Source of the DNA: Oscillospiraceae bacterium
GTDB lineage: Bacteria; Bacillota; Clostridia; Oscillospirales; Oscillospiraceae
Direction of reading: 5' to 3'
Assembly (NCBI GenBank): GCA_902775985.1
Contig: CACYOR010000003.1
Span: 1-44,844, forward strand
Length of the DNA stretch: 44,844 bases
A model generated the notes under the pieces. The model saw only the letters and a list, made by a program, of their open reading frames with translations, searched no databases and was not told where the DNA came from. Shown here in pieces: positions 1 through 44,844 of the stretch; position 1 is the first letter of the stretch, and each line of letters opens with the position of its first letter. The position numbers and the translations under genes are program-made.

Positions 1-351
1 GAGGCCATCATCTACGGCCGCCTGCCGGTCATGGTGTCGGATCAGTGCGTCATCAAGCACAGCTCCGGCCACTGCACCTGCCAGACCCCGGCCCAGATGG
101 CCGACCGCATGGGCTCCACCTTCCCGGTCGTGAAGGAATACGGCTGCCGGAACGTGATCTACAACGCCCACAAGCTCTATCTGGCCGACAAGAAGGACGA
201 TCTGTATTCCGCCGGGCTCTGGGGCCTGCGGCTGCTGTTTTCCACCGAGAGCCCGCGCGAGTGCGTCGAGGTGGCCCGCGGCCATCTGGGCCTCTCGGAT
301 TACCGGCCGAATGTGCTGACCCGCGGCCTATATTATCGAGGAGTGGAATGA
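1..351 (+). CDS. Peptidase U32 family protein, C-terminal part (gene begins before the window)
   Basis: The frame is open from base 1 and ends in TGA at 349-351, giving the last 116 residues of a longer protein. The pattern YGRLPVM, a Cys-containing segment with CTC, the DR.G.TFPV stretch, then CRN.IYN and LYLADK is typical of the region after the catalytic domain of U32 'collagenase-like' proteins. In bacteria this family includes proteases and the RlhA/TrhP/UbiU group involved in RNA hydroxylation or quinone synthesis; the visible part does not say which. It is followed after 36 bases by maf, so the two may be co-transcribed. Only the N-terminus is missing because of the window edge; nothing suggests that the gene is broken. 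Confidence 0.8.
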   Translation, partial: EAIIYGRLPVMVSDQCVIKHSSGHCTCQTPAQMADRMGSTFPVVKEYGCRNVIYNAHKLYLADKKDDLYSAGLWGLRLLFSTESPRECVEVARGHLGLSDYRPNVLTRGLYYRGVE

Positions 352-387
352 GCGCAGGGGCCTGTCCCCGGCGCGATCGAGAAAGCA

Positions 388-969
388 ATGGAAAAACCCC
401 ATGTTGTACTGGCGTCCGCCTCTCCGCGGCGAAAAGAGCTGATGGAGATGCTGGGCGTGGAAAATCTGACGATCCTGCCAGCCAAAGGGGAGGAGGTCCC
501 GCCCGAGCACGCCTCGGGCTCCGAGCTGGTCATGGCGCTGGCCCTGGCCAAGGCCCGGGAGGTGGCGGCCCAATGCGGCGAGGACGATGTGATCATCGGC
601 GCGGACACCATCGTCTGGGTGGACGATCACCCCTTCGGCAAACCCCACAGCGAGGAGGAGGCGGCGCGGATGCTGCGCCGGCTCTCCGGCGACTGGCACA
701 CGGTCTATACCGGCGTCGCCGTGCTGCATAACGGACGGGAGACGAGCGCGTTTGAGGAGAGCCGGGTGCATTTCCGGCCTCTCGATGAGGAGGAGATCGC
801 CCGCTACATCCGCAGCGGCGAGCCCATGGACAAGGCCGGGGCTTACGGGGCCCAGGGCCTGGGCGCGCTGTTTGTCAGCCGCATCGAGGGCGATTTCTTC
901 AATGTCATGGGCCTGCCGCTGTGCCGGCTGGGCCAGATGCTCAAGGAACAGGGAGTGGAGCTTCTTTGA
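388..969 (+). CDS. maf: Maf-type nucleoside triphosphate pyrophosphatase
   Basis: This 193-residue protein opens with the family signature LASASPRRKELM near residues 9-20 (the SxSPRR nucleotide-binding loop) and has the IIGADTIV block with the catalytic Asp in the middle. Near the C-terminus are the DKAGAYGAQG and FNVMGLPL motifs. Maf proteins hydrolyse non-canonical or standard nucleoside triphosphates to monophosphates in the cytoplasm and are tied to septum formation and DNA-damage responses. Length matches the family. The stop codon overlaps the TTG start of mreC (966), indicating translational coupling with the cell-shape genes, the usual Firmicutes arrangement of maf next to mre genes. 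No strong ribosome binding site precedes the ATG, consistent with coupling to the upstream gene. Confidence 0.96.
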   Translation: MEKPHVVLASASPRRKELMEMLGVENLTILPAKGEEVPPEHASGSELVMALALAKAREVAAQCGEDDVIIGADTIVWVDDHPFGKPHSEEEAARMLRRLSGDWHTVYTGVAVLHNGRETSAFEESRVHFRPLDEEEIARYIRSGEPMDKAGAYGAQGLGALFVSRIEGDFFNVMGLPLCRLGQMLKEQGVELL

Positions 970-1808
970 AAGACTATCTCAAGAAAAACGGAATCCGCAT
1001 CGGCGTCATCGTTCTGGCCGTGGCGCTGCTGATCGGCCTGGGCAACGCGGCCCGGGACGGGCAGATCGGCGTCGTGCAGAACGTGACGGGTGTGCTGGTC
1101 TCGCCCATGCAGAAGGTGCTGTCCTCGGCGGTCAACTGGTTTGACACGATCTACGGCTACCTCTACGAGTATGACTCGCTGCTGGCGGAGAACGAATCTC
1201 TGCGCTCGCAGCTGGCCGAGGCGCAGCAGTCCGCCCGCGACGGCATCGAGGCCTCCGAGGAGAACAAACGCCTGCGCCAGCTTCTGTACCTGCGGGATAA
1301 GCATACCGACTACGTGATGGAGTCGGCCAAGGTGGTCCTCTGGTCCGCCTCCAACTGGTCCAGCTCCTTCACCATCAGCAAGGGCCGCACCGCCGGCATC
1401 GAGCTCAACGACCCGGTCGTGACCGAAGAGGGCATCCTGGTCGGCCAGATCACGGAACTGGGCACCAACTGGGCCACGGTCTCCACCCTGATCGACGTGG
1501 ATATGAGCGTGGGCGCCTTCGTGGGCGCCACGGGCAGCTCCGGCATGGTGGTGGGCGAGTACGCCCTGATGAAGAACAAGACCGCCAAGCTTACCTTCCT
1601 GGCCGACGGCGCGCAGATCTTTGTGGGCGACGAGGTGCTGACCTCCGGCTCCGGCGGCGCCTTCCCGGCGGGATTGGTGATCGGGGAGATCACCAATGTG
1701 CAGAACGAGGCCGGCGGCCAGATCGAGTACGGCATCGTGCAGCCGCGCTGCAACCTGGACGCGCTGGTGCAGGTCTTTATCATCAAGGATTATAACGTTG
1801 TGGAGTGA
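966..1808 (+). CDS. mreC: Rod shape-determining protein MreC
   Basis: MreC is a membrane-anchored periphery protein that organises the elongation machinery (MreB, MreD, RodA, PBP2). The 280-residue product has a short cytoplasmic start, one transmembrane helix at about residues 10-27, and a coiled coil at about 60-110 rich in Glu/Leu/Arg. A beta-rich MreC domain follows (VVTEEGILVGQITELG, then FVGDEVLTSGSGGAFPAGLVIG). I place the start at TTG 966 rather than ATG 921 because TTG overlaps the maf stop, is preceded by a GGAG-type site, and leaves the normal short N-terminus before the helix. mreD follows after 36 bases. Note that mreB, which normally precedes mreC, is not present here. Confidence 0.95.
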   Translation: MKDYLKKNGIRIGVIVLAVALLIGLGNAARDGQIGVVQNVTGVLVSPMQKVLSSAVNWFDTIYGYLYEYDSLLAENESLRSQLAEAQQSARDGIEASEENKRLRQLLYLRDKHTDYVMESAKVVLWSASNWSSSFTISKGRTAGIELNDPVVTEEGILVGQITELGTNWATVSTLIDVDMSVGAFVGATGSSGMVVGEYALMKNKTAKLTFLADGAQIFVGDEVLTSGSGGAFPAGLVIGEITNVQNEAGGQIEYGIVQPRCNLDALVQVFIIKDYNVVE

Positions 1809-1844
1809 CGGATCTTCCGTGTCCGATCCGGAGAAGGTGAGTGC

Positions 1845-2363
1845 TTGGACCGTTTTGGCAATCTGATCGAAAAAATGATCCTGGCAAGGATCAATACCCG
1901 GCGCGTGCTGCGCTACGCGCTGTACATGTTTCTCTCGCTGCTGGCCCAGACCATGGTGCTCAACCGGCTGCGCATCGCGGGGGTCTGCCCGCTGGTGCTG
2001 CCGGCGGTGGCCGTGGCGGTGGGCATGTTCGAGGGGGCGACCTGGGGCGCGCTTTTCAGCCTCCTGATGGGCATTTTTGCGGACATGGCCTTCATTGAAA
2101 ACGGCGTCTTGTTCACGGTGCTCTTCCCGGCCCTGGCCTTCGCCTCCGGCTTCGTCTCCCAGTTTTTCATCAACCGCCGTTTCTTTGCCTTCATGGGCGT
2201 GGCGCTGATCGCCCTGCTGGCGACCGCCCTGGTGCAGATGATCCACATCGTGGCCATCGACACCTTCTCCACGACCATGCTCTCCACGGTGCTGCTGCAG
2301 ACCCTGTGGTCGCTGCCGCTGGCCGTCCTGGCCTATCTGCCCGCGGCCCGCATCGCCGGCTGA
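1845..2363 (+). CDS. mreD: Rod shape-determining protein MreD
   Basis: This 172-residue protein is almost entirely hydrophobic, with about five transmembrane segments, and occupies the canonical position after mreC. The segment LFSLLMGIFADM matches the MreD pattern in which a GLL.D motif lies between helices. MreD is an integral membrane component of the elongasome that contacts MreC and PBP2. The start is a TTG codon preceded by GGAGAAGGTGA at 1830-1840, a good ribosome binding site at suitable spacing. Identification rests on topology and position more than on sequence motifs, because MreD is poorly conserved. Confidence 0.88.
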   Translation: MDRFGNLIEKMILARINTRRVLRYALYMFLSLLAQTMVLNRLRIAGVCPLVLPAVAVAVGMFEGATWGALFSLLMGIFADMAFIENGVLFTVLFPALAFASGFVSQFFINRRFFAFMGVALIALLATALVQMIHIVAIDTFSTTMLSTVLLQTLWSLPLAVLAYLPAARIAG

Positions 2364-2409
2364 AGCGGATCCGCGTTTACTGTTGTTTCCCTTTTGAGGT
2401 ATCTACACT

Positions 2410-4536
2410 ATGAACAGACTCATAAGCAAAGGCCGGATCGCCGCCATGGCGGGGTTCCTGGCGCTCATCCTCAGCATTTATATGATCTTCCTCTATCGCC
2501 TGCAGATCATCTACGGCGAGGAATACTACAACCGCTCCAACCAGATGACCAGCGAGGAGACGGTGGTCACCGCCACCCGCGGCAACATCCTCGACCGCTA
2601 CGGCCGTGTACTGGTGAGCAACAAGGAATGCTATAACCTGAAGATCGACAACGTCAAGCTCTTCTCCAACGAAGACCCCAACGAGGTCATCCTGGAGCTG
2701 GTGCGCATGGTGCAGAGCTTCGGCGACGTGTATAACGACGATCTGCCCGTCAGCGCCCAGCCGCCCTTCGAATACGATCCGGATATGACCGATATCGAGA
2801 AGACGATGCTGGACGCCTATTTCAAGGACAAGGGCAAGGAGCTGCCGGCCAATCCCACGGCGGTGGAGCTCATGAGCTATATGCGCACCCGCTATGGCAT
2901 CGACAACAGCTATACCGCCGAGGAGATGCGCATCATCGCCGGCGTGCGCTATTCCATCAACGTGCGCTACGCGGTCAACACCGCCGACTACCTCTTTGTG
3001 GAGGACGCCAGCATGGGCCTCATCAGCTCCATCATGGAGAACAAGCTGGCCGGTATCGAGGTGGAGCGGGCCTACATCCGCGACTACGGCACGGAATACG
3101 CCGCCCATCTGCTGGGCTATGTGGGCCTGATGACCCAGGAGGAGTTCGAGCGCTACTCCCTTTTGAACTACGCCAACGACGCCATGGTGGGCAAGGACGG
3201 CGTGGAATACACCTTTGAGAGCTATCTGCACGGCAAGGACGGCAAGGTCATCGAGACCCGCAGCCCCTCCGGCACCATCCTCTCCACGGTCTATCTGGAG
3301 GAGCCGGAGCCCGGCAACCATATCTATCTCACCATCGACATGGCCCTGCAGGAGCAGGTGGAGAAGATCCTCAGCCACGGCATGAACATCCTCATCTCCG
3401 ACCGGGAGCAGGAGCGCGCCGAGGGCCTGGCCCGCGGCGATTACAACCCGGACATGAAGGATGAGATCACCGGCGGCGCCATGGTGGTCGTGAACGTCAA
3501 GACCGGCGAACCCCTGGCCATCGCCAGCTATCCCAGCTTTGACGTGTCCACCGTCATCGAAAATTACGCCGAATACCTGGCCACGCCCAACGCCCCGCTG
3601 TTTAACCGGGCGCTGATGGGCACCTACGCCCCCGGCTCCACCTTCAAGCCCTGCGTGGCTATGGCGGCGCTGACCACCGGCATCATCAACACCGAGAACA
3701 AGGTCAAGTGCCAGGGCGTCTTCACCAAGTACGCCGACCAGGGCTACGCGCCCGAATGCTGGATCTGGCGCGCCAGCAAGGACCCGAACGAACACCTGAC
3801 CCACGGTGAGGACAACGTGACGGACGCGCTGCGCGACTCCTGCAACTACTTCTTCTACACCATCGGCGAGCAGCTGGGCGTCGACGACATGGGCGATTTC
3901 GCCCACGCCTTCGGCCTGGGCTCCACCACCGGCATCGAGCTGATCGAGGCCACCGGCAACATGTCCAACCGCGCCAACCATGCCGATTACACCGGTACCG
4001 AGTGGCGAATCGGTGATACGATGCAGGCCGCCATCGGTCAGTCCGACTCCGTGTTCACGCCGCTGCAGATCGCCGAGTACTGCGCCACCGTGGCCAACGG
4101 CGGCACCCGCTATTCCGCCTCCATCCTCAAGAGCGTGCGCAGCTATGATTTCAGCGAGAAGATCTACGAGCGCGAGCCGGAGGTCATGGCCACCATCAAC
4201 TCCGCCGACTACAACTGGGACGCCGTGCACAAGGGCATGTACGCCGTGCTTCACGACTGGTCCGTCAACGAGAACAACGCCAAATGGTGGGCCGACTGCG
4301 CCTGGGAGGTGGCCGGCAAGACCGGAACGGCCCAGAAGGGCGAGGGCGTCACCAACGACGGTATTTTTATGTGCTACGCGCCCTTTGACGATCCCGAGGT
4401 CGCCATCGCCGTTGTGGTCGAGCGCGGCGGCGCCGGCGCCAACACCCAGTTCATGGCCCGCCAGGTCATGGACGCCTACATCAACATCAAGAGCTACAGC
4501 GACACCTCCGAGGAAACCATGACATTGCTGAAATAA
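2410..4536 (+). CDS. mrdA: Penicillin-binding protein 2 (elongation-specific transpeptidase)
   Basis: This class B PBP cross-links peptidoglycan during lateral wall growth. The 708-residue protein has an N-terminal membrane anchor (about 11-32), a PBP dimerisation domain beginning with TRGNILDRYGR, and a C-terminal transpeptidase domain. All three penicillin-binding motifs are visible: SxxK as GSTFKP with Ser410 and Lys413, SxN as S477-C-N479, and KTG at 637-639 followed by TAQ. It lacks the C-terminal PASTA domains of SpoVD/PBP-X types, which together with the mreCD context favours PBP2. The gene starts 46 bases after mreD. A promoter lies after its stop, so the next gene is probably also transcribed on its own. 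Confidence 0.95.
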   Translation: MNRLISKGRIAAMAGFLALILSIYMIFLYRLQIIYGEEYYNRSNQMTSEETVVTATRGNILDRYGRVLVSNKECYNLKIDNVKLFSNEDPNEVILELVRMVQSFGDVYNDDLPVSAQPPFEYDPDMTDIEKTMLDAYFKDKGKELPANPTAVELMSYMRTRYGIDNSYTAEEMRIIAGVRYSINVRYAVNTADYLFVEDASMGLISSIMENKLAGIEVERAYIRDYGTEYAAHLLGYVGLMTQEEFERYSLLNYANDAMVGKDGVEYTFESYLHGKDGKVIETRSPSGTILSTVYLEEPEPGNHIYLTIDMALQEQVEKILSHGMNILISDREQERAEGLARGDYNPDMKDEITGGAMVVVNVKTGEPLAIASYPSFDVSTVIENYAEYLATPNAPLFNRALMGTYAPGSTFKPCVAMAALTTGIINTENKVKCQGVFTKYADQGYAPECWIWRASKDPNEHLTHGEDNVTDALRDSCNYFFYTIGEQLGVDDMGDFAHAFGLGSTTGIELIEATGNMSNRANHADYTGTEWRIGDTMQAAIGQSDSVFTPLQIAEYCATVANGGTRYSASILKSVRSYDFSEKIYEREPEVMATINSADYNWDAVHKGMYAVLHDWSVNENNAKWWADCAWEVAGKTGTAQKGEGVTNDGIFMCYAPFDDPEVAIAVVVERGGAGANTQFMARQVMDAYINIKSYSDTSEETMTLLK

Positions 4537-4583
4537 TGTCCGTTTTCTCCGAAGTTTATCAGAAATTTTAACTAATTTGATGG

Positions 4584-4612
4584 TTGCAGTTTGCCAAAAG
4601 CTTGTATATAAT
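4584..4612 (+). promoter_or_regulatory. Sigma-A type promoter before the methylglyoxal-synthase homologue
   Basis: TTGCAG at 4584-4589 and a perfect TATAAT at 4607-4612 are separated by exactly 17 bases in an AT-rich gap. The start codon of the next gene is at 4672, leaving a leader of about 50 bases. Confidence 0.75.
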
Positions 4613-4671
4613 AGTGTTGTGCGAATGATATATCAGATGTATGGATATGAGATGGGAGTACAAAAGAACCT

Positions 4672-5076
4672 ATGAACATTGCTTTGATGGCACATGACCG
4701 CAAAAAGGAACTGATGGTTCAGTTCTGCATTGCCTACTGCGGCATTTTGGCGGAGCACAATCTCTGCGCGACCCATGTGACGGGCAAGCTTGTCTCGGAG
4801 GCCACAGGCCTGCCGATCACGCTGTACCTCCACGCCGACCAGGGCGGCTCCCAGCAGATCGGCGCCCGCATCTCCTTCAACGAGATCGACCTGGTGCTCT
4901 TCTTCTGCGACCCGGCCAACCCCAAGGGCTTTGACGATATCAACAAGGTGGAACGCCTCTGCGATCAGTATCAGATCCCCTTTGCCACCAACGCCGCCAC
5001 GGCGGAGGTGCTGGTGCAGGGCCTGCGCCGCGGCGATCTGGACTGGCGCAACATCGTCAATCCCCAGAAGCGCTGA
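4672..5076 (+). CDS. Methylglyoxal synthase family protein with altered active site
   Basis: The 134-residue product aligns without gaps to E. coli MgsA with an offset of 11 residues: IALMAHD, then ATHVTG, GGSQQIGA, FFCDP and PFATNAATA. Methylglyoxal synthase converts dihydroxyacetone phosphate to methylglyoxal and phosphate. His8, Asp9, Lys12 and Asp80 are kept. The position of catalytic Asp71 (E. coli numbering) is Ser60, His98 is Phe87, Asp101 is Ile90, and the phosphate-binding GTTG is HVTG. These substitutions are seen directly; loss or change of activity is inference. In Clostridia mgsA often ends the mre/pbp2/min cluster, so the position is ancestral. Its own promoter lies at 4584-4612 and a terminator at 5101-5136. 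Confidence 0.82.
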   Translation: MNIALMAHDRKKELMVQFCIAYCGILAEHNLCATHVTGKLVSEATGLPITLYLHADQGGSQQIGARISFNEIDLVLFFCDPANPKGFDDINKVERLCDQYQIPFATNAATAEVLVQGLRRGDLDWRNIVNPQKR

Positions 5077-5100
5077 GCGCAGCAACAGACGAATACAGCG

Positions 5101-5136
5101 GGCGCGGCACGCTGCTGCCGCGCCGCGTGCTGTTTT
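5101..5136 (+). terminator. Rho-independent terminator after the methylglyoxal-synthase homologue
   Basis: A nine-base-pair GC stem (5101-5109 with 5116-5124, loop of six) lies just after the stop codon. An alternative stem pairs GCACGC with GCGTGC (5107-5112 with 5125-5130). A T-rich run (5131-5136) follows. Confidence 0.7.
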
Positions 5137-5140
5137 TAGC

Positions 5141-5273
5141 GCTGATGAAACATGGTTTCATCAGCGAAATTTCTCGCGCATATCGCAGCGGCCTTCAGCC
5201 GCTTTGGTCGGCGCGAGGGGCTCGTTTTACTCGCCTTAGAGTGTTTTTAAGGCGGCAAAGCTGCCTTAAAAAC
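5141..5273. repeat. Cluster of four inverted repeats in the hisS leader region
   Basis: The 258-base gap before hisS holds no gene but is densely structured. Perfect 11-bp arms at 5141-5151/5155-5165 (GCTGATGAAAC) form the first hairpin. Arms CTCGCGC/GCGCGAG at 5173-5179/5211-5217 enclose a smaller hairpin, AGCGGC/GCCGCT at 5187-5192/5198-5203. A fourth pair of 11-bp arms (GTTTTTAAGGC) lies at 5243-5253/5263-5273. No T-box antiterminator motif (AGGGTGG..CCGCG type) was found. It could be a mobile palindromic cluster or a structured leader; the sequence alone does not decide. Confidence 0.6.
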
Positions 5274-5334
5274 GGATTAAAATCCCTACGGGGAAAGCCA
5301 TTCCGGCCTGACTTGTTTACAAAGGAGTTTTTTT

Positions 5335-6693
5335 ATGGCAAAAGTGAGTCCGCGTACCCTCTCCGGCTTCATGGAGCTGCCCCCGAAGGAGCAGATGAAA
5401 ATGGAGGCCATGATGGAGATCCTGCGCCGCAGCTATTCCCTCTACGGCTTCACCCCGCTGGACACGCCGGTGATCGAATCGGCGGAGGTTTTGCTGGCCA
5501 AGGGCGGCGGCGAGACCGAAAAGCAGATCTACCGCTTTTCCAAGGGCGAGAGCGATCTGGCGCTGCGCTTTGATTTGACCGTGCCCCTGGCCAAGTATGT
5601 GGCCGGGCATTACAGCGAGCTCAGCTTTCCCTTCCGCCGCTATCAGATCGGCAAGGTCTACCGGGGGGAGCGCGCCCAGCGCGGCCGCTTCCGGGAGTTT
5701 TATCAGGCGGATATCGACGTCATCGGCGATGGCAAGCTGGACATTATCAACGAGGCGGAGATCCCCGCCATCATCTACAGCACCTTCACCCGGCTGGGCC
5801 TCAAAAACTTCAAAATCAAGGTCAACAACCGCAAGCTCCTCAACGGCTTCTACGCCATGAACGGCATGAGCGAGAAGGCCGGCGAGATCATGCGCACGGT
5901 GGACAAGCTGGACAAGATCGGCGAGAAGAAGGTCAAGCAGCTGCTGGTGGACGAGGTGAAGATGTACCCCGACAAGGCGGAAAACGTCCTGGACTTCATG
6001 GCCATCACCGGCTCCAACGCCGAGGTGATCGCCCGCCTGGAGGATTACCGCGGCATGGACGCCCAGTTCGACCAGGGCCTGGACGAGCTCATCACCGTGA
6101 CGAAGTACCTGGCCGACTTCGGTGTGCCCGAGGAGAACTTCGCCCTCGATCTGACCATCGCCCGCGGCCTGGACTACTACACCGGCACCGTCTATGAGAC
6201 GGAAATGACCCGCCACCCCGAGATCGGCTCGGTCTGCTCCGGCGGCCGCTATGACAACCTGGCCGAGTACTATACGGACAAGCAGCTGCCCGGCGTGGGC
6301 ATCTCCATCGGCCTGACAAGGCTTTTCTATGTGCTCAATGAGCAGGGACTTTTGTCCGACGAGATCATCACCGCCCCCTGCGACGCGCTGGTGCTGCCCA
6401 TGACCGAGGAGCTGGGCCCCGCCGTCGCGGCGGCCACGGCCCTGCGCCAGGGCGGCGTGCGCACCCAGCTCTACGGCGAGAAGCGGAAATTCAAGGCGAA
6501 GATGAGCTATGCCGATAAACTGGGCGCGCCCTTTGTGGTGCTGCTGGGCGAGGATGAGATCCGCGAGGGCCTGCTGTCCGTGAAGGACATGGCCAGCGGC
6601 GAGCAGAAAAAGCTCAGCGCCGAGGCGGCGGCGGCGTGGATCCGCGCCGAGGTCGCCCGCCGTGCCGCCAGCGCGGTCATCAAAGACGAGTAA
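5335..6693 (+). CDS. hisS: Histidyl-tRNA synthetase
   Basis: This enzyme charges tRNA-His with histidine in the cytoplasm. The 452-residue protein is a class II synthetase. Motif 2 is FRRYQIGKVYRGERAQ with Arg110, followed by RGRFREFYQADIDVIG. The histidine-specific signature ARGLDYYTG starts at Ala276 and GGRYDNL at Gly303. The C-terminal part from about residue 340 is the anticodon-binding domain (LVLPMTEELG onward). The features match HisS rather than HisZ because the catalytic Arg and both histidine motifs are present. A good site, AAAGGAG at 5320-5326, precedes the ATG. aspS follows after 41 bases, a pairing common in Firmicutes. Confidence 0.96.
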   Translation: MAKVSPRTLSGFMELPPKEQMKMEAMMEILRRSYSLYGFTPLDTPVIESAEVLLAKGGGETEKQIYRFSKGESDLALRFDLTVPLAKYVAGHYSELSFPFRRYQIGKVYRGERAQRGRFREFYQADIDVIGDGKLDIINEAEIPAIIYSTFTRLGLKNFKIKVNNRKLLNGFYAMNGMSEKAGEIMRTVDKLDKIGEKKVKQLLVDEVKMYPDKAENVLDFMAITGSNAEVIARLEDYRGMDAQFDQGLDELITVTKYLADFGVPEENFALDLTIARGLDYYTGTVYETEMTRHPEIGSVCSGGRYDNLAEYYTDKQLPGVGISIGLTRLFYVLNEQGLLSDEIITAPCDALVLPMTEELGPAVAAATALRQGGVRTQLYGEKRKFKAKMSYADKLGAPFVVLLGEDEIREGLLSVKDMASGEQKKLSAEAAAAWIRAEVARRAASAVIKDE

Positions 6694-6734
6694 GCGCAGC
6701 CTGGGAGAGCTGCCTTTGAAAGGAGAACAGAGAG

Positions 6735-8513
6735 ATGTTTCAGTCCCGTACGCATACCTGCAACGAGCTCCGCATGGAGCATGTCGGTCAGAAGGTGACC
6801 ATCGTCGGCTGGATGGAGAACGTCCGTGAGGTCGGCAACAACTTCGCCTTCGTGGTCGTCCGCGATTTCTACGGCACCACCCAGGTCGTGGTGGAGAACG
6901 AGACCATGATGTCCATTGTCAAGGGCATCAACAAGGAGTCCACCATCTCCGTGGAGGGCGTGGTGCGCGAGCGCGCCAGCAAGAACCCCAAGCTTCCCAC
7001 CGGCGATATCGAGATCGTCCCGGAGAAGATCGAGGTCCTGGGCCGCTGCCGCTATAACGAGCTGCCCTTTGAGATCAACCGCAGCCGCGAGGCCGACGAG
7101 GCCCAGCGCCTGAAGTACCGCTATCTGGACCTGCGCAACCCGGCGGTCAAGAAGAACATCATCCTGCGCTGCAACGTGGTCTCCGCCCTGCGCCAGGCCA
7201 TGACCGAGCACGGCTTCCTGGAAATCACCACCCCGATCCTGACGGCCTCCTCGCCCGAGGGCGCCCGGGACTACCTGGTGCCGGCCCGCAAGCACCCCGG
7301 CAAGTTCTACGCCCTGCCCCAGGCGCCCCAGCAGTTTAAGCAGCTGCTGATGACCTCCGGCTTTGACCGCTATTTCCAGATCGCCCCCTGCTTCCGCGAC
7401 GAGGACGCCCGCGGCGACCGCAGCCCCGGTGAGTTCTATCAGCTGGATATGGAGATGGCCTTCGCCAGCCAGGAGGACGTGTTCGCCGTTCTCGAGGACG
7501 TGCTGCCCCCGATCTTTGCCAAGTACGGCACCTACGACATCGCCTCCACCGCGCCCTTCCGCCGCATCAAGTATCTGGATGCGCTGGAGACCTACGGCAG
7601 CGACAAGCCCGACCTGCGCATCGACCTGACCGCGAAGGACGTGACGGCCCTGCTCTCCGACTGCGGCTTTGAGCCTTTCGCCGACGGCGAAGTGAAGGCC
7701 ATCCCCGTGAGCAACTGCAGCCTGACTCGCAAGCAGATCGAGAAGCTCCTCGCTGACTGCGAGGTGACCGCGGGCGTCAAGAGCTACTGGTTCAAGACCG
7801 ACGAGACCGGCGCCATCGCCGGCGGCGTCGCCAAATTCGTCCAGGAGAAGAAGGAGGAGCTGACCGAGGCCCTGTCCCTGGCCCCCAACACCCTGGTCAT
7901 CCTCTGCAGCGGCAAGAAGACCCTGGCCCAGAAGGCCGCCGGCGTCGCCATCAAGACCTTCGGCGCGGCCGTGCCCGGCCATATGGACAAGGAGCGCTAT
8001 GAGTTCTGCTGGATCGTCGACTTCCCGATGTACGAGATCGGGGAGGAGAGCGGCGAGCTGGAATTCTGCCACAACCCCTTCTCCATGCCCTCCGGCGGCC
8101 TGGAGGTCCTGCTCAAGGCCGAGCGGGGCGAGATCGATCCCCTCTCCATCACCGCCGACCAGTACGACCTGGTCTGCAACGGAGTGGAGCTCTCCTCCGG
8201 CGCCGTCCGGAACCACGATCCCGAGATTATGGTCAAGGCCTTCGAGATGGTGCGCCTGGGCGAGGAGGACGTGAAGAAGAAGTTCCCTGCCATGTATAAC
8301 GCCTTCTGCTACGGTGCGCCTCCTCACGCGGGCATCGCCCCGGGCGTGGACCGCATGGTCATGCTCCTGGCCGGCGAGGATTCCATCCGCGAGGTCATTC
8401 CCTTCCCGATGAACAAGAGCGCCCAGGACATCATGATGGGCGCCCCCTCCGAGGTCACGCAGAAGCAGCTCGATGAGCTGCACATCGCGGTCGTCGGCGA
8501 AGTCGAGGAATAA
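6735..8513 (+). CDS. aspS: Aspartyl-tRNA synthetase
   Basis: AspRS attaches aspartate to tRNA-Asp. The 592-residue bacterial-type protein begins with an OB-fold anticodon-binding domain (about 1-105, [17 protein letters not shown]). The class II catalytic domain follows: motif 1 near [10 protein letters not shown], motif 2 as [20 protein letters not shown] with Phe220-Arg221, and motif 3 [12 protein letters not shown] with Arg540. The bacterial insertion (GAD-type) domain lies between about 290 and 420. AAAGGAG at 6719-6725 sits before the start. It is probably co-transcribed with hisS and ends at a strong terminator. Whether it also charges tRNA-Asn cannot be told here. Confidence 0.96.
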
Positions 8514-8529
8514 AGCAAAACGAGGAAAA

Positions 8530-8575
8530 GCCCCGCACGGGGATCAAGCGATCCGCCCTGCGGGGCCTTTGTTTG
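8530..8575 (+). terminator. Terminator after aspS
   Basis: GCCCCGCA at 8530-8537 pairs with TGCGGGGC at 8559-8566, followed by CCTTTGTTT. The loop of 21 bases contains a small inner pairing (GGATC/GATCC). Confidence 0.75.
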
Positions 8576-8593
8576 AAAGAGAGGAGAATCCCG

Positions 8594-10108
8594 GTGTTTT
8601 CCCAGGTCAACAGCTTCGGCGTGAGCGGCGTCGGCGGCTTTCCCGTCGCGGTGGAGCTCTACATCACCAACGGCATGCCCGCCTTTGACATCGTGGGCCT
8701 GCCGGACACGGCGGTCAAGGAATCCCGGGAACGGGTGCGCGCCGCGATCCGCAACAACGGCTTCCGCTTTAACGCCAGCCGCATCACCGTGAACCTGGCG
8801 CCGGCGGACAGGAAGAAAGCCGGCACGCTCTACGATCTGCCCATCCTGGTGGCCTATCTGGCCGCCACGCAGGAGATCCGGCAGCCGGGAAAAGATACGG
8901 CCTTTCTGGGCGAGCTCTCTTTGACCGGCGAGCTGCGGCCCGTGCCCGGGGCGCTGCCCATGGCGCTGGCGGCGGAAAAGGCGGGGATCAAAGAGCTCTA
9001 TGTCCCGGCGGAAAACGCCAGCGAGGCCGCCTTTGCCGAGGGCCTGGCCGTCTACCCGGTGGAAAACGTGATGCAGCTGGTGCGTCATCTGCGCGGGGAG
9101 GAGCGCCTCAGCCCTGCCGAGGCCCCGGATCTGAACGCGATGCAGGTCTCCGTCCCGGACTTTGCGGACGTGAAGGGCCAGGAGAACGTGAAGCGCGCGC
9201 TGGAGATCGCCGCGGCCGGCGGCCATAACATCCTGATCGTGGGCCCGCCGGGCGCGGGCAAATCCATGATGGCCAAGCGCCTGCCGGGTATCCTGCCGGA
9301 CATGAGCCGGGAGGAGATCATCCAGACCACGGAGATCCACTCCGTGGCGGGCCTGACCAACCGGCAGCACCCGGTCATCGCGCATCGGCCCTTCCGCTCG
9401 CCCCACCACAGCGTTTCGGCGGCGGGCCTGGCCGGCGGCGGCACGGTGCCCCGGCCGGGAGAGATCAGCCTGGCCCACAACGGCGTGCTGTTTCTGGATG
9501 AGCTGCCGGAGTTTCGCATGGACGCGCTGGAGGTGCTGCGCCAGCCCCTGGAGGATGGGGCGGTCACGGTCTCCCGCGTGGCGGCCAGCGTCAGCTTCCC
9601 CAGCCGCTTCATGCTGGTCTGCGCGATGAACCCCTGCAAATGCGGCTGGTATGGCCATCCCTCGGGCCGCTGCCGCTGCACACCCCAGGAGGTGCGCCGC
9701 TACCACAGCCGCATCTCCGGGCCGCTGCTGGACCGGATCGACCTGATCGTGGAGGTGCCGGCCCTGGACTATGAGGAGCTCAAGCGCCGCAAACCGGCGG
9801 AGCCCTCCGCGGCCATCAAGGCGCGGGTGGATGCCGCCCGGGCGATCCAGCGCCGCCGCTTCGGCGGGGAGCGCAGCAACGCCCATATGGACACGAAGGA
9901 TCTGCGCCAATACTGCGCGCTGGACGCGGAGGGCGACCGCCTGATGAAGGACGCCTTCCAGGCTCTGGGCCTCTCGGCCCGCAGCTACGATCGGATCCTG
10001 CGGGTGGCTCGCACGATCGCGGATCTGGCCGGGAGCGAGAGCATCGGACAAGAGCATCTGGCCGAGGCCATCCAGTACCGCAGCTATGATTTTCACGGCA
10101 ACGAATAA
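8594..10108 (+). CDS. comM: YifB/ComM family Mg-chelatase-like AAA+ ATPase
   Basis: ComM-type helicases promote branch migration during natural transformation and recombination. The 504-residue protein has the family N-terminal domain (ending near VNLAPAD.KK.G..YDLPI), a Walker A motif GPPGAGKS at 217-224, and the diagnostic [19 protein letters not shown] stretch. Walker B is LFLDELPEF, a Cys-rich [11 protein letters not shown] loop follows, and the C-terminal Mg_chelatase_C domain contains [20 protein letters not shown] chose GTG 8594 because GAGGAGA at 8581-8587 sits six bases upstream and the protein then starts MFSQVNSFG as in relatives. nhaC-type gene follows 24 bases downstream. Confidence 0.93.
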
Positions 10109-10132
10109 ACGGAAAGGAAACAACAATCGGAC

Positions 10133-11443
10133 ATGAAGAGAGGAAACGCGGCGGCGCTGCTGCCGATCGGTGTATTTTTGATCCTGTATCTGGGACTGGG
10201 AATCCTGTTTGAATACGTACTGAAGATCCCCATGGGCTTCTACAGCATCCCCATTGTGGTGGTGTTTCTGGCGGCGCTGCTGGTGGCCTGCCTGCAGAAC
10301 GGCAAGCTCAGCTTCGACGAAAAGCTCAGCTTAATGGGGAAGGGCATCGGCGACAAGAACATCGTCACCATGATCCTGATTTTCATGGAGGTGGGCATCT
10401 TTGTGGGCGTCGTGGGCCGCTCCAGCGCCGAGAGCGTGGCCTATTTCATGCTCTCCATCATCCCGACCCGCTACGCCGCGGCGGTGCTGTTTGTGGTGAG
10501 CTGCTTTGTCTCCACCGCCATGGGCACCTCCGTCGGCACCATCACCCTCATCACCCCCATCGCCGTGGCGGTGGCCGCGGCCAGCGGCTTCTCCATGCCG
10601 CTGTGCATCGGGGCGGTCATGGGCGGCGCCATGTTCGGCGATAACCTCTCCTTCATCTCCGATACCACCATCGCCGCCTGCAACGGCCAGGGCTGTCCGA
10701 TGAAGGACAAGTTCCGGGAGAACTTCGCCATCGCCCTGCCCGCGGCCCTGCTGACGCTGGTGCTGATCCTGGTGCTCTCCTTCCGCAGCGGCGTGGAGCA
10801 GATGGCGGCCCAGCCCTATCAGCTCCTGCAGATCCTGCCCTACCTGCTGGTGCTCGCCGGCGGCATTGCGGGCATCAACGTCTTTGTGGTGCTGCTGATC
10901 GGCATCGTCTCCGGCGCGATCATCATGCTGGCCACCGGCGCCATCCCGGCCACGGCCCTCCTGTCCAGCATGGGCAGCGGCGCCGCCGGCATGTTCGAGA
11001 CCACCATGGTGGCCATCCTGGTCTCGGCCATCTGCGCCCTCATCCGGGAAAACGGCGGCTTTGACGCCCTGCTCTACGGCATCCGCCGCGTCTTCAAGGG
11101 CAAAAAGGGCGGCCAGCTGGGCATGGGATTGCTGGTGGGCGCGATGGACATCGCCACCGCCAACAACACCGTAGCCATCGTGATGGCCAACCCCATTGCC
11201 GCCGAGATGGCGGAGAGCTACGGCGTGACGCCGCGCAAGACGGCCTCTCTGCTGGATACCTTCTCCTGCGTCTTCCAGGGCATCATCCCCTACGGCGCGC
11301 AGATGCTGGTGGCGATCTCCGCCGCCTCCGAGCTGGGCTATGACGTCTCCGCCTTCGAGATCCTGCCGAACCTGCACTATCCCCTCCTTCTGCTCCTCAG
11401 CTCCCTAGTCTTCATCTTCCTGATCCCGGAGAAGAATAGGTGA
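10133..11443 (+). CDS. NhaC-family Na+/H+ antiporter
   Basis: This 436-residue membrane protein has about eleven to twelve hydrophobic segments and the NhaC hallmark GDNLSFISDTT starting at Gly169, with the conserved ACN and REN/FAI context just after. A second conserved segment, TANNTVAIVMANPIA, lies near residue 342. Members exchange Na+ for protons, or in some relatives organic acids such as malate/lactate for Na+, across the cytoplasmic membrane; the substrate here is not certain. It may be co-transcribed with the comM-like gene (24-base gap, AAAGGA before the ATG). A 13-bp terminator hairpin follows the stop. Confidence 0.88.
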   Translation: MKRGNAAALLPIGVFLILYLGLGILFEYVLKIPMGFYSIPIVVVFLAALLVACLQNGKLSFDEKLSLMGKGIGDKNIVTMILIFMEVGIFVGVVGRSSAESVAYFMLSIIPTRYAAAVLFVVSCFVSTAMGTSVGTITLITPIAVAVAAASGFSMPLCIGAVMGGAMFGDNLSFISDTTIAACNGQGCPMKDKFRENFAIALPAALLTLVLILVLSFRSGVEQMAAQPYQLLQILPYLLVLAGGIAGINVFVVLLIGIVSGAIIMLATGAIPATALLSSMGSGAAGMFETTMVAILVSAICALIRENGGFDALLYGIRRVFKGKKGGQLGMGLLVGAMDIATANNTVAIVMANPIAAEMAESYGVTPRKTASLLDTFSCVFQGIIPYGAQMLVAISAASELGYDVSAFEILPNLHYPLLLLLSSLVFIFLIPEKNR

Positions 11444-11456
11444 AAACATGAACTAT

Positions 11457-11497
11457 GCAGGAAGCAGCCACAATTTTGCGGCTGCTTCCTGCATTTT
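11457..11497 (+). terminator. Terminator after the nhaC-type gene
   Basis: Perfect 13-bp arms at 11457-11469 and 11480-11492 (GCAGGAAGCAGCC), loop of ten bases, followed by ATTTTG. It starts 13 bases after the stop codon. Confidence 0.75.
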
Positions 11498-11512
11498 GCT
11501 GATTGATACTGA

Positions 11513-11625
11513 GGTCTTGTAGCGGACATTGATGCCGATGCGGGAGATCATCTCGGCCACGTCCCGGGTGTCGGTGTTGGTAATATGGCCAGCAGCTCCG
11601 TGCCGACGGAAATGATCTCGGTGTT
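11513..11625 (-). pseudogene. Fragment of a second cinA gene, inverted and frameshifted
   Basis: Read on the minus strand, this 113-base piece matches codons 4-43 of the intact cinA at 15961. It has five substitutions and a four-base deletion after the codons for TELL. The readable peptide is NTEIISVGTELL, then after the frameshift ITNTDTRDVAEMISRIGIN. It has no start codon and no continuation, so it is a relic. It lies immediately downstream of the acyltransferase gene and pairs with the thiI relic at 12923-13021, in the same relative order as the intact thiI-cinA pair. Confidence 0.88.
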
Positions 11626-11636
11626 AATGACTTTAT

Positions 11637-12863
11637 TCACTGAGTCTTCTCTTTTTCCAGTTCATCCGGGAAGTGTCTCCCGTTTTGCAAATAACGGTTG
11701 GCAGCCGCAATCATCCATCCGCTTGGCTCCACAATGCAGCGATTAAACAGCCAGGAGGCCGGCAGAAGCAGGGCGAGCGTTACAGGGAACAGCAGCCAGA
11801 AAATGGTCATATACTCCATTCCCCGCCGGATCAGTGCAACCGCAAAGGCTGAGGAAACGCTTGTCAACAGAATAATGTGCACCAGATACATGCTGAAACT
11901 CAGCTTTTTTCCCATCTCTGCCAGCACATGGAGGCCAAGAAAGTGGCGTACCGGACGGCAATACACCAATCCCAACATTAGCAGGGCGCTGCCCAGCAGA
12001 TGCCAAAGCATAAAAGGCGGTATCCGCGAACCGGCAAAGTTCAGATACGCATAGACATTGGTTGGGATCACTTCCGTCGGATAGCCACCGAAAAACAGTC
12101 CTAAAAGAATTAATACCGCCCCGAAAAGACTGGCTGAGCGGCCTGTTGCCTCTTTTCTGTAGTTGCAATGATAAGCCATAGCAGTTCCTATTGGGAAACA
12201 AGCCTCAATCTCACGGCCGGTAAACAGCAGACCAAAGGCAAACAGACCATATACAAGCAGAATCCGCGGGGATTTTCCAACACTCATCTGCGCCAAAAGC
12301 AACGAAAAGAGATAGCCGAACAGCAAAAAGGGAATGGTCCAGAGCGCGATGCTGTATTTTTCGCTTCCGGAAAATGGAACCCGTATAAACGAGTCCAGAA
12401 GCAGCGTCAGAACATTGGACTTTGGGTCATACTGGTAATACAGAATATCCGCCCACTCCGAGGGATAATAGCAGGTAAAAACATGATTTTTCATCAGATC
12501 CAACCGTAGCATGGCATAGACAAGGATGGACATACCAAAGCAAGGCAACACCAGACGGAGATAGCGGTTAACGGCAGCGTCGCCGATCGCTTGCAGGCCA
12601 TGTGGCTTATTCTGGTTTCGAAATACCTTGAGCGATGCAACCAGACCGGAGACAATACAAAATACACAGACCCAGAAGTTTCCATTGATCCAAACCGAAA
12701 CCGGCGACTGGGAAAGGGCATAGGCAAATTCCGTCCCCGCCACCCTCCGCCCATAATATGACCCAGGGAGAAAATAGAGAAAATAATGGTCTGCAAAAAT
12801 GAAGAAGCTCGCCAACAGGCGCAGACCGTCGATCCAGTCCAGCCTTTGGCTCTTCATCTTCAT
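11637..12863 (-). CDS. Acyltransferase 3 family membrane protein
   Basis: The 408-residue protein begins RLDWIDGLRLLASFFIFADHY near its N-terminus, the typical first helix of acyltransferase-3 (OafA/WecH-like) proteins, with the conserved Arg and a His in the first segment. It then shows about ten transmembrane helices. Such enzymes transfer acetyl or other acyl groups to sugars of surface polysaccharides, lipids or macrolides at the membrane; the acceptor here is unknown. The start at 12863 is favoured over an earlier in-frame codon because AGGAGG lies at 12871-12876. Base composition is less GC-rich than the flanks, indicating acquisition. The gene sits exactly between relics of cinA and thiI. 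Confidence 0.85.
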   Translation of the reverse strand: MKMKSQRLDWIDGLRLLASFFIFADHYFLYFLPGSYYGRRVAGTEFAYALSQSPVSVWINGNFWVCVFCIVSGLVASLKVFRNQNKPHGLQAIGDAAVNRYLRLVLPCFGMSILVYAMLRLDLMKNHVFTCYYPSEWADILYYQYDPKSNVLTLLLDSFIRVPFSGSEKYSIALWTIPFLLFGYLFSLLLAQMSVGKSPRILLVYGLFAFGLLFTGREIEACFPIGTAMAYHCNYRKEATGRSASLFGAVLILLGLFFGGYPTEVIPTNVYAYLNFAGSRIPPFMLWHLLGSALLMLGLVYCRPVRHFLGLHVLAEMGKKLSFSMYLVHIILLTSVSSAFAVALIRRGMEYMTIFWLLFPVTLALLLPASWLFNRCIVEPSGWMIAAANRYLQNGRHFPDELEKEKTQ

Positions 12864-12922
12864 AGAGATACCTCCTGTTACACATTTTTTACCGCTGCTC
12901 AGCGCTTTATAGTGGCTCTGTC

Positions 12923-13021
12923 TGCCCCAGTTCCACCACATTGTCCTTTGCCTGCTGAGAGGTATAGGGAAAGGAGAAGTGCACCGGGATGAGGCGCACG
13001 CCGCACTTGGCGATCATATAC
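12923..13021 (-). pseudogene. Fragment of a second thiI gene, inverted
   Basis: On the minus strand this reads YMIAKCGVRLIPVHF-SFPYT and continues through QQAKDNVVELGQ before a stop. It matches intact thiI from about 15377 to 15476 with roughly ten base differences and loss of one Phe codon. The reading frame is kept but there is no start and no PP-loop, so it cannot be functional. It lies just upstream of the acyltransferase gene, mirroring the cinA relic on the other side. Confidence 0.86.
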
Positions 13022-13078
13022 AGTTCTTTCTAATGGTTAACGGAGTGATAAAGAGCGAGGGCCCTTTGGAAGATGAAT

Positions 13079-14098
13079 TCACGATTCTCTCTCTGCGAAT
13101 GTATATGCCTCTTCGCTGATATGGTCGAGTTCACCGGTAGCCCAAGAGAGTGTTCCCAGGGAAAAAGCATCCCAGGTTATATGACAGTGTTCATCCTTTG
13201 TGCAGTAAATGAGTTGGACTTCAACGCCGTTATCCGTCATTTTCTTTAGCTTGGGATGCTGGTAATTGATATCCTTCTGATCAAATAAAAACAGTTCCGT
13301 TCCGACTCGCGCGATGTTCTGGTATTCCTCCGCGGATGGCAGAATCGATGCGGCAAAGGACATGCCCATATCATAAACAAGGACACGGGAAGTTGGAACA
13401 CCATGTGCTTCCAAAAAATAAGCGGCAGCCTTCACAGCGGCATACCCGCCATTGCTGGAACCCGCCAAAACCAAGTCATGGATAGCGATGTTATATTCCC
13501 GCGCAATACTTTCCAAGACCTGATAGCTGTCTTCAATGGTAGGGAACAACTCGTTTCCTCCGGAGCTGCGCCAGAAGACCATGATGGAGGAGGGGGAATA
13601 CTCACTCAGATAGGTTCGTACAGAATAGGTGAATAGCGCAGGAACGCCATATTCCATGATACCGCCATTGCCGCCGGGATAGTATAGAACACTTCTTGTC
13701 TCGCTGTTGACATCGTCCGGTATATAAACGACAGCTTCCCGCAGGTTGTACCACGTCCCCGCGCCGATTGCTGTGCTGCTTTGAATGCCTTCGAAAATGC
13801 TTGGCAGGGACATGTTCTCTTCATCGATACGGTTAAGACAGTATTTCAGATAATCCGCGCTGCATTGATATGAGCCTAAAGCGGTGAATATCGGTGCTGC
13901 CTTTACCGTTTCACCGGAATGCAAGAGCTGGATGGCGTAATCGTAGAGAAGATCCGGCGAAGATCGAGGTATTATCGGCGTATACTCCGGCGCAGCAGAG
14001 ACTGCAGATACGGCATAAGCTGGATGGTGAAGCGAAAAGGGAAGAATGAAAGCGGCAGCAAGGAAAAGAGAAAAAGAAAAACGTATTATATGTTTCAT
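13079..14098 (-). CDS. Secreted alpha/beta hydrolase-like protein
   Basis: The 339-residue product has a signal peptide (MKHIIRF, hydrophobic core, AYA at about 27-29) and so should be exported. The mature part has a helical segment (about 48-95) and an alpha/beta-hydrolase core. PGGNGG at 141-146 is a likely oxyanion loop, and GSSNGG at 213-218 fits the nucleophile elbow GxSxG with Ser215. VYDMG and a C-terminal CHITWD may supply acid and His. Substrate unknown; esterase or depolymerase of pectin-acetylesterase/PHB type are possibilities. I start at the Met before the signal peptide; no clear ribosome binding site is seen there, and an upstream in-frame start at 14164 would spoil the signal peptide. 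The gene is less GC-rich than neighbours. Confidence 0.72.
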   Translation of the reverse strand: MKHIIRFSFSLFLAAAFILPFSLHHPAYAVSAVSAAPEYTPIIPRSSPDLLYDYAIQLLHSGETVKAAPIFTALGSYQCSADYLKYCLNRIDEENMSLPSIFEGIQSSTAIGAGTWYNLREAVVYIPDDVNSETRSVLYYPGGNGGIMEYGVPALFTYSVRTYLSEYSPSSIMVFWRSSGGNELFPTIEDSYQVLESIAREYNIAIHDLVLAGSSNGGYAAVKAAAYFLEAHGVPTSRVLVYDMGMSFAASILPSAEEYQNIARVGTELFLFDQKDINYQHPKLKKMTDNGVEVQLIYCTKDEHCHITWDAFSLGTLSWATGELDHISEEAYTFAERES

Positions 14099-14152
14099 AC
14101 AATAAAAAATGGAGACTCGCCCATAGATAGCGGACCTGAAACCAAATAATGT

Positions 14153-14183
14153 CAGAATTGACATTCACTAAATGTCAATTCTG
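14153..14183. repeat. 12-bp inverted repeat between hydrolase and XRE relic
   Basis: CAGAATTGACAT at 14153-14164 is perfectly repeated in inverted form at 14172-14183 with a seven-base spacer. It lies 55 bases upstream of the hydrolase start and 56 bases before the divergent XRE gene, the right place for an operator; it could alternatively be an end of a lost mobile element. Confidence 0.55.
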
Positions 14184-14238
14184 AGGCGATTATACCACAG
14201 AATAAACACGGTGACAAGAACAAAATGTCAAATAGAGG

Positions 14239-14489
14239 GTGATTATTCTGTTTATTAACAAAACAAAAACGGGAAGAAACAACATCTGCGGTGTGATCGT
14301 AGCGCAGGAACGAAAAAAATAGGGATATCTCAGAGAGAATTAGCGGATCGTCTACAATTGCAGGGAATGGACGTGGATAAAAACGCCGTACAGAGAATTG
14401 AGTCTGGGCAACGATTTGTCACAGATATCGAGCTTGTTTTTTTAAGCAAAACACTGGATATCCGAGTTGGAACCTTACTGCAGATTTAA
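14239..14489 (+). pseudogene. XRE-family helix-turn-helix regulator, frameshifted
   Basis: From GTG 14239 the frame reads VIILFINKTKTGRNNICG and on to VIVAQERKK, then hits a stop directly after a run of seven A (14313-14319). In the +2 frame the sequence continues without gap as IGISQRELADRLQL, then NAVQRIESGQRFVTDIELVFL, ending at TAA 14487. Joined, this is a complete 80-odd-residue Cro/CI-type DNA-binding protein of a kind common in Clostridia. One extra A in the tract would restore it, so a real mutation, a sequencing/assembly error or slippage are all possible. It is divergent from the secreted hydrolase gene and may once have regulated it. Confidence 0.75.
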
Positions 14490-14728
14490 GAGATAACAGG
14501 ATGCTGCTCTTTGTGTAAAAAGCAGCCATATCCTTGTGCTTGCTTTTTGCCTGAAAAAAATGGAGATGTGATCCGCGGCCTGTTCGGGGCCAGAACGAAG
14601 CAAACAAGAAGGATGAAAGAAACAAAGCGGCCGATAACAGTGTGGGCACGTCGCTCCGGCTCAGGCGCCGCTCGTTGGATATGCGCCCCCCTCCCATGGC
14701 TCATATTCCGGAAAAAACAGTCCAGGAC

Positions 14729-14757
14729 TTGATTCTCTAAAAAAAATAGGTTATAAA
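14729..14757 (+). promoter_or_regulatory. Promoter for thiI-cinA
   Basis: TTGATT at 14729-14734 and TATAAA at 14752-14757 with a 17-base spacer, 33 bases before the thiI start. The rest of the 300-base gap from 14490 contains only an imperfect hairpin (GCTGCTCTTT/AAAAAGCAGC around 14503-14530), possibly the terminator of the XRE gene. Confidence 0.65.
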
Positions 14758-14789
14758 GAATAGACATTATGTGATTGGGAGAGAAACGC

Positions 14790-15974
14790 ATGAAAGATTT
14801 GATTTTACTGAAGCTGGGCGAGATCGTCCTCAAGGGCCTCAACCGCCGCAGCTTTGAGCAGAAGCTCATGGGCAACATCCGCCGCCGTCTTCTCGGCCTG
14901 GGCAAGTTCAAGGTGACCTGCCTGCAGTCCACGGTCTATGTGGAGGCGGAGAGCGAGGACGCGGATATGGACGCGGCCTTCGAGGCGCTGCAGGACGTGT
15001 TCGGCATCGTCAAGCTCAGCCGCGCCGTGCCCTGCGAGAAGGACAAGGACGCCATCGCCCGCCGGGCTATCGAATACCTGCGGGAGGACATGCTTCGGGC
15101 CAGGAGCTTCAAGGTGGAGTCCAAGCGCAGCGACAAGAGCTTCCCCATGACCTCCATCGAGCTGAGCCAGTATGTGGGCGGGGAGCTGGCCGAGGCCTAT
15201 CCCAACTGTGAGGTGGACGTGCACAACCCGGAGCTGACCGTGGTACTGGAGGTGCGGGACCTGGCCGCCTACGTCCATGCCCAGCCCATCCAGGGCGCGG
15301 GCGGCATGCCCGTGGGCTCCAACGGCGTGGCGGTGACGCTGCTCTCCGGCGGCATCGACAGCCCGGTCTCCAGCTATATGATCGCCAAGCGCGGCGTGCG
15401 CCTCATCCCGGTCCACTTCTTCTCCTTCCCCTATACCTCCCAGCAGGCAAAGGACAAAGTGGTGGAGCTGGGGCGGCTGCTGACCCGTTATTGCGGCAAA
15501 ATGACCATGGAAGTGGTGCCTTTTACCCACATTCAGGAGGAAATCCGGGATAAGTGCCCGGAGGAGTATTTCACGCTCATCATGCGCCGCTTCATGATGC
15601 GCATTGCCGAGCGGATCGCCCTGGACGCGGGAGCGAAGGCCATCGTCACCGGGGAGAACCTGGGCCAGGTGGCCAGCCAGACCATGGAGGCCATGGCCTC
15701 CACCCAGGCGGTGCTGTCGCTGCCGGTGCTCCAACCGCTGATCGGCATGGACAAGGAGGAGATCGTGGTGCTCTCCCGCAAGATCGGCACCTTTGACACC
15801 TCCATTCTGCCCTATGAGGACTGCTGCACGGTGTTTACGCCCCGCCATCCCCGCACCCGCCCGAAGCTCCACGAGGTGGAGGCGGCGGAGAGCGCGCTGG
15901 ACGTGGCGGCCCTGGTGGAGGAGGCCCTGCAGGGCATCGAAAGGATCGAGCTGAGAAACGATGAAACAGTATAA
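14790..15974 (+). CDS. thiI: tRNA 4-thiouridine synthase ThiI
   Basis: ThiI adenylates U8 of tRNAs and transfers sulfur to make s4U; in many bacteria it also supports thiamine thiazole synthesis. The 394-residue protein has an N-terminal ferredoxin-like/THUMP region (about 1-165) and a PP-loop ATPase domain with SGGIDS at 186-191, followed by MIAKRGVRLIPVHFFSFPYT. It lacks the C-terminal rhodanese domain with the sulfur-relay Cys found in E. coli ThiI, as is usual in Firmicutes, where a dedicated NifS-like desulfurase supplies sulfur. The start at 14790 is chosen for the GGGAGAG at 14777-14783. Its stop lies inside the start of cinA (14-base overlap), so the two are coupled. Confidence 0.95.
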   Translation: MKDLILLKLGEIVLKGLNRRSFEQKLMGNIRRRLLGLGKFKVTCLQSTVYVEAESEDADMDAAFEALQDVFGIVKLSRAVPCEKDKDAIARRAIEYLREDMLRARSFKVESKRSDKSFPMTSIELSQYVGGELAEAYPNCEVDVHNPELTVVLEVRDLAAYVHAQPIQGAGGMPVGSNGVAVTLLSGGIDSPVSSYMIAKRGVRLIPVHFFSFPYTSQQAKDKVVELGRLLTRYCGKMTMEVVPFTHIQEEIRDKCPEEYFTLIMRRFMMRIAERIALDAGAKAIVTGENLGQVASQTMEAMASTQAVLSLPVLQPLIGMDKEEIVVLSRKIGTFDTSILPYEDCCTVFTPRHPRTRPKLHEVEAAESALDVAALVEEALQGIERIELRNDETV

Positions 15975-17214
15975 CACCGAGATCATTTCCGTCGGCACGG
16001 AGCTGCTGCTGGGCCACATCACCAACACCGACACCCGGGACGTGGCCGAGATGCTCTCCCGCATCGGCATCAACGTCCGCTACCAGACCGTGGTGGGGGA
16101 TAACCCCGGCCGTCTGCGCGACTGCGTGGAGATCGCCAAGGGGCGGGCGGATATCCTGATCACCACCGGCGGCCTGGGGCCGACCTGCGACGATCTGACC
16201 AAGCAGATCCTGGCCGAGGCCTTTGGCCTTCCCCTGGTGGAGAGTCAGAGCGAGCGGGAGAGCCTCTACAATTACCTCCATCCCGACCGGCCCTTTACCC
16301 CCAACAACTTCCAGCAGGCGCTGATCCCCGAGGGGGCGACGATCTTCCACAACCTCTGGGGCACGGCCCCCGGCTGCGCCTTTGAGAAGGAGGGCAAGAT
16401 CGTCCTGATGCTGCCGGGCCCGCCCAATGAGTGCGTGCCCATGTTCCGGGAGTACGGCATCCCCTATCTCCGCCGCCTCTCTCAGGAGCAGATCGTCTCC
16501 CATTCGGTGCGTATCTTCGGCATCGGGGAGAGCGGCGTGGACCAGATGTTCCGGGATGAGATGAACGCCATGTCAAATCCCAGCATGGCGCCCTATGCCA
16601 AGGAGTGCGACTGCCTGCTGCAGATCACCGCCAAGGCGAAGAGCGAGGCGGAGGCCGAGGCCATGATGGCCCCGGTGATCGCCCATGTGAAGGAGCGCCT
16701 GGGCGAGTACGTCTACGGCATGGACATCGAGAGCGTGGAGGAGGCGGTGCTGCCGCTTTTAAACGAGAAGGGCTTGTTCTTCGCCGCGGCGGAGAGCTGC
16801 ACCGGCGGGGACATCGCCCGCCGCATCACCGAGATCCCCGGCGCCAGCACGGTGTTTCTGGGCGGCTGTGTCACCTATACCAACGAGGCCAAGGCCAGGC
16901 TCCTGGGCATCGACCCGGCGCTGATCGAGGAAAACGGAGCGGTGAGCTATCCCGTGGCCAAGGCCATGGCCGAGCGCGTACGCTCCATCACCGGCGCGGA
17001 CATCGGCGTGGGCGTGACCGGTCTGGCCGGACCCGACGGCGACGGCGTGCACCCGGTGGGGACGGTCTTCGTCTCCGTGGCGGTGGAGGGGGAGACCTTT
17101 GTACGCCAGCTCAGCCTCGGGGAAAAGCGCACCCGCAGCTTCATCCGCCGCATGGCGGGCAACCACATCTTCGATATGATGCGCCGCTGGCTCACGGGCC
17201 TGCCGGTCGTGTGA
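15961..17214 (+). CDS. cinA: CinA-type competence/damage protein with NMN deamidase domain
   Basis: The 417-residue protein has the two usual CinA parts. The N-terminal MoaB/MogA-like domain (about 1-170) begins EIISVGTELLLGHITNTD and contains TTGGLGPTCDDLT; it has ADP-ribose pyrophosphatase activity in relatives. The C-terminal PncC domain (about 255-417) has the conserved AAESCTGG with Glu278-Ser279-Cys280 and hydrolyses nicotinamide mononucleotide to nicotinate mononucleotide for NAD recycling. In naturally competent bacteria CinA is linked to DNA uptake, and the comM-like gene lies nearby, but no uptake machinery is seen in this window. It overlaps thiI by 14 bases and is followed by the hpf promoter. 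Confidence 0.95.
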   Translation: MKQYNTEIISVGTELLLGHITNTDTRDVAEMLSRIGINVRYQTVVGDNPGRLRDCVEIAKGRADILITTGGLGPTCDDLTKQILAEAFGLPLVESQSERESLYNYLHPDRPFTPNNFQQALIPEGATIFHNLWGTAPGCAFEKEGKIVLMLPGPPNECVPMFREYGIPYLRRLSQEQIVSHSVRIFGIGESGVDQMFRDEMNAMSNPSMAPYAKECDCLLQITAKAKSEAEAEAMMAPVIAHVKERLGEYVYGMDIESVEEAVLPLLNEKGLFFAAAESCTGGDIARRITEIPGASTVFLGGCVTYTNEAKARLLGIDPALIEENGAVSYPVAKAMAERVRSITGADIGVGVTGLAGPDGDGVHPVGTVFVSVAVEGETFVRQLSLGEKRTRSFIRRMAGNHIFDMMRRWLTGLPVV

Positions 17215-17256
17215 TACCAAATTTGCAACGTTATTGTTAAATTTACCAAAAAGCTC

Positions 17257-17285
17257 TTTTCTTCCACCGGCCGATGTGGTATGAT
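17257..17285 (+). promoter_or_regulatory. Possible promoter for hpf
   Basis: TATGAT at 17280-17285 with a weak -35 (TTTTCT at 17257-17262, 17-base spacer) in the AT-rich gap after cinA. The hpf start is at 17348. Confidence 0.45.
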
Positions 17286-17347
17286 ATAGCCAAGAAGCAC
17301 GGGAGACCGTTCTTCGCCATGCGAGTAGATGAAAGGAGTTGGCACAA

Positions 17348-17899
17348 ATGAAGTTCACTTTCACCGAGAAACGGATGGATTCCTCCGAGGATCTGCGCAA
17401 TTACGCGATGCGCAAGATCGGCAAGCTGGATCGTTTCTTCAAGACCGAGGCGGAGGCCATTGTCACCTTCAGCCTTGAACGGGGACGCTTCCTGGCCGAG
17501 ATCACCATCCATAACAACGGCCTGTATTACCGGGCAAGCGAACTTACGAACGACATGTACGCTTCCGTTGACTCCGGCGTCGCCGCCATCGAACGGCAGA
17601 TCCGCCGGAATAAGACCCGCCTTGCCAAGAGACTGCGCGAGGGGGCGTTGGAGCGTGAAGCCGTGCCTGCCTATGCTCCGATGGAGGACGACGCGGACAA
17701 CGAGGAGTTCCGCATCGTGCGCAGCAAGCGCTTCTCCATCAAGCCCATGTCGGCGGAAGAGGCCATCCTGCAGATGAATCTGCTGGGGCATGAGTTCTTT
17801 GTGTTCCGGAACATGGACGCGGAGGATGCAGTCGCGGTCGTATATAAGCGCAAACAGGGCGGCTACGGCCTGATCTGCGACGACGGCGAAAACGAATAA
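17348..17899 (+). CDS. hpf: Ribosome hibernation-promoting factor, long form
   Basis: The 183-residue protein has an N-terminal S30AE/YfiA domain (MKFTFTEKRMDSSEDLRNY, about 1-100), a charged linker, and a C-terminal dimerisation domain (IVRSKRFSIKPMSAEEAILQ, about 125-180). The long form, typical of Firmicutes, binds the small subunit near the decoding site and pairs 70S ribosomes into inactive 100S particles when growth slows. The ATG at 17348 is preferred to the upstream TTG because AAAGGAG sits at 17332-17338. It is a single-gene unit, with its own promoter region and a strong terminator just after the stop. Confidence 0.95.
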   Translation: MKFTFTEKRMDSSEDLRNYAMRKIGKLDRFFKTEAEAIVTFSLERGRFLAEITIHNNGLYYRASELTNDMYASVDSGVAAIERQIRRNKTRLAKRLREGALEREAVPAYAPMEDDADNEEFRIVRSKRFSIKPMSAEEAILQMNLLGHEFFVFRNMDAEDAVAVVYKRKQGGYGLICDDGENE

Positions 17900-17905
17900 A
17901 ACAGG

Positions 17906-17937
17906 AAAAATCCCGCCGAAATGGGCGGGATTTTTTT
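17906..17937 (+). terminator. Terminator after hpf
   Basis: Twelve-base-pair stem AAAAATCCCGCC/GGCGGGATTTTT (17906-17917 with 17924-17935) continuing into seven T. Confidence 0.9.
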
Positions 17938-17958
17938 GCCCTCTTTTTCAAGGGGGAC

Positions 17959-17987
17959 TTGCAAAATGAGGTTCTTTGCGCTAACAT
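17959..17987 (+). promoter_or_regulatory. Promoter for the zinc-ribbon protein gene
   Basis: TTGCAA (17959-17964), 17 bases, TAACAT (17982-17987). The next start codon is at 18033. Confidence 0.6.
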
Positions 17988-18032
17988 AGATGATAAGCTC
18001 ACCGGCGACTATACCGAATGGAGGAATGCACC

Positions 18033-18269
18033 ATGAAATGCCCCCGCTGCGGGAGTGAGATGACCCTGGACTCCCATCGTAAAATCCCCCTGAACATGTG
18101 CTACAACTGCGGCTATATCGAGGGCCGGGCTGTGGACGATATGAGCGGCAAGACCAATTTTGAGCGTCTGCAGAAGCTGAACATCAACGAGATGGCGGCC
18201 TTCCTGGCGGCCGGCCTGAACATCGGTGAGGACAAGATCGCCGAGTGGCTGGCGGAGACCATGAAATAA
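18033..18269 (+). CDS. Small zinc-ribbon protein of unknown function
   Basis: The 78-residue product starts with MKCPRCGSEM and has a second pair in CYNCGY, so Cys3, Cys6, Cys23 and Cys26 can bind one zinc ion in a TFIIB-like ribbon. The remaining part is helical and acidic (about 35-78) with no known catalytic motif. ATG 18033 is chosen because GGAGG at 18020-18024 lies eight bases upstream; an ATG at 18018 lacks a site. The gene has its own promoter and terminator. I recognise no specific family; a nucleic-acid or protein-binding role is only a guess from the fold. Confidence 0.75.
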   Translation: MKCPRCGSEMTLDSHRKIPLNMCYNCGYIEGRAVDDMSGKTNFERLQKLNINEMAAFLAAGLNIGEDKIAEWLAETMK

Positions 18270-18276
18270 GAAAGAG

Positions 18277-18305
18277 AAAAGGAGCGGCATGGCCGCTCCT
18301 TTTTA
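18277..18305 (+). terminator. Terminator after the zinc-ribbon gene
   Basis: GGAGCGGC/GCCGCTCC stem with extra A-T pairs (18277-18305), three-base loop ATG, followed by a T run. A further nine-bp hairpin (GGCAAAGCC/GGCTTTGCC, 18313-18321/18326-18334) follows. Confidence 0.85.
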
Positions 18306-18345
18306 GATTGTTGGCAAAGCCAAAAGGCTTTGCCGACAGCAAAAA

Positions 18346-18374
18346 ACGGCGGCGGAGATTTTCTCCGCCGCCGT
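18346..18374 (-). terminator. Terminator of the leftward feo operon
   Basis: Perfect 13-bp stem (18346-18358 with 18362-18374, arms ACGGCGGCGGAGA) and three-base loop. On the minus strand it runs into six T, directly after the Cys-rich protein gene. Confidence 0.88.
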
Positions 18375-18378
18375 GCGC

Positions 18379-18567
18379 TTATCCTTTTTTCGGGGAAACC
18401 CGGCAGCTTCCGCAGCCGCAGACGCCGCAGCTTCCGCAGTTGCCGCCGCAGGAGCTCTTGCCTGCCTTTTTATCCCGCACAAGGCTCCGGATCGCCAGCG
18501 AGACCACCAGCACGATGAGCGCGATGACGAGAATATTGATCAGATTGGCCGCGAGCCAGCTCAGCAT
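18379..18567 (-). CDS. FeoB-associated Cys-rich membrane protein
   Basis: The 62-residue product has one N-terminal transmembrane helix (WLAANLINILVIALIVLVV region, about 4-24), a short basic linker, then a Cys/Gly-rich tail with seven Cys (CGGNCGSCGVCGCGSC) and a lysine-rich end. This is the PF12669-type small protein found next to feoB in Clostridia and other Firmicutes. Its role in ferrous iron uptake is not established; the Cys cluster may bind iron or sense redox state at the inner face of the membrane. ATG 18567 has GAGGAG at suitable distance; an alternative GTG start lies three codons upstream. It is the last gene of the feo operon, followed by a terminator. Confidence 0.9.
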   Translation of the reverse strand: MLSWLAANLINILVIALIVLVVSLAIRSLVRDKKAGKSSCGGNCGSCGVCGCGSCRVSPKKG

Positions 18568-18599
18568 AACAATCACTCCTCTCTCCGAGTGTCAGGAAA

Positions 18600-20864
18600 T
18601 CAGTTCTTGATGGTCAGGGTGGAGGCTTCCTTGTAGGGCTTGAAGAGCTGGTAGAGCATGAAGACCAGCACCGCGGCCGCAAAGATCAGCCCGATCACAT
18701 TGAGATTGCCCACAAACAGACCGCCGATCTGGAAGGTCATGAGGGCGACGGCGTAGGCGAACACGCACATGTAGCCGATGGCGAACCAGGTCCACTTGGC
18801 GTTGTTCATCTCACGCTTGATGGCGCCCATGGCGGCAAAGCAGGGAGCGCAGAGCAGGTTAAAGATCATGAAGGAGAAGGCGGCCAGCTTGCCGTGACCG
18901 TTGGAGAAGCTGTTGAAGTCCTCCGCGACGCGGCCCCAGATCTGGGAACCCTCTTCGTCCAGTTCGTCTTCCTCGGTCTCGGCCTCATAGTTGTACAGCA
19001 CACCGAAGGTGCCGACGACCTCCTCCTTGGCGACGAGACCCGTCACGGTGGCGACGGTCGGCTTCCAGGAGCCAAAGCCCAGAGGCTTGAAGATGGGGGA
19101 GACGGCGTTGCCTACCTGGGCCAGCACGGAGGCGTCCATGGGGGTCACGTCCTCCTCGGGGATATCCATCTTGTCGGCCAGAGCGGCGACGTATTCCTCG
19201 GTGACCAGCTCCTCATCCTCGAAGAGGGTGTCGACCATGCCGAACTTGCCGTTGACGGAGCCGAAGCCGGACAGGAACCAGATGATGATGGAGGCGAGCA
19301 GGATCACGGTACCGGCGCGCTTGATGAAGGACCAGCCGCGCTCCCAGGTGCCGCGCAGCACGTTCTTGAGAGAGGGCACGTGGTAGGCGGGCAGCTCCAT
19401 GACGAAGGGGGCGGGATCGCCGGCGAACATCTTGGTCTTCTTCAGCATGATGCCGGAGACGATGATGGCGGCGACGCCGATGAAGTAGGCGGAGGTGGCG
19501 ACCAGGCCGCTGCCGCCGAAGAGGGCGCCGGCGATCAGGCCGATGATGGGCATCTTGGCGCCGCAGGGGATGAAGCAGGTGGTCATGATGGTCATGCGGC
19601 GGTCACGCTCGTTCTCGATGGTACGGGAGGCCATGACGCCCGGGACACCGCAGCCGGTGCCGACCAGCATGGGGATGAAGGATTTGCCGCTCAGACCGAA
19701 CTTGCGGAAGATACGGTCCATGATGAAGGCGATACGGGCCATGTAGCCGCAGTCCTCCAGCAGGCAGAGGAAGAGGAACAGCACCAGCAGCTGAGGCACG
19801 AAGCCCAGCACCGCGCCCACGCCGGCGAGGATACCGTCGGACACCAGACCGGTCAGCCAGTCGGCCGCGCCCAGGTTCTCCATGATCGCGCGGGAGCCGT
19901 CGGTGAGCCAGGCGCCGCCCAGCACGTCGTTGGTCCAGTCGGTGAGGAAGGAGCCGAAGGGTCCCATGGCCACCCAGTAGACCAGCCACATGACCACCGC
20001 GAAGATGGGCAGAGCCAGGATCCGGTTGGTGACGATCCGGTCGATCTTGTCGGAGCTGGACATCTGGCCCTTGTTCTTCTTCTTGTAGCAGCCCTTCATC
20101 AATCCGGCGATGTAGATGTAACGCTCGTTGGTGATGATGCTCTCGGCGTCGTCGTCCATCTCCGCCTCGGCGGCGGCGATGTCCTTTTCGATATGTTCCT
20201 TGACCGCCTCGCTGAGCTTCAGCTTGGCCTGGACCTTGTCGTCCCGCTCAAAGAGCTTGATGGCGTACCAGCGCTGCTGCTCCTCGGGCAGATCGTGCAC
20301 GGTGATCTCCTCGATGTGGGCCAGGGCGTGCTCCACGCTGCCGGAGAAGCTGTGCTGGGGGACGGCCTTGGTGCCGGCGGCCTCAATGCAGGCCTTGACG
20401 GCCGCGTCGATGCCCTCGGATTTCAGGGCGGAGATCTCCACGATCTTGCAGCCGATCTCCCGGCTGAGCTCCTTGGTGTTGATGCTGTCGCCGGCCTTGC
20501 GGACCAGGTCCATCATATTCAGGGCGATGACCACGGGGATGCCGATCTCCACCAGCTGGGTGGTGAGGTAGAGGTTGCGCTCCAGGTTGGTGGCGTCCAC
20601 GATGTTCAGCACCACGTCGGGGCGCTCATCGATCAGATAGTTCCGGGCGACGACCTCCTCCAGCGTGTAGGGGGAGAGGGAATAGATGCCCGGCAGGTCG
20701 GTCACGATGACGTCCTTCTGGTTGCGGACGCGGCCTTCCTTTTTCTCAACGGTGACGCCGGGCCAGTTGCCCACATACTGCTGGGTACCGGTCAGGGCGT
20801 TGAACAGGGTCGTCTTGCCGCAGTTGGGGTTGCCGGCAAGCGCAATGCGAATCTGTTTGTCCAT
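18600..20864 (-). CDS. feoB: Ferrous iron transporter FeoB
   Basis: FeoB imports Fe2+ across the cytoplasmic membrane. The 754-residue protein has an N-terminal GTPase domain: G1 GNPNCGKT at 11-18, switch I around YVGNWPGVTVEKK, G3 DLPGIY at 56-61, G4 NMMD at 116-119. A helical GDI domain follows (about 170-270), then a membrane region with about eight helices and the two Gate motifs. One of these contains CGVPGVMASRTIENERDRRM and the other a segment near LLCAPCFAAMGAIKREM. Full length and all motifs look intact. It is preceded in the operon by two FeoA proteins and followed by the Cys-rich protein. Confidence 0.97.
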   Translation of the reverse strand: MDKQIRIALAGNPNCGKTTLFNALTGTQQYVGNWPGVTVEKKEGRVRNQKDVIVTDLPGIYSLSPYTLEEVVARNYLIDERPDVVLNIVDATNLERNLYLTTQLVEIGIPVVIALNMMDLVRKAGDSINTKELSREIGCKIVEISALKSEGIDAAVKACIEAAGTKAVPQHSFSGSVEHALAHIEEITVHDLPEEQQRWYAIKLFERDDKVQAKLKLSEAVKEHIEKDIAAAEAEMDDDAESIITNERYIYIAGLMKGCYKKKNKGQMSSSDKIDRIVTNRILALPIFAVVMWLVYWVAMGPFGSFLTDWTNDVLGGAWLTDGSRAIMENLGAADWLTGLVSDGILAGVGAVLGFVPQLLVLFLFLCLLEDCGYMARIAFIMDRIFRKFGLSGKSFIPMLVGTGCGVPGVMASRTIENERDRRMTIMTTCFIPCGAKMPIIGLIAGALFGGSGLVATSAYFIGVAAIIVSGIMLKKTKMFAGDPAPFVMELPAYHVPSLKNVLRGTWERGWSFIKRAGTVILLASIIIWFLSGFGSVNGKFGMVDTLFEDEELVTEEYVAALADKMDIPEEDVTPMDASVLAQVGNAVSPIFKPLGFGSWKPTVATVTGLVAKEEVVGTFGVLYNYEAETEEDELDEEGSQIWGRVAEDFNSFSNGHGKLAAFSFMIFNLLCAPCFAAMGAIKREMNNAKWTWFAIGYMCVFAYAVALMTFQIGGLFVGNLNVIGLIFAAAVLVFMLYQLFKPYKEASTLTIKN

Positions 20865-20899
20865 ACTGCTTTTCTCCTTTATTCCTCAGCCAAAATGAA

Positions 20900-21121
20900 T
20901 TACTCGACTTCCACCATCTCGGCGTCGGCCTTGCGCAGGGAGAGCTCATACCCGCGCACGGTGACCTCCACGGGATCGCCCAGCGGCGCGACCTTGCGGA
21001 TGTAGATCTCGGTGCCCTTGGTGATGCCCATGTCCATGATGCGGCGTTTGACCGCGCCTTCGCCGTGCAGCTTCACGACCTTGACGGTCTCGCCGATTTT
21101 GGCTTCTTTCAGCGTCTTCAT
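20900..21121 (-). CDS. feoA: FeoA domain protein (second of two)
   Basis: The 73-residue SH3-like protein has the FeoA pattern: a GE.V.VVKLHGEGAVKRRIMDMG core followed by GTEIYIRKVAPLGDP and a C-terminal strand with SLRKADAEMVEV. FeoA is a cytosolic partner of FeoB thought to modulate its GTPase or gating. It lies 35 bases before feoB and 13 bases after the other feoA on the leftward operon. GGAGAAACAAAG-type purine-rich sequence precedes the ATG. Confidence 0.93.
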   Translation of the reverse strand: MKTLKEAKIGETVKVVKLHGEGAVKRRIMDMGITKGTEIYIRKVAPLGDPVEVTVRGYELSLRKADAEMVEVE

Positions 21122-21134
21122 CTTTGTTTCTCCT

Positions 21135-21347
21135 TTACACCATTATTTTACCAGCCATCTCCTGGCTGATAGCAACGCGGGATTCCTTCACCTTCACGAT
21201 CAGATTGCCGCCGATCGTATTGACGATGGTGACGGTGCCTCCCACGACAAAGCCCATATCCTCCAGATGCTTTTTGGTCTCGGCGTTTCCGCCGACCTTC
21301 CGGATGATGTTCTCCTCACCGGATGTGGCCAACACAAGGGGCATCAT
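21135..21347 (-). CDS. feoA: FeoA domain protein (first of two)
   Basis: This 70-residue protein is a divergent FeoA paralogue: HLEDMGFVVGGTVTIVNTIGGNLIVKVKESRVAIS with the GF.VG and VK.SR.A features of the family. It is promoter-proximal in the operon. Two FeoA proteins with one FeoB is a common clostridial arrangement; whether they form a heteromer is not known from the sequence. Confidence 0.9.
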   Translation of the reverse strand: MMPLVLATSGEENIIRKVGGNAETKKHLEDMGFVVGGTVTIVNTIGGNLIVKVKESRVAISQEMAGKIMV

Positions 21348-21418
21348 AGCTGTATCCTCTCTTTCTGATGCGGATTGCCGCCGGAATTAAAGAACTTTAA
21401 CCGACGGTCAAAACAGAG

Positions 21419-21436
21419 GGTTAGAACTTTCTAACC
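21419..21436 (-). promoter_or_regulatory. Operator for a DtxR-type regulator at the feo promoter
   Basis: The inverted repeat GGTTAG-AACTTT-CTAACC resembles the TTAGGTTA-type palindromes bound by DtxR/IdeR/MntR proteins. It begins eight bases downstream of the -10 element of the feo promoter (minus strand), where a bound repressor would cover the transcription start. The regulator gene lies divergently at 21580. Confidence 0.7.
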
Positions 21437-21443
21437 TTGGATC

Positions 21444-21472
21444 AGTTTAACGCACTTAACTCCACTTGTCAA
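21444..21472 (-). promoter_or_regulatory. Promoter of the feo operon
   Basis: On the minus strand TTGACA (21472-21467), 17 bases, TAAACT (21449-21444). This is a near-consensus sigma-A promoter reading toward feoA. Confidence 0.8.
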
Positions 21473-21532
21473 GAGGGATTTGTCAAAAGTTCGGGAAATC
21501 GACAAAGAGCCCTCCTGCGCGGAAAAAGACGC

Positions 21533-21561
21533 TTGCAATTTGAAAAAACGGGTGTTACTCT
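21533..21561 (+). promoter_or_regulatory. Promoter of the DtxR-type regulator
   Basis: TTGCAA (21533-21538), 17 bases, TACTCT (21556-21561), 18 bases before the GTG start. No clear copy of the operator palindrome lies on it, so autoregulation is not evident. Confidence 0.5.
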
Positions 21562-21579
21562 AACAAAAAAAGGAAAGCG

Positions 21580-21957
21580 GTGATCCGGTTGAAAATTCAA
21601 AAAGCCGCGGAGGACTATCTGGAGGCCATGCTGATGATGCGGGAGAAGCACGGCTATATCCGCTCCGTCGACGTGGCCGAGCAGATCGGCGTGACCAAGC
21701 CCAGCGTCAGCTACGCCACCAAGCGCCTGCGGGAGAACGGCTATATCACCATGGACCCGGACGGCCTGATCACCCTGACGGCCAAGGGCCTGGAGATCGC
21801 GGAACGGATGTACGAGCGGCATAAGCTCCTCGCCCAGCTGCTGGAGCGCCTCGGCGTGAGTGCGGAGACGGCCCGGGAGGACGCCTGCAAGATCGAGCAT
21901 GACCTGAGCGTGGAGAGCTTTGAGGCCATCCGCGCCTTTGCGAAAACGCTGCTTTGA
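21580..21957 (+). CDS. Iron-dependent DtxR-family transcriptional regulator
   Basis: The 125-residue protein has an N-terminal winged helix (KIQKAAEDYLEAMLMM, then VTKPSVSYATKRLRENGY at about 38-55) and a helical dimerisation domain. The metal-site pattern C103-x-x-E106-H107 corresponds to Cys102, Glu105 and His106 of DtxR, so Fe2+ is more likely the co-repressor than Mn2+. The C-terminal SH3-like domain is absent, as in MntR-sized members. It is divergent from feoA-feoA-feoB and separated from them by a shared control region with an operator, making feo repression under iron sufficiency the probable role. The GTG at 21580 has AGGA five bases upstream; TTG 21589 is an alternative. Confidence 0.9.
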   Translation: MIRLKIQKAAEDYLEAMLMMREKHGYIRSVDVAEQIGVTKPSVSYATKRLRENGYITMDPDGLITLTAKGLEIAERMYERHKLLAQLLERLGVSAETAREDACKIEHDLSVESFEAIRAFAKTLL

Positions 21958-21968
21958 GGGGTATAAAA

Positions 21969-22043
21969 TTTCACACTTTCAGGGACAATAGAAGCAACAG
22001 CCTACATAGAATGGTTTGGGCGAGTTGTTTACGGAGTGTGAAA
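21969..22043 (+). promoter_or_regulatory. Inverted repeat leader of the MazF gene
   Basis: TTTCACACT (21969-21977) and AGTGTGAAA (22035-22043) are perfect 9-bp inverted arms 57 bases apart. The right arm overlaps the GGAG ribosome binding site (22033-22036) of the toxin gene, so pairing would hide it. The loop contains TACAT at 22003-22007. Confidence 0.45.
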
Positions 22044-22047
22044 ACCC

Positions 22048-22398
22048 ATGGTGAAACGCGGAGATATCTACTTTGCCGATCTCAGCCCGGTGGTCGGCAG
22101 CGAGCAGGGCGGGATGCGCCCGGTGCTGATCGTGCAGAACGACACGGGCAACCGCCACAGCCCCACGGTGATCGCCGCGGCGATCACCAGCCAGACGGGC
22201 AAAGCCAAGCTCCCGACCCACATCGACCTGGCCGGCCGCAGCGCCGGTCTGAACCGGGACAGCGTGATCCTGCTGGAGCAGATCCGCACCCTGGATAAAT
22301 CCCGCCTGCGCGAGCGCATGGGCCGCCTGGACCCGGGCACCATGAGCGCGGTGGATGAGGCCCTGGCGGTGAGCTTCGGTCTGGGCAAAACGGAATAA
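22048..22398 (+). CDS. MazF/PemK-type mRNA interferase (no adjacent antitoxin)
   Basis: The 116-residue protein is of the Firmicutes NdoA/MazF type. It opens [21 protein letters not shown], continues RPVLIVQND, and has the [10 protein letters not shown] and [13 protein letters not shown] blocks of the family. Members are sequence-specific endoribonucleases; the B. subtilis enzyme cuts at UACAU. The conserved Arg in GG.RPV and the Ser/Thr in ITSQ expected for catalysis are present. In many Clostridia mazE lies just upstream; here the 90 bases before the gene carry no antitoxin frame. It follows the DtxR gene and ends at a strong terminator. Confidence 0.9.
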
Positions 22399-22404
22399 AC
22401 ACGG

Positions 22405-22442
22405 ATACCCTCTCCATACATTCTATGGAGAGGGTATTTTTT
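22405..22442 (+). terminator. Terminator after the MazF gene
   Basis: Perfect 14-bp stem ATACCCTCTCCATA (22405-22418 with 22424-22437), five-base loop, then a T run to 22442. The apex of the hairpin spells TACAT. Confidence 0.9.
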
Positions 22443-22458
22443 GCGGCGAGGTGATCGA

Positions 22459-22803
22459 ATGGAACTGCCGATCATGGACAAGGGGGAGCAAATCGGCTCA
22501 CTAAGCGTGGCGCGGGAGGGCCTCTACACCGTCTTCCGGGCGGAGCTGCCTCCGCGGGAGGGGCTGCAGCGGCTCTGGCTGTATGGCGCGGGGCTCTGGT
22601 TCTGCCTGGGCCTGCTGGCGCCGACAGGGGAGAGCCTGCGTCTGGAAAAGCGGCTCAGCCGGGCCGACTGCGCCCGCCTGCCCCGACGGATGGAATACGC
22701 CGCGCTGCAGCCGAAGCGGGAGGCGCAGCCGGAAGAGGCGAAAGAAGCGGGGGACGGCGTCCTCTGGCTCTTCGGGCGGCGATTCGTGCGCTTCCGCACT
22801 TGA
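22459..22803 (+). CDS. Small protein of unknown function
   Basis: The 114-residue product starts MELPIMDKGEQIGSLSV and looks like a beta-rich domain (about 1-65) followed by a basic/acidic tail and a short hydrophobic C-terminal stretch (GVLWLFGRRFVRF). I recognise no family, catalytic motif or signal peptide. Coding is supported by GC-rich codon use like the neighbours and by GAGGTGAT just before the ATG at 22459. The promoter for the next gene overlaps its last codon. The position between mazF and pdp gives no functional clue. Confidence 0.6.
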   Translation: MELPIMDKGEQIGSLSVAREGLYTVFRAELPPREGLQRLWLYGAGLWFCLGLLAPTGESLRLEKRLSRADCARLPRRMEYAALQPKREAQPEEAKEAGDGVLWLFGRRFVRFRT

Positions 22804-22828
22804 GAATGGCCGGGCGCTGGTGTATAAT
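22800..22828 (+). promoter_or_regulatory. Promoter for the pyrimidine-nucleoside phosphorylase gene
   Basis: TTGAGA (22800-22805), 17 bases, TATAAT (22823-22828), starting at the stop codon of the preceding gene and 38 bases before the ATG. Confidence 0.75.
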
Positions 22829-22866
22829 GTAATAACACAGCAGAAAAAGAAATGGGGTGCGGCAGA

Positions 22867-24171
22867 ATGCAGATGACCGATTTGCTGGCGAAAAAGCGCG
22901 ACGGCGGCTGTTTGAGCACGGAAGAGATCGACTTTATGATCCAGGGCTATACCCGGGGCACGATCCCGGACTATCAGATGTCGGCCATGTGCATGGCGAT
23001 CCTGCTGCGCGGCATGGACGACCGGGAAATCCTGGATATGACCATGTCCATGATGCACTCGGGGGAGACCCTGGATCTGAGCCCGATCCGCGGCGTCAAG
23101 GCGGACAAGCACTCCACCGGCGGCGTGGGGGACAAGACCAGTCTGGTCCTCTGCCCGATGGTGGCGGCGACGGGGCTGAAGATCGCCAAGATGTCCGGCC
23201 GCGGCCTGGGCCACACCGGCGGCACCATCGACAAGCTGGAGAGCTTTCCCGGCTTCTCCACGGCCATCTCGGAGGAGACCTTCTTCCAAAATGTCAATGA
23301 CATCGGCATCGCCATCATGGGCCAGACCGCAGATCTCGTCCCGGCGGACAAGAAGATCTACGCCCTGCGGGATGTGACCGGCACCGTGCCCTCCATTCCG
23401 CTGATCGTCAGCTCCATCATGTCCAAGAAGCTGGCCAGCGGCGCGGATGTGATCGTGCTGGATGTGAAATGCGGCGACGGCGCCTTTATGAAGACCGAGG
23501 CCGAGGCCCGGAAGCTGGCCGAGGGCCTGACCCGGGTGGGCCGTCTGGCCGGGCGGAAATGCGCCGCGGTCATCACCGACATGGACCAGCCCCTCGGCTA
23601 TACCGTGGGCAACGCCCTGGAGGTCAAGGAGGCTCTGGCGGTGCTGCATGGCGAGAAAAAGGGCGAGCTGCTGGAACTCTGCCTGACGCTGGGCAGCCTC
23701 ATGCTGGTGGAGGCCGGCGTGGCCTGGAGCGTGGAGGAGGCCAAGCTGGAGCTCATGAAGACCATTGAGGACGGCAGTGCCCTCTGGAAGCTGGCCCAGA
23801 TGGTCCGGGCCCAGGGGGGCAATGAGCGGGCGGTCTACGATCCCGCGCTGCTGCCCCAGGCGAAGATCCAGAAGGAGGTCCCGTCCCCGGCGGCGGGCTA
23901 TGTCTCCCACATCAAGGCCGAGCAGGTGGGCCTGGTGTCCATGCATTTGGGCGGCGGCCGCGCCACCAAGGAGGACACGATCGACCTGAGCGTGGGCGTG
24001 GTGCTGCATAAAAAGGTAGGCGACCGGGTCGAGGCGGGCGAGAGCCTGGGCACGATCCACGCCTCCGATGAGGAGAAGGCCAACCGGGCCGTGGAGCTGC
24101 TGCAGAGCTGCTATGAGCTGAGCGCGGAGCCGGTGAAAAAGCCGGTTTTCATCAAGGCCATCGTAAGATAA
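22867..24171 (+). CDS. pdp: Pyrimidine-nucleoside phosphorylase
   Basis: This enzyme reversibly splits uridine and thymidine with phosphate to base and (deoxy)ribose-1-phosphate, a pyrimidine salvage step. The 434-residue protein has the family start MTDLLAKKRDGG, the signature SGRGLGHTGGTIDKLES, and the phosphate-site segment ADKHSTGGVGDKTSL with Lys81-His82-Ser83. The C-terminal domain contains the repeats typical of PyNP. Length agrees with Firmicutes Pdp. I start at ATG 22867, which gives the usual N-terminus; an ATG at 22852 is also in frame. Its own promoter and a strong terminator indicate a single-gene unit. Confidence 0.94.
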   Translation: MQMTDLLAKKRDGGCLSTEEIDFMIQGYTRGTIPDYQMSAMCMAILLRGMDDREILDMTMSMMHSGETLDLSPIRGVKADKHSTGGVGDKTSLVLCPMVAATGLKIAKMSGRGLGHTGGTIDKLESFPGFSTAISEETFFQNVNDIGIAIMGQTADLVPADKKIYALRDVTGTVPSIPLIVSSIMSKKLASGADVIVLDVKCGDGAFMKTEAEARKLAEGLTRVGRLAGRKCAAVITDMDQPLGYTVGNALEVKEALAVLHGEKKGELLELCLTLGSLMLVEAGVAWSVEEAKLELMKTIEDGSALWKLAQMVRAQGGNERAVYDPALLPQAKIQKEVPSPAAGYVSHIKAEQVGLVSMHLGGGRATKEDTIDLSVGVVLHKKVGDRVEAGESLGTIHASDEEKANRAVELLQSCYELSAEPVKKPVFIKAIVR

Positions 24172-24188
24172 ACACATATAAAAACAGC

Positions 24189-24221
24189 AAGGGCGCGGGT
24201 CAAAACGACCCGCGCCCTTTG
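24189..24221 (+). terminator. Terminator after pdp
   Basis: Thirteen-base-pair GC stem (AAGGGCGCGGGTC, 24189-24201 with 24207-24219), five-base loop, followed by a short T run. It may also serve the RAYT gene ending at 24227 on the other strand. Confidence 0.8.
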
Positions 24222-24226
24222 TGGTG

Positions 24227-24727
24227 TTATTCCGTGTAGTACTGGTCCTCCGCCCATTTGCCGGGATTGGATGCGATGTAGTCCCCAATCTGGCGATAGT
24301 CGGCCTCATTGCGGATGATGTGCTCGTGAAAGGATTTTTGCCACAAAGCGATTCCGGTCTGTTTTGAGGCCCAGCGTTTCATATGACCAATGACCCGGCT
24401 AACCGTAGGGGCGGCTATCAGCCGCCCGGCATCGTCACCATGAATGCATAGGATCAGATGAACGTGATTCGGCATGATTACGTATTTATCCACGGAAATA
24501 TGTGGATAGATCGACGGTATATTGCGAATGGCCTGATCGACGATTTCTCCGTATGGCGTGAGGATGACGGCGATGGGGGTGTCTTGCGGGCGGCTAATAG
24601 CCGCCCCTACGTCAATACGGGACAGGATGCACCGCCGATCATGGGTGCAGACCGTGACGAAATAGGCTCCGGGGCTGGCATAATCGTATTCCGTCAGACG
24701 GATCGGTTTTCGATGGGGATAGTCCAC
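24227..24727 (-). CDS. REP-associated tyrosine transposase (RAYT, IS200-like Y1 domain)
   Basis: RAYTs are single-domain HUH endonucleases related to IS200 transposases that cut REP palindromes. This 166-residue protein has the family start (RLTEYDYASPGAYFVT), the HUH motif MPNHVHLIL with His88 and His90, a WQKSFHEHIIR segment, and the catalytic Tyr144 in ADYRQIGDYIASNP. I place the start at GTG 24727 because GGAGGAG lies six bases upstream; longer versions would overlap the neighbouring gene and lack a site. Two REP-like palindromes lie inside the coding sequence (encoding parts of VGAAISRP and GRLIAAPT) and one lies just upstream. All catalytic residues are present, so it may be active. Confidence 0.88.
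   Translation of the reverse strand: MDYPHRKPIRLTEYDYASPGAYFVTVCTHDRRCILSRIDVGAAISRPQDTPIAVILTPYGEIVDQAIRNIPSIYPHISVDKYVIMPNHVHLILCIHGDDAGRLIAAPTVSRVIGHMKRWASKQTGIALWQKSFHEHIIRNEADYRQIGDYIASNPGKWAEDQYYTE
24405..24427 (+). repeat. REP-like palindrome inside the RAYT gene, copy 1
   Basis: GTAGGGG head followed by arms GGGCGGCT (24409-24416) and AGCCGCCC (24420-24427) with three-base loop ATC. In the RAYT reading frame it encodes about GRLIAAPTV. Confidence 0.8.
24588..24610 (-). repeat. REP-like palindrome inside the RAYT gene, copy 2
   Basis: Same element in the opposite orientation: arms GGGCGGCT (24588-24595) and AGCCGCCC (24599-24606), loop AAT, and the GTAGGGG head read on the minus strand ending at 24610. 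It encodes about DVGAAISRP. Confidence 0.8.
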
Positions 24728-24748
24728 GGCATGCTCCTCCGTTATCCC

Positions 24749-24772
24749 GTAGGGGCGATTCATGAATCGCCC
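24749..24772 (+). repeat. REP-like palindrome upstream of the RAYT gene, copy 3
   Basis: GTAGGGG head and a perfect 20-base palindrome GGGCGATTCATGAATCGCCC (24753-24772). It lies 22 bases before the GTG start of the RAYT gene on the minus strand. Confidence 0.8.
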
Positions 24773-24821
24773 GACTTGGTCAGTATAACACATGTTCAAA
24801 AACAGGTGTTCCTGCGAACTA

Positions 24822-25616
24822 TCATTCTGAAGGAATGTCTTGAGTGAATTTACATTTCGGATAATTGGAGCATCCGTAGAATGCACCATATTTGCCGTTA
24901 CGCAATCGTAATTCGCCTCCGCAATGGGGGCATCTTCTTTGCCGGATTATCATTTCCCTTTCGGAAAATCGCTCTCCGATTGACTGAATATGCTTGGTCT
25001 CATTCTCTTCTCCCGTAAGATTGATTTTACATAGTTTATTGAAAATTATCGAAACTCTGTTGCGCGGTATGATCTCTCGGGTATAATTGAATATTTCTTC
25101 TTCTAATTGGGACATATATACAACGGGTGTTCTCGTATTCACATGCAGCTCACATTCATCTGAAAAAACAACGATTGGCTTAAATGCCCGTATATCTAAA
25201 TTGAGACGTTCTGCTAACGCAAACGTATGTCCCCAGTTTTGCTTTATGGGATTATAAAAATAATGTCCCCTCGATGACTTGAATGTTTGCTTCCACTTTT
25301 TCGCCTTTTCTGACCCGGATATCCATCCACTGTAATTTTTGGTCTCAATAACAAAAATACCGTAAGGCGACACAACGACGTGGTCAAGTTGTGTGGTGTA
25401 TGTCTTAGTTGGATCTTTTATCTGTTCGGACTGGTCAGGTATTATGACATTGTTGATGACGAGGTATTCCTGGGGGAGAGAGTGAAGGATGGACGAGACT
25501 TCACGCTCGCCGGCATCTCCAATGCTGGAAGGAGTTCCTGAATCAATAGCGTTCAGTGTGAGTTTTATGATAAGAAATAGAAAAACCGCAAGAAGAATAA
25601 CGCCTAGTATTGTCAT
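24822..25616 (-). CDS. NERD domain membrane protein with topoisomerase-type zinc ribbon
   Basis: The 264-residue protein has an N-terminal transmembrane helix (about 3-20), a NERD (nuclease-related) domain at about 34-150, and a C-terminal topoisomerase-I-like C4 zinc ribbon. The NERD core shows GE.EV, Asp78, and E91-x-K93 in QLDHVVVSPYGIFVIETKNY, the residues expected of a PD-(D/E)XK-like nuclease fold. The zinc Cys are 229, 232, 249 and 255. A membrane-tethered DNA-acting role is inferred; NERD proteins occur in mobile and defence contexts but no function is proven. Codon use is much more AT-rich than the flanking genes, indicating acquisition. The RAYT lies downstream on the same strand. 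Confidence 0.85.
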   Translation of the reverse strand: MTILGVILLAVFLFLIIKLTLNAIDSGTPSSIGDAGEREVSSILHSLPQEYLVINNVIIPDQSEQIKDPTKTYTTQLDHVVVSPYGIFVIETKNYSGWISGSEKAKKWKQTFKSSRGHYFYNPIKQNWGHTFALAERLNLDIRAFKPIVVFSDECELHVNTRTPVVYMSQLEEEIFNYTREIIPRNRVSIIFNKLCKINLTGEENETKHIQSIGERFSEREMIIRQRRCPHCGGELRLRNGKYGAFYGCSNYPKCKFTQDIPSE

Positions 25617-25733
25617 ATGCTTACCCCACGTATAGCATCATTATATAAACATGAATATAACATAAAAGGGTGCTGCAATCAACGAGAAACCACCACGCTT
25701 AACGCATATATAGAACACCCAACAGCAAACAAA

Positions 25734-25763
25734 CTCCGGGGCGAAGTCCGATTCGCCCCGGAG
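25734..25763 (-). terminator. Terminator of the SGNH-like gene
   Basis: Twelve-base-pair stem CTCCGGGGCGAA (25734-25745 with 25752-25763), six-base loop; on the minus strand followed by TTTGTTTG. It lies 19 bases after the stop of the gene at 25782. The rest of the 165-base gap to the NERD gene shows nothing else. Confidence 0.75.
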
Positions 25764-25781
25764 TGCCTTATGTTCTTTTGT

Positions 25782-26624
25782 TTACCCCTCCACCATGTGG
25801 GTGCGGAGGTACTGGAGGAAGGCGTTGAGACCGGCGGTGTTGAGGGTCTTGCCGTTGGAGGAGGCATAGCTGCCGTCCAGGACGCTGGTGCTGTCGCGCA
25901 TGTCATGGGCCACATCGCAGAAATAGGCGCCGGTGTCGATGCAGACCTCCTGGATGTAGTCGTTGGCCCAGTTGATGGCGTCGCGGGTCAGGCCGTCGGC
26001 GCCGGCGTAGTTGGCGCCCACGGAGGTGACGGAGCAGCAGACGATATAGGTGCCGGGGCTCTTCTCCCGGATCCCCATGACCAGCGACTCATAGTTGGCG
26101 ATGAAGGTCTCCTTGTCCACGCCCATCAGCCCGTCCTGGCCGATGGAGATCACCAGGATCTTGGGCTTGGCGATCATGGCTGCGTCGATGGCGTTGATCT
26201 GGGAGCCGTCCCCCGGGTACTTGATGAGCGCGTCCGGGATCGTCCCGATGGGGAGACTGCCGGAGTTGCTGCCCCAGACCTGGGTGGTGGCGATGCCGCC
26301 GGAGAGGATGCCGTAGTCCCGCAGGCCGATGGTGGCGCTGTCGCAGAGGAAGGTGAGGGAGTCGATATAGCCCTGACCGCCGTCCGCCGTCCCCGCCAGG
26401 GTGACCAGGCGGCCCGTGCGATCCTGCACCGTGTCCGCCTCCGGCACCGCGCCTGCCTCCGGCACGGCGGCGCTGACCTCGCCCAACTGGATCTTGGGCC
26501 GGTCCAGCTCCCCGCCGTAGCGGGTAAAAGCCGTGAACAGCAGGCCCAGCAGCAGCGCGAACAGTGCCACGCCGATGGCCAGCGCCCAGCCGAAATTCTT
26601 ATAGGTGTTCCACTTTCCCTGCAT
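25782..26624 (-). CDS. Membrane-anchored SGNH/GDSL-like protein, possibly lacking catalytic residues
   Basis: The 280-residue protein has one N-terminal transmembrane helix (about 12-32), an Ala/Pro/Glu-rich linker (about 45-72) and an extracytoplasmic domain with the layout of the SGNH hydrolases seen in Oscillospiraceae. Block I is FLCDSATIGL with Ser96 as nucleophile (GDS changed to CDS). Block III, normally GxND, reads IGQDG (162-165). The C-terminal DxxH block is not recognisable (NTAGLNAFLQYL). The fold assignment is moderate; catalytic competence is doubtful because Asn and His seem missing. Relatives deacetylate wall polymers or cleave esters. It may be transcribed from the EF-G-like gene or from its own unseen promoter. 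Confidence 0.65.
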   Translation of the reverse strand: MQGKWNTYKNFGWALAIGVALFALLLGLLFTAFTRYGGELDRPKIQLGEVSAAVPEAGAVPEADTVQDRTGRLVTLAGTADGGQGYIDSLTFLCDSATIGLRDYGILSGGIATTQVWGSNSGSLPIGTIPDALIKYPGDGSQINAIDAAMIAKPKILVISIGQDGLMGVDKETFIANYESLVMGIREKSPGTYIVCCSVTSVGANYAGADGLTRDAINWANDYIQEVCIDTGAYFCDVAHDMRDSTSVLDGSYASSNGKTLNTAGLNAFLQYLRTHMVEG

Positions 26625-26643
26625 AGCGATCCCTCACTTAACA

Positions 26644-26675
26644 ACAGCGCCCCGTTTCCGAGGCGCTGTTTTGGT
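26644..26675 (-). terminator. Hairpin between the EF-G-like and SGNH-like genes
   Basis: AACAGCGCC (26644-26652) pairs with GGCGCTGTT (26663-26671). The T run is on the plus-strand side, so termination of the leftward EF-G-like transcript is uncertain; it may be a processing or attenuation hairpin. Confidence 0.4.
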
Positions 26676-26688
26676 TTGTATCGTTGTC

Positions 26689-28698
26689 TTATTCGGCCTC
26701 GGCCAGAGCCTTGGCTTCCTCGATGACCTTCTGCTGCACGTTGCCGGGAGCTTCCTCGTAGCGGACAAACTTGCAGGTGAAGGAACCGGAGCCCTGGGTC
26801 ATGGAGCGCAGGTCGATGGTGTAGGTGCTCATCTCAGCCATGGGGACCTCGGCCTCAATGGTGGTCATGCCGTCCTCGGCGGGCATGGAGCCCATCATGG
26901 TGCCGCGGCGCTTGGAGTTGATGTCGCCGATGATGGCGCCCTGATACTCATCGGGGATGGTGACAAAGAGCTGGCCGATGGGCTCCAGGATGGTGGGCTT
27001 GGCCTTGGGGATGCCGTCCTGGTAGGCCAGACGAGCGGCGGTCTGGAAGGCCATATCGTTGGAGTCGACAGGGTGGTAGGAGCCATCGTACAGCGTGGCC
27101 TTCAGGCCGACCAGCGGGTAGCCCGCCAGAACGCCCTTCTGCACCGCGTTGCGCAGACCCTTTTCCACAGAGGGGAAGAAGTTTTTGGGAACGGAGCCGC
27201 CGAAGACTTCCTCGGCGAAGATCATGTCGTCCTGCTCCTCCTGGGGCTCGAAGCGGATCCAGACGTCACCGAACTGACCGGAACCGCCGGACTGCTTCTT
27301 GTGGCGGCCGTGGGCCTCGACGCGGCCCTTGATCTTCTCGCGGTAGGCAACGCGGGCGGGCTTGAGCTCGGTCTCCACGTTGTAGAGGTTCTTCAGCTTG
27401 GAGCAGAGGACGGCGACCTGGATATCGCCCTGGCCGGAGATGACCATCTGGTGAGTCTCGGCGTTGTTGACCAGCGTGAAGGAGATGTCCTCCTCCGCCA
27501 GCTTGGACAGACCGCCGGCGACCTTGTCGTCCTGGCCCTTGGTCTTGGGGGCGATGGCCATGGAGTAGTTGGGTTCGGGGATGTCGATGGCGGGCAGCTC
27601 CACGTCGTCCTTGGAGTCGACCACGGTGTCGCCGGTCTTCCAGTCCATCTTGCCGATGGCCACGATATCGCCGCAGACGGCCTCGTTGACCTCGACGTTC
27701 TTCTTGCCGGTGAAGGTGTACATGCGGCCCAGCTTATCGGTGCTGTTGGCGCGGCTGTTGTGCAGGGACATACCGGCGCTGATGGTGCCGGCCATGACCT
27801 TGATGAAGCTGTACTTGCCGAACTTGTCGGACACGGTCTTGAACACGAAGCCCAGCGCGTCGCCGGCCTTGGCCTCGGGGGCGGGGCAGTAGTCGGCCAC
27901 ACCCTGCAGCATGGCGGCGGTGCCCATGTTGGTCATGCCGTCGGTGGCATAGACGGGAACGACGGAGCGCTCCTTCACGCCGACCTTCAGACCTTCGATG
28001 ATGTCGGCCTCGTCCAGCTCCATGGTCTCGAAGAACTTCTCCATCAGTTCCTCGGTGGCGCCGGCGGCGGCCTCCATCAGCTCGGCCCGCAGCTCTTCCA
28101 CATGATCGGCGTCGGCCGCGGGGACAGCGCCCTTCTCGACCTTGTTGCCCTTGGTGGTGTAGGCCACGTTGTGCACCAGGTCGATGACACCGGTGCCGTC
28201 GGACTTGGGAATGGTGACGGGGCAGACGATGCTGCCGTATTTGCCCTTCAGAGTCTCCAGGGCCTTGAAGTAATCACCGTGCTCCTCGCGGCACTTGGTG
28301 ATGGTGAACATGACAGGCAGGTTGGCGTTCTTCAGATAGTTCCAGCTGCGCTGGGCGCCGACGGCCACGCTCTCGGCGGTGTCCTTGGCGGAGACAGCGA
28401 TCACGCCGGCCTCGACCGCGCGCAGCGCGCACAGCACGTCGCCCACAAAGTCAAAGTAACCGGGGCAGTCCAGAACGTTGATCTTCTTGCCGGCAAACTC
28501 CACGGGCACAACGGCGGTGGAGATGGTGATCTGGCGGGCGATCTCTTCCGCGTCGTAGTCGCAGACGGTGTTGCCGTCGGAGACCTTGCCGAGGCGGTCG
28601 ATGGCGCCGGTCACGTACAGCATGCTCTCGACCAGGCTGGTCTTGCCGCTGTTGCCGTGACCGAGGATGGCGATGTTGCGAATGTTTTTAGTTTCCAT
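26689..28698 (-). CDS. EF-G-like translational GTPase (paralogue with altered G motifs)
   Basis: The 669-residue protein has the five-domain layout of elongation factor G. G1 is GHGNSGKT (13-20), switch I contains ARQITIST, G3 is DCPGYFDF (77-84), and domain IV includes HGRHKKQSGGSGQFGDVWIRFEP. Two deviations are visible. The G3 His needed for GTP hydrolysis in EF-G is Tyr81, and G4, normally NKxD, reads TKCR (134-137). Clostridia often carry such an EF-G-like second gene besides true fusA; its role is unknown, perhaps in ribosome recycling, protection or stress. The ATG at 28698 has AGAGGAAG upstream. A TTGCCA-18-TATAAT promoter precedes it. Confidence 0.85.
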   Translation of the reverse strand: METKNIRNIAILGHGNSGKTSLVESMLYVTGAIDRLGKVSDGNTVCDYDAEEIARQITISTAVVPVEFAGKKINVLDCPGYFDFVGDVLCALRAVEAGVIAVSAKDTAESVAVGAQRSWNYLKNANLPVMFTITKCREEHGDYFKALETLKGKYGSIVCPVTIPKSDGTGVIDLVHNVAYTTKGNKVEKGAVPAADADHVEELRAELMEAAAGATEELMEKFFETMELDEADIIEGLKVGVKERSVVPVYATDGMTNMGTAAMLQGVADYCPAPEAKAGDALGFVFKTVSDKFGKYSFIKVMAGTISAGMSLHNSRANSTDKLGRMYTFTGKKNVEVNEAVCGDIVAIGKMDWKTGDTVVDSKDDVELPAIDIPEPNYSMAIAPKTKGQDDKVAGGLSKLAEEDISFTLVNNAETHQMVISGQGDIQVAVLCSKLKNLYNVETELKPARVAYREKIKGRVEAHGRHKKQSGGSGQFGDVWIRFEPQEEQDDMIFAEEVFGGSVPKNFFPSVEKGLRNAVQKGVLAGYPLVGLKATLYDGSYHPVDSNDMAFQTAARLAYQDGIPKAKPTILEPIGQLFVTIPDEYQGAIIGDINSKRRGTMMGSMPAEDGMTTIEAEVPMAEMSTYTIDLRSMTQGSGSFTCKFVRYEEAPGNVQQKVIEEAKALAEAE

Positions 28699-28768
28699 GT
28701 GTTGCTTCCTCTCTGTCAAATATATAGGCATTAAAAAAGATGGCACAGATACGCAGTATCTCTTTTAG

Positions 28769-28798
28769 ATTATACACTATCATGCATACCTTTGGCAA
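28769..28798 (-). promoter_or_regulatory. Promoter of the EF-G-like gene
   Basis: On the minus strand TTGCCA (28798-28793), 18 bases, TATAAT (28774-28769), about 70 bases before the ATG. Confidence 0.7.
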
Positions 28799-28841
28799 CA
28801 CAAAATTTTCTGCCGCTTTCCGACTTTTTCCGACAAAGCGC

Positions 28842-28874
28842 AAAAAACGCGGCCCGTCCGAAGACGGGCCGCGT
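28842..28874 (-). terminator. Terminator after the P-type-ATPase-like gene
   Basis: Twelve-base-pair stem ACGCGGCCCGTC (28847-28858 with 28863-28874) followed on the minus strand by six T. Confidence 0.85.
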
Positions 28875-28898
28875 CAGACTGTCGACAAAGTCGGTTTT

Positions 28899-29026
28899 TG
28901 TCATTGCGAACCAGTGACCGACGTCACTGGTGTGGCAATCCGTATTCCCCGAAGACTGCATGTTTACTGACATTTTTACCGGAGAACGGATTCCCACGTC
29001 GGCCTAACGGCCTCCTCGGAATGACA
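28899..29026. mobile_element. MITE-like palindromic element of 128 bases
   Basis: Terminal inverted repeats TGTCATTGCGA (28899-28909) and, read inverted from 29016-29026, TGTCATTCCGA differ at one base. Inside, GGCAATCCGT near 28934 is mirrored by ACGGATTCCC near 28987-28996, so the whole element is an imperfect long hairpin. The CCAGTGAC/GTCACTGG pair (about 28911-28930) forms an inner stem. No coding capacity. The rest of the 389-base gap between 28699 and 29087 holds the EF-G promoter, the terminator at 28842 and no gene. Confidence 0.72.
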
Positions 29027-29087
29027 CGTTTTGAGGCTTGTCTACCATTGACGTCCCCTCCGGAGAGGGACCGCAAGCGGATAAAAA

Positions 29088-32000
29088 TCAGAAGCGGAGG
29101 ATCACGCTCACGATCAGCAGCGGGATGAGCCAGAAGAGCCCGTAGAAGAACAGGGCGCCCAGGCCGACGCTGCCGGCGGTGAGAAACTGGATAAACACCA
29201 TGAACACGCCCACCACCGCGGCCAGCAGGCTGATCATGAGGTTGATGCGGATGGCGATGTACAGGCTGCGCCCGGTGTCGGCCATGTGCACCAGCGGGCC
29301 CAGACCCTCCCGGCAGAGGACCGCGGCGATCTTCCGCGGCTCTTTGGATTGAGGCTCGGAGATGGCGAAGCGCTCCACATAGGGCGGGAAGTCGTAGCCG
29401 TCGGTGGCCAGGTCGAAGATATCGTGCAGCATCTCGGGGTTGATGTTGAAGTCCTGCACGGCGAAAACCGGGTGCCGGTTGGAGCGGATCAGACCGATCA
29501 GCGCCTTGCGCACGGTGGGGTTGGCCTCATACTTCATGTTGAAGATGCCGTAGAGCACCCCGTCAATGGCCAGCAGCACCGAGGTCTTGGTCACCAGCCG
29601 GTAGGGGATGCGCACGTTCATCAGGCGCATCAGCTCCGTGCCGCCGCAGAGGACGGTCTGTCCGTCGATGGTGGCCTTCATGCCGCCGCCCGGGAGAAAT
29701 TCAAAGTTCTCCACCTGGCGCATGGCGCAGCCGTTGCGCTGCATGAGATCGGCAAAGCAGGAGCCGAGACCCGCGCCGGAGGCGGTGATCATCGTGCCCG
29801 CGTAGGCGATGATGCGCTCGGAGGGCACGTCCGCGAAGATGCGGATGGAGTCGATGTCCACGCTGCCCTCGGGGAAGAGATCCCGGTCGGTGACGATGAG
29901 GTTGTTGCTGCTGCCCACGTCGCACAGGCCGGACCAGCCGGCGATGGCCGCACCGCTGGGGAAGATGCGGTTGGCGCCCACAAAGAAGGGCAGCGCGTAG
30001 CACAGCAGCGCCGTGACCGGCGTGGCCGGGGCCAGAACGGCGGTAAAGACATAGAGAAAGTCGCCGGCGCTCTTCTTGGCCAGAACGACGATCAAACTCA
30101 TCAGGAAGGCCAGGACCAGCAGCAGAGGCGAGGCCCGGTTGTAGGCCGTCTCGTCGGGAGGCGCCTCCTCGCTGCGGCGGACAAAGCCGATCACCGGCCG
30201 GAGAGACTTGATGAGGGTGACGGTGCGGCCGCCCTTCTCGCTCTCGGCGGTGACGCTGTAGGCCTGCTTGCCGATGGCGGGCACGCGCAGGGACTTGCGC
30301 AGGCCCCGGGCGCTCAGCAGCGCCGAGCACAGCACGCCCAGCAGGGACATGCTGCTGAGGGCGCAGAGGGGCATATGGGGCTGGCCGAAGCCGTCCAGCA
30401 GCACGGCCAGGGCGTCGAGGCTGGTCAGAACGCAGCTCAGGGCTGCCAGGGAATCCGCGCCGAAGCGGGCCCGGGCCAGATTGATGGCGGAGCCGGTGAT
30501 CACATCCAGGCTCAGCAGCATGATGCCCAGCTGCAGCGCCAGACACATGCCGGCGGCCACCTGGATGGAGCGCAGCGCGCCGGTGACGGGCAGGCCCAGG
30601 GAGATATAGGACAGAATGAGCCAGAGCACCAGCGCGATGCGGAAGCGCAGGCGCAGGGACTGGACAAAGGAGCCGTAGTAGCGGGAGGCGGCCGCGGGCT
30701 TGAGCTCGGGTCCCAGCTCCTCTTCCTCGGTCTCCATGGTCTCGGCGCTCTCGCTGCCGGCGACGCCGCGCAGGCGCAGCCACAGCCCGGTCACCAGACC
30801 CAGCAGATAGTCGCCAAAGCTGGGGAAGGCGTTGGGATCGGCCTCCTCCTCGCTCTCATAATCCTCGTCCGGGGCGTAGGCGGCGGGATAGGCGGCCGTG
30901 TCGTCCAGCGCGTCGCCGCGCGGGGCCTCGGCCTTCTTCGCTTTTTTCTTGCCTCCGGCCTTCTTTTTCCCGAAGGGCAGCGCGCTCAGCAGGGCTTTCG
31001 CTCCGGCGGGGCTCTTCTTCTTTGGCGCCGCGTCGGCGGCCTCCTCCGCGGGCAGCTTCGTCTCCTCCGCCGGGGCGGACTGAGGCTTGCCCAGCTCCAT
31101 GGCCTCGCGGGGGAAGCGGATCGCAAAGTCCTCGTCCCGCGGGGCGGGGGCCTTCGCCTCCTCCGGGGCCGGGGCCTTTGCCTCTTCGATCGCCGGCGCG
31201 GCGCTTTCGGCCTTGACCGGCATCTCATCCAGATGCGCGAACAGGGCCCGGGCCTCGTCCTCCATGTGGGAGCGGCGGCCGCGGTGCTCACTCGGCGCCT
31301 CCATCGCTTCAGCTTCGGCGGGCGTCTGAGCTCTCGGCGCCTCCGCGCTTTTGGCGATGGGCGCGCCGAACTCCGCCATGATCTCCTCAAAGGACAGATG
31401 GCCTGCGGCGGACGCCGCACTCTCGCTGCGGCGGCCCTGAAGCGGGCGGATCCCGGCGGGCAGAGCGTCGGCGCTGTTGATATTCCCTTGTTCTTCTGCC
31501 TGCGCCTGGGCGGGCAGATCGTCTCTGTGCGTCATGGGCTGTCGCTTCCCGGCAGCGCGGGGGCGCTCGTCAAACACCGAGCTCTCCAGTTCGCTGCCCA
31601 TTTTGAATTCGTTTACAATGTCCATCCAGTTCCAGCCGCCCTCAACTTCGGGGACCGGCTCTTCCCGGACGGGTGTTCTCGGCCGGGCCGGACGGCTTTC
31701 CTGCCGGCGGCGGGGGCTCTCCCGTTCGCTCTCCCGGCGGCGGGGGCTCTCCCGTTCGCTCTCCCGGCGGCGGGGCGGCTCGCGCTCGCTTTCGCGGCGG
31801 CGGGGCGGCTCCTCCGCGGGCGGATGGGGAACGCCCTTGCTGTCCCAGTAGGCGTGGAGGGCGGCCCGGGCGGAGAGGGGTTCCTCTATCTCAGGGGCCG
31901 GTTCCGTCTCGGGGCCGAGGGCTTCCTCGCCCTCGGGCGGCTCTTCCAGCTCCACGGCCATGGCGTAGCGGTCGGGGCCGCTGTCGGAGCGGTACTCCTC

Positions 32001-32207
32001 CAGGATCTCCCGCAGGGAGACAGAGAAGGGCTGGGGCTTTTCCTCAAAAAAGACCTCGCCCCGTTCGGGGGCGTAGATTTCCCCGGCGCTCTCGCGCTTG
32101 GCGGAGCGGGCGCGGCGCTCGCGGGAATCGGCCTCGCCCGGTGCGCGGGCACTCGGCCTGCGCCGCGGCGGGGGAGAGGACGCGCCTTTCCCGGCTGTCG
32201 TATTCAT
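29088..32207 (-). CDS. Large membrane protein: disordered N-terminus fused to a P-type-ATPase-like region without catalytic motifs
   Basis: The 1,039-residue product has a roughly 470-residue N-terminal half rich in Glu, Ala, Pro and Arg, with tandem RRRESERESP repeats and basic KKKAGGKKKAKK segments, probably disordered and cytoplasmic. The second half has several helices (from FRIALVLWLILSYISLGLPV onward) and a soluble stretch resembling P1B-type ATPases: GCAMRQVENFEFLPGGGMKA and DGQTVLCGGTELM, with VLLAIDGVLYG and two final helices. Where DKTGT should be it reads VTDRDLFPEG, and no TGD or GDGxND is present, so phosphorylation is not expected. Function unknown. ATG 32207 is chosen; TTG 32228 is possible. 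It follows rlmB by 63 bases. Confidence 0.75.
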   Translation of the reverse strand: MNTTAGKGASSPPPRRRPSARAPGEADSRERRARSAKRESAGEIYAPERGEVFFEEKPQPFSVSLREILEEYRSDSGPDRYAMAVELEEPPEGEEALGPETEPAPEIEEPLSARAALHAYWDSKGVPHPPAEEPPRRRESEREPPRRRESERESPRRRESERESPRRRQESRPARPRTPVREEPVPEVEGGWNWMDIVNEFKMGSELESSVFDERPRAAGKRQPMTHRDDLPAQAQAEEQGNINSADALPAGIRPLQGRRSESAASAAGHLSFEEIMAEFGAPIAKSAEAPRAQTPAEAEAMEAPSEHRGRRSHMEDEARALFAHLDEMPVKAESAAPAIEEAKAPAPEEAKAPAPRDEDFAIRFPREAMELGKPQSAPAEETKLPAEEAADAAPKKKSPAGAKALLSALPFGKKKAGGKKKAKKAEAPRGDALDDTAAYPAAYAPDEDYESEEEADPNAFPSFGDYLLGLVTGLWLRLRGVAGSESAETMETEEEELGPELKPAAASRYYGSFVQSLRLRFRIALVLWLILSYISLGLPVTGALRSIQVAAGMCLALQLGIMLLSLDVITGSAINLARARFGADSLAALSCVLTSLDALAVLLDGFGQPHMPLCALSSMSLLGVLCSALLSARGLRKSLRVPAIGKQAYSVTAESEKGGRTVTLIKSLRPVIGFVRRSEEAPPDETAYNRASPLLLVLAFLMSLIVVLAKKSAGDFLYVFTAVLAPATPVTALLCYALPFFVGANRIFPSGAAIAGWSGLCDVGSSNNLIVTDRDLFPEGSVDIDSIRIFADVPSERIIAYAGTMITASGAGLGSCFADLMQRNGCAMRQVENFEFLPGGGMKATIDGQTVLCGGTELMRLMNVRIPYRLVTKTSVLLAIDGVLYGIFNMKYEANPTVRKALIGLIRSNRHPVFAVQDFNINPEMLHDIFDLATDGYDFPPYVERFAISEPQSKEPRKIAAVLCREGLGPLVHMADTGRSLYIAIRINLMISLLAAVVGVFMVFIQFLTAGSVGLGALFFYGLFWLIPLLIVSVILRF
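31693..31811 (-). repeat. 30-base tandem repeat coding for RRRESERESP units
   Basis: Within the large membrane protein gene about three to four copies of a 30-base unit (plus-strand text CTCCCGTTCGCTCTCCCGGC and so on) are arranged head to tail; the last copies toward 31811 have diverged. They encode alternating basic/acidic RRRESERE-type decapeptides. Slippage could change copy number without breaking the frame. Confidence 0.85.
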
Positions 32208-32270
32208 CTTACGATGCCTGCTCAGCAAATGCGCTCACCCACTTTCTGTCTGTCTGCGGGGGACGAATGC

Positions 32271-33029
32271 CTATCCCTTCATGCGCTGCCGCAAAATCTC
32301 ATACATCGTGATCGCCGCGGCGGCGGAGGCGTTGAGGGAACTGAGCTGCCCCTTCATGGGCAGGCTCACGATAAAATCACAGCTCTCCGAGACCAGGCGG
32401 CCCATGCCGTCCCCCTCGGAGCCGATCACCAGCGCCAGAGGGCCGGTGAAATCGGTGTGCCACAGGTCGCTGGAGCCGGTGGCGGCGGTGCCGTAGACCC
32501 AGAGCCCCTTCTCCTTGAGCTCCCGGATCACGGCCGGGAGATTGGGGACGCGGGCGATGGCCATATGCTCGGCCGCGCCGGCGCTGGCCTTGTCCACAAT
32601 GGCGGTGAGCCCGGCGCTGCGGCGCTTGGGGATGATGACCCCGTGGGCCCCGGCGCACTCCGCCGAGCGGATGATGGCGCCCAGGTTGTGCCCGTCGCTG
32701 ATCTCATCGCAGACGATGACAAAGGGGGCCTCCTGCCGCTCCTCGGCGATGGCGAGGATGTCCTCCACCGTGCAGTACTCCCGCACGGCACACACGGCGA
32801 TCACGCCCTGGTGGGCGTGGGTCTGGCTCATGAAGTCCAGCTTGCGCCGGTCGCACTCCACCACCACGATGCCCTTGTCCCGGGCCTTGGAGGCGATATG
32901 CCCCAGGGTCTTGTCCACCTCGCCCTTATTGATAAAGAGCTTGTCGATGGCCCGCCCGGCCCGCAGCGCCTCGATGACGGCGTTGCGCCCTTCGATGATC
33001 TCATTCTGGATGCCGCTTTCTCTCTCCAT
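32271..33029 (-). CDS. rlmB: TrmH/SpoU family 23S rRNA 2'-O-methyltransferase
   Basis: The 252-residue protein has the substrate-binding N-domain (IIEGRNAVIEALRAGR, THAHQGVIAV) and the trefoil-knot SPOUT domain with all three motifs: DEISDGHNLGAIIRSAECAGAHGVI, LALVIGSEGDGMGRLV, and IVSLPMKGQLSSLNASAAAAI. This matches RlmB-type enzymes that methylate the ribose of G2251 in 23S rRNA using S-adenosylmethionine; assignment to RlmB rather than another TrmH subgroup is from overall pattern. I start at the Met 15 codons into the longest frame because relatives begin there and GGAG precedes it. The large membrane protein gene follows downstream. Confidence 0.88.
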   Translation of the reverse strand: MERESGIQNEIIEGRNAVIEALRAGRAIDKLFINKGEVDKTLGHIASKARDKGIVVVECDRRKLDFMSQTHAHQGVIAVCAVREYCTVEDILAIAEERQEAPFVIVCDEISDGHNLGAIIRSAECAGAHGVIIPKRRSAGLTAIVDKASAGAAEHMAIARVPNLPAVIRELKEKGLWVYGTAATGSSDLWHTDFTGPLALVIGSEGDGMGRLVSESCDFIVSLPMKGQLSSLNASAAAAITMYEILRQRMKG

Positions 33030-33203
33030 TGCATAATACTCCAACTTACAAATATACTCATACCAATATATCACAAGCCAGGATAAATGAAAAGCTTAAA
33101 TTTCTGGATTTTTCAAAGAAAAACGGGGCTGAGGGAAAGACGAAGTCCTTCCGTAGAGGCTGGCGTCCTCGACAGCCCGCGCGGGACAAGGAAAAGGAAC
33201 GGA

Positions 33204-33250
33204 AAATCTCCGGCGAAAACGGTGAAGATGACCGAATTGGCCGGAGATTT
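33204..33250 (-). terminator. Hairpin after the amylase gene
   Basis: Eleven-base arms AAATCTCCGGC (33204-33214) and GCCGGAGATTT (33240-33250) with an inner CGGT/ACCG pairing in the loop. It lies about 90 bases downstream of the amylase stop on the minus strand and ends in four T, so it may be its terminator. Confidence 0.45.
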
Positions 33251-33274
33251 CTGTAATCGTAATCGTATTCTGCC

Positions 33275-33302
33275 GGGACGTCGCGGACGCCGTCCCCTAC
33301 AA
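33275..33302 (-). repeat. Possible REP-like element with GTAGGGG head
   Basis: GGGACG (33275-33280) pairs with CGTCCC (33291-33296) with one internal mismatch, and on the minus strand the palindrome begins TGTAGGGG, the same head as the REP-like elements of the RAYT gene. The arms differ in sequence, so this is a weaker match. The 309-base gap between rlmB and the amylase gene holds this, the hairpin at 33204 and no gene. Confidence 0.5.
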
Positions 33303-33338
33303 CCCGCCTATGAAAGCCTGTTTTCCAGCCTCGTAAAT

Positions 33339-34847
33339 TCAATGAGTGAAAACGGCGATGGAGCGGGCGGGCATACGAAGCCGCGTGCCCTCCGGCTGCC
33401 AGATCACGGCGAGCTCCGGATCGGTGCAGAGGGAGGCGGCGAGGGTCTCAAAGCCGGGGGCGTACTGTGCCGGGTCCAGTTGCACCGGAGAGGCGGAGGG
33501 ATTGACGATGAGCAGCAGCTCCTCGCCCTCATGTGCCCGGCGAATCAGGCAGATCTCGTCAAACTCGCAGGGGAGCACCTCGCTGCGGCCCCAGGCGATG
33601 GCGGGGAACTGCCGCCGCAGGGCCAGGGCGGCCCGGTAATAATTCAGGATCGAGGCGGGATCGCCCTCCTGCTCGGCCACGGAGGGATAGGCGTATTCCA
33701 CCTTGGTCGTGCCGGGAGGCGGAAGCGTGGTCTCCTCCTCGCTCGTCCAGAGCATGCCGATGCGCTTGTTGGGGTCTTCGCCGCTGCCCACCATGCCGAT
33801 CTCCTGCCCGTAGTAGAGGAAGAGATCGCCCCGCATCAGGGCCAGCAGGCCGAAGGCCATCTTGGTCTTGTCCGGATCGCTCCGGCCGGTGAAGCCCACG
33901 GTGCGCCCGGTGTCGTGGTTTTCCAGGAAAGGCGCGGGGATGCTGCCCTCCGGCAGCGTCGCCTCCAGCAGGGAAGTGTATTCGCCGTAGCTGCGGCCCG
34001 GATGGCGGTTGGCCCGGCCCAGGACTTTGGCGATGTAGCCCTCGCTCTGGGAGACGGGGAAGGTAAAGAAACTGTCCACCCGGGACTGGGCATAGCGGGC
34101 GATGGCGTCCAGGCCCTCCCAGGCCTCGGCCACCAGGAAGCAGTCCGGTGCGACCGCATGGGCCGTGTCGGCCAGCCAGTCGAGAAAGTCGATGTTGTCC
34201 GCGGCCCGGCCGGTGTAATAGCTGGTGACTGCGTCCAGACGGAAGCCGTCCACCCCCACGTCCTCCAGCCAGAAGCGGAAGATCGCGCGGATCTCCTCCC
34301 GTACGGCGGGATTGTCCAGATTGAGATCGGGCATGGAGTCCACGAAGCGGCACTCGTACCAGCTCTCCCCGCAGGGGGCATAGCCGTCCGCAGGCCCCGA
34401 CGACCAGTTGAAGTAGTCCCGGTAGGGGGAGGCGGGGTCCGCAGCGGCGCTGAGAAACCAGGGGTGGAGGCTGGAGCAGTGGTTGATTGGCAGATCCAGG
34501 ATCAGGCGCAGGCCCCGCGCGTGGGCCTCCTCCAGCAGCTGGCGCAGATCGTCCAGACTGCCGTACTCCGGATCTATGGCGCAGTAGTCCGTCACGTCAT
34601 ACTTGTGGTAGCTGGGGGAGGGCATGACGGGCATGAGCCAGATGCCGCCGACGCCCAGGGAGGCCACATAGTCCAGTTTGTTCCGGACACCGTTCAGATC
34701 CCCGATCCCGTCGCCGTCGCTGTCGGAGAAGGAGCGGACGAAGACTTCGTACCAGTCGATGCCCGGCTCCGCCTCGGCGCGGGCGGAGGGGAGTAGGGAG
34801 AACAGGAGAAGGAGCGAGAGAAGCGTGCTCAGAATGCGGCGTTTCAC
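33339..34847 (-). CDS. Secreted alpha-amylase family (GH13) glycoside hydrolase
   Basis: The 502-residue protein has an N-terminal signal peptide (about 1-24, ending SARA) and a GH13 catalytic barrel. Conserved regions: ILDLPINHCS, then GFRLDAV with nucleophile Asp205, FLVAEAWEG with acid/base Glu241, and FLENHD with Asp312; a beta-sandwich C-domain follows. It should cleave alpha-1,4-glucans such as starch or maltodextrin outside the membrane. No Cys lipobox or wall-anchor motif is visible, so it is probably released. The GTG start at 34847 is fixed by the strong GGAGGTGAT just upstream. It is divergent from the maltodextrin-type ABC importer and probably co-regulated with it. Confidence 0.92.
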   Translation of the reverse strand: MKRRILSTLLSLLLLFSLLPSARAEAEPGIDWYEVFVRSFSDSDGDGIGDLNGVRNKLDYVASLGVGGIWLMPVMPSPSYHKYDVTDYCAIDPEYGSLDDLRQLLEEAHARGLRLILDLPINHCSSLHPWFLSAAADPASPYRDYFNWSSGPADGYAPCGESWYECRFVDSMPDLNLDNPAVREEIRAIFRFWLEDVGVDGFRLDAVTSYYTGRAADNIDFLDWLADTAHAVAPDCFLVAEAWEGLDAIARYAQSRVDSFFTFPVSQSEGYIAKVLGRANRHPGRSYGEYTSLLEATLPEGSIPAPFLENHDTGRTVGFTGRSDPDKTKMAFGLLALMRGDLFLYYGQEIGMVGSGEDPNKRIGMLWTSEEETTLPPPGTTKVEYAYPSVAEQEGDPASILNYYRAALALRRQFPAIAWGRSEVLPCEFDEICLIRRAHEGEELLLIVNPSASPVQLDPAQYAPGFETLAASLCTDPELAVIWQPEGTRLRMPARSIAVFTH

Positions 34848-34886
34848 GGGCGCATCACCTCCGGGAAAGAGACAATCATTTTCTTG

Positions 34887-34916
34887 ATTATACCGCGGAA
34901 AATACAGAATCGGCAA
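34887..34916 (-). promoter_or_regulatory. Promoter of the amylase gene
   Basis: On the minus strand TTGCCG (34916-34911), 18 bases, TATAAT (34892-34887). A CCGCGG palindrome (34893-34898) sits in the spacer directly against the -10 element. Confidence 0.7.
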
Positions 34917-34985
34917 GCGGCAGCCCGGAAAAGGGGAAGGACATTTTTAACAAAAACCAAGGCCTGTTTTTGGCGTTTTGGACAG

Positions 34986-35014
34986 TTGAAGCCCAAAAAC
35001 GGGAGTGCTAAAAT
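34986..35014 (+). promoter_or_regulatory. Promoter of the sugar ABC importer operon
   Basis: TTGAAG (34986-34991), 17 bases, TAAAAT (35009-35014), about 100 bases before the binding-protein start. Confidence 0.65.
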
Positions 35015-35051
35015 GAATCATAAGTGAAAGGGTAGGAATATCCATAGCCCT

Positions 35052-35063
35052 AAACCGCGGTTT
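35052..35063 (+). promoter_or_regulatory. Candidate LacI-type operator for the sugar operon
   Basis: The perfect palindrome AAACCGCGGTTT lies about 30 bases downstream of the expected transcription start. A central CG within an A/T-flanked palindrome is typical of LacI-family sites (MalR, CcpA). The same CCGCGG core occurs in the divergent amylase promoter. No LacI-type gene is in this window. Confidence 0.55.
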
Positions 35064-35116
35064 CAACGCGCTGCGGCGCGTCGAGATAAAATACAAATTG
35101 GAAAGGACAAGGAAAA

Positions 35117-36328
35117 ATGAAAAAGTTTTTAGCCATCGTTCTGGCCCTGTGCCTGGTCGTGGCGCTGGCCGTTCCCGCCTATGCCGCGGGCGACAAGACC
35201 CTGAAGATCTGGGTCCCCGACGCCACCAAAGAGTTCACCGAAAAGCAGGTCGCGACTTTCATGGAAGCCCACCCCGAGTATGCCGACTACGCCGTGACCG
35301 TTGAGGCCGTCGGCGAGGGCGACGCCGCCTCCAACATGCTGACCGACCTGGACGCCGGCGCTGACATCTTCAACTTCGCCCAGGATCAGCTGGCCCGTCT
35401 GGTCGCCGCCGGCGCCCTGATCGAGCTGAGCGAGGAGAACGCCGCCATCGTCGCCGAGGAGAACGACGCCGGCTCCGTCGCCGCCGCCACCATGGGCGAT
35501 CTGGTCTATGCCTATCCCCTGACCTCCGACAACGGCTACTTCCTGTACTATGACAAGAGCGTCGTCTCCGATCCCGGCAGCCTGGAAGCCATCGTGGCCG
35601 ACTGCGAGGCCGCCGGCAAGGGCTTCTACATGGAGATCAACTCCGGCTGGTATCAGCCCGCCTTCTTCTTCGGCGCCGGCTGCACCCTGACCTACGATAC
35701 GGACGACACGGGCGCCTTCACCGCCTGCAACGTGGACTATGCCTCTGACGCCGGCGTCGGCGCGCTGAAGGCCATCGTCGCGCTGGCCAAGTCCCCCGCC
35801 TTCCACAACGGCTCCTCCATCGGCAATGCCACCAATGCCGCCGCCATCGTGGACGGCACCTGGGATTCCGGCGCCGCCAAGGATCTCTTCGGCGACAACT
35901 ATGCCTGCGCCAAGCTCCCCACCTTTGATCTCAACGGCGAGGCCGTGCAGATGAGCGGCTTCGGCGGCTTCAAGCTGCTGGGCGTGAAGCCTCAGACCGA
36001 CGAGGAGAAGCTGGCCCTCTGCGACGAGCTGGCCCTCTTCCTCTCCAGCGGCGAGGTGCAGCTGGCCCGCTTCGAAGAAGTCGGCTGGGGTCCCTCCAAC
36101 CTGAGCGCCAAGGCTGACGAGGCCGTGCAGGCCGACGAGGCCCTCTCCGCTCTGGGCGAGCAGCTGGCCTTCGATATCCCGCAGGGTCAGTACCCCGGCG
36201 ATTACTGGTCTCTGGCCACCGCCCTGGGTGACTCCGTCATCGCCGGCGACTACAACGACGCCGATGACGCCGCCCTGCTCGAGGCGCTGCAGAGCTTCCA
36301 GGATACCTGCATCTCCTACGCCAAGTAA
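35117..36328 (+). CDS. Maltodextrin-type ABC transporter substrate-binding protein
   Basis: The 403-residue protein is a family 1 (MalE-like) solute-binding protein: after an N-terminal signal (MKKFLAIVLALCLVVALAVP) it reads KTLKIWVPDATKEFTEKQV. It contains a hinge-region pattern with LVYAYPLTSDNGYFLYYDKS, where MalE proteins have YP..e...L.YNK. The signal ends in AYA without a lipobox Cys at the cleavage site, unlike most Gram-positive binding proteins, so it may be secreted rather than lipid-anchored. It begins the operon with two permease genes and is separated from them by a 13-bp hairpin that may stabilise its mRNA. Neighbouring amylase suggests malto-oligosaccharides as ligand. Confidence 0.88.
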   Translation: MKKFLAIVLALCLVVALAVPAYAAGDKTLKIWVPDATKEFTEKQVATFMEAHPEYADYAVTVEAVGEGDAASNMLTDLDAGADIFNFAQDQLARLVAAGALIELSEENAAIVAEENDAGSVAAATMGDLVYAYPLTSDNGYFLYYDKSVVSDPGSLEAIVADCEAAGKGFYMEINSGWYQPAFFFGAGCTLTYDTDDTGAFTACNVDYASDAGVGALKAIVALAKSPAFHNGSSIGNATNAAAIVDGTWDSGAAKDLFGDNYACAKLPTFDLNGEAVQMSGFGGFKLLGVKPQTDEEKLALCDELALFLSSGEVQLARFEEVGWGPSNLSAKADEAVQADEALSALGEQLAFDIPQGQYPGDYWSLATALGDSVIAGDYNDADDAALLEALQSFQDTCISYAK

Positions 36329-36340
36329 GTCGGTTTCTCC

Positions 36341-36371
36341 AAGAAGGCAGGGCTCTGGGCCCTGCCTTCTT
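36341..36371 (+). terminator. Intercistronic hairpin after the binding-protein gene
   Basis: Perfect 13-bp stem AAGAAGGCAGGGC (36341-36353 with 36359-36371), five-base loop, with no T run after it. Such hairpins after a binding-protein gene typically protect its message or partly terminate, so that it is made in excess over the permeases. Confidence 0.7.
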
Positions 36372-36409
36372 GATTTGATTGAAAGGAACGATTTCGGGAG
36401 GAGTTAATT

Positions 36410-37801
36410 ATGGGAGTAAACGCACGGGAAGCCGGGCCGATCGCCCGCTTCTTCCGCTGGCTCGGCGGGGATCTGGGAGAGATCGGAGCCAGCTTTGCCC
36501 AGGGGGACTGGAAAAGCAAGCTCTCCTTCCTCATCATGGGCTTTGCGCAGCTCTGCCGCGGGCAGTGGGTCAGGGGCCTGACCATGCTGGCCCTGGAGGG
36601 CGGCATCCTGTTCTATGTGTTCCGCTTCGGCTGGGACTATCTCAGGCACATCCTGACCCTCGGCGTGGTGGAGACCCACAAGCAGGGGCGCATCACAGTC
36701 TGGGGCGACAACAGCTTTTTGATCCTGCTCTACGGTCTGCTGACCATCGTGGCGATCCTGGCGCTCGTGTATCTCTGGCGCCTGAACATCCGCCAGAACC
36801 GGGAGGCAGAGCAGCGCCTGGCCGCCGGCAAGCGCCTGCCCACGAACCGGGAGGATCTGGCCTCGCTCTTCGACAAGAACTTTGACAAGACCCTGCTGGC
36901 CCTGCCGGTCACGGGCATCTTTGTCTTCACGGTGCTGCCGATCATCTTCATGATCTGCATCGCCTTCACCAACTACGACGCCACACACCAGCCGCCCGCC
37001 AAGCTCTTCACCTGGGTGGGCCTGGAAAACTTCAAGGCCCTCTTCGGCATCGGCGGCGAGGGCTTCGGCGGCACCTTCTTCTATGTGCTGGGCTGGACCC
37101 TGGTCTGGGCCTTCTTCGCCACCTTCCTGACCTACTTCCTGGGCATGGCCGTGGCCATCATGATCAACAAGAAGGGCATCAAGCTCAAAAAGCTCTGGCG
37201 CACGATCCTGGTCATGACCATCGCGGTACCCCAGTTCGTGTCCCTTCTGTACGTGGGCAAGATGTTCGCCTCCGACGGCCTCGTGAACGCCTACCTGCTC
37301 AAATGGGGCTGGATCCAGCAGGCGATCCCCTTCTGGGACAACGCCCTCTACGCCCGCATCCTCATCATCGTCATCAACCTCTGGATCGGCATCCCCTACA
37401 CGATGCTGATTGTGACGGGCCTGCTGATGAACATCCCGGCCGAGCTCTACGAGAGCGCCCGCATCGACGGGGCCAACGCCTTCCAGACCTTCCGGAAGAT
37501 CACCCTGCCCTACATGCTCTTTGTGACCGGGCCCTTCCTGCTGACCCAGTTCATCGGCAACCTCAATAACTTTAACGTCATCTTCCTCTTGAACCGTGGC
37601 CGGCCTCAGTCGATGAGCCTGTCGAACAACGCCGGCTCCACCGACCTGCTGGTCACCTGGCTCTATAAGATGACCATCAACGACTCCAACTACAAGATCG
37701 CCGCCGTCATCGGCATCATGGTGTTCCTGGTCACGGCCATTATCTCCCTGGTCGTATACAACACGATGCCGTCGGTGAAAGATGAGGAGGGATTCCAGTA
37801 A
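36410..37801 (+). CDS. MalF-like sugar ABC transporter permease
   Basis: The 463-residue membrane protein resembles MalF: an N-terminal extension with two helices (about 50-70 and 100-120), then a six-helix binding-protein-dependent permease domain. The EAA loop that contacts the ATPase is YESARIDGANAFQTFRKITLP near residue 345 (Tyr-Glu-Ser-Ala, then Gly after Asp). The first 70 residues are unusual for MalF but similar N-terminal segments occur in Firmicutes homologues. GGAGGAG precedes the ATG. Its stop overlaps the start of the next permease (TAATG), so both are translated together. The ATPase must come from elsewhere, for example a shared MsmX/MalK protein. Confidence 0.9.
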   Translation: MGVNAREAGPIARFFRWLGGDLGEIGASFAQGDWKSKLSFLIMGFAQLCRGQWVRGLTMLALEGGILFYVFRFGWDYLRHILTLGVVETHKQGRITVWGDNSFLILLYGLLTIVAILALVYLWRLNIRQNREAEQRLAAGKRLPTNREDLASLFDKNFDKTLLALPVTGIFVFTVLPIIFMICIAFTNYDATHQPPAKLFTWVGLENFKALFGIGGEGFGGTFFYVLGWTLVWAFFATFLTYFLGMAVAIMINKKGIKLKKLWRTILVMTIAVPQFVSLLYVGKMFASDGLVNAYLLKWGWIQQAIPFWDNALYARILIIVINLWIGIPYTMLIVTGLLMNIPAELYESARIDGANAFQTFRKITLPYMLFVTGPFLLTQFIGNLNNFNVIFLLNRGRPQSMSLSNNAGSTDLLVTWLYKMTINDSNYKIAAVIGIMVFLVTAIISLVVYNTMPSVKDEEGFQ

Positions 37802-38643
37802 TGGCGAGAAGAAGAAAAATCGGCAACGCGATCGTCTACCTCATCCTCATTGTCATGAGCATCGTGTGGCTGTTCCCCTTTATCGGCCTGGTTCTGCAGA
37901 GCTTCCGCGGCGAGTATGGCGGCATGGTCAACTATCTCGTCCCCAAGGAGTTCTCCCTGGTCAACTATCAGTTCCTCTTCAGCGACAGCAGCAAGTTTAT
38001 CCGCTGGTACACCAACACCCTGATCATCGCCCTCTTTGTGGCCCTGCTGCAGACCCTGATCGTCATCTGCGTCAGCTACGCCCTCTCCCGCATGCGCTTC
38101 AAGGGCCGCAAAGCGCTGATGAACATCTGGCTGGTGCTGGGCATGTTCCCGGGCTTCCTGACAATGATCTGCCTGTACTATCTGCTCAAGCAGCTGGGCC
38201 TCACCGAGGCCGGCGCGGTGCCCGGTTTGATCCTGATCTCCGTGGCCAGCTCCGGCATGGGCTACTATGTCTGCAAGGGTTATTTTGACACCATCCCCAA
38301 GTCCCTGGACGAGGCGGCCATTCTCGACGGCGCCACCCGCGCCCAGATCCTGGTGAAGATGATCATCCCCCTCTCCAAGCCGATCATCATCTACACCGCG
38401 CTGGTGGCCTTCATGGCCCCCTGGTGCGACTACATCTTCGCCTCCTACGTGGCCTTCGGCAACGAGAACGGCTACAACGTGGCCGTGGCCATGACCCGCT
38501 GGGTCTGGACCAACGACTACCAGGGCTATTTCACCCGCTTCTGCGCGGGCGGCATCCTGGTGGCCATCCCGGTCACGATCCTCTTCATGTGTCTGCAGAA
38601 GTACTACGTCGAGGGCGTCACCGGCGGCTCCGTCAAGGGCTGA
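37801..38643 (+). CDS. MalG-like sugar ABC transporter permease
   Basis: The 280-residue permease has six transmembrane helices and the EAA loop PKSLDEAAILDGATRAQILVKMIIPLSKP split by conserved DEAA.LDGA positions around residue 170. MalG proteins pair with MalF to form the translocation channel for malto-oligosaccharides or related sugars. Its start codon overlaps the previous stop by one base. No ATPase gene follows; the operon ends at a hairpin terminator. Confidence 0.92.
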   Translation: MARRRKIGNAIVYLILIVMSIVWLFPFIGLVLQSFRGEYGGMVNYLVPKEFSLVNYQFLFSDSSKFIRWYTNTLIIALFVALLQTLIVICVSYALSRMRFKGRKALMNIWLVLGMFPGFLTMICLYYLLKQLGLTEAGAVPGLILISVASSGMGYYVCKGYFDTIPKSLDEAAILDGATRAQILVKMIIPLSKPIIIYTALVAFMAPWCDYIFASYVAFGNENGYNVAVAMTRWVWTNDYQGYFTRFCAGGILVAIPVTILFMCLQKYYVEGVTGGSVKG

Positions 38644-38663
38644 GCCCAAATCCGCTTCCAACA

Positions 38664-38700
38664 CAAAGAGACCCCCGGCCATCGGCCGGGTGTTTCTTTG
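38664..38700 (+). terminator. Terminator of the sugar ABC operon
   Basis: CCCGGCC/GGCCGGG core stem with outer AAAGA/TCTTT pairing (38664-38700), followed by a weak T-rich end. Confidence 0.75.
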
Positions 38701-38768
38701 ATAGACAGACAAAGGCGGGTTTTGATTGAAAGGCAAGAGGTCAGCGGTTGCGCCAACGTTTCCCGGGC

Positions 38769-38806
38769 AACGAAAAAAGACAGGCACAAAGCCTGTCTTT
38801 TTCGTT
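38769..38806 (-). terminator. Terminator hairpin behind tRNA-Ala fragment 1
   Basis: A stem of about 16 base pairs with one bulged A (AACGAAAAA.GACAGGC arms, 38769-38785 with 38791-38806), loop ACAAA. On the minus strand it starts right after the CCA of the tRNA fragment and runs into a T tract. Confidence 0.7.
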
Positions 38807-38838
38807 GGTGGAGATAAGCGGGATCGAACCGCTGACCT
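38806..38838 (-). pseudogene. tRNA-Ala 3' end fragment 1 (T-arm and acceptor with CCA)
   Basis: On the minus strand: variable loop end GGTC, T-arm GCGGTTCGATCCCGC and acceptor strand TTATCTCCACCA. The anticodon arm, D-arm and 5' acceptor strand are missing; upstream sequence is an unrelated GC hairpin. Confidence 0.8.
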
Positions 38839-38925
38839 TTCCGGCGGTAAACGCCGGAAAGCCCGCCGGAGGCGGGTTCTGATTGAAATGCAAGAGGTCA
38901 GCGGTGTACAAACCTGCCGGTTTCA

Positions 38926-38967
38926 CCAAATGAAAAAGGCAGCCTTTCGGCTGCCTCGTTCATTTGG
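38926..38967 (-). terminator. Terminator hairpin behind tRNA-Ala fragment 2
   Basis: AGGCAGCC/GGCTGCCT core (loop TTTC) with outer CCAAATGAA/TTCATTTGG arms; on the minus strand it follows the CCA end of fragment 2 and contains a T run. Confidence 0.7.
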
Positions 38968-39009
38968 TGGAGATAAGCGGGATCGAACCGCTGACCTCTT
39001 GAATGCCAT
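38965..39009 (-). pseudogene. tRNA-Ala (GGC) 3' half, fragment 2, likely integration site scar
   Basis: On the minus strand this holds the anticodon loop ATGGCAT (anticodon GGC), the 3' side TCAAG of the anticodon stem, the variable loop, an intact T-arm and acceptor with CCA. The 5' partner CTTGA and the D-arm are absent: beyond 39010 the sequence changes to unrelated AT-richer DNA. The break inside the anticodon arm is where many tyrosine integrases recombine, so this is best read as one end of an integrated or excised element. Confidence 0.78.
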
Positions 39010-39313
39010 TGAGCGCCTCGCAACTTTTGATGGTGAAAAAGTTCGCGAAATCGCAAATATCAAATCATTTTAAAAACTATTTTTAATGGTCAGAACATTG
39101 TGTTTCTTCTTCATTCCAGTCAAATTTACAGTCACGGCTCTGATTCAAGAGGTCAATTCAAGAGGTCGACTGGAATTCATTTTTACAATGAAACTACTAC
39201 TCAAAGACCAAGGCATGAGTTCTTTTTTTGACTGGAAAAACGACAGGAATCAGTCCCACTGTGGAAAATGGCGCGACTGGAATAACAATTCTATTATGAA
39301 GGAGTATAACACA

Positions 39314-39664
39314 GTGAACATCGAATATCATAGACATGGAGACTATTATTTCCCAAATCTTACACTTGAAGATTATAATCCGAAATCTATCGGCAAGTAT
39401 GGCCGGATGCGGAAACGCTATCTGAAAGAGCATCGGCCGATGCTGTATACCAATCTTCTGGCGGCTGGCACGCTGTTTCTGCACCTGGCCGAGATCGACG
39501 AAGCCTGCGAGGGACGCATTGAATTTCTCACCCAACAGATGGCAAAGCAAGAAGGTGTGACAGAAACGCTCAAGGCTACTGATCAGATGGAATGGGTCCG
39601 ACGCATGAACAACATCCGAAACCTGGCAGAAGAGATCGTCCTACACGAGCTCATCTACTGCTGA
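39314..39664 (+). CDS. TnpV-type transposon protein
   Basis: The 116-residue protein matches the TnpV family of clostridial mobilisable transposons (Tn4451-like): YHRHGDYYFPNLTL, then IGKYGRMRKRYLKEHRP, QMEWVRRMNNIRNLAEEIVL and the end HELIYC. Its molecular function is not known. I start at GTG 39314 because AAGGAG at 39299-39304 lies nine bases upstream; an ATG at 39296 overlaps that site. It lies near the left end of the accessory island, just beyond the tRNA scar, and is followed 12 bases later by a DUF6809 gene. The 350 bases before it show no other gene. Confidence 0.88.
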   Translation: MNIEYHRHGDYYFPNLTLEDYNPKSIGKYGRMRKRYLKEHRPMLYTNLLAAGTLFLHLAEIDEACEGRIEFLTQQMAKQEGVTETLKATDQMEWVRRMNNIRNLAEEIVLHELIYC

Positions 39665-39676
39665 GGAGGTGTCGAG

Positions 39677-39958
39677 ATGCTGATTCTGGAAGACCTCTAC
39701 CTCGGTGACGTTCGCCCCAGTGAGCGCAGCTTCAAGCGCAACAGCCAATATGCGAAAGCTCTGGATGACCTTGTGAAAGCCGGAGATGCACTGACCGACA
39801 CACTCACTGAAAAGCAAAAGGAAATGTTCGAAGACTATATGACCGCCCAGCGGGAGGTCAGTGTTCTGACCGATTGTGAGACGTATTGTCTTGCATTCAA
39901 AACCGGGGCAAAAATCATGCTGGATGTGCTGATAGACACTCAAATGAGAGAAATCTGA
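39677..39958 (+). CDS. DUF6809 family small protein
   Basis: The 93-residue protein starts ILEDLYLGDVRPSERSFKRN and has a helical middle (LTEKQKEMFEDYMTAQREV) and end (TDCETYCLAFKTGAKIMLDVL), matching the short helical proteins of clostridial mobile elements classed as DUF6809. Function unknown; their frequent position next to recombinases and TnpV suggests an element-borne role. GGAGGTG at 39663-39669 precedes the ATG. A broken second copy of this gene, in the same orientation, lies at 44630-44753, so the two flank the reductase module. Confidence 0.82.
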   Translation: MLILEDLYLGDVRPSERSFKRNSQYAKALDDLVKAGDALTDTLTEKQKEMFEDYMTAQREVSVLTDCETYCLAFKTGAKIMLDVLIDTQMREI

Positions 39959-40007
39959 TTGCATAAAACTAGGCGGGCTTCAATGCCTGCCCAGTTCATA
40001 TTTCCTC

Positions 40008-40508
40008 TTATGACTTCGCCAGATTGCTCAAGTACCCGATAATGTTGTGGTTGATGCCACCGGTGAGGACACCGTTGTAATTGCAGAGGAATGTGCCGGT
40101 GATGAGGATCATCATGGCCTCGGCCTCCTGCTTGCCTGCCGCCTCACCGTAGACCGCGATGAGGCATTGCTCCATGGTTTCGCGCCATTCCTTGAACTCG
40201 GCCTTGACCAGCCGCGCGACCTCCTCATTATAGTGCGTCAGCACATAGGTCTGGGTTGTAGCGTTGGGGCGCTCCTCCCCGACCTTGCCGTTGGCCACAT
40301 AGGACATAAAGGCGTTCATATACGCCAAGTTGCTCTCATAATCCCGCCGGTCGTGCTCCAGAAACCAGGCCTTGCATTTCTCGGTCATAAAGTCCTTGGT
40401 GTAGCGCACATAGCTGACCACAAGGTCGTCCCGACTCTCAAAGTAATTGAGAATGAAAGCGACGTCTGTCCGCACTTCACCGTGCAGGCAGGCGTCGCTT
40501 TCACATGG
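40008..40508 (-). pseudogene. Truncated TetR-type regulator lacking its DNA-binding domain
   Basis: On the minus strand about 150 codons read ILNYFESRDDLVVSYVRYTK and onward through helical segments to IIGYLSNLAKS, like the ligand-binding domain of a TetR protein beginning at the end of the helix-turn-helix (YFESRDDLV). The preceding residues (about CPCESDACLHGEVRTDVAF) do not form a helix-turn-helix, and the gene upstream ends exactly here. I read it as a regulator that lost its N-terminus by recombination. An alternative is a distinct small helical protein starting near 40520. Confidence 0.5.
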
Positions 40509-40516
40509 ACAAATTG

Positions 40517-40759
40517 TCATTCACCGTATTTGATTGGCTTCCACCAGGTGAACCCAAAGGCCAGACAATTGGCCAATGCGACCCCTCGGGAAATGTCGCG
40601 CTCCATAGCAAGCTTGCGGGCGACAACGAAGTATTCGACCGTGTGCGTAGCGATCAGAATGAGAAGTGGCAGAGGCTTTTTTCTGGCCGCCAGTGCAGAG
40701 AGCGCGGCATAAAGAATGACACAGATCGGTTTCCCGAATTGCTTGGTAAATTGGTTCAT
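40517..40759 (-). CDS. Small membrane protein of unknown function
   Basis: The 80-residue product has three hydrophobic stretches: about 10-24, 28-45 and 58-72. The conserved-looking features are a His-Thr-Val-Glu in the second helix, ARKLA after it, and the end GFTWWKPIK. AGGGGGA seven bases before the ATG at 40759 supports translation. I do not recognise the family with confidence. It lies immediately downstream of the TetR gene (11-base gap) on the same strand and may be co-transcribed with it. Together with the divergent SDR and 2-enoate-reductase genes it could handle a hydrophobic substrate, but that is a guess. Confidence 0.65.
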   Translation of the reverse strand: MNQFTKQFGKPICVILYAALSALAARKKPLPLLILIATHTVEYFVVARKLAMERDISRGVALANCLAFGFTWWKPIKYGE

Positions 40760-40770
40760 GATACATCCCC

Positions 40771-41355
40771 CTATGTTTTGCGCGGTTCATTCGCTCTGTT
40801 AATAATACCGTAAACGCCCATCGTGGCGACCTCGTTCATTTTGCACATTCGGTCCACCGGAGTTTTCATCCCGTCTTTTGCCCAGTCAATGGTCATATTG
40901 CTGATCGCCTGTGCAATAAAGGTTGTCAGAAAGTCCAGCGTTTCGGGATCGTATTGCTGATGGGTTCCTTCCAGATAGCGGCTGAGCAAAAGCTCCCAGC
41001 TGTCACGGTTGCGCTGTCGCATGAAATCCTGCAGGCTGTTTTGCACATCCATTTTGACAGCCTGACAGTAAAATATCCGATCAGCGAACATCGTTTCCAG
41101 CGACATGCGCGTACCGTATGCCCAGTTGCCGACTTCATGCGCACACAGATAATTCTGCAGGGGGAGAATGATTTCAGTATCAAAAATCCAATTGATCAGA
41201 TCGTATAAATCTATGAAGTGATAATAAAATGTGCTTCGGCTCAGTCCGGTTTTGGCGCAGAGCGAGGAGACAGTCACAGAAGAGAGCGCCTGTTCCGAGG
41301 CCATCTGCTTCAATGTTCTCGCAAACTCCCGCTTGATTACATCGCTTTTGCCCAT
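40771..41355 (-). CDS. TetR/AcrR family transcriptional regulator
   Basis: The 194-residue protein has an N-terminal helix-turn-helix (about 25-48, VTVSSLCAKTGLSRSTFYYHF) followed by DLYDLINWIF, the layout of the DhaS-like TetR group, and a helical ligand-binding domain. GGGGAGGTG six bases before ATG 41355 fixes the start. It is divergent from the SDR/2-enoate-reductase operon (250-base gap) and is the obvious candidate to control it. A palindrome GTGGATTTGTCCAC at 41561-41574, just before the SDR ribosome binding site, could be its operator. Ligand unknown, perhaps the substrate of the reductases. Confidence 0.85.
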   Translation of the reverse strand: MGKSDVIKREFARTLKQMASEQALSSVTVSSLCAKTGLSRSTFYYHFIDLYDLINWIFDTEIILPLQNYLCAHEVGNWAYGTRMSLETMFADRIFYCQAVKMDVQNSLQDFMRQRNRDSWELLLSRYLEGTHQQYDPETLDFLTTFIAQAISNMTIDWAKDGMKTPVDRMCKMNEVATMGVYGIINRANEPRKT

Positions 41356-41560
41356 TGTAACACCTCCCCTAAATGCAGTATAACATCTTTTCCTGTCAAA
41401 TTTCCACACAATATACCTGCAATTGTCCGAAAATCGAACAGGCTGAGAGAAATTGTTATGATATGAATCAATATCTTCCCTTTTGAACGGTATCTGAACA
41501 GAACTATGGTGATTGAAAGTTCCTCTTTTACACTGTGTTCAATAAGATAAATGCAGTCGG

Positions 41561-41574
41561 GTGGATTTGTCCAC
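41561..41574 (+). promoter_or_regulatory. Palindrome upstream of the SDR gene, candidate TetR operator
   Basis: GTGGA-TTTG-TCCAC, five-base arms, ends 31 bases before the SDR start codon. The 250-base divergent gap shows no clear sigma-A promoter, so the operator assignment is weak. Confidence 0.35.
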
Positions 41575-41605
41575 AAACGAAAAAATAGTACAAGGAGGAA
41601 CAGAC

Positions 41606-42544
41606 ATGCAGAACTATGAAAACAAAATCGCGGTGATCACCGGGGGCACCTCCGGACTGGGTTATGCTTTTGCTGACCTGCTGGGTCAGGCGGGCGCAAA
41701 AGTCGTCATTACGGGCCGGCGGATGGAGAATGGCGAAAAGGCCGAGGCGGAATTAAAGGGCAAGGGGATTGAAGCTCTGTACGTTCAGCAGGACGTTACG
41801 GAGGAAGAGAGCTGGGATAAGCTGCTCAAGATCGTTCTCGGGACTTACGGCCGGATCGATTACGGCTTTATCAATGCGGGCGTAATGGCGCGTCCCAAGC
41901 CCAGCATGCAGCTGACCATGAACGATTGGAACTGGGTGCTGGATACCAATATCCGCGGCACGCTTCTCGGACTTCGCAAATTCACCGGAGCAATGATGAT
42001 GCAGGAGAGCGGCGGCACCATCGTGACGACCGCTTCTACCGCATCGATTGCGCCCTTCTCCATGTGGGGGCCTTACTCCGTCTCCAAGGCGGCGGTACTG
42101 CGTCTAGTTGAGAGCTTCAAGGGTGAGATGACTCTGGGAAAGATCACCAAAATCCAGTATTGCGTGTCTCTGCCCGGCGTCTTTGAATCCGACGTCATCA
42201 ACGGCACCTGCTATCGCAGCGAAAAGTATAAAAATCCCGGCGAGGCAGACATGCCTGTTGCCGCTTCAAAAGCGCACACGCCGGACGGCGACAAGCTGGG
42301 GTATATCACCGCCGCCGAGGCGGCCCAGTCCATCATCGACCAGATGGAGGCGGGTAAGTTCTACATTTACACCCACGAGGATCTGAGCCTGAGCCTGCTG
42401 CCGGAGCAGTTCAAATCTCTCCAGAATGAACAGGGTCTGACCGACCAGGCTGTCTTTGATTTTGCATTTTATGCCAAAAAGCTGGCTGCCCAGGGCGTTG
42501 ACGTGAAGGCCTCCAATCTGCAGAGCATGACACAGAATAACTGA
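41606..42544 (+). CDS. Short-chain dehydrogenase/reductase
   Basis: The 312-residue protein is a classical SDR: cofactor loop TGGTSGLG at 12-19, a dinucleotide-binding Rossmann fold with NAGV after the fourth strand, the catalytic Ser in TTASTAS near 142, and Tyr157-xxx-Lys161 in YSVSK. The sequence after the first strand (VITGRRMENG) has Arg-Arg, favouring NADPH. A C-terminal extension of about 60 residues beyond the usual 250 is unusual and may shape the substrate site. The start at 41606 has AAGGAGG upstream. The 2-enoate-reductase-type gene follows after 21 bases, so the pair probably acts on one substrate: keto reduction plus C=C reduction. Confidence 0.88.
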   Translation: MQNYENKIAVITGGTSGLGYAFADLLGQAGAKVVITGRRMENGEKAEAELKGKGIEALYVQQDVTEEESWDKLLKIVLGTYGRIDYGFINAGVMARPKPSMQLTMNDWNWVLDTNIRGTLLGLRKFTGAMMMQESGGTIVTTASTASIAPFSMWGPYSVSKAAVLRLVESFKGEMTLGKITKIQYCVSLPGVFESDVINGTCYRSEKYKNPGEADMPVAASKAHTPDGDKLGYITAAEAAQSIIDQMEAGKFYIYTHEDLSLSLLPEQFKSLQNEQGLTDQAVFDFAFYAKKLAAQGVDVKASNLQSMTQNN

Positions 42545-42565
42545 GTCTGGAATGCCGGAGGAAAC

Positions 42566-44605
42566 ATGCCGATGGATAACAAATATGCAAAGCTGTATGA
42601 GCCGATCCAGCTTGGAAACGTAACGCTCAAAAATCGATTCATCATGGCGCCCATGTCTACCTGTGATAACCTGGGCTTTCATATGACGGACACGATGATC
42701 CGTTTCGTGGAGGAGCGCGCCAAGGGCGGTGTAGCCATGATCATGACCGAGTGCCAGGCCGTGGACAAGATCGACTCCATGACCTCCAACTACAAGACGG
42801 CCGGAACACCCAACCAGGAGAAAGAGTGGAAGAACTTCAACCAGCGCGTCAAGCGCCATGGTGTCAAGACCTGTGTTCAGTTGGGAGCGGGAGCCGGGCA
42901 GAACACTGTGGTTCCGCCGTTTGTCAAAGCCTTATCCGCAAGTGAGCTGCCGCTTTATTTCAAGCCCAACAAGCACACCACCGCCATGACGGTCAAGCAG
43001 ATCCACGAACTGGTCGCAACCTTCGGCAAGGTGGCCGCCTCGGCCAAACGGGCGGGCTTTGACGCTGTGGAAATCCATGCGCATACCGGCTATATGCTTG
43101 ATCAGTTTATCTCTGCCTGCTGGAATCATCGAACCGATGAATATGGCGGGAGTGTGGAAAACCGGGCGCGCATCGTTGTTGAGATCATTGAGGAGATCCG
43201 TAAAAATGTGGGGCCTGAATACCCGATCATTCTGCGCGTTTCCATGGATCACAAGATGCCCAACCAACGTACTCCGGAAGAAAGCATGGAACTGATCAAA
43301 GTCATCGACAAGACAAGTCTCACGGCCTACGACGTAGACCTTGGCTGTTACGGATCCGGAGCCTGGGGCGTGACACCGGACTACTATGGCGACGCTGCGT
43401 TCCTGCCTGCTGCCAGAACCATCCGCAAGGTGACGGACAAACCGGTCATGTGTGCCGGCGCGCACACTCCGGACACCGCTCTGGAAGCGGTGGAGAAGGG
43501 AGAGATCGATTACGTGATGATCGGACGGCAGCTGATCGCGGATCCCCAGTTTCTCAACAAGGTTCAAGAAGGCCGCATGGAGGATGTCCGCCCCTGCCTG
43601 CGCTGCAACAACTACTGCATCTGCCATTTCTTCAAGCTCCTTCCACTGTCCTGTGCGGTGAATCCCGCTGCGGCAGACGAGGAAATGATGAACATTCCGC
43701 GCACCGCCAAGCCTCAGAACGTTGTCGTAATCGGAGGCGGCCCCGGCGGCATGGAGGCTGCAATCCTGGCTGCCAATGCCGGCCACAGGGTCACACTTTA
43801 CGACAAAGCGGATAAGCTGGGCGGGCAGATGAATGTGGCATCGACTCCGTCGTTCAAGGGGCAGATGAAAAAGCTCCTGGCTTACCTGGAACGGGAAGTG
43901 GAAAAGAGCGGGGCGGAAGTCGTTCTGAATACGGCGATCACGCCGGATTCCCCAGAGCTCAGCAAGGCTGATCAAATCGTCGTGGCTTTGGGAGCGGACC
44001 CCATCTTTCCCAAGATCCCCGGAATCGACCGCAAGCATGTAATTGAAGTGCAAGAGGCGCACACCAGTCGTGCACAGGATATCAAGGGCGAGAAGATCGT
44101 TGTCCTGGGCGGCGGCTTCTCCGGCTGCGAAATGGCGTTGGAGCTCGCTCAGGAGGGGAAGCAGGTCACGCTTGTGGAAATGACGGACAAGCTTGCCGCA
44201 AAAGCCAATCCCGAAAACGGCACCGCTTTGCGTTTGCTGCTGAACCAGTATAAGGTGGTTCAACGGTTAAAGACGAAGGTGGTATCCTTCGCGGACGATG
44301 GAGTCGTCGTGGAAACAAACGACGGCCGTCAGGAGACGATTCCGGCAGATACGGCCATTGTTGCGTTTGGTACGAGGCCGCTGTCCGCTGCCGCTCAAGC
44401 AATCAAGGACCGATATCCCCAGGCTGTGATTGTAGGCGATTGTACCGGCGAGGTCGGACTGGTAGGTGACGCAATCCACGATGCCTATGAGGCGGTTTGG
44501 CTCTTTGATGGCGACATTTCCAAAAAGAAAAAGTATTTGAAGAAAAGGAAGAGCCAGGAAAAGTTTAAGCTCATGCTGTCCTCCTACATCATGCCGCATA
44601 AGTAA
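42566..44605 (+). CDS. 2-enoate reductase-type FMN/4Fe-4S/FAD oxidoreductase (BaiCD/BaiH-like family)
   Basis: The 679-residue protein joins an old-yellow-enzyme barrel (about 10-340: IQLGNVTLKNRFIMAPM, EIHAHTGYMLDQFISACWNHR.DEYGGS) to a 4Fe-4S site with Cys344, Cys347, Cys351 and Cys363 (CxxCx3Cx11C). An NAD(P)H/FAD module follows, with VVVIGGGPGGMEAA near 391 and a second Rossmann motif VVLGGGFSGCEMA. Such enzymes reduce activated C=C bonds of enoates, dienoyl-CoA, unsaturated bile-acid or steroid rings, or flavonoids under anaerobic conditions. The exact substrate cannot be told. A Lys-rich C-terminal tail (KKKKYLKKRK) is unusual. GGAGG lies before the ATG at 42566; ATG 42572 is an alternative. 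Confidence 0.9.
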   Translation: MPMDNKYAKLYEPIQLGNVTLKNRFIMAPMSTCDNLGFHMTDTMIRFVEERAKGGVAMIMTECQAVDKIDSMTSNYKTAGTPNQEKEWKNFNQRVKRHGVKTCVQLGAGAGQNTVVPPFVKALSASELPLYFKPNKHTTAMTVKQIHELVATFGKVAASAKRAGFDAVEIHAHTGYMLDQFISACWNHRTDEYGGSVENRARIVVEIIEEIRKNVGPEYPIILRVSMDHKMPNQRTPEESMELIKVIDKTSLTAYDVDLGCYGSGAWGVTPDYYGDAAFLPAARTIRKVTDKPVMCAGAHTPDTALEAVEKGEIDYVMIGRQLIADPQFLNKVQEGRMEDVRPCLRCNNYCICHFFKLLPLSCAVNPAAADEEMMNIPRTAKPQNVVVIGGGPGGMEAAILAANAGHRVTLYDKADKLGGQMNVASTPSFKGQMKKLLAYLEREVEKSGAEVVLNTAITPDSPELSKADQIVVALGADPIFPKIPGIDRKHVIEVQEAHTSRAQDIKGEKIVVLGGGFSGCEMALELAQEGKQVTLVEMTDKLAAKANPENGTALRLLLNQYKVVQRLKTKVVSFADDGVVVETNDGRQETIPADTAIVAFGTRPLSAAAQAIKDRYPQAVIVGDCTGEVGLVGDAIHDAYEAVWLFDGDISKKKKYLKKRKSQEKFKLMLSSYIMPHK

Positions 44606-44629
44606 TTCTTCCGTTTAGATTGGTTAAGC

Positions 44630-44753
44630 GCTTCACTCAGCGATGAGCAGAAGAGGCTCTTTGAGGATGCCCAACGCGAGGTCAGTGTCCTAACTGATAT
44701 TGAAACTTTTTACATATTCCTTTAAGTTCAGAGCGAAGCTCATGCTTTATACT
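44630..44753 (+). pseudogene. Decayed second copy of the DUF6809 gene
   Basis: The frame reads SASLSDEQKRLFEDAQREVS, then VLTDIETFYIF before a stop; in another frame it continues FKFRAKLMLYTL. This matches residues about 38-86 of the gene at 39677 (LTEKQKEMFEDYMTAQREVS onward), with loss of the codons for YMT and a frameshift at the stop. It has no start. It is in the same orientation as the intact copy, 5 kb away. Confidence 0.8.
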
Positions 44754-44758
44754 CTTCC

Positions 44759-44844
44759 TTAATTAAAACATGACAGTATCCAAGAGCGCCCTGTGATGCT
44801 GCGGATGGTTTCACAGGTCAGGCTTTGGATGGTATCGCAAAGGC
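44759..44844 (-). other. Right edge: short open frame running out of the window
   Basis: On the minus strand 28 codons are open from the window edge to TAA at 44759-44761, ending in ITGRSWILSCFN. Too short to identify; it may be the C-terminus of a gene continuing to the right or chance. Confidence 0.2.

Follow-up and report, generated by a model that had tools for sequence, protein, structure and literature searches.

ATPases of the P1B type have a membrane domain of eight helices. In Apicomplexa, excerpts of two papers describe a guanylate cyclase with a P4-ATPase-like domain (PMC6592433, PMC7858053). For bacteria, we found no paper on a P-type pseudoenzyme among the matches listed in the open-licence PMC literature, where subscription papers may be missed. 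A P-type fold that is conserved throughout an order without its catalytic motifs would represent a rare prokaryotic P-type pseudoenzyme family. Here, we describe such a candidate from an Oscillospiraceae bacterium. Its gene was located in a window of 44,844 nucleotides (the whole stretch of DNA analysed, contig CACYOR010000003.1), with the following neighbours:

29088..32207, minus strand: pseudo-P-type ATPase gene, ATG start, 1039 aa, stop codon at 29088-29090
29088..32228, minus strand: the same open reading frame from a possible alternative TTG start, 1046 aa
32271..33074, minus strand: rlmB, conserved upstream neighbour of the pseudo-ATPase gene
26689..28746, minus strand: EF-G-like translational GTPase, a frequent but not constant downstream neighbour

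The product of the upstream gene matched the RlmB model TIGR00186 with 235.5 bits versus a cut-off of 160.15, and 63 nt separate the end of rlmB from the ATG of the pseudo-ATPase gene on the same strand. A same-strand rlmB was found upstream in 95 of 104 unique pseudo-ATPase loci and in 88 of the 90 loci having at least 3.5 kb of sequence upstream of the core, so that the linkage persists across the order. The preliminary description had the gene expressed behind rlmB; the position behind rlmB holds, while the word "expressed" goes beyond gene order, which is what was observed, and co-expression of both genes is presumed. EF-G was rejected as a fixed partner, since by tblastn it was close by in many loci, not in all.

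The fold of the C-terminal half was assigned by structure prediction (AF2), Foldseek and a sub-threshold match to TIGR01525:

29091..30695, minus strand: P1B-ATPase-like core, residues 505-1039, with eight membrane helices

The core was predicted with a pLDDT of 85.5 and a pTM of 0.81, and eight hydrophobic helices were found in the protein. The best PDB match was CopA (4bbj, E = 3.2e-17), followed by ATP7B, HMA4, ZntA and KdpB, although the superposition on CopA was loose (rmsd 10.9, TM 0.55 on the query). With a membrane domain of eight helices together with P and N domains, the prediction corresponds to a P1B-type ATPase and not to an unrelated fold, in agreement with the P-type-ATPase-like C-terminal half that had been proposed from the sequence. 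Profile searches gave much fainter signals: TIGR01525 matched with E = 3.3e-9 and 36 bits versus a cut-off of 346, up to 16 of the 23 A2 members gave NCBIfam P1B matches that were likewise sub-threshold, and none of the 68 family members matched a Pfam model. According to the structural model, the head would keep the eight-helix membrane domain, the folds of the P and N domains and the GxG loop of the latter.

Alignment of the core with P1B ATPases, together with the predicted structure for the A domain, located the sites of the catalytic motifs as follows:

29865..29894, minus strand: VTDRDLFPEG replacing DKTGTLTEG, residues 772-781
30204..30260, minus strand: A-domain remnant, a beta hairpin of residues 650-668; the TGES half is missing
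30018..30020, minus strand: Pro730, aligned with the Pro of CPC; both Cys are lost
29673..29690, minus strand: GGGMKA, the kept N-domain GxG stretch, residues 840-845; the His of SEHP is lost
29445..29453, minus strand: D919-F-N921 replacing TGDN, with a nearly invariant D
29292..29315, minus strand: CREGLGPL, residues 965-972, just past the site of the GDGxND deletion

None of the strings DKTGT, TGD, TGE, GDG and SEHP occurs in the protein of the window. As had been described, VTDRDLFPEG begins at residue 772 in place of DKTGT, and the nucleotide-domain-like stretch GGG.KA was found at residue 840. Both DKTGT and SEHP were lost in all 104 unique cores, of which none matched the regular expression GDGxx[D/N]. 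The preliminary description was right that GDGxND is missing, with the correction that the segment is deleted rather than mutated, as it was gapped in 25 of 25 aligned rows. The TGES segment was gapped in 24 of these rows, with TGEI aligned in the other one (L040). A TGE string was present in 46 of the 104 cores; where inspected, it lay within the remaining hairpin (VT[G/A]E), unaligned with TGES, and it was not accepted as a TGES remnant because it sits in a strand of the A-domain hairpin. At the CPC site, Pro was found in 21 of 25 rows, Cys at the first position in one and Cys at the second in none. Since the phosphorylation site (DKTGT), the dephosphorylation half (TGES) and the hinge/Mg site (GDGxND) are lost, the protein should not pump. 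Judged by its motifs, we can firmly infer that the pseudo-ATPase is inactive, and as a P-type pump it is almost certainly so.

The head is joined to a long N-terminal arm, in which three copies of a short peptide were found:

30798..32207, minus strand: disordered N-terminal arm, residues 1-470, from the composition of residues 1-460 and its variable length in relatives
31704..31805, minus strand: 30-bp tandem repeat coding RRRESERESP, 3.4 copies
31992..32015, minus strand: peptide copy 1, LREILEEY, residues 65-72, context FSVSLREILEEYRSD
31605..31628, minus strand: peptide copy 2, WMDIVNEF, residues 194-201
31368..31391, minus strand: peptide copy 3, FEEIMAEF, residues 273-280

Residues 1-460 are rich in A, E, P and R, 82% of them are disorder-promoting and the Uversky H is 0.377 versus a boundary of 0.43, values that bear out the disordered arm of 470 residues claimed before; the tandem RRRESERESP repeats, too, proved real, with a period of 30 bp. 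The arm probably lies on the cytoplasmic side of the membrane.

The peptide follows the pattern [S/D]-[L/V/F]-x-[D/E]-I-L-x-E-[F/Y] and was found 28 times in 40 arms versus 0.4 expected from shuffles. When the strict pattern was searched in the DNA of 41 genus genomes, 83 matches were obtained versus 2 for the reversed control. Of these, 19 belong to arms of the pseudo-ATPase family. The others include matches in unrelated envelope proteins: in LspA the peptide closes the C-terminal tail (22 matches in 22 genomes), and in proteins with a NAGPA domain (12 matches) and in VanW membrane proteins (3 matches) it is found close to the N-terminus. Order-wide, the signal was much weaker than in the genus (31 matches versus 11 for the control). 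With a matrix trained on 37 peptides from the other proteins, the peptide was recognised at p ≤ 0.02 in 15 of the 19 arms of the genus and in 9 of the 19 testable arms from other families, two arms being too short for this assay; the remaining 4 and 10 arms, respectively, gave no significant peptide, so docking would not be universal in the pseudo-ATPase family. No literature match to the peptide strings was obtained in open-licence PMC. We think that the shared peptide is probably a docking motif. As a short, amphipathic, helix-like motif located mostly at termini, it might instead be a membrane-binding helix or a degradation tag, but this is unlikely for a peptide of strongly acidic character that can be found in several copies and in the middle of arms as well as at N-termini and C-termini.

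On this basis we propose, with somewhat more confidence than doubt, that the dead ATPase is a membrane scaffold or sensor which the shared docking peptide tethers to a partner in the cytoplasm, perhaps where the cell divides. The ATPase-derived head would most likely serve as a membrane-anchored scaffold or ligand sensor, and it may still bind a nucleotide, a metal or a lipid. The long cytoplasmic arm, with one or several helical docking peptides, would recruit the protein to its partner, and the same peptide would recruit LspA and envelope proteins of the NAGPA and VanW types. Since these envelope proteins have the peptide in common, the partner would act as a hub that they share in envelope assembly. 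Through the peptide, lipoprotein processing is linked with cell-wall proteins and perhaps also with the division ring, and the peptide offers a direct experimental handle on a hub in common gut bacteria.

The division ring enters through FtsZ, whose C-terminal peptide in part of the order reads phi-D-x-I-phi-x-x-F at the tip of a disordered tail and is similar to the arm peptide, although FtsZ tails mostly carry Ile or another residue where the arm peptide has Glu before Phe/Tyr. FtsZ was assayed in 30 loci (33 rows, reduced to 32 after removal of a 421-aa frame of L282 that does not code for FtsZ). Among these mutually related rows, 13 of 32 tails reached p < 0.05 versus 13 of 200 control termini, and 6 of 32 had a matrix score of at least 3 versus 1 of 200. 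The FtsZ tail of the window's own genome, taken alone, gave p = 0.083 or 0.106 in two runs. Row by row the resemblance is weak and we keep it as a lead. It is doubtful whether the partner is part of the division machinery, and to name a receptor of the FtsZ C-terminal peptide, for example SepF, would be a guess. Equally tentative is the idea that this order of gut Clostridia organises its envelope through one peptide similar to the FtsZ tail. This peptide would tether signal peptidase II, the NAGPA and VanW proteins and the near-universal dead ATPase to a hub in the cytoplasm that they share, where the ATPase would act as ligand sensor or organiser.

Some acidic residues of the old active site were retained. 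The replacement of DKTGT shows a pattern x-D-x-[D/E], with D in 20 and D/E in 22 of 25 rows, and D774 and D776 are invariant in 68 sequences. The loss of TGD reported in the preliminary description is correct for the string and incorrect for its Asp, which is retained as D-x-N in 24 of 25 rows, while the T was kept in 11 rows and the G in none; a plain string count, irrespective of position, gave TGD in 9 of 104 cores. With this acidic pair and the TGD Asp, residual metal or phosphate chemistry would be possible, and the protein might have been re-purposed as an enzyme of the HAD type or might be another kind of active transporter, in which x-D-x-[D/E], one residue off the old catalytic Asp, and the TGD Asp form a new metal/phosphate site. 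Within DKTGT itself, D was kept in 5 of the 25 rows and the first T in 3, but K, G and the last T in none; this complete loss of Lys and the uniform deletion of GDGxND make this alternative quite unlikely.

The same genome carries a P1B ATPase with full motifs (L297: DKTGT, TGES, TGD and GDGIND) and a second paralogue with DKTGT whose frame breaks later (L298). Two more degenerate P1B families, the L299 and L300 types, occur in numerous species of the genus and have also lost catalytic residues. Unlike the pseudo-ATPase, the L299 type keeps KTG, TGD and often GDG; among 20 loci of this type, 11 have G, E, T or S at the position of the catalytic Asp, 8 still have the Asp and one could not be read by regular expression. 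The L300 type gave no match at E ≤ 1e-60 in 17 genomes of other families. As far as the neighbours of the two types were read in the window's genome, rlmB was not found next to them. With these proteins at hand, the pseudo-ATPase could act on the true heavy-metal P-type ATPases as a partner without catalysis or as a dominant regulator, being an inactive member of their complex. However, its constant neighbour is rlmB, and no constant ATPase or metal-gene neighbour was seen, only rlmB, EF-G and the other window genes being annotated singly. We consider this role very unlikely and favour the scaffold or sensor, which is our inference for the head.

In genomes drawn across the order, 137 of 147 matched the pseudo-ATPase at E ≤ 4.3e-63, and dN/dS ranged from 0.055 to 0.267 (60 pairs computed of 95 eligible). 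In distant families of the order, too, the deletions recur and a similar motif stands in place of DKTGT; the motif loss extends over the order, and the intact paralogue L297 is separate from the family. No clear match was obtained in two genus genomes (G030 and G032, both 92% complete) and in five order genomes at least 90% complete (G063, G099, G126, G140 and G169). The pseudo-ATPase copy of G063 may be cut by the contig end. Since a clear match is absent from several near-complete genomes, the gene is not strictly essential. That it is a decaying P-type ATPase, as the lost catalytic motifs and a genus copy broken by a stop codon and a change of frame (G016) might suggest, was rejected as practically out of the question in view of this conservation and the dN/dS values. 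These results support a conserved pseudoenzyme on a P1B-type P-type ATPase scaffold.

In comparison with the structures of CopA (4bbj/3rfu), ZntA (4umv), HMA4 (8q73) and ATP7B, the pseudo-ATPase shares the eight-helix fold and the P and N domains, and like P1B ATPases it keeps the Pro of CPC and the GxG loop of the N domain. Unlike them, it lacks DKTGT, TGES, GDGxND, SEHP and the CPC cysteines, its A domain is reduced to a hairpin and it carries a long disordered arm. The apicomplexan cyclase resembles it, according to the excerpts of both papers, in having a P-type ATPase domain within a signalling membrane protein (PMC6592433, PMC7858053). It differs in that its ATPase domain belongs to the P4 type of eukaryotes and has a cyclase appended, and the excerpt of PMC7858053 describes the activity of its ATPase domain as essential.

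The gene examined here is:

29088-32207, minus strand: pseudo-ATPase gene, with a disordered N-terminal arm (residues 1-470) and a P1B-ATPase-like core (residues 505-1039).

The preliminary description had proposed a P-type-ATPase-like pseudoenzyme fused to a disordered arm and placed behind rlmB. The open reading frame with its ATG start, the motif losses, the repeat array and the eight hydrophobic helices were all confirmed in the sequence, and rlmB, identified by TIGR00186, lies on the same strand with its end 63 nt upstream of the gene. A Pfam scan of the product (P0001) gave no match, and its best NCBIfam match was a sub-threshold one to a heavy-metal ATPase (36 bits vs 346, residues 693-906). 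The proposed kinship was borne out by structure prediction. The AF2 model of residues 460-1039, built with 68 sequences (pLDDT 85.5, pTM 0.81), shows eight long membrane-type helices together with P and N domains, and a two-strand hairpin at the place expected for the A-domain. In Foldseek searches against the PDB, the best match was CopA (4bbj, E 3.2e-17; TM 0.55 on the query, rmsd 10.9), followed by ATP7B, HMA4, ZntA and KdpB. A profile search agrees at the sequence level, with HMA4 (3.6e-8) and the copper ATPase 3rfu (7.7e-6) among five distinct sequences with E ≤ 0.01.

Homologues with intact motifs were sought, and DKTGT, GDGxx[D/N] and SEHP were found in none of the 104 unique cores, the window's own included. 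For the alignment, L297, a paralogue from the same genome with all motifs, served as reference; a second paralogue, L298, has DKTGT and its frame breaks later. At the DKTGT position, the family shows x-D-x-[D/E]-[L/I/V/F] instead, and the former catalytic position holds an Asp in 5 of the 25 aligned rows, never accompanied by the K, the G or the last T. The GDGxND segment is a gap in all 25 rows and the TGES half of the A-domain in 24, while the cysteines of the CPC motif are lost and its Pro is retained in 21. As for TGD, which had been described as missing, the motif is indeed altered, yet its D is present in 24/25 rows. Two counts complicate this picture: the string TGE is present in 46/104 cores and the string TGD in 9/104. 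In the cores inspected, the former is VTGE within the hairpin left of the A-domain; the latter, as a group, we take to be chance occurrences. The pseudo-ATPase gene is not decayed; over residues 460-1039, dN/dS was 0.055-0.267 (60 pairs computed out of 95 eligible).

A first search covered 60 genomes (the window's own, 36 of the same genus and 23 of other families). Of the 36, 28 carry a clear homologue (E ≤ 4e-148), which is cut or split in G002 and G016. Among the eight genomes without a clear homologue, G030 and G032 are 92% complete. In the G016 locus (G016:C167:3046-4792, L029), the family gene is divided between two reading frames and contains an internal stop; the assembly is incomplete. 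With a 23-row profile, an order-wide draw gave matches at E ≤ 4.3e-63 in 137/147 genomes, spanning 24 of 26 families in the search tool's taxonomic scheme; a few of these copies are truncated at contig ends (e.g. G047, G101, G117). In the other ten genomes the best match was 1.0e-32 or weaker, comparable to partial hits that cover the P/N part (roughly positions 190-475); these hits reach 3.1e-37, and we take them to be true P-type ATPases. When 196 genomes were drawn from across the class, matches at E ≤ 1e-45, a threshold that could miss more divergent members in other orders, were obtained in seven, all from the same order; 189 gave none, and the 20 of these that were listed all belong to other orders. 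The relatives are labelled as Oscillospiraceae, Ruminococcaceae, Clostridia or Clostridiales MAGs, or as Candidatus Limivicinus, and many of the MAGs carry rumen or gut sample names.

The linkage to rlmB persists: in 95/104 unique loci it lies ahead of the gene in the same orientation, no more than 4 kb from the core, a distance that includes the arm. Among the 90 loci whose sequence extends 3.5 kb or more upstream of the core, the figure is 88. Among the unlinked rows, L032 (genome G037) is the clear exception, L074 is cut by the end of its contig, and in the other seven the upstream sequence is too short, L150 being a clip of the window itself. When duplicates are included, rlmB lies -400 to 1500 nt from the open frame in 119/133 loci (median 4 nt). 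The remaining flanks are variable, with an EF-G-like gene often nearby. The window also holds:

24822-25616, minus strand: NERD nuclease-related domain and topoisomerase-type zinc ribbon in one protein.
24227-24889, minus strand: REP-associated tyrosine transposase-like protein, scoring 66 bits where the curated cut-off is 80.

Two further degenerate P1B-like proteins are encoded in the same genome:

G000:C1:187859-189505 (L306:3857-5506, plus strand): second protein, relatives L308-L327.
G000:C1:168690-170660 (L305:1691-3661, plus strand): third protein, relatives L328-L347.

The second has DKTGV, TED for TGD and no GDGxND; its matches at E ≤ 1e-60 occur in 20/45 genomes, its own included, exclusively within the genus. 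The third has GKTGT, with Gly for the catalytic Asp, and retains TGD and GDGFHD; across 20 loci of this type, the Asp position is G/E/T/S in 11, D in eight and unreadable in one. Its contig also holds an EPSP-synthase/murA-type gene, an ftsQ-type gene and ftsZ.

The window's arm contains three copies of a short peptide of the general form [S/D]-[L/V/F]-x-[D/E]-I-L-x-E-[F/Y], namely FSVSLREILEEY, NWMDIVNEF and HLSFEEIMAEF (0.01 expected from shuffles), and 40 relatives contain 28 (0.4 expected). Searched as a DNA pattern, the strict form had 83 matches in 41 genus genomes vs 2 with the reversed control, and 31 vs 11 in 59 order genomes, 9 of the 31 lying, by position, just before a family core. 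The breakdown by protein covers 76 of the 83 genus matches. Nineteen fall in pseudo-ATPase arms (some assigned by position or by eye), and 22, from 22 genomes including the window's, form the C-terminal end of LspA with a long disordered tail, as its last residues or, in L221, two residues further in. Five are fragments sharing the LspA-type end (L198, L204, L211, L216, L229). Twelve lie near the N-terminus of NAGPA-domain membrane proteins (L227, L230, L232, L234, L236, L242, L244, L245, L250, L252, L261, L263) and three near that of VanW membrane proteins (L233, L240, L248; L240 only by similarity to L233). Three are ORFs of 175-231 residues without a Pfam match, and 12 look like chance. A matrix built from 37 peptides of the other proteins reached p ≤ 0.02 in 15/19 genus arms and 9/19 arms from other families, and was not significant in four and ten, respectively, two too-short arms being left out. 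Therefore, the peptide is common to unrelated membrane proteins, and not to every family member. In two ORFs of other genera off the family locus (L170, G090:C47; L183, G072:C9), the peptide at the start is followed by a disordered stretch and a membrane helix; by eye, the L170 product looks VanW-like.

These results show a conserved membrane protein of P1B-like type from which the catalytic motifs are missing and whose disordered arm carries a peptide common to other envelope proteins. Among the open-licence PMC papers listed for these topics, none appeared to describe a bacterial family of P-type pseudoenzymes or the peptide itself. The protein presumably does not pump, and its core may work as a scaffold or sensor; co-expression could underlie the rlmB linkage, and the peptide probably docks onto a common cytoplasmic partner.

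Some FtsZ C-terminal peptides of the order resemble the shared peptide. Counting FtsZ rows that are related to each other, 13/32 tails (30 loci) vs 13/200 control termini had p<0.05 against their own shuffles, and 6/32 vs 1/200 scored at least 3; the tail of the window's genome, DPFDSIFKIFNSK, taken singly gave p=0.083 or 0.106. In that genome, lspA shares one contig with sepF, divIVA and ileS. The LspA on this contig (L169; L307, G000:C98) has a disordered tail of ~200 residues with the peptide at its end. As a lead drawn from sequence rather than proof, the FtsZ-tail resemblance and the lspA contig would point to receptors of the SepF type.
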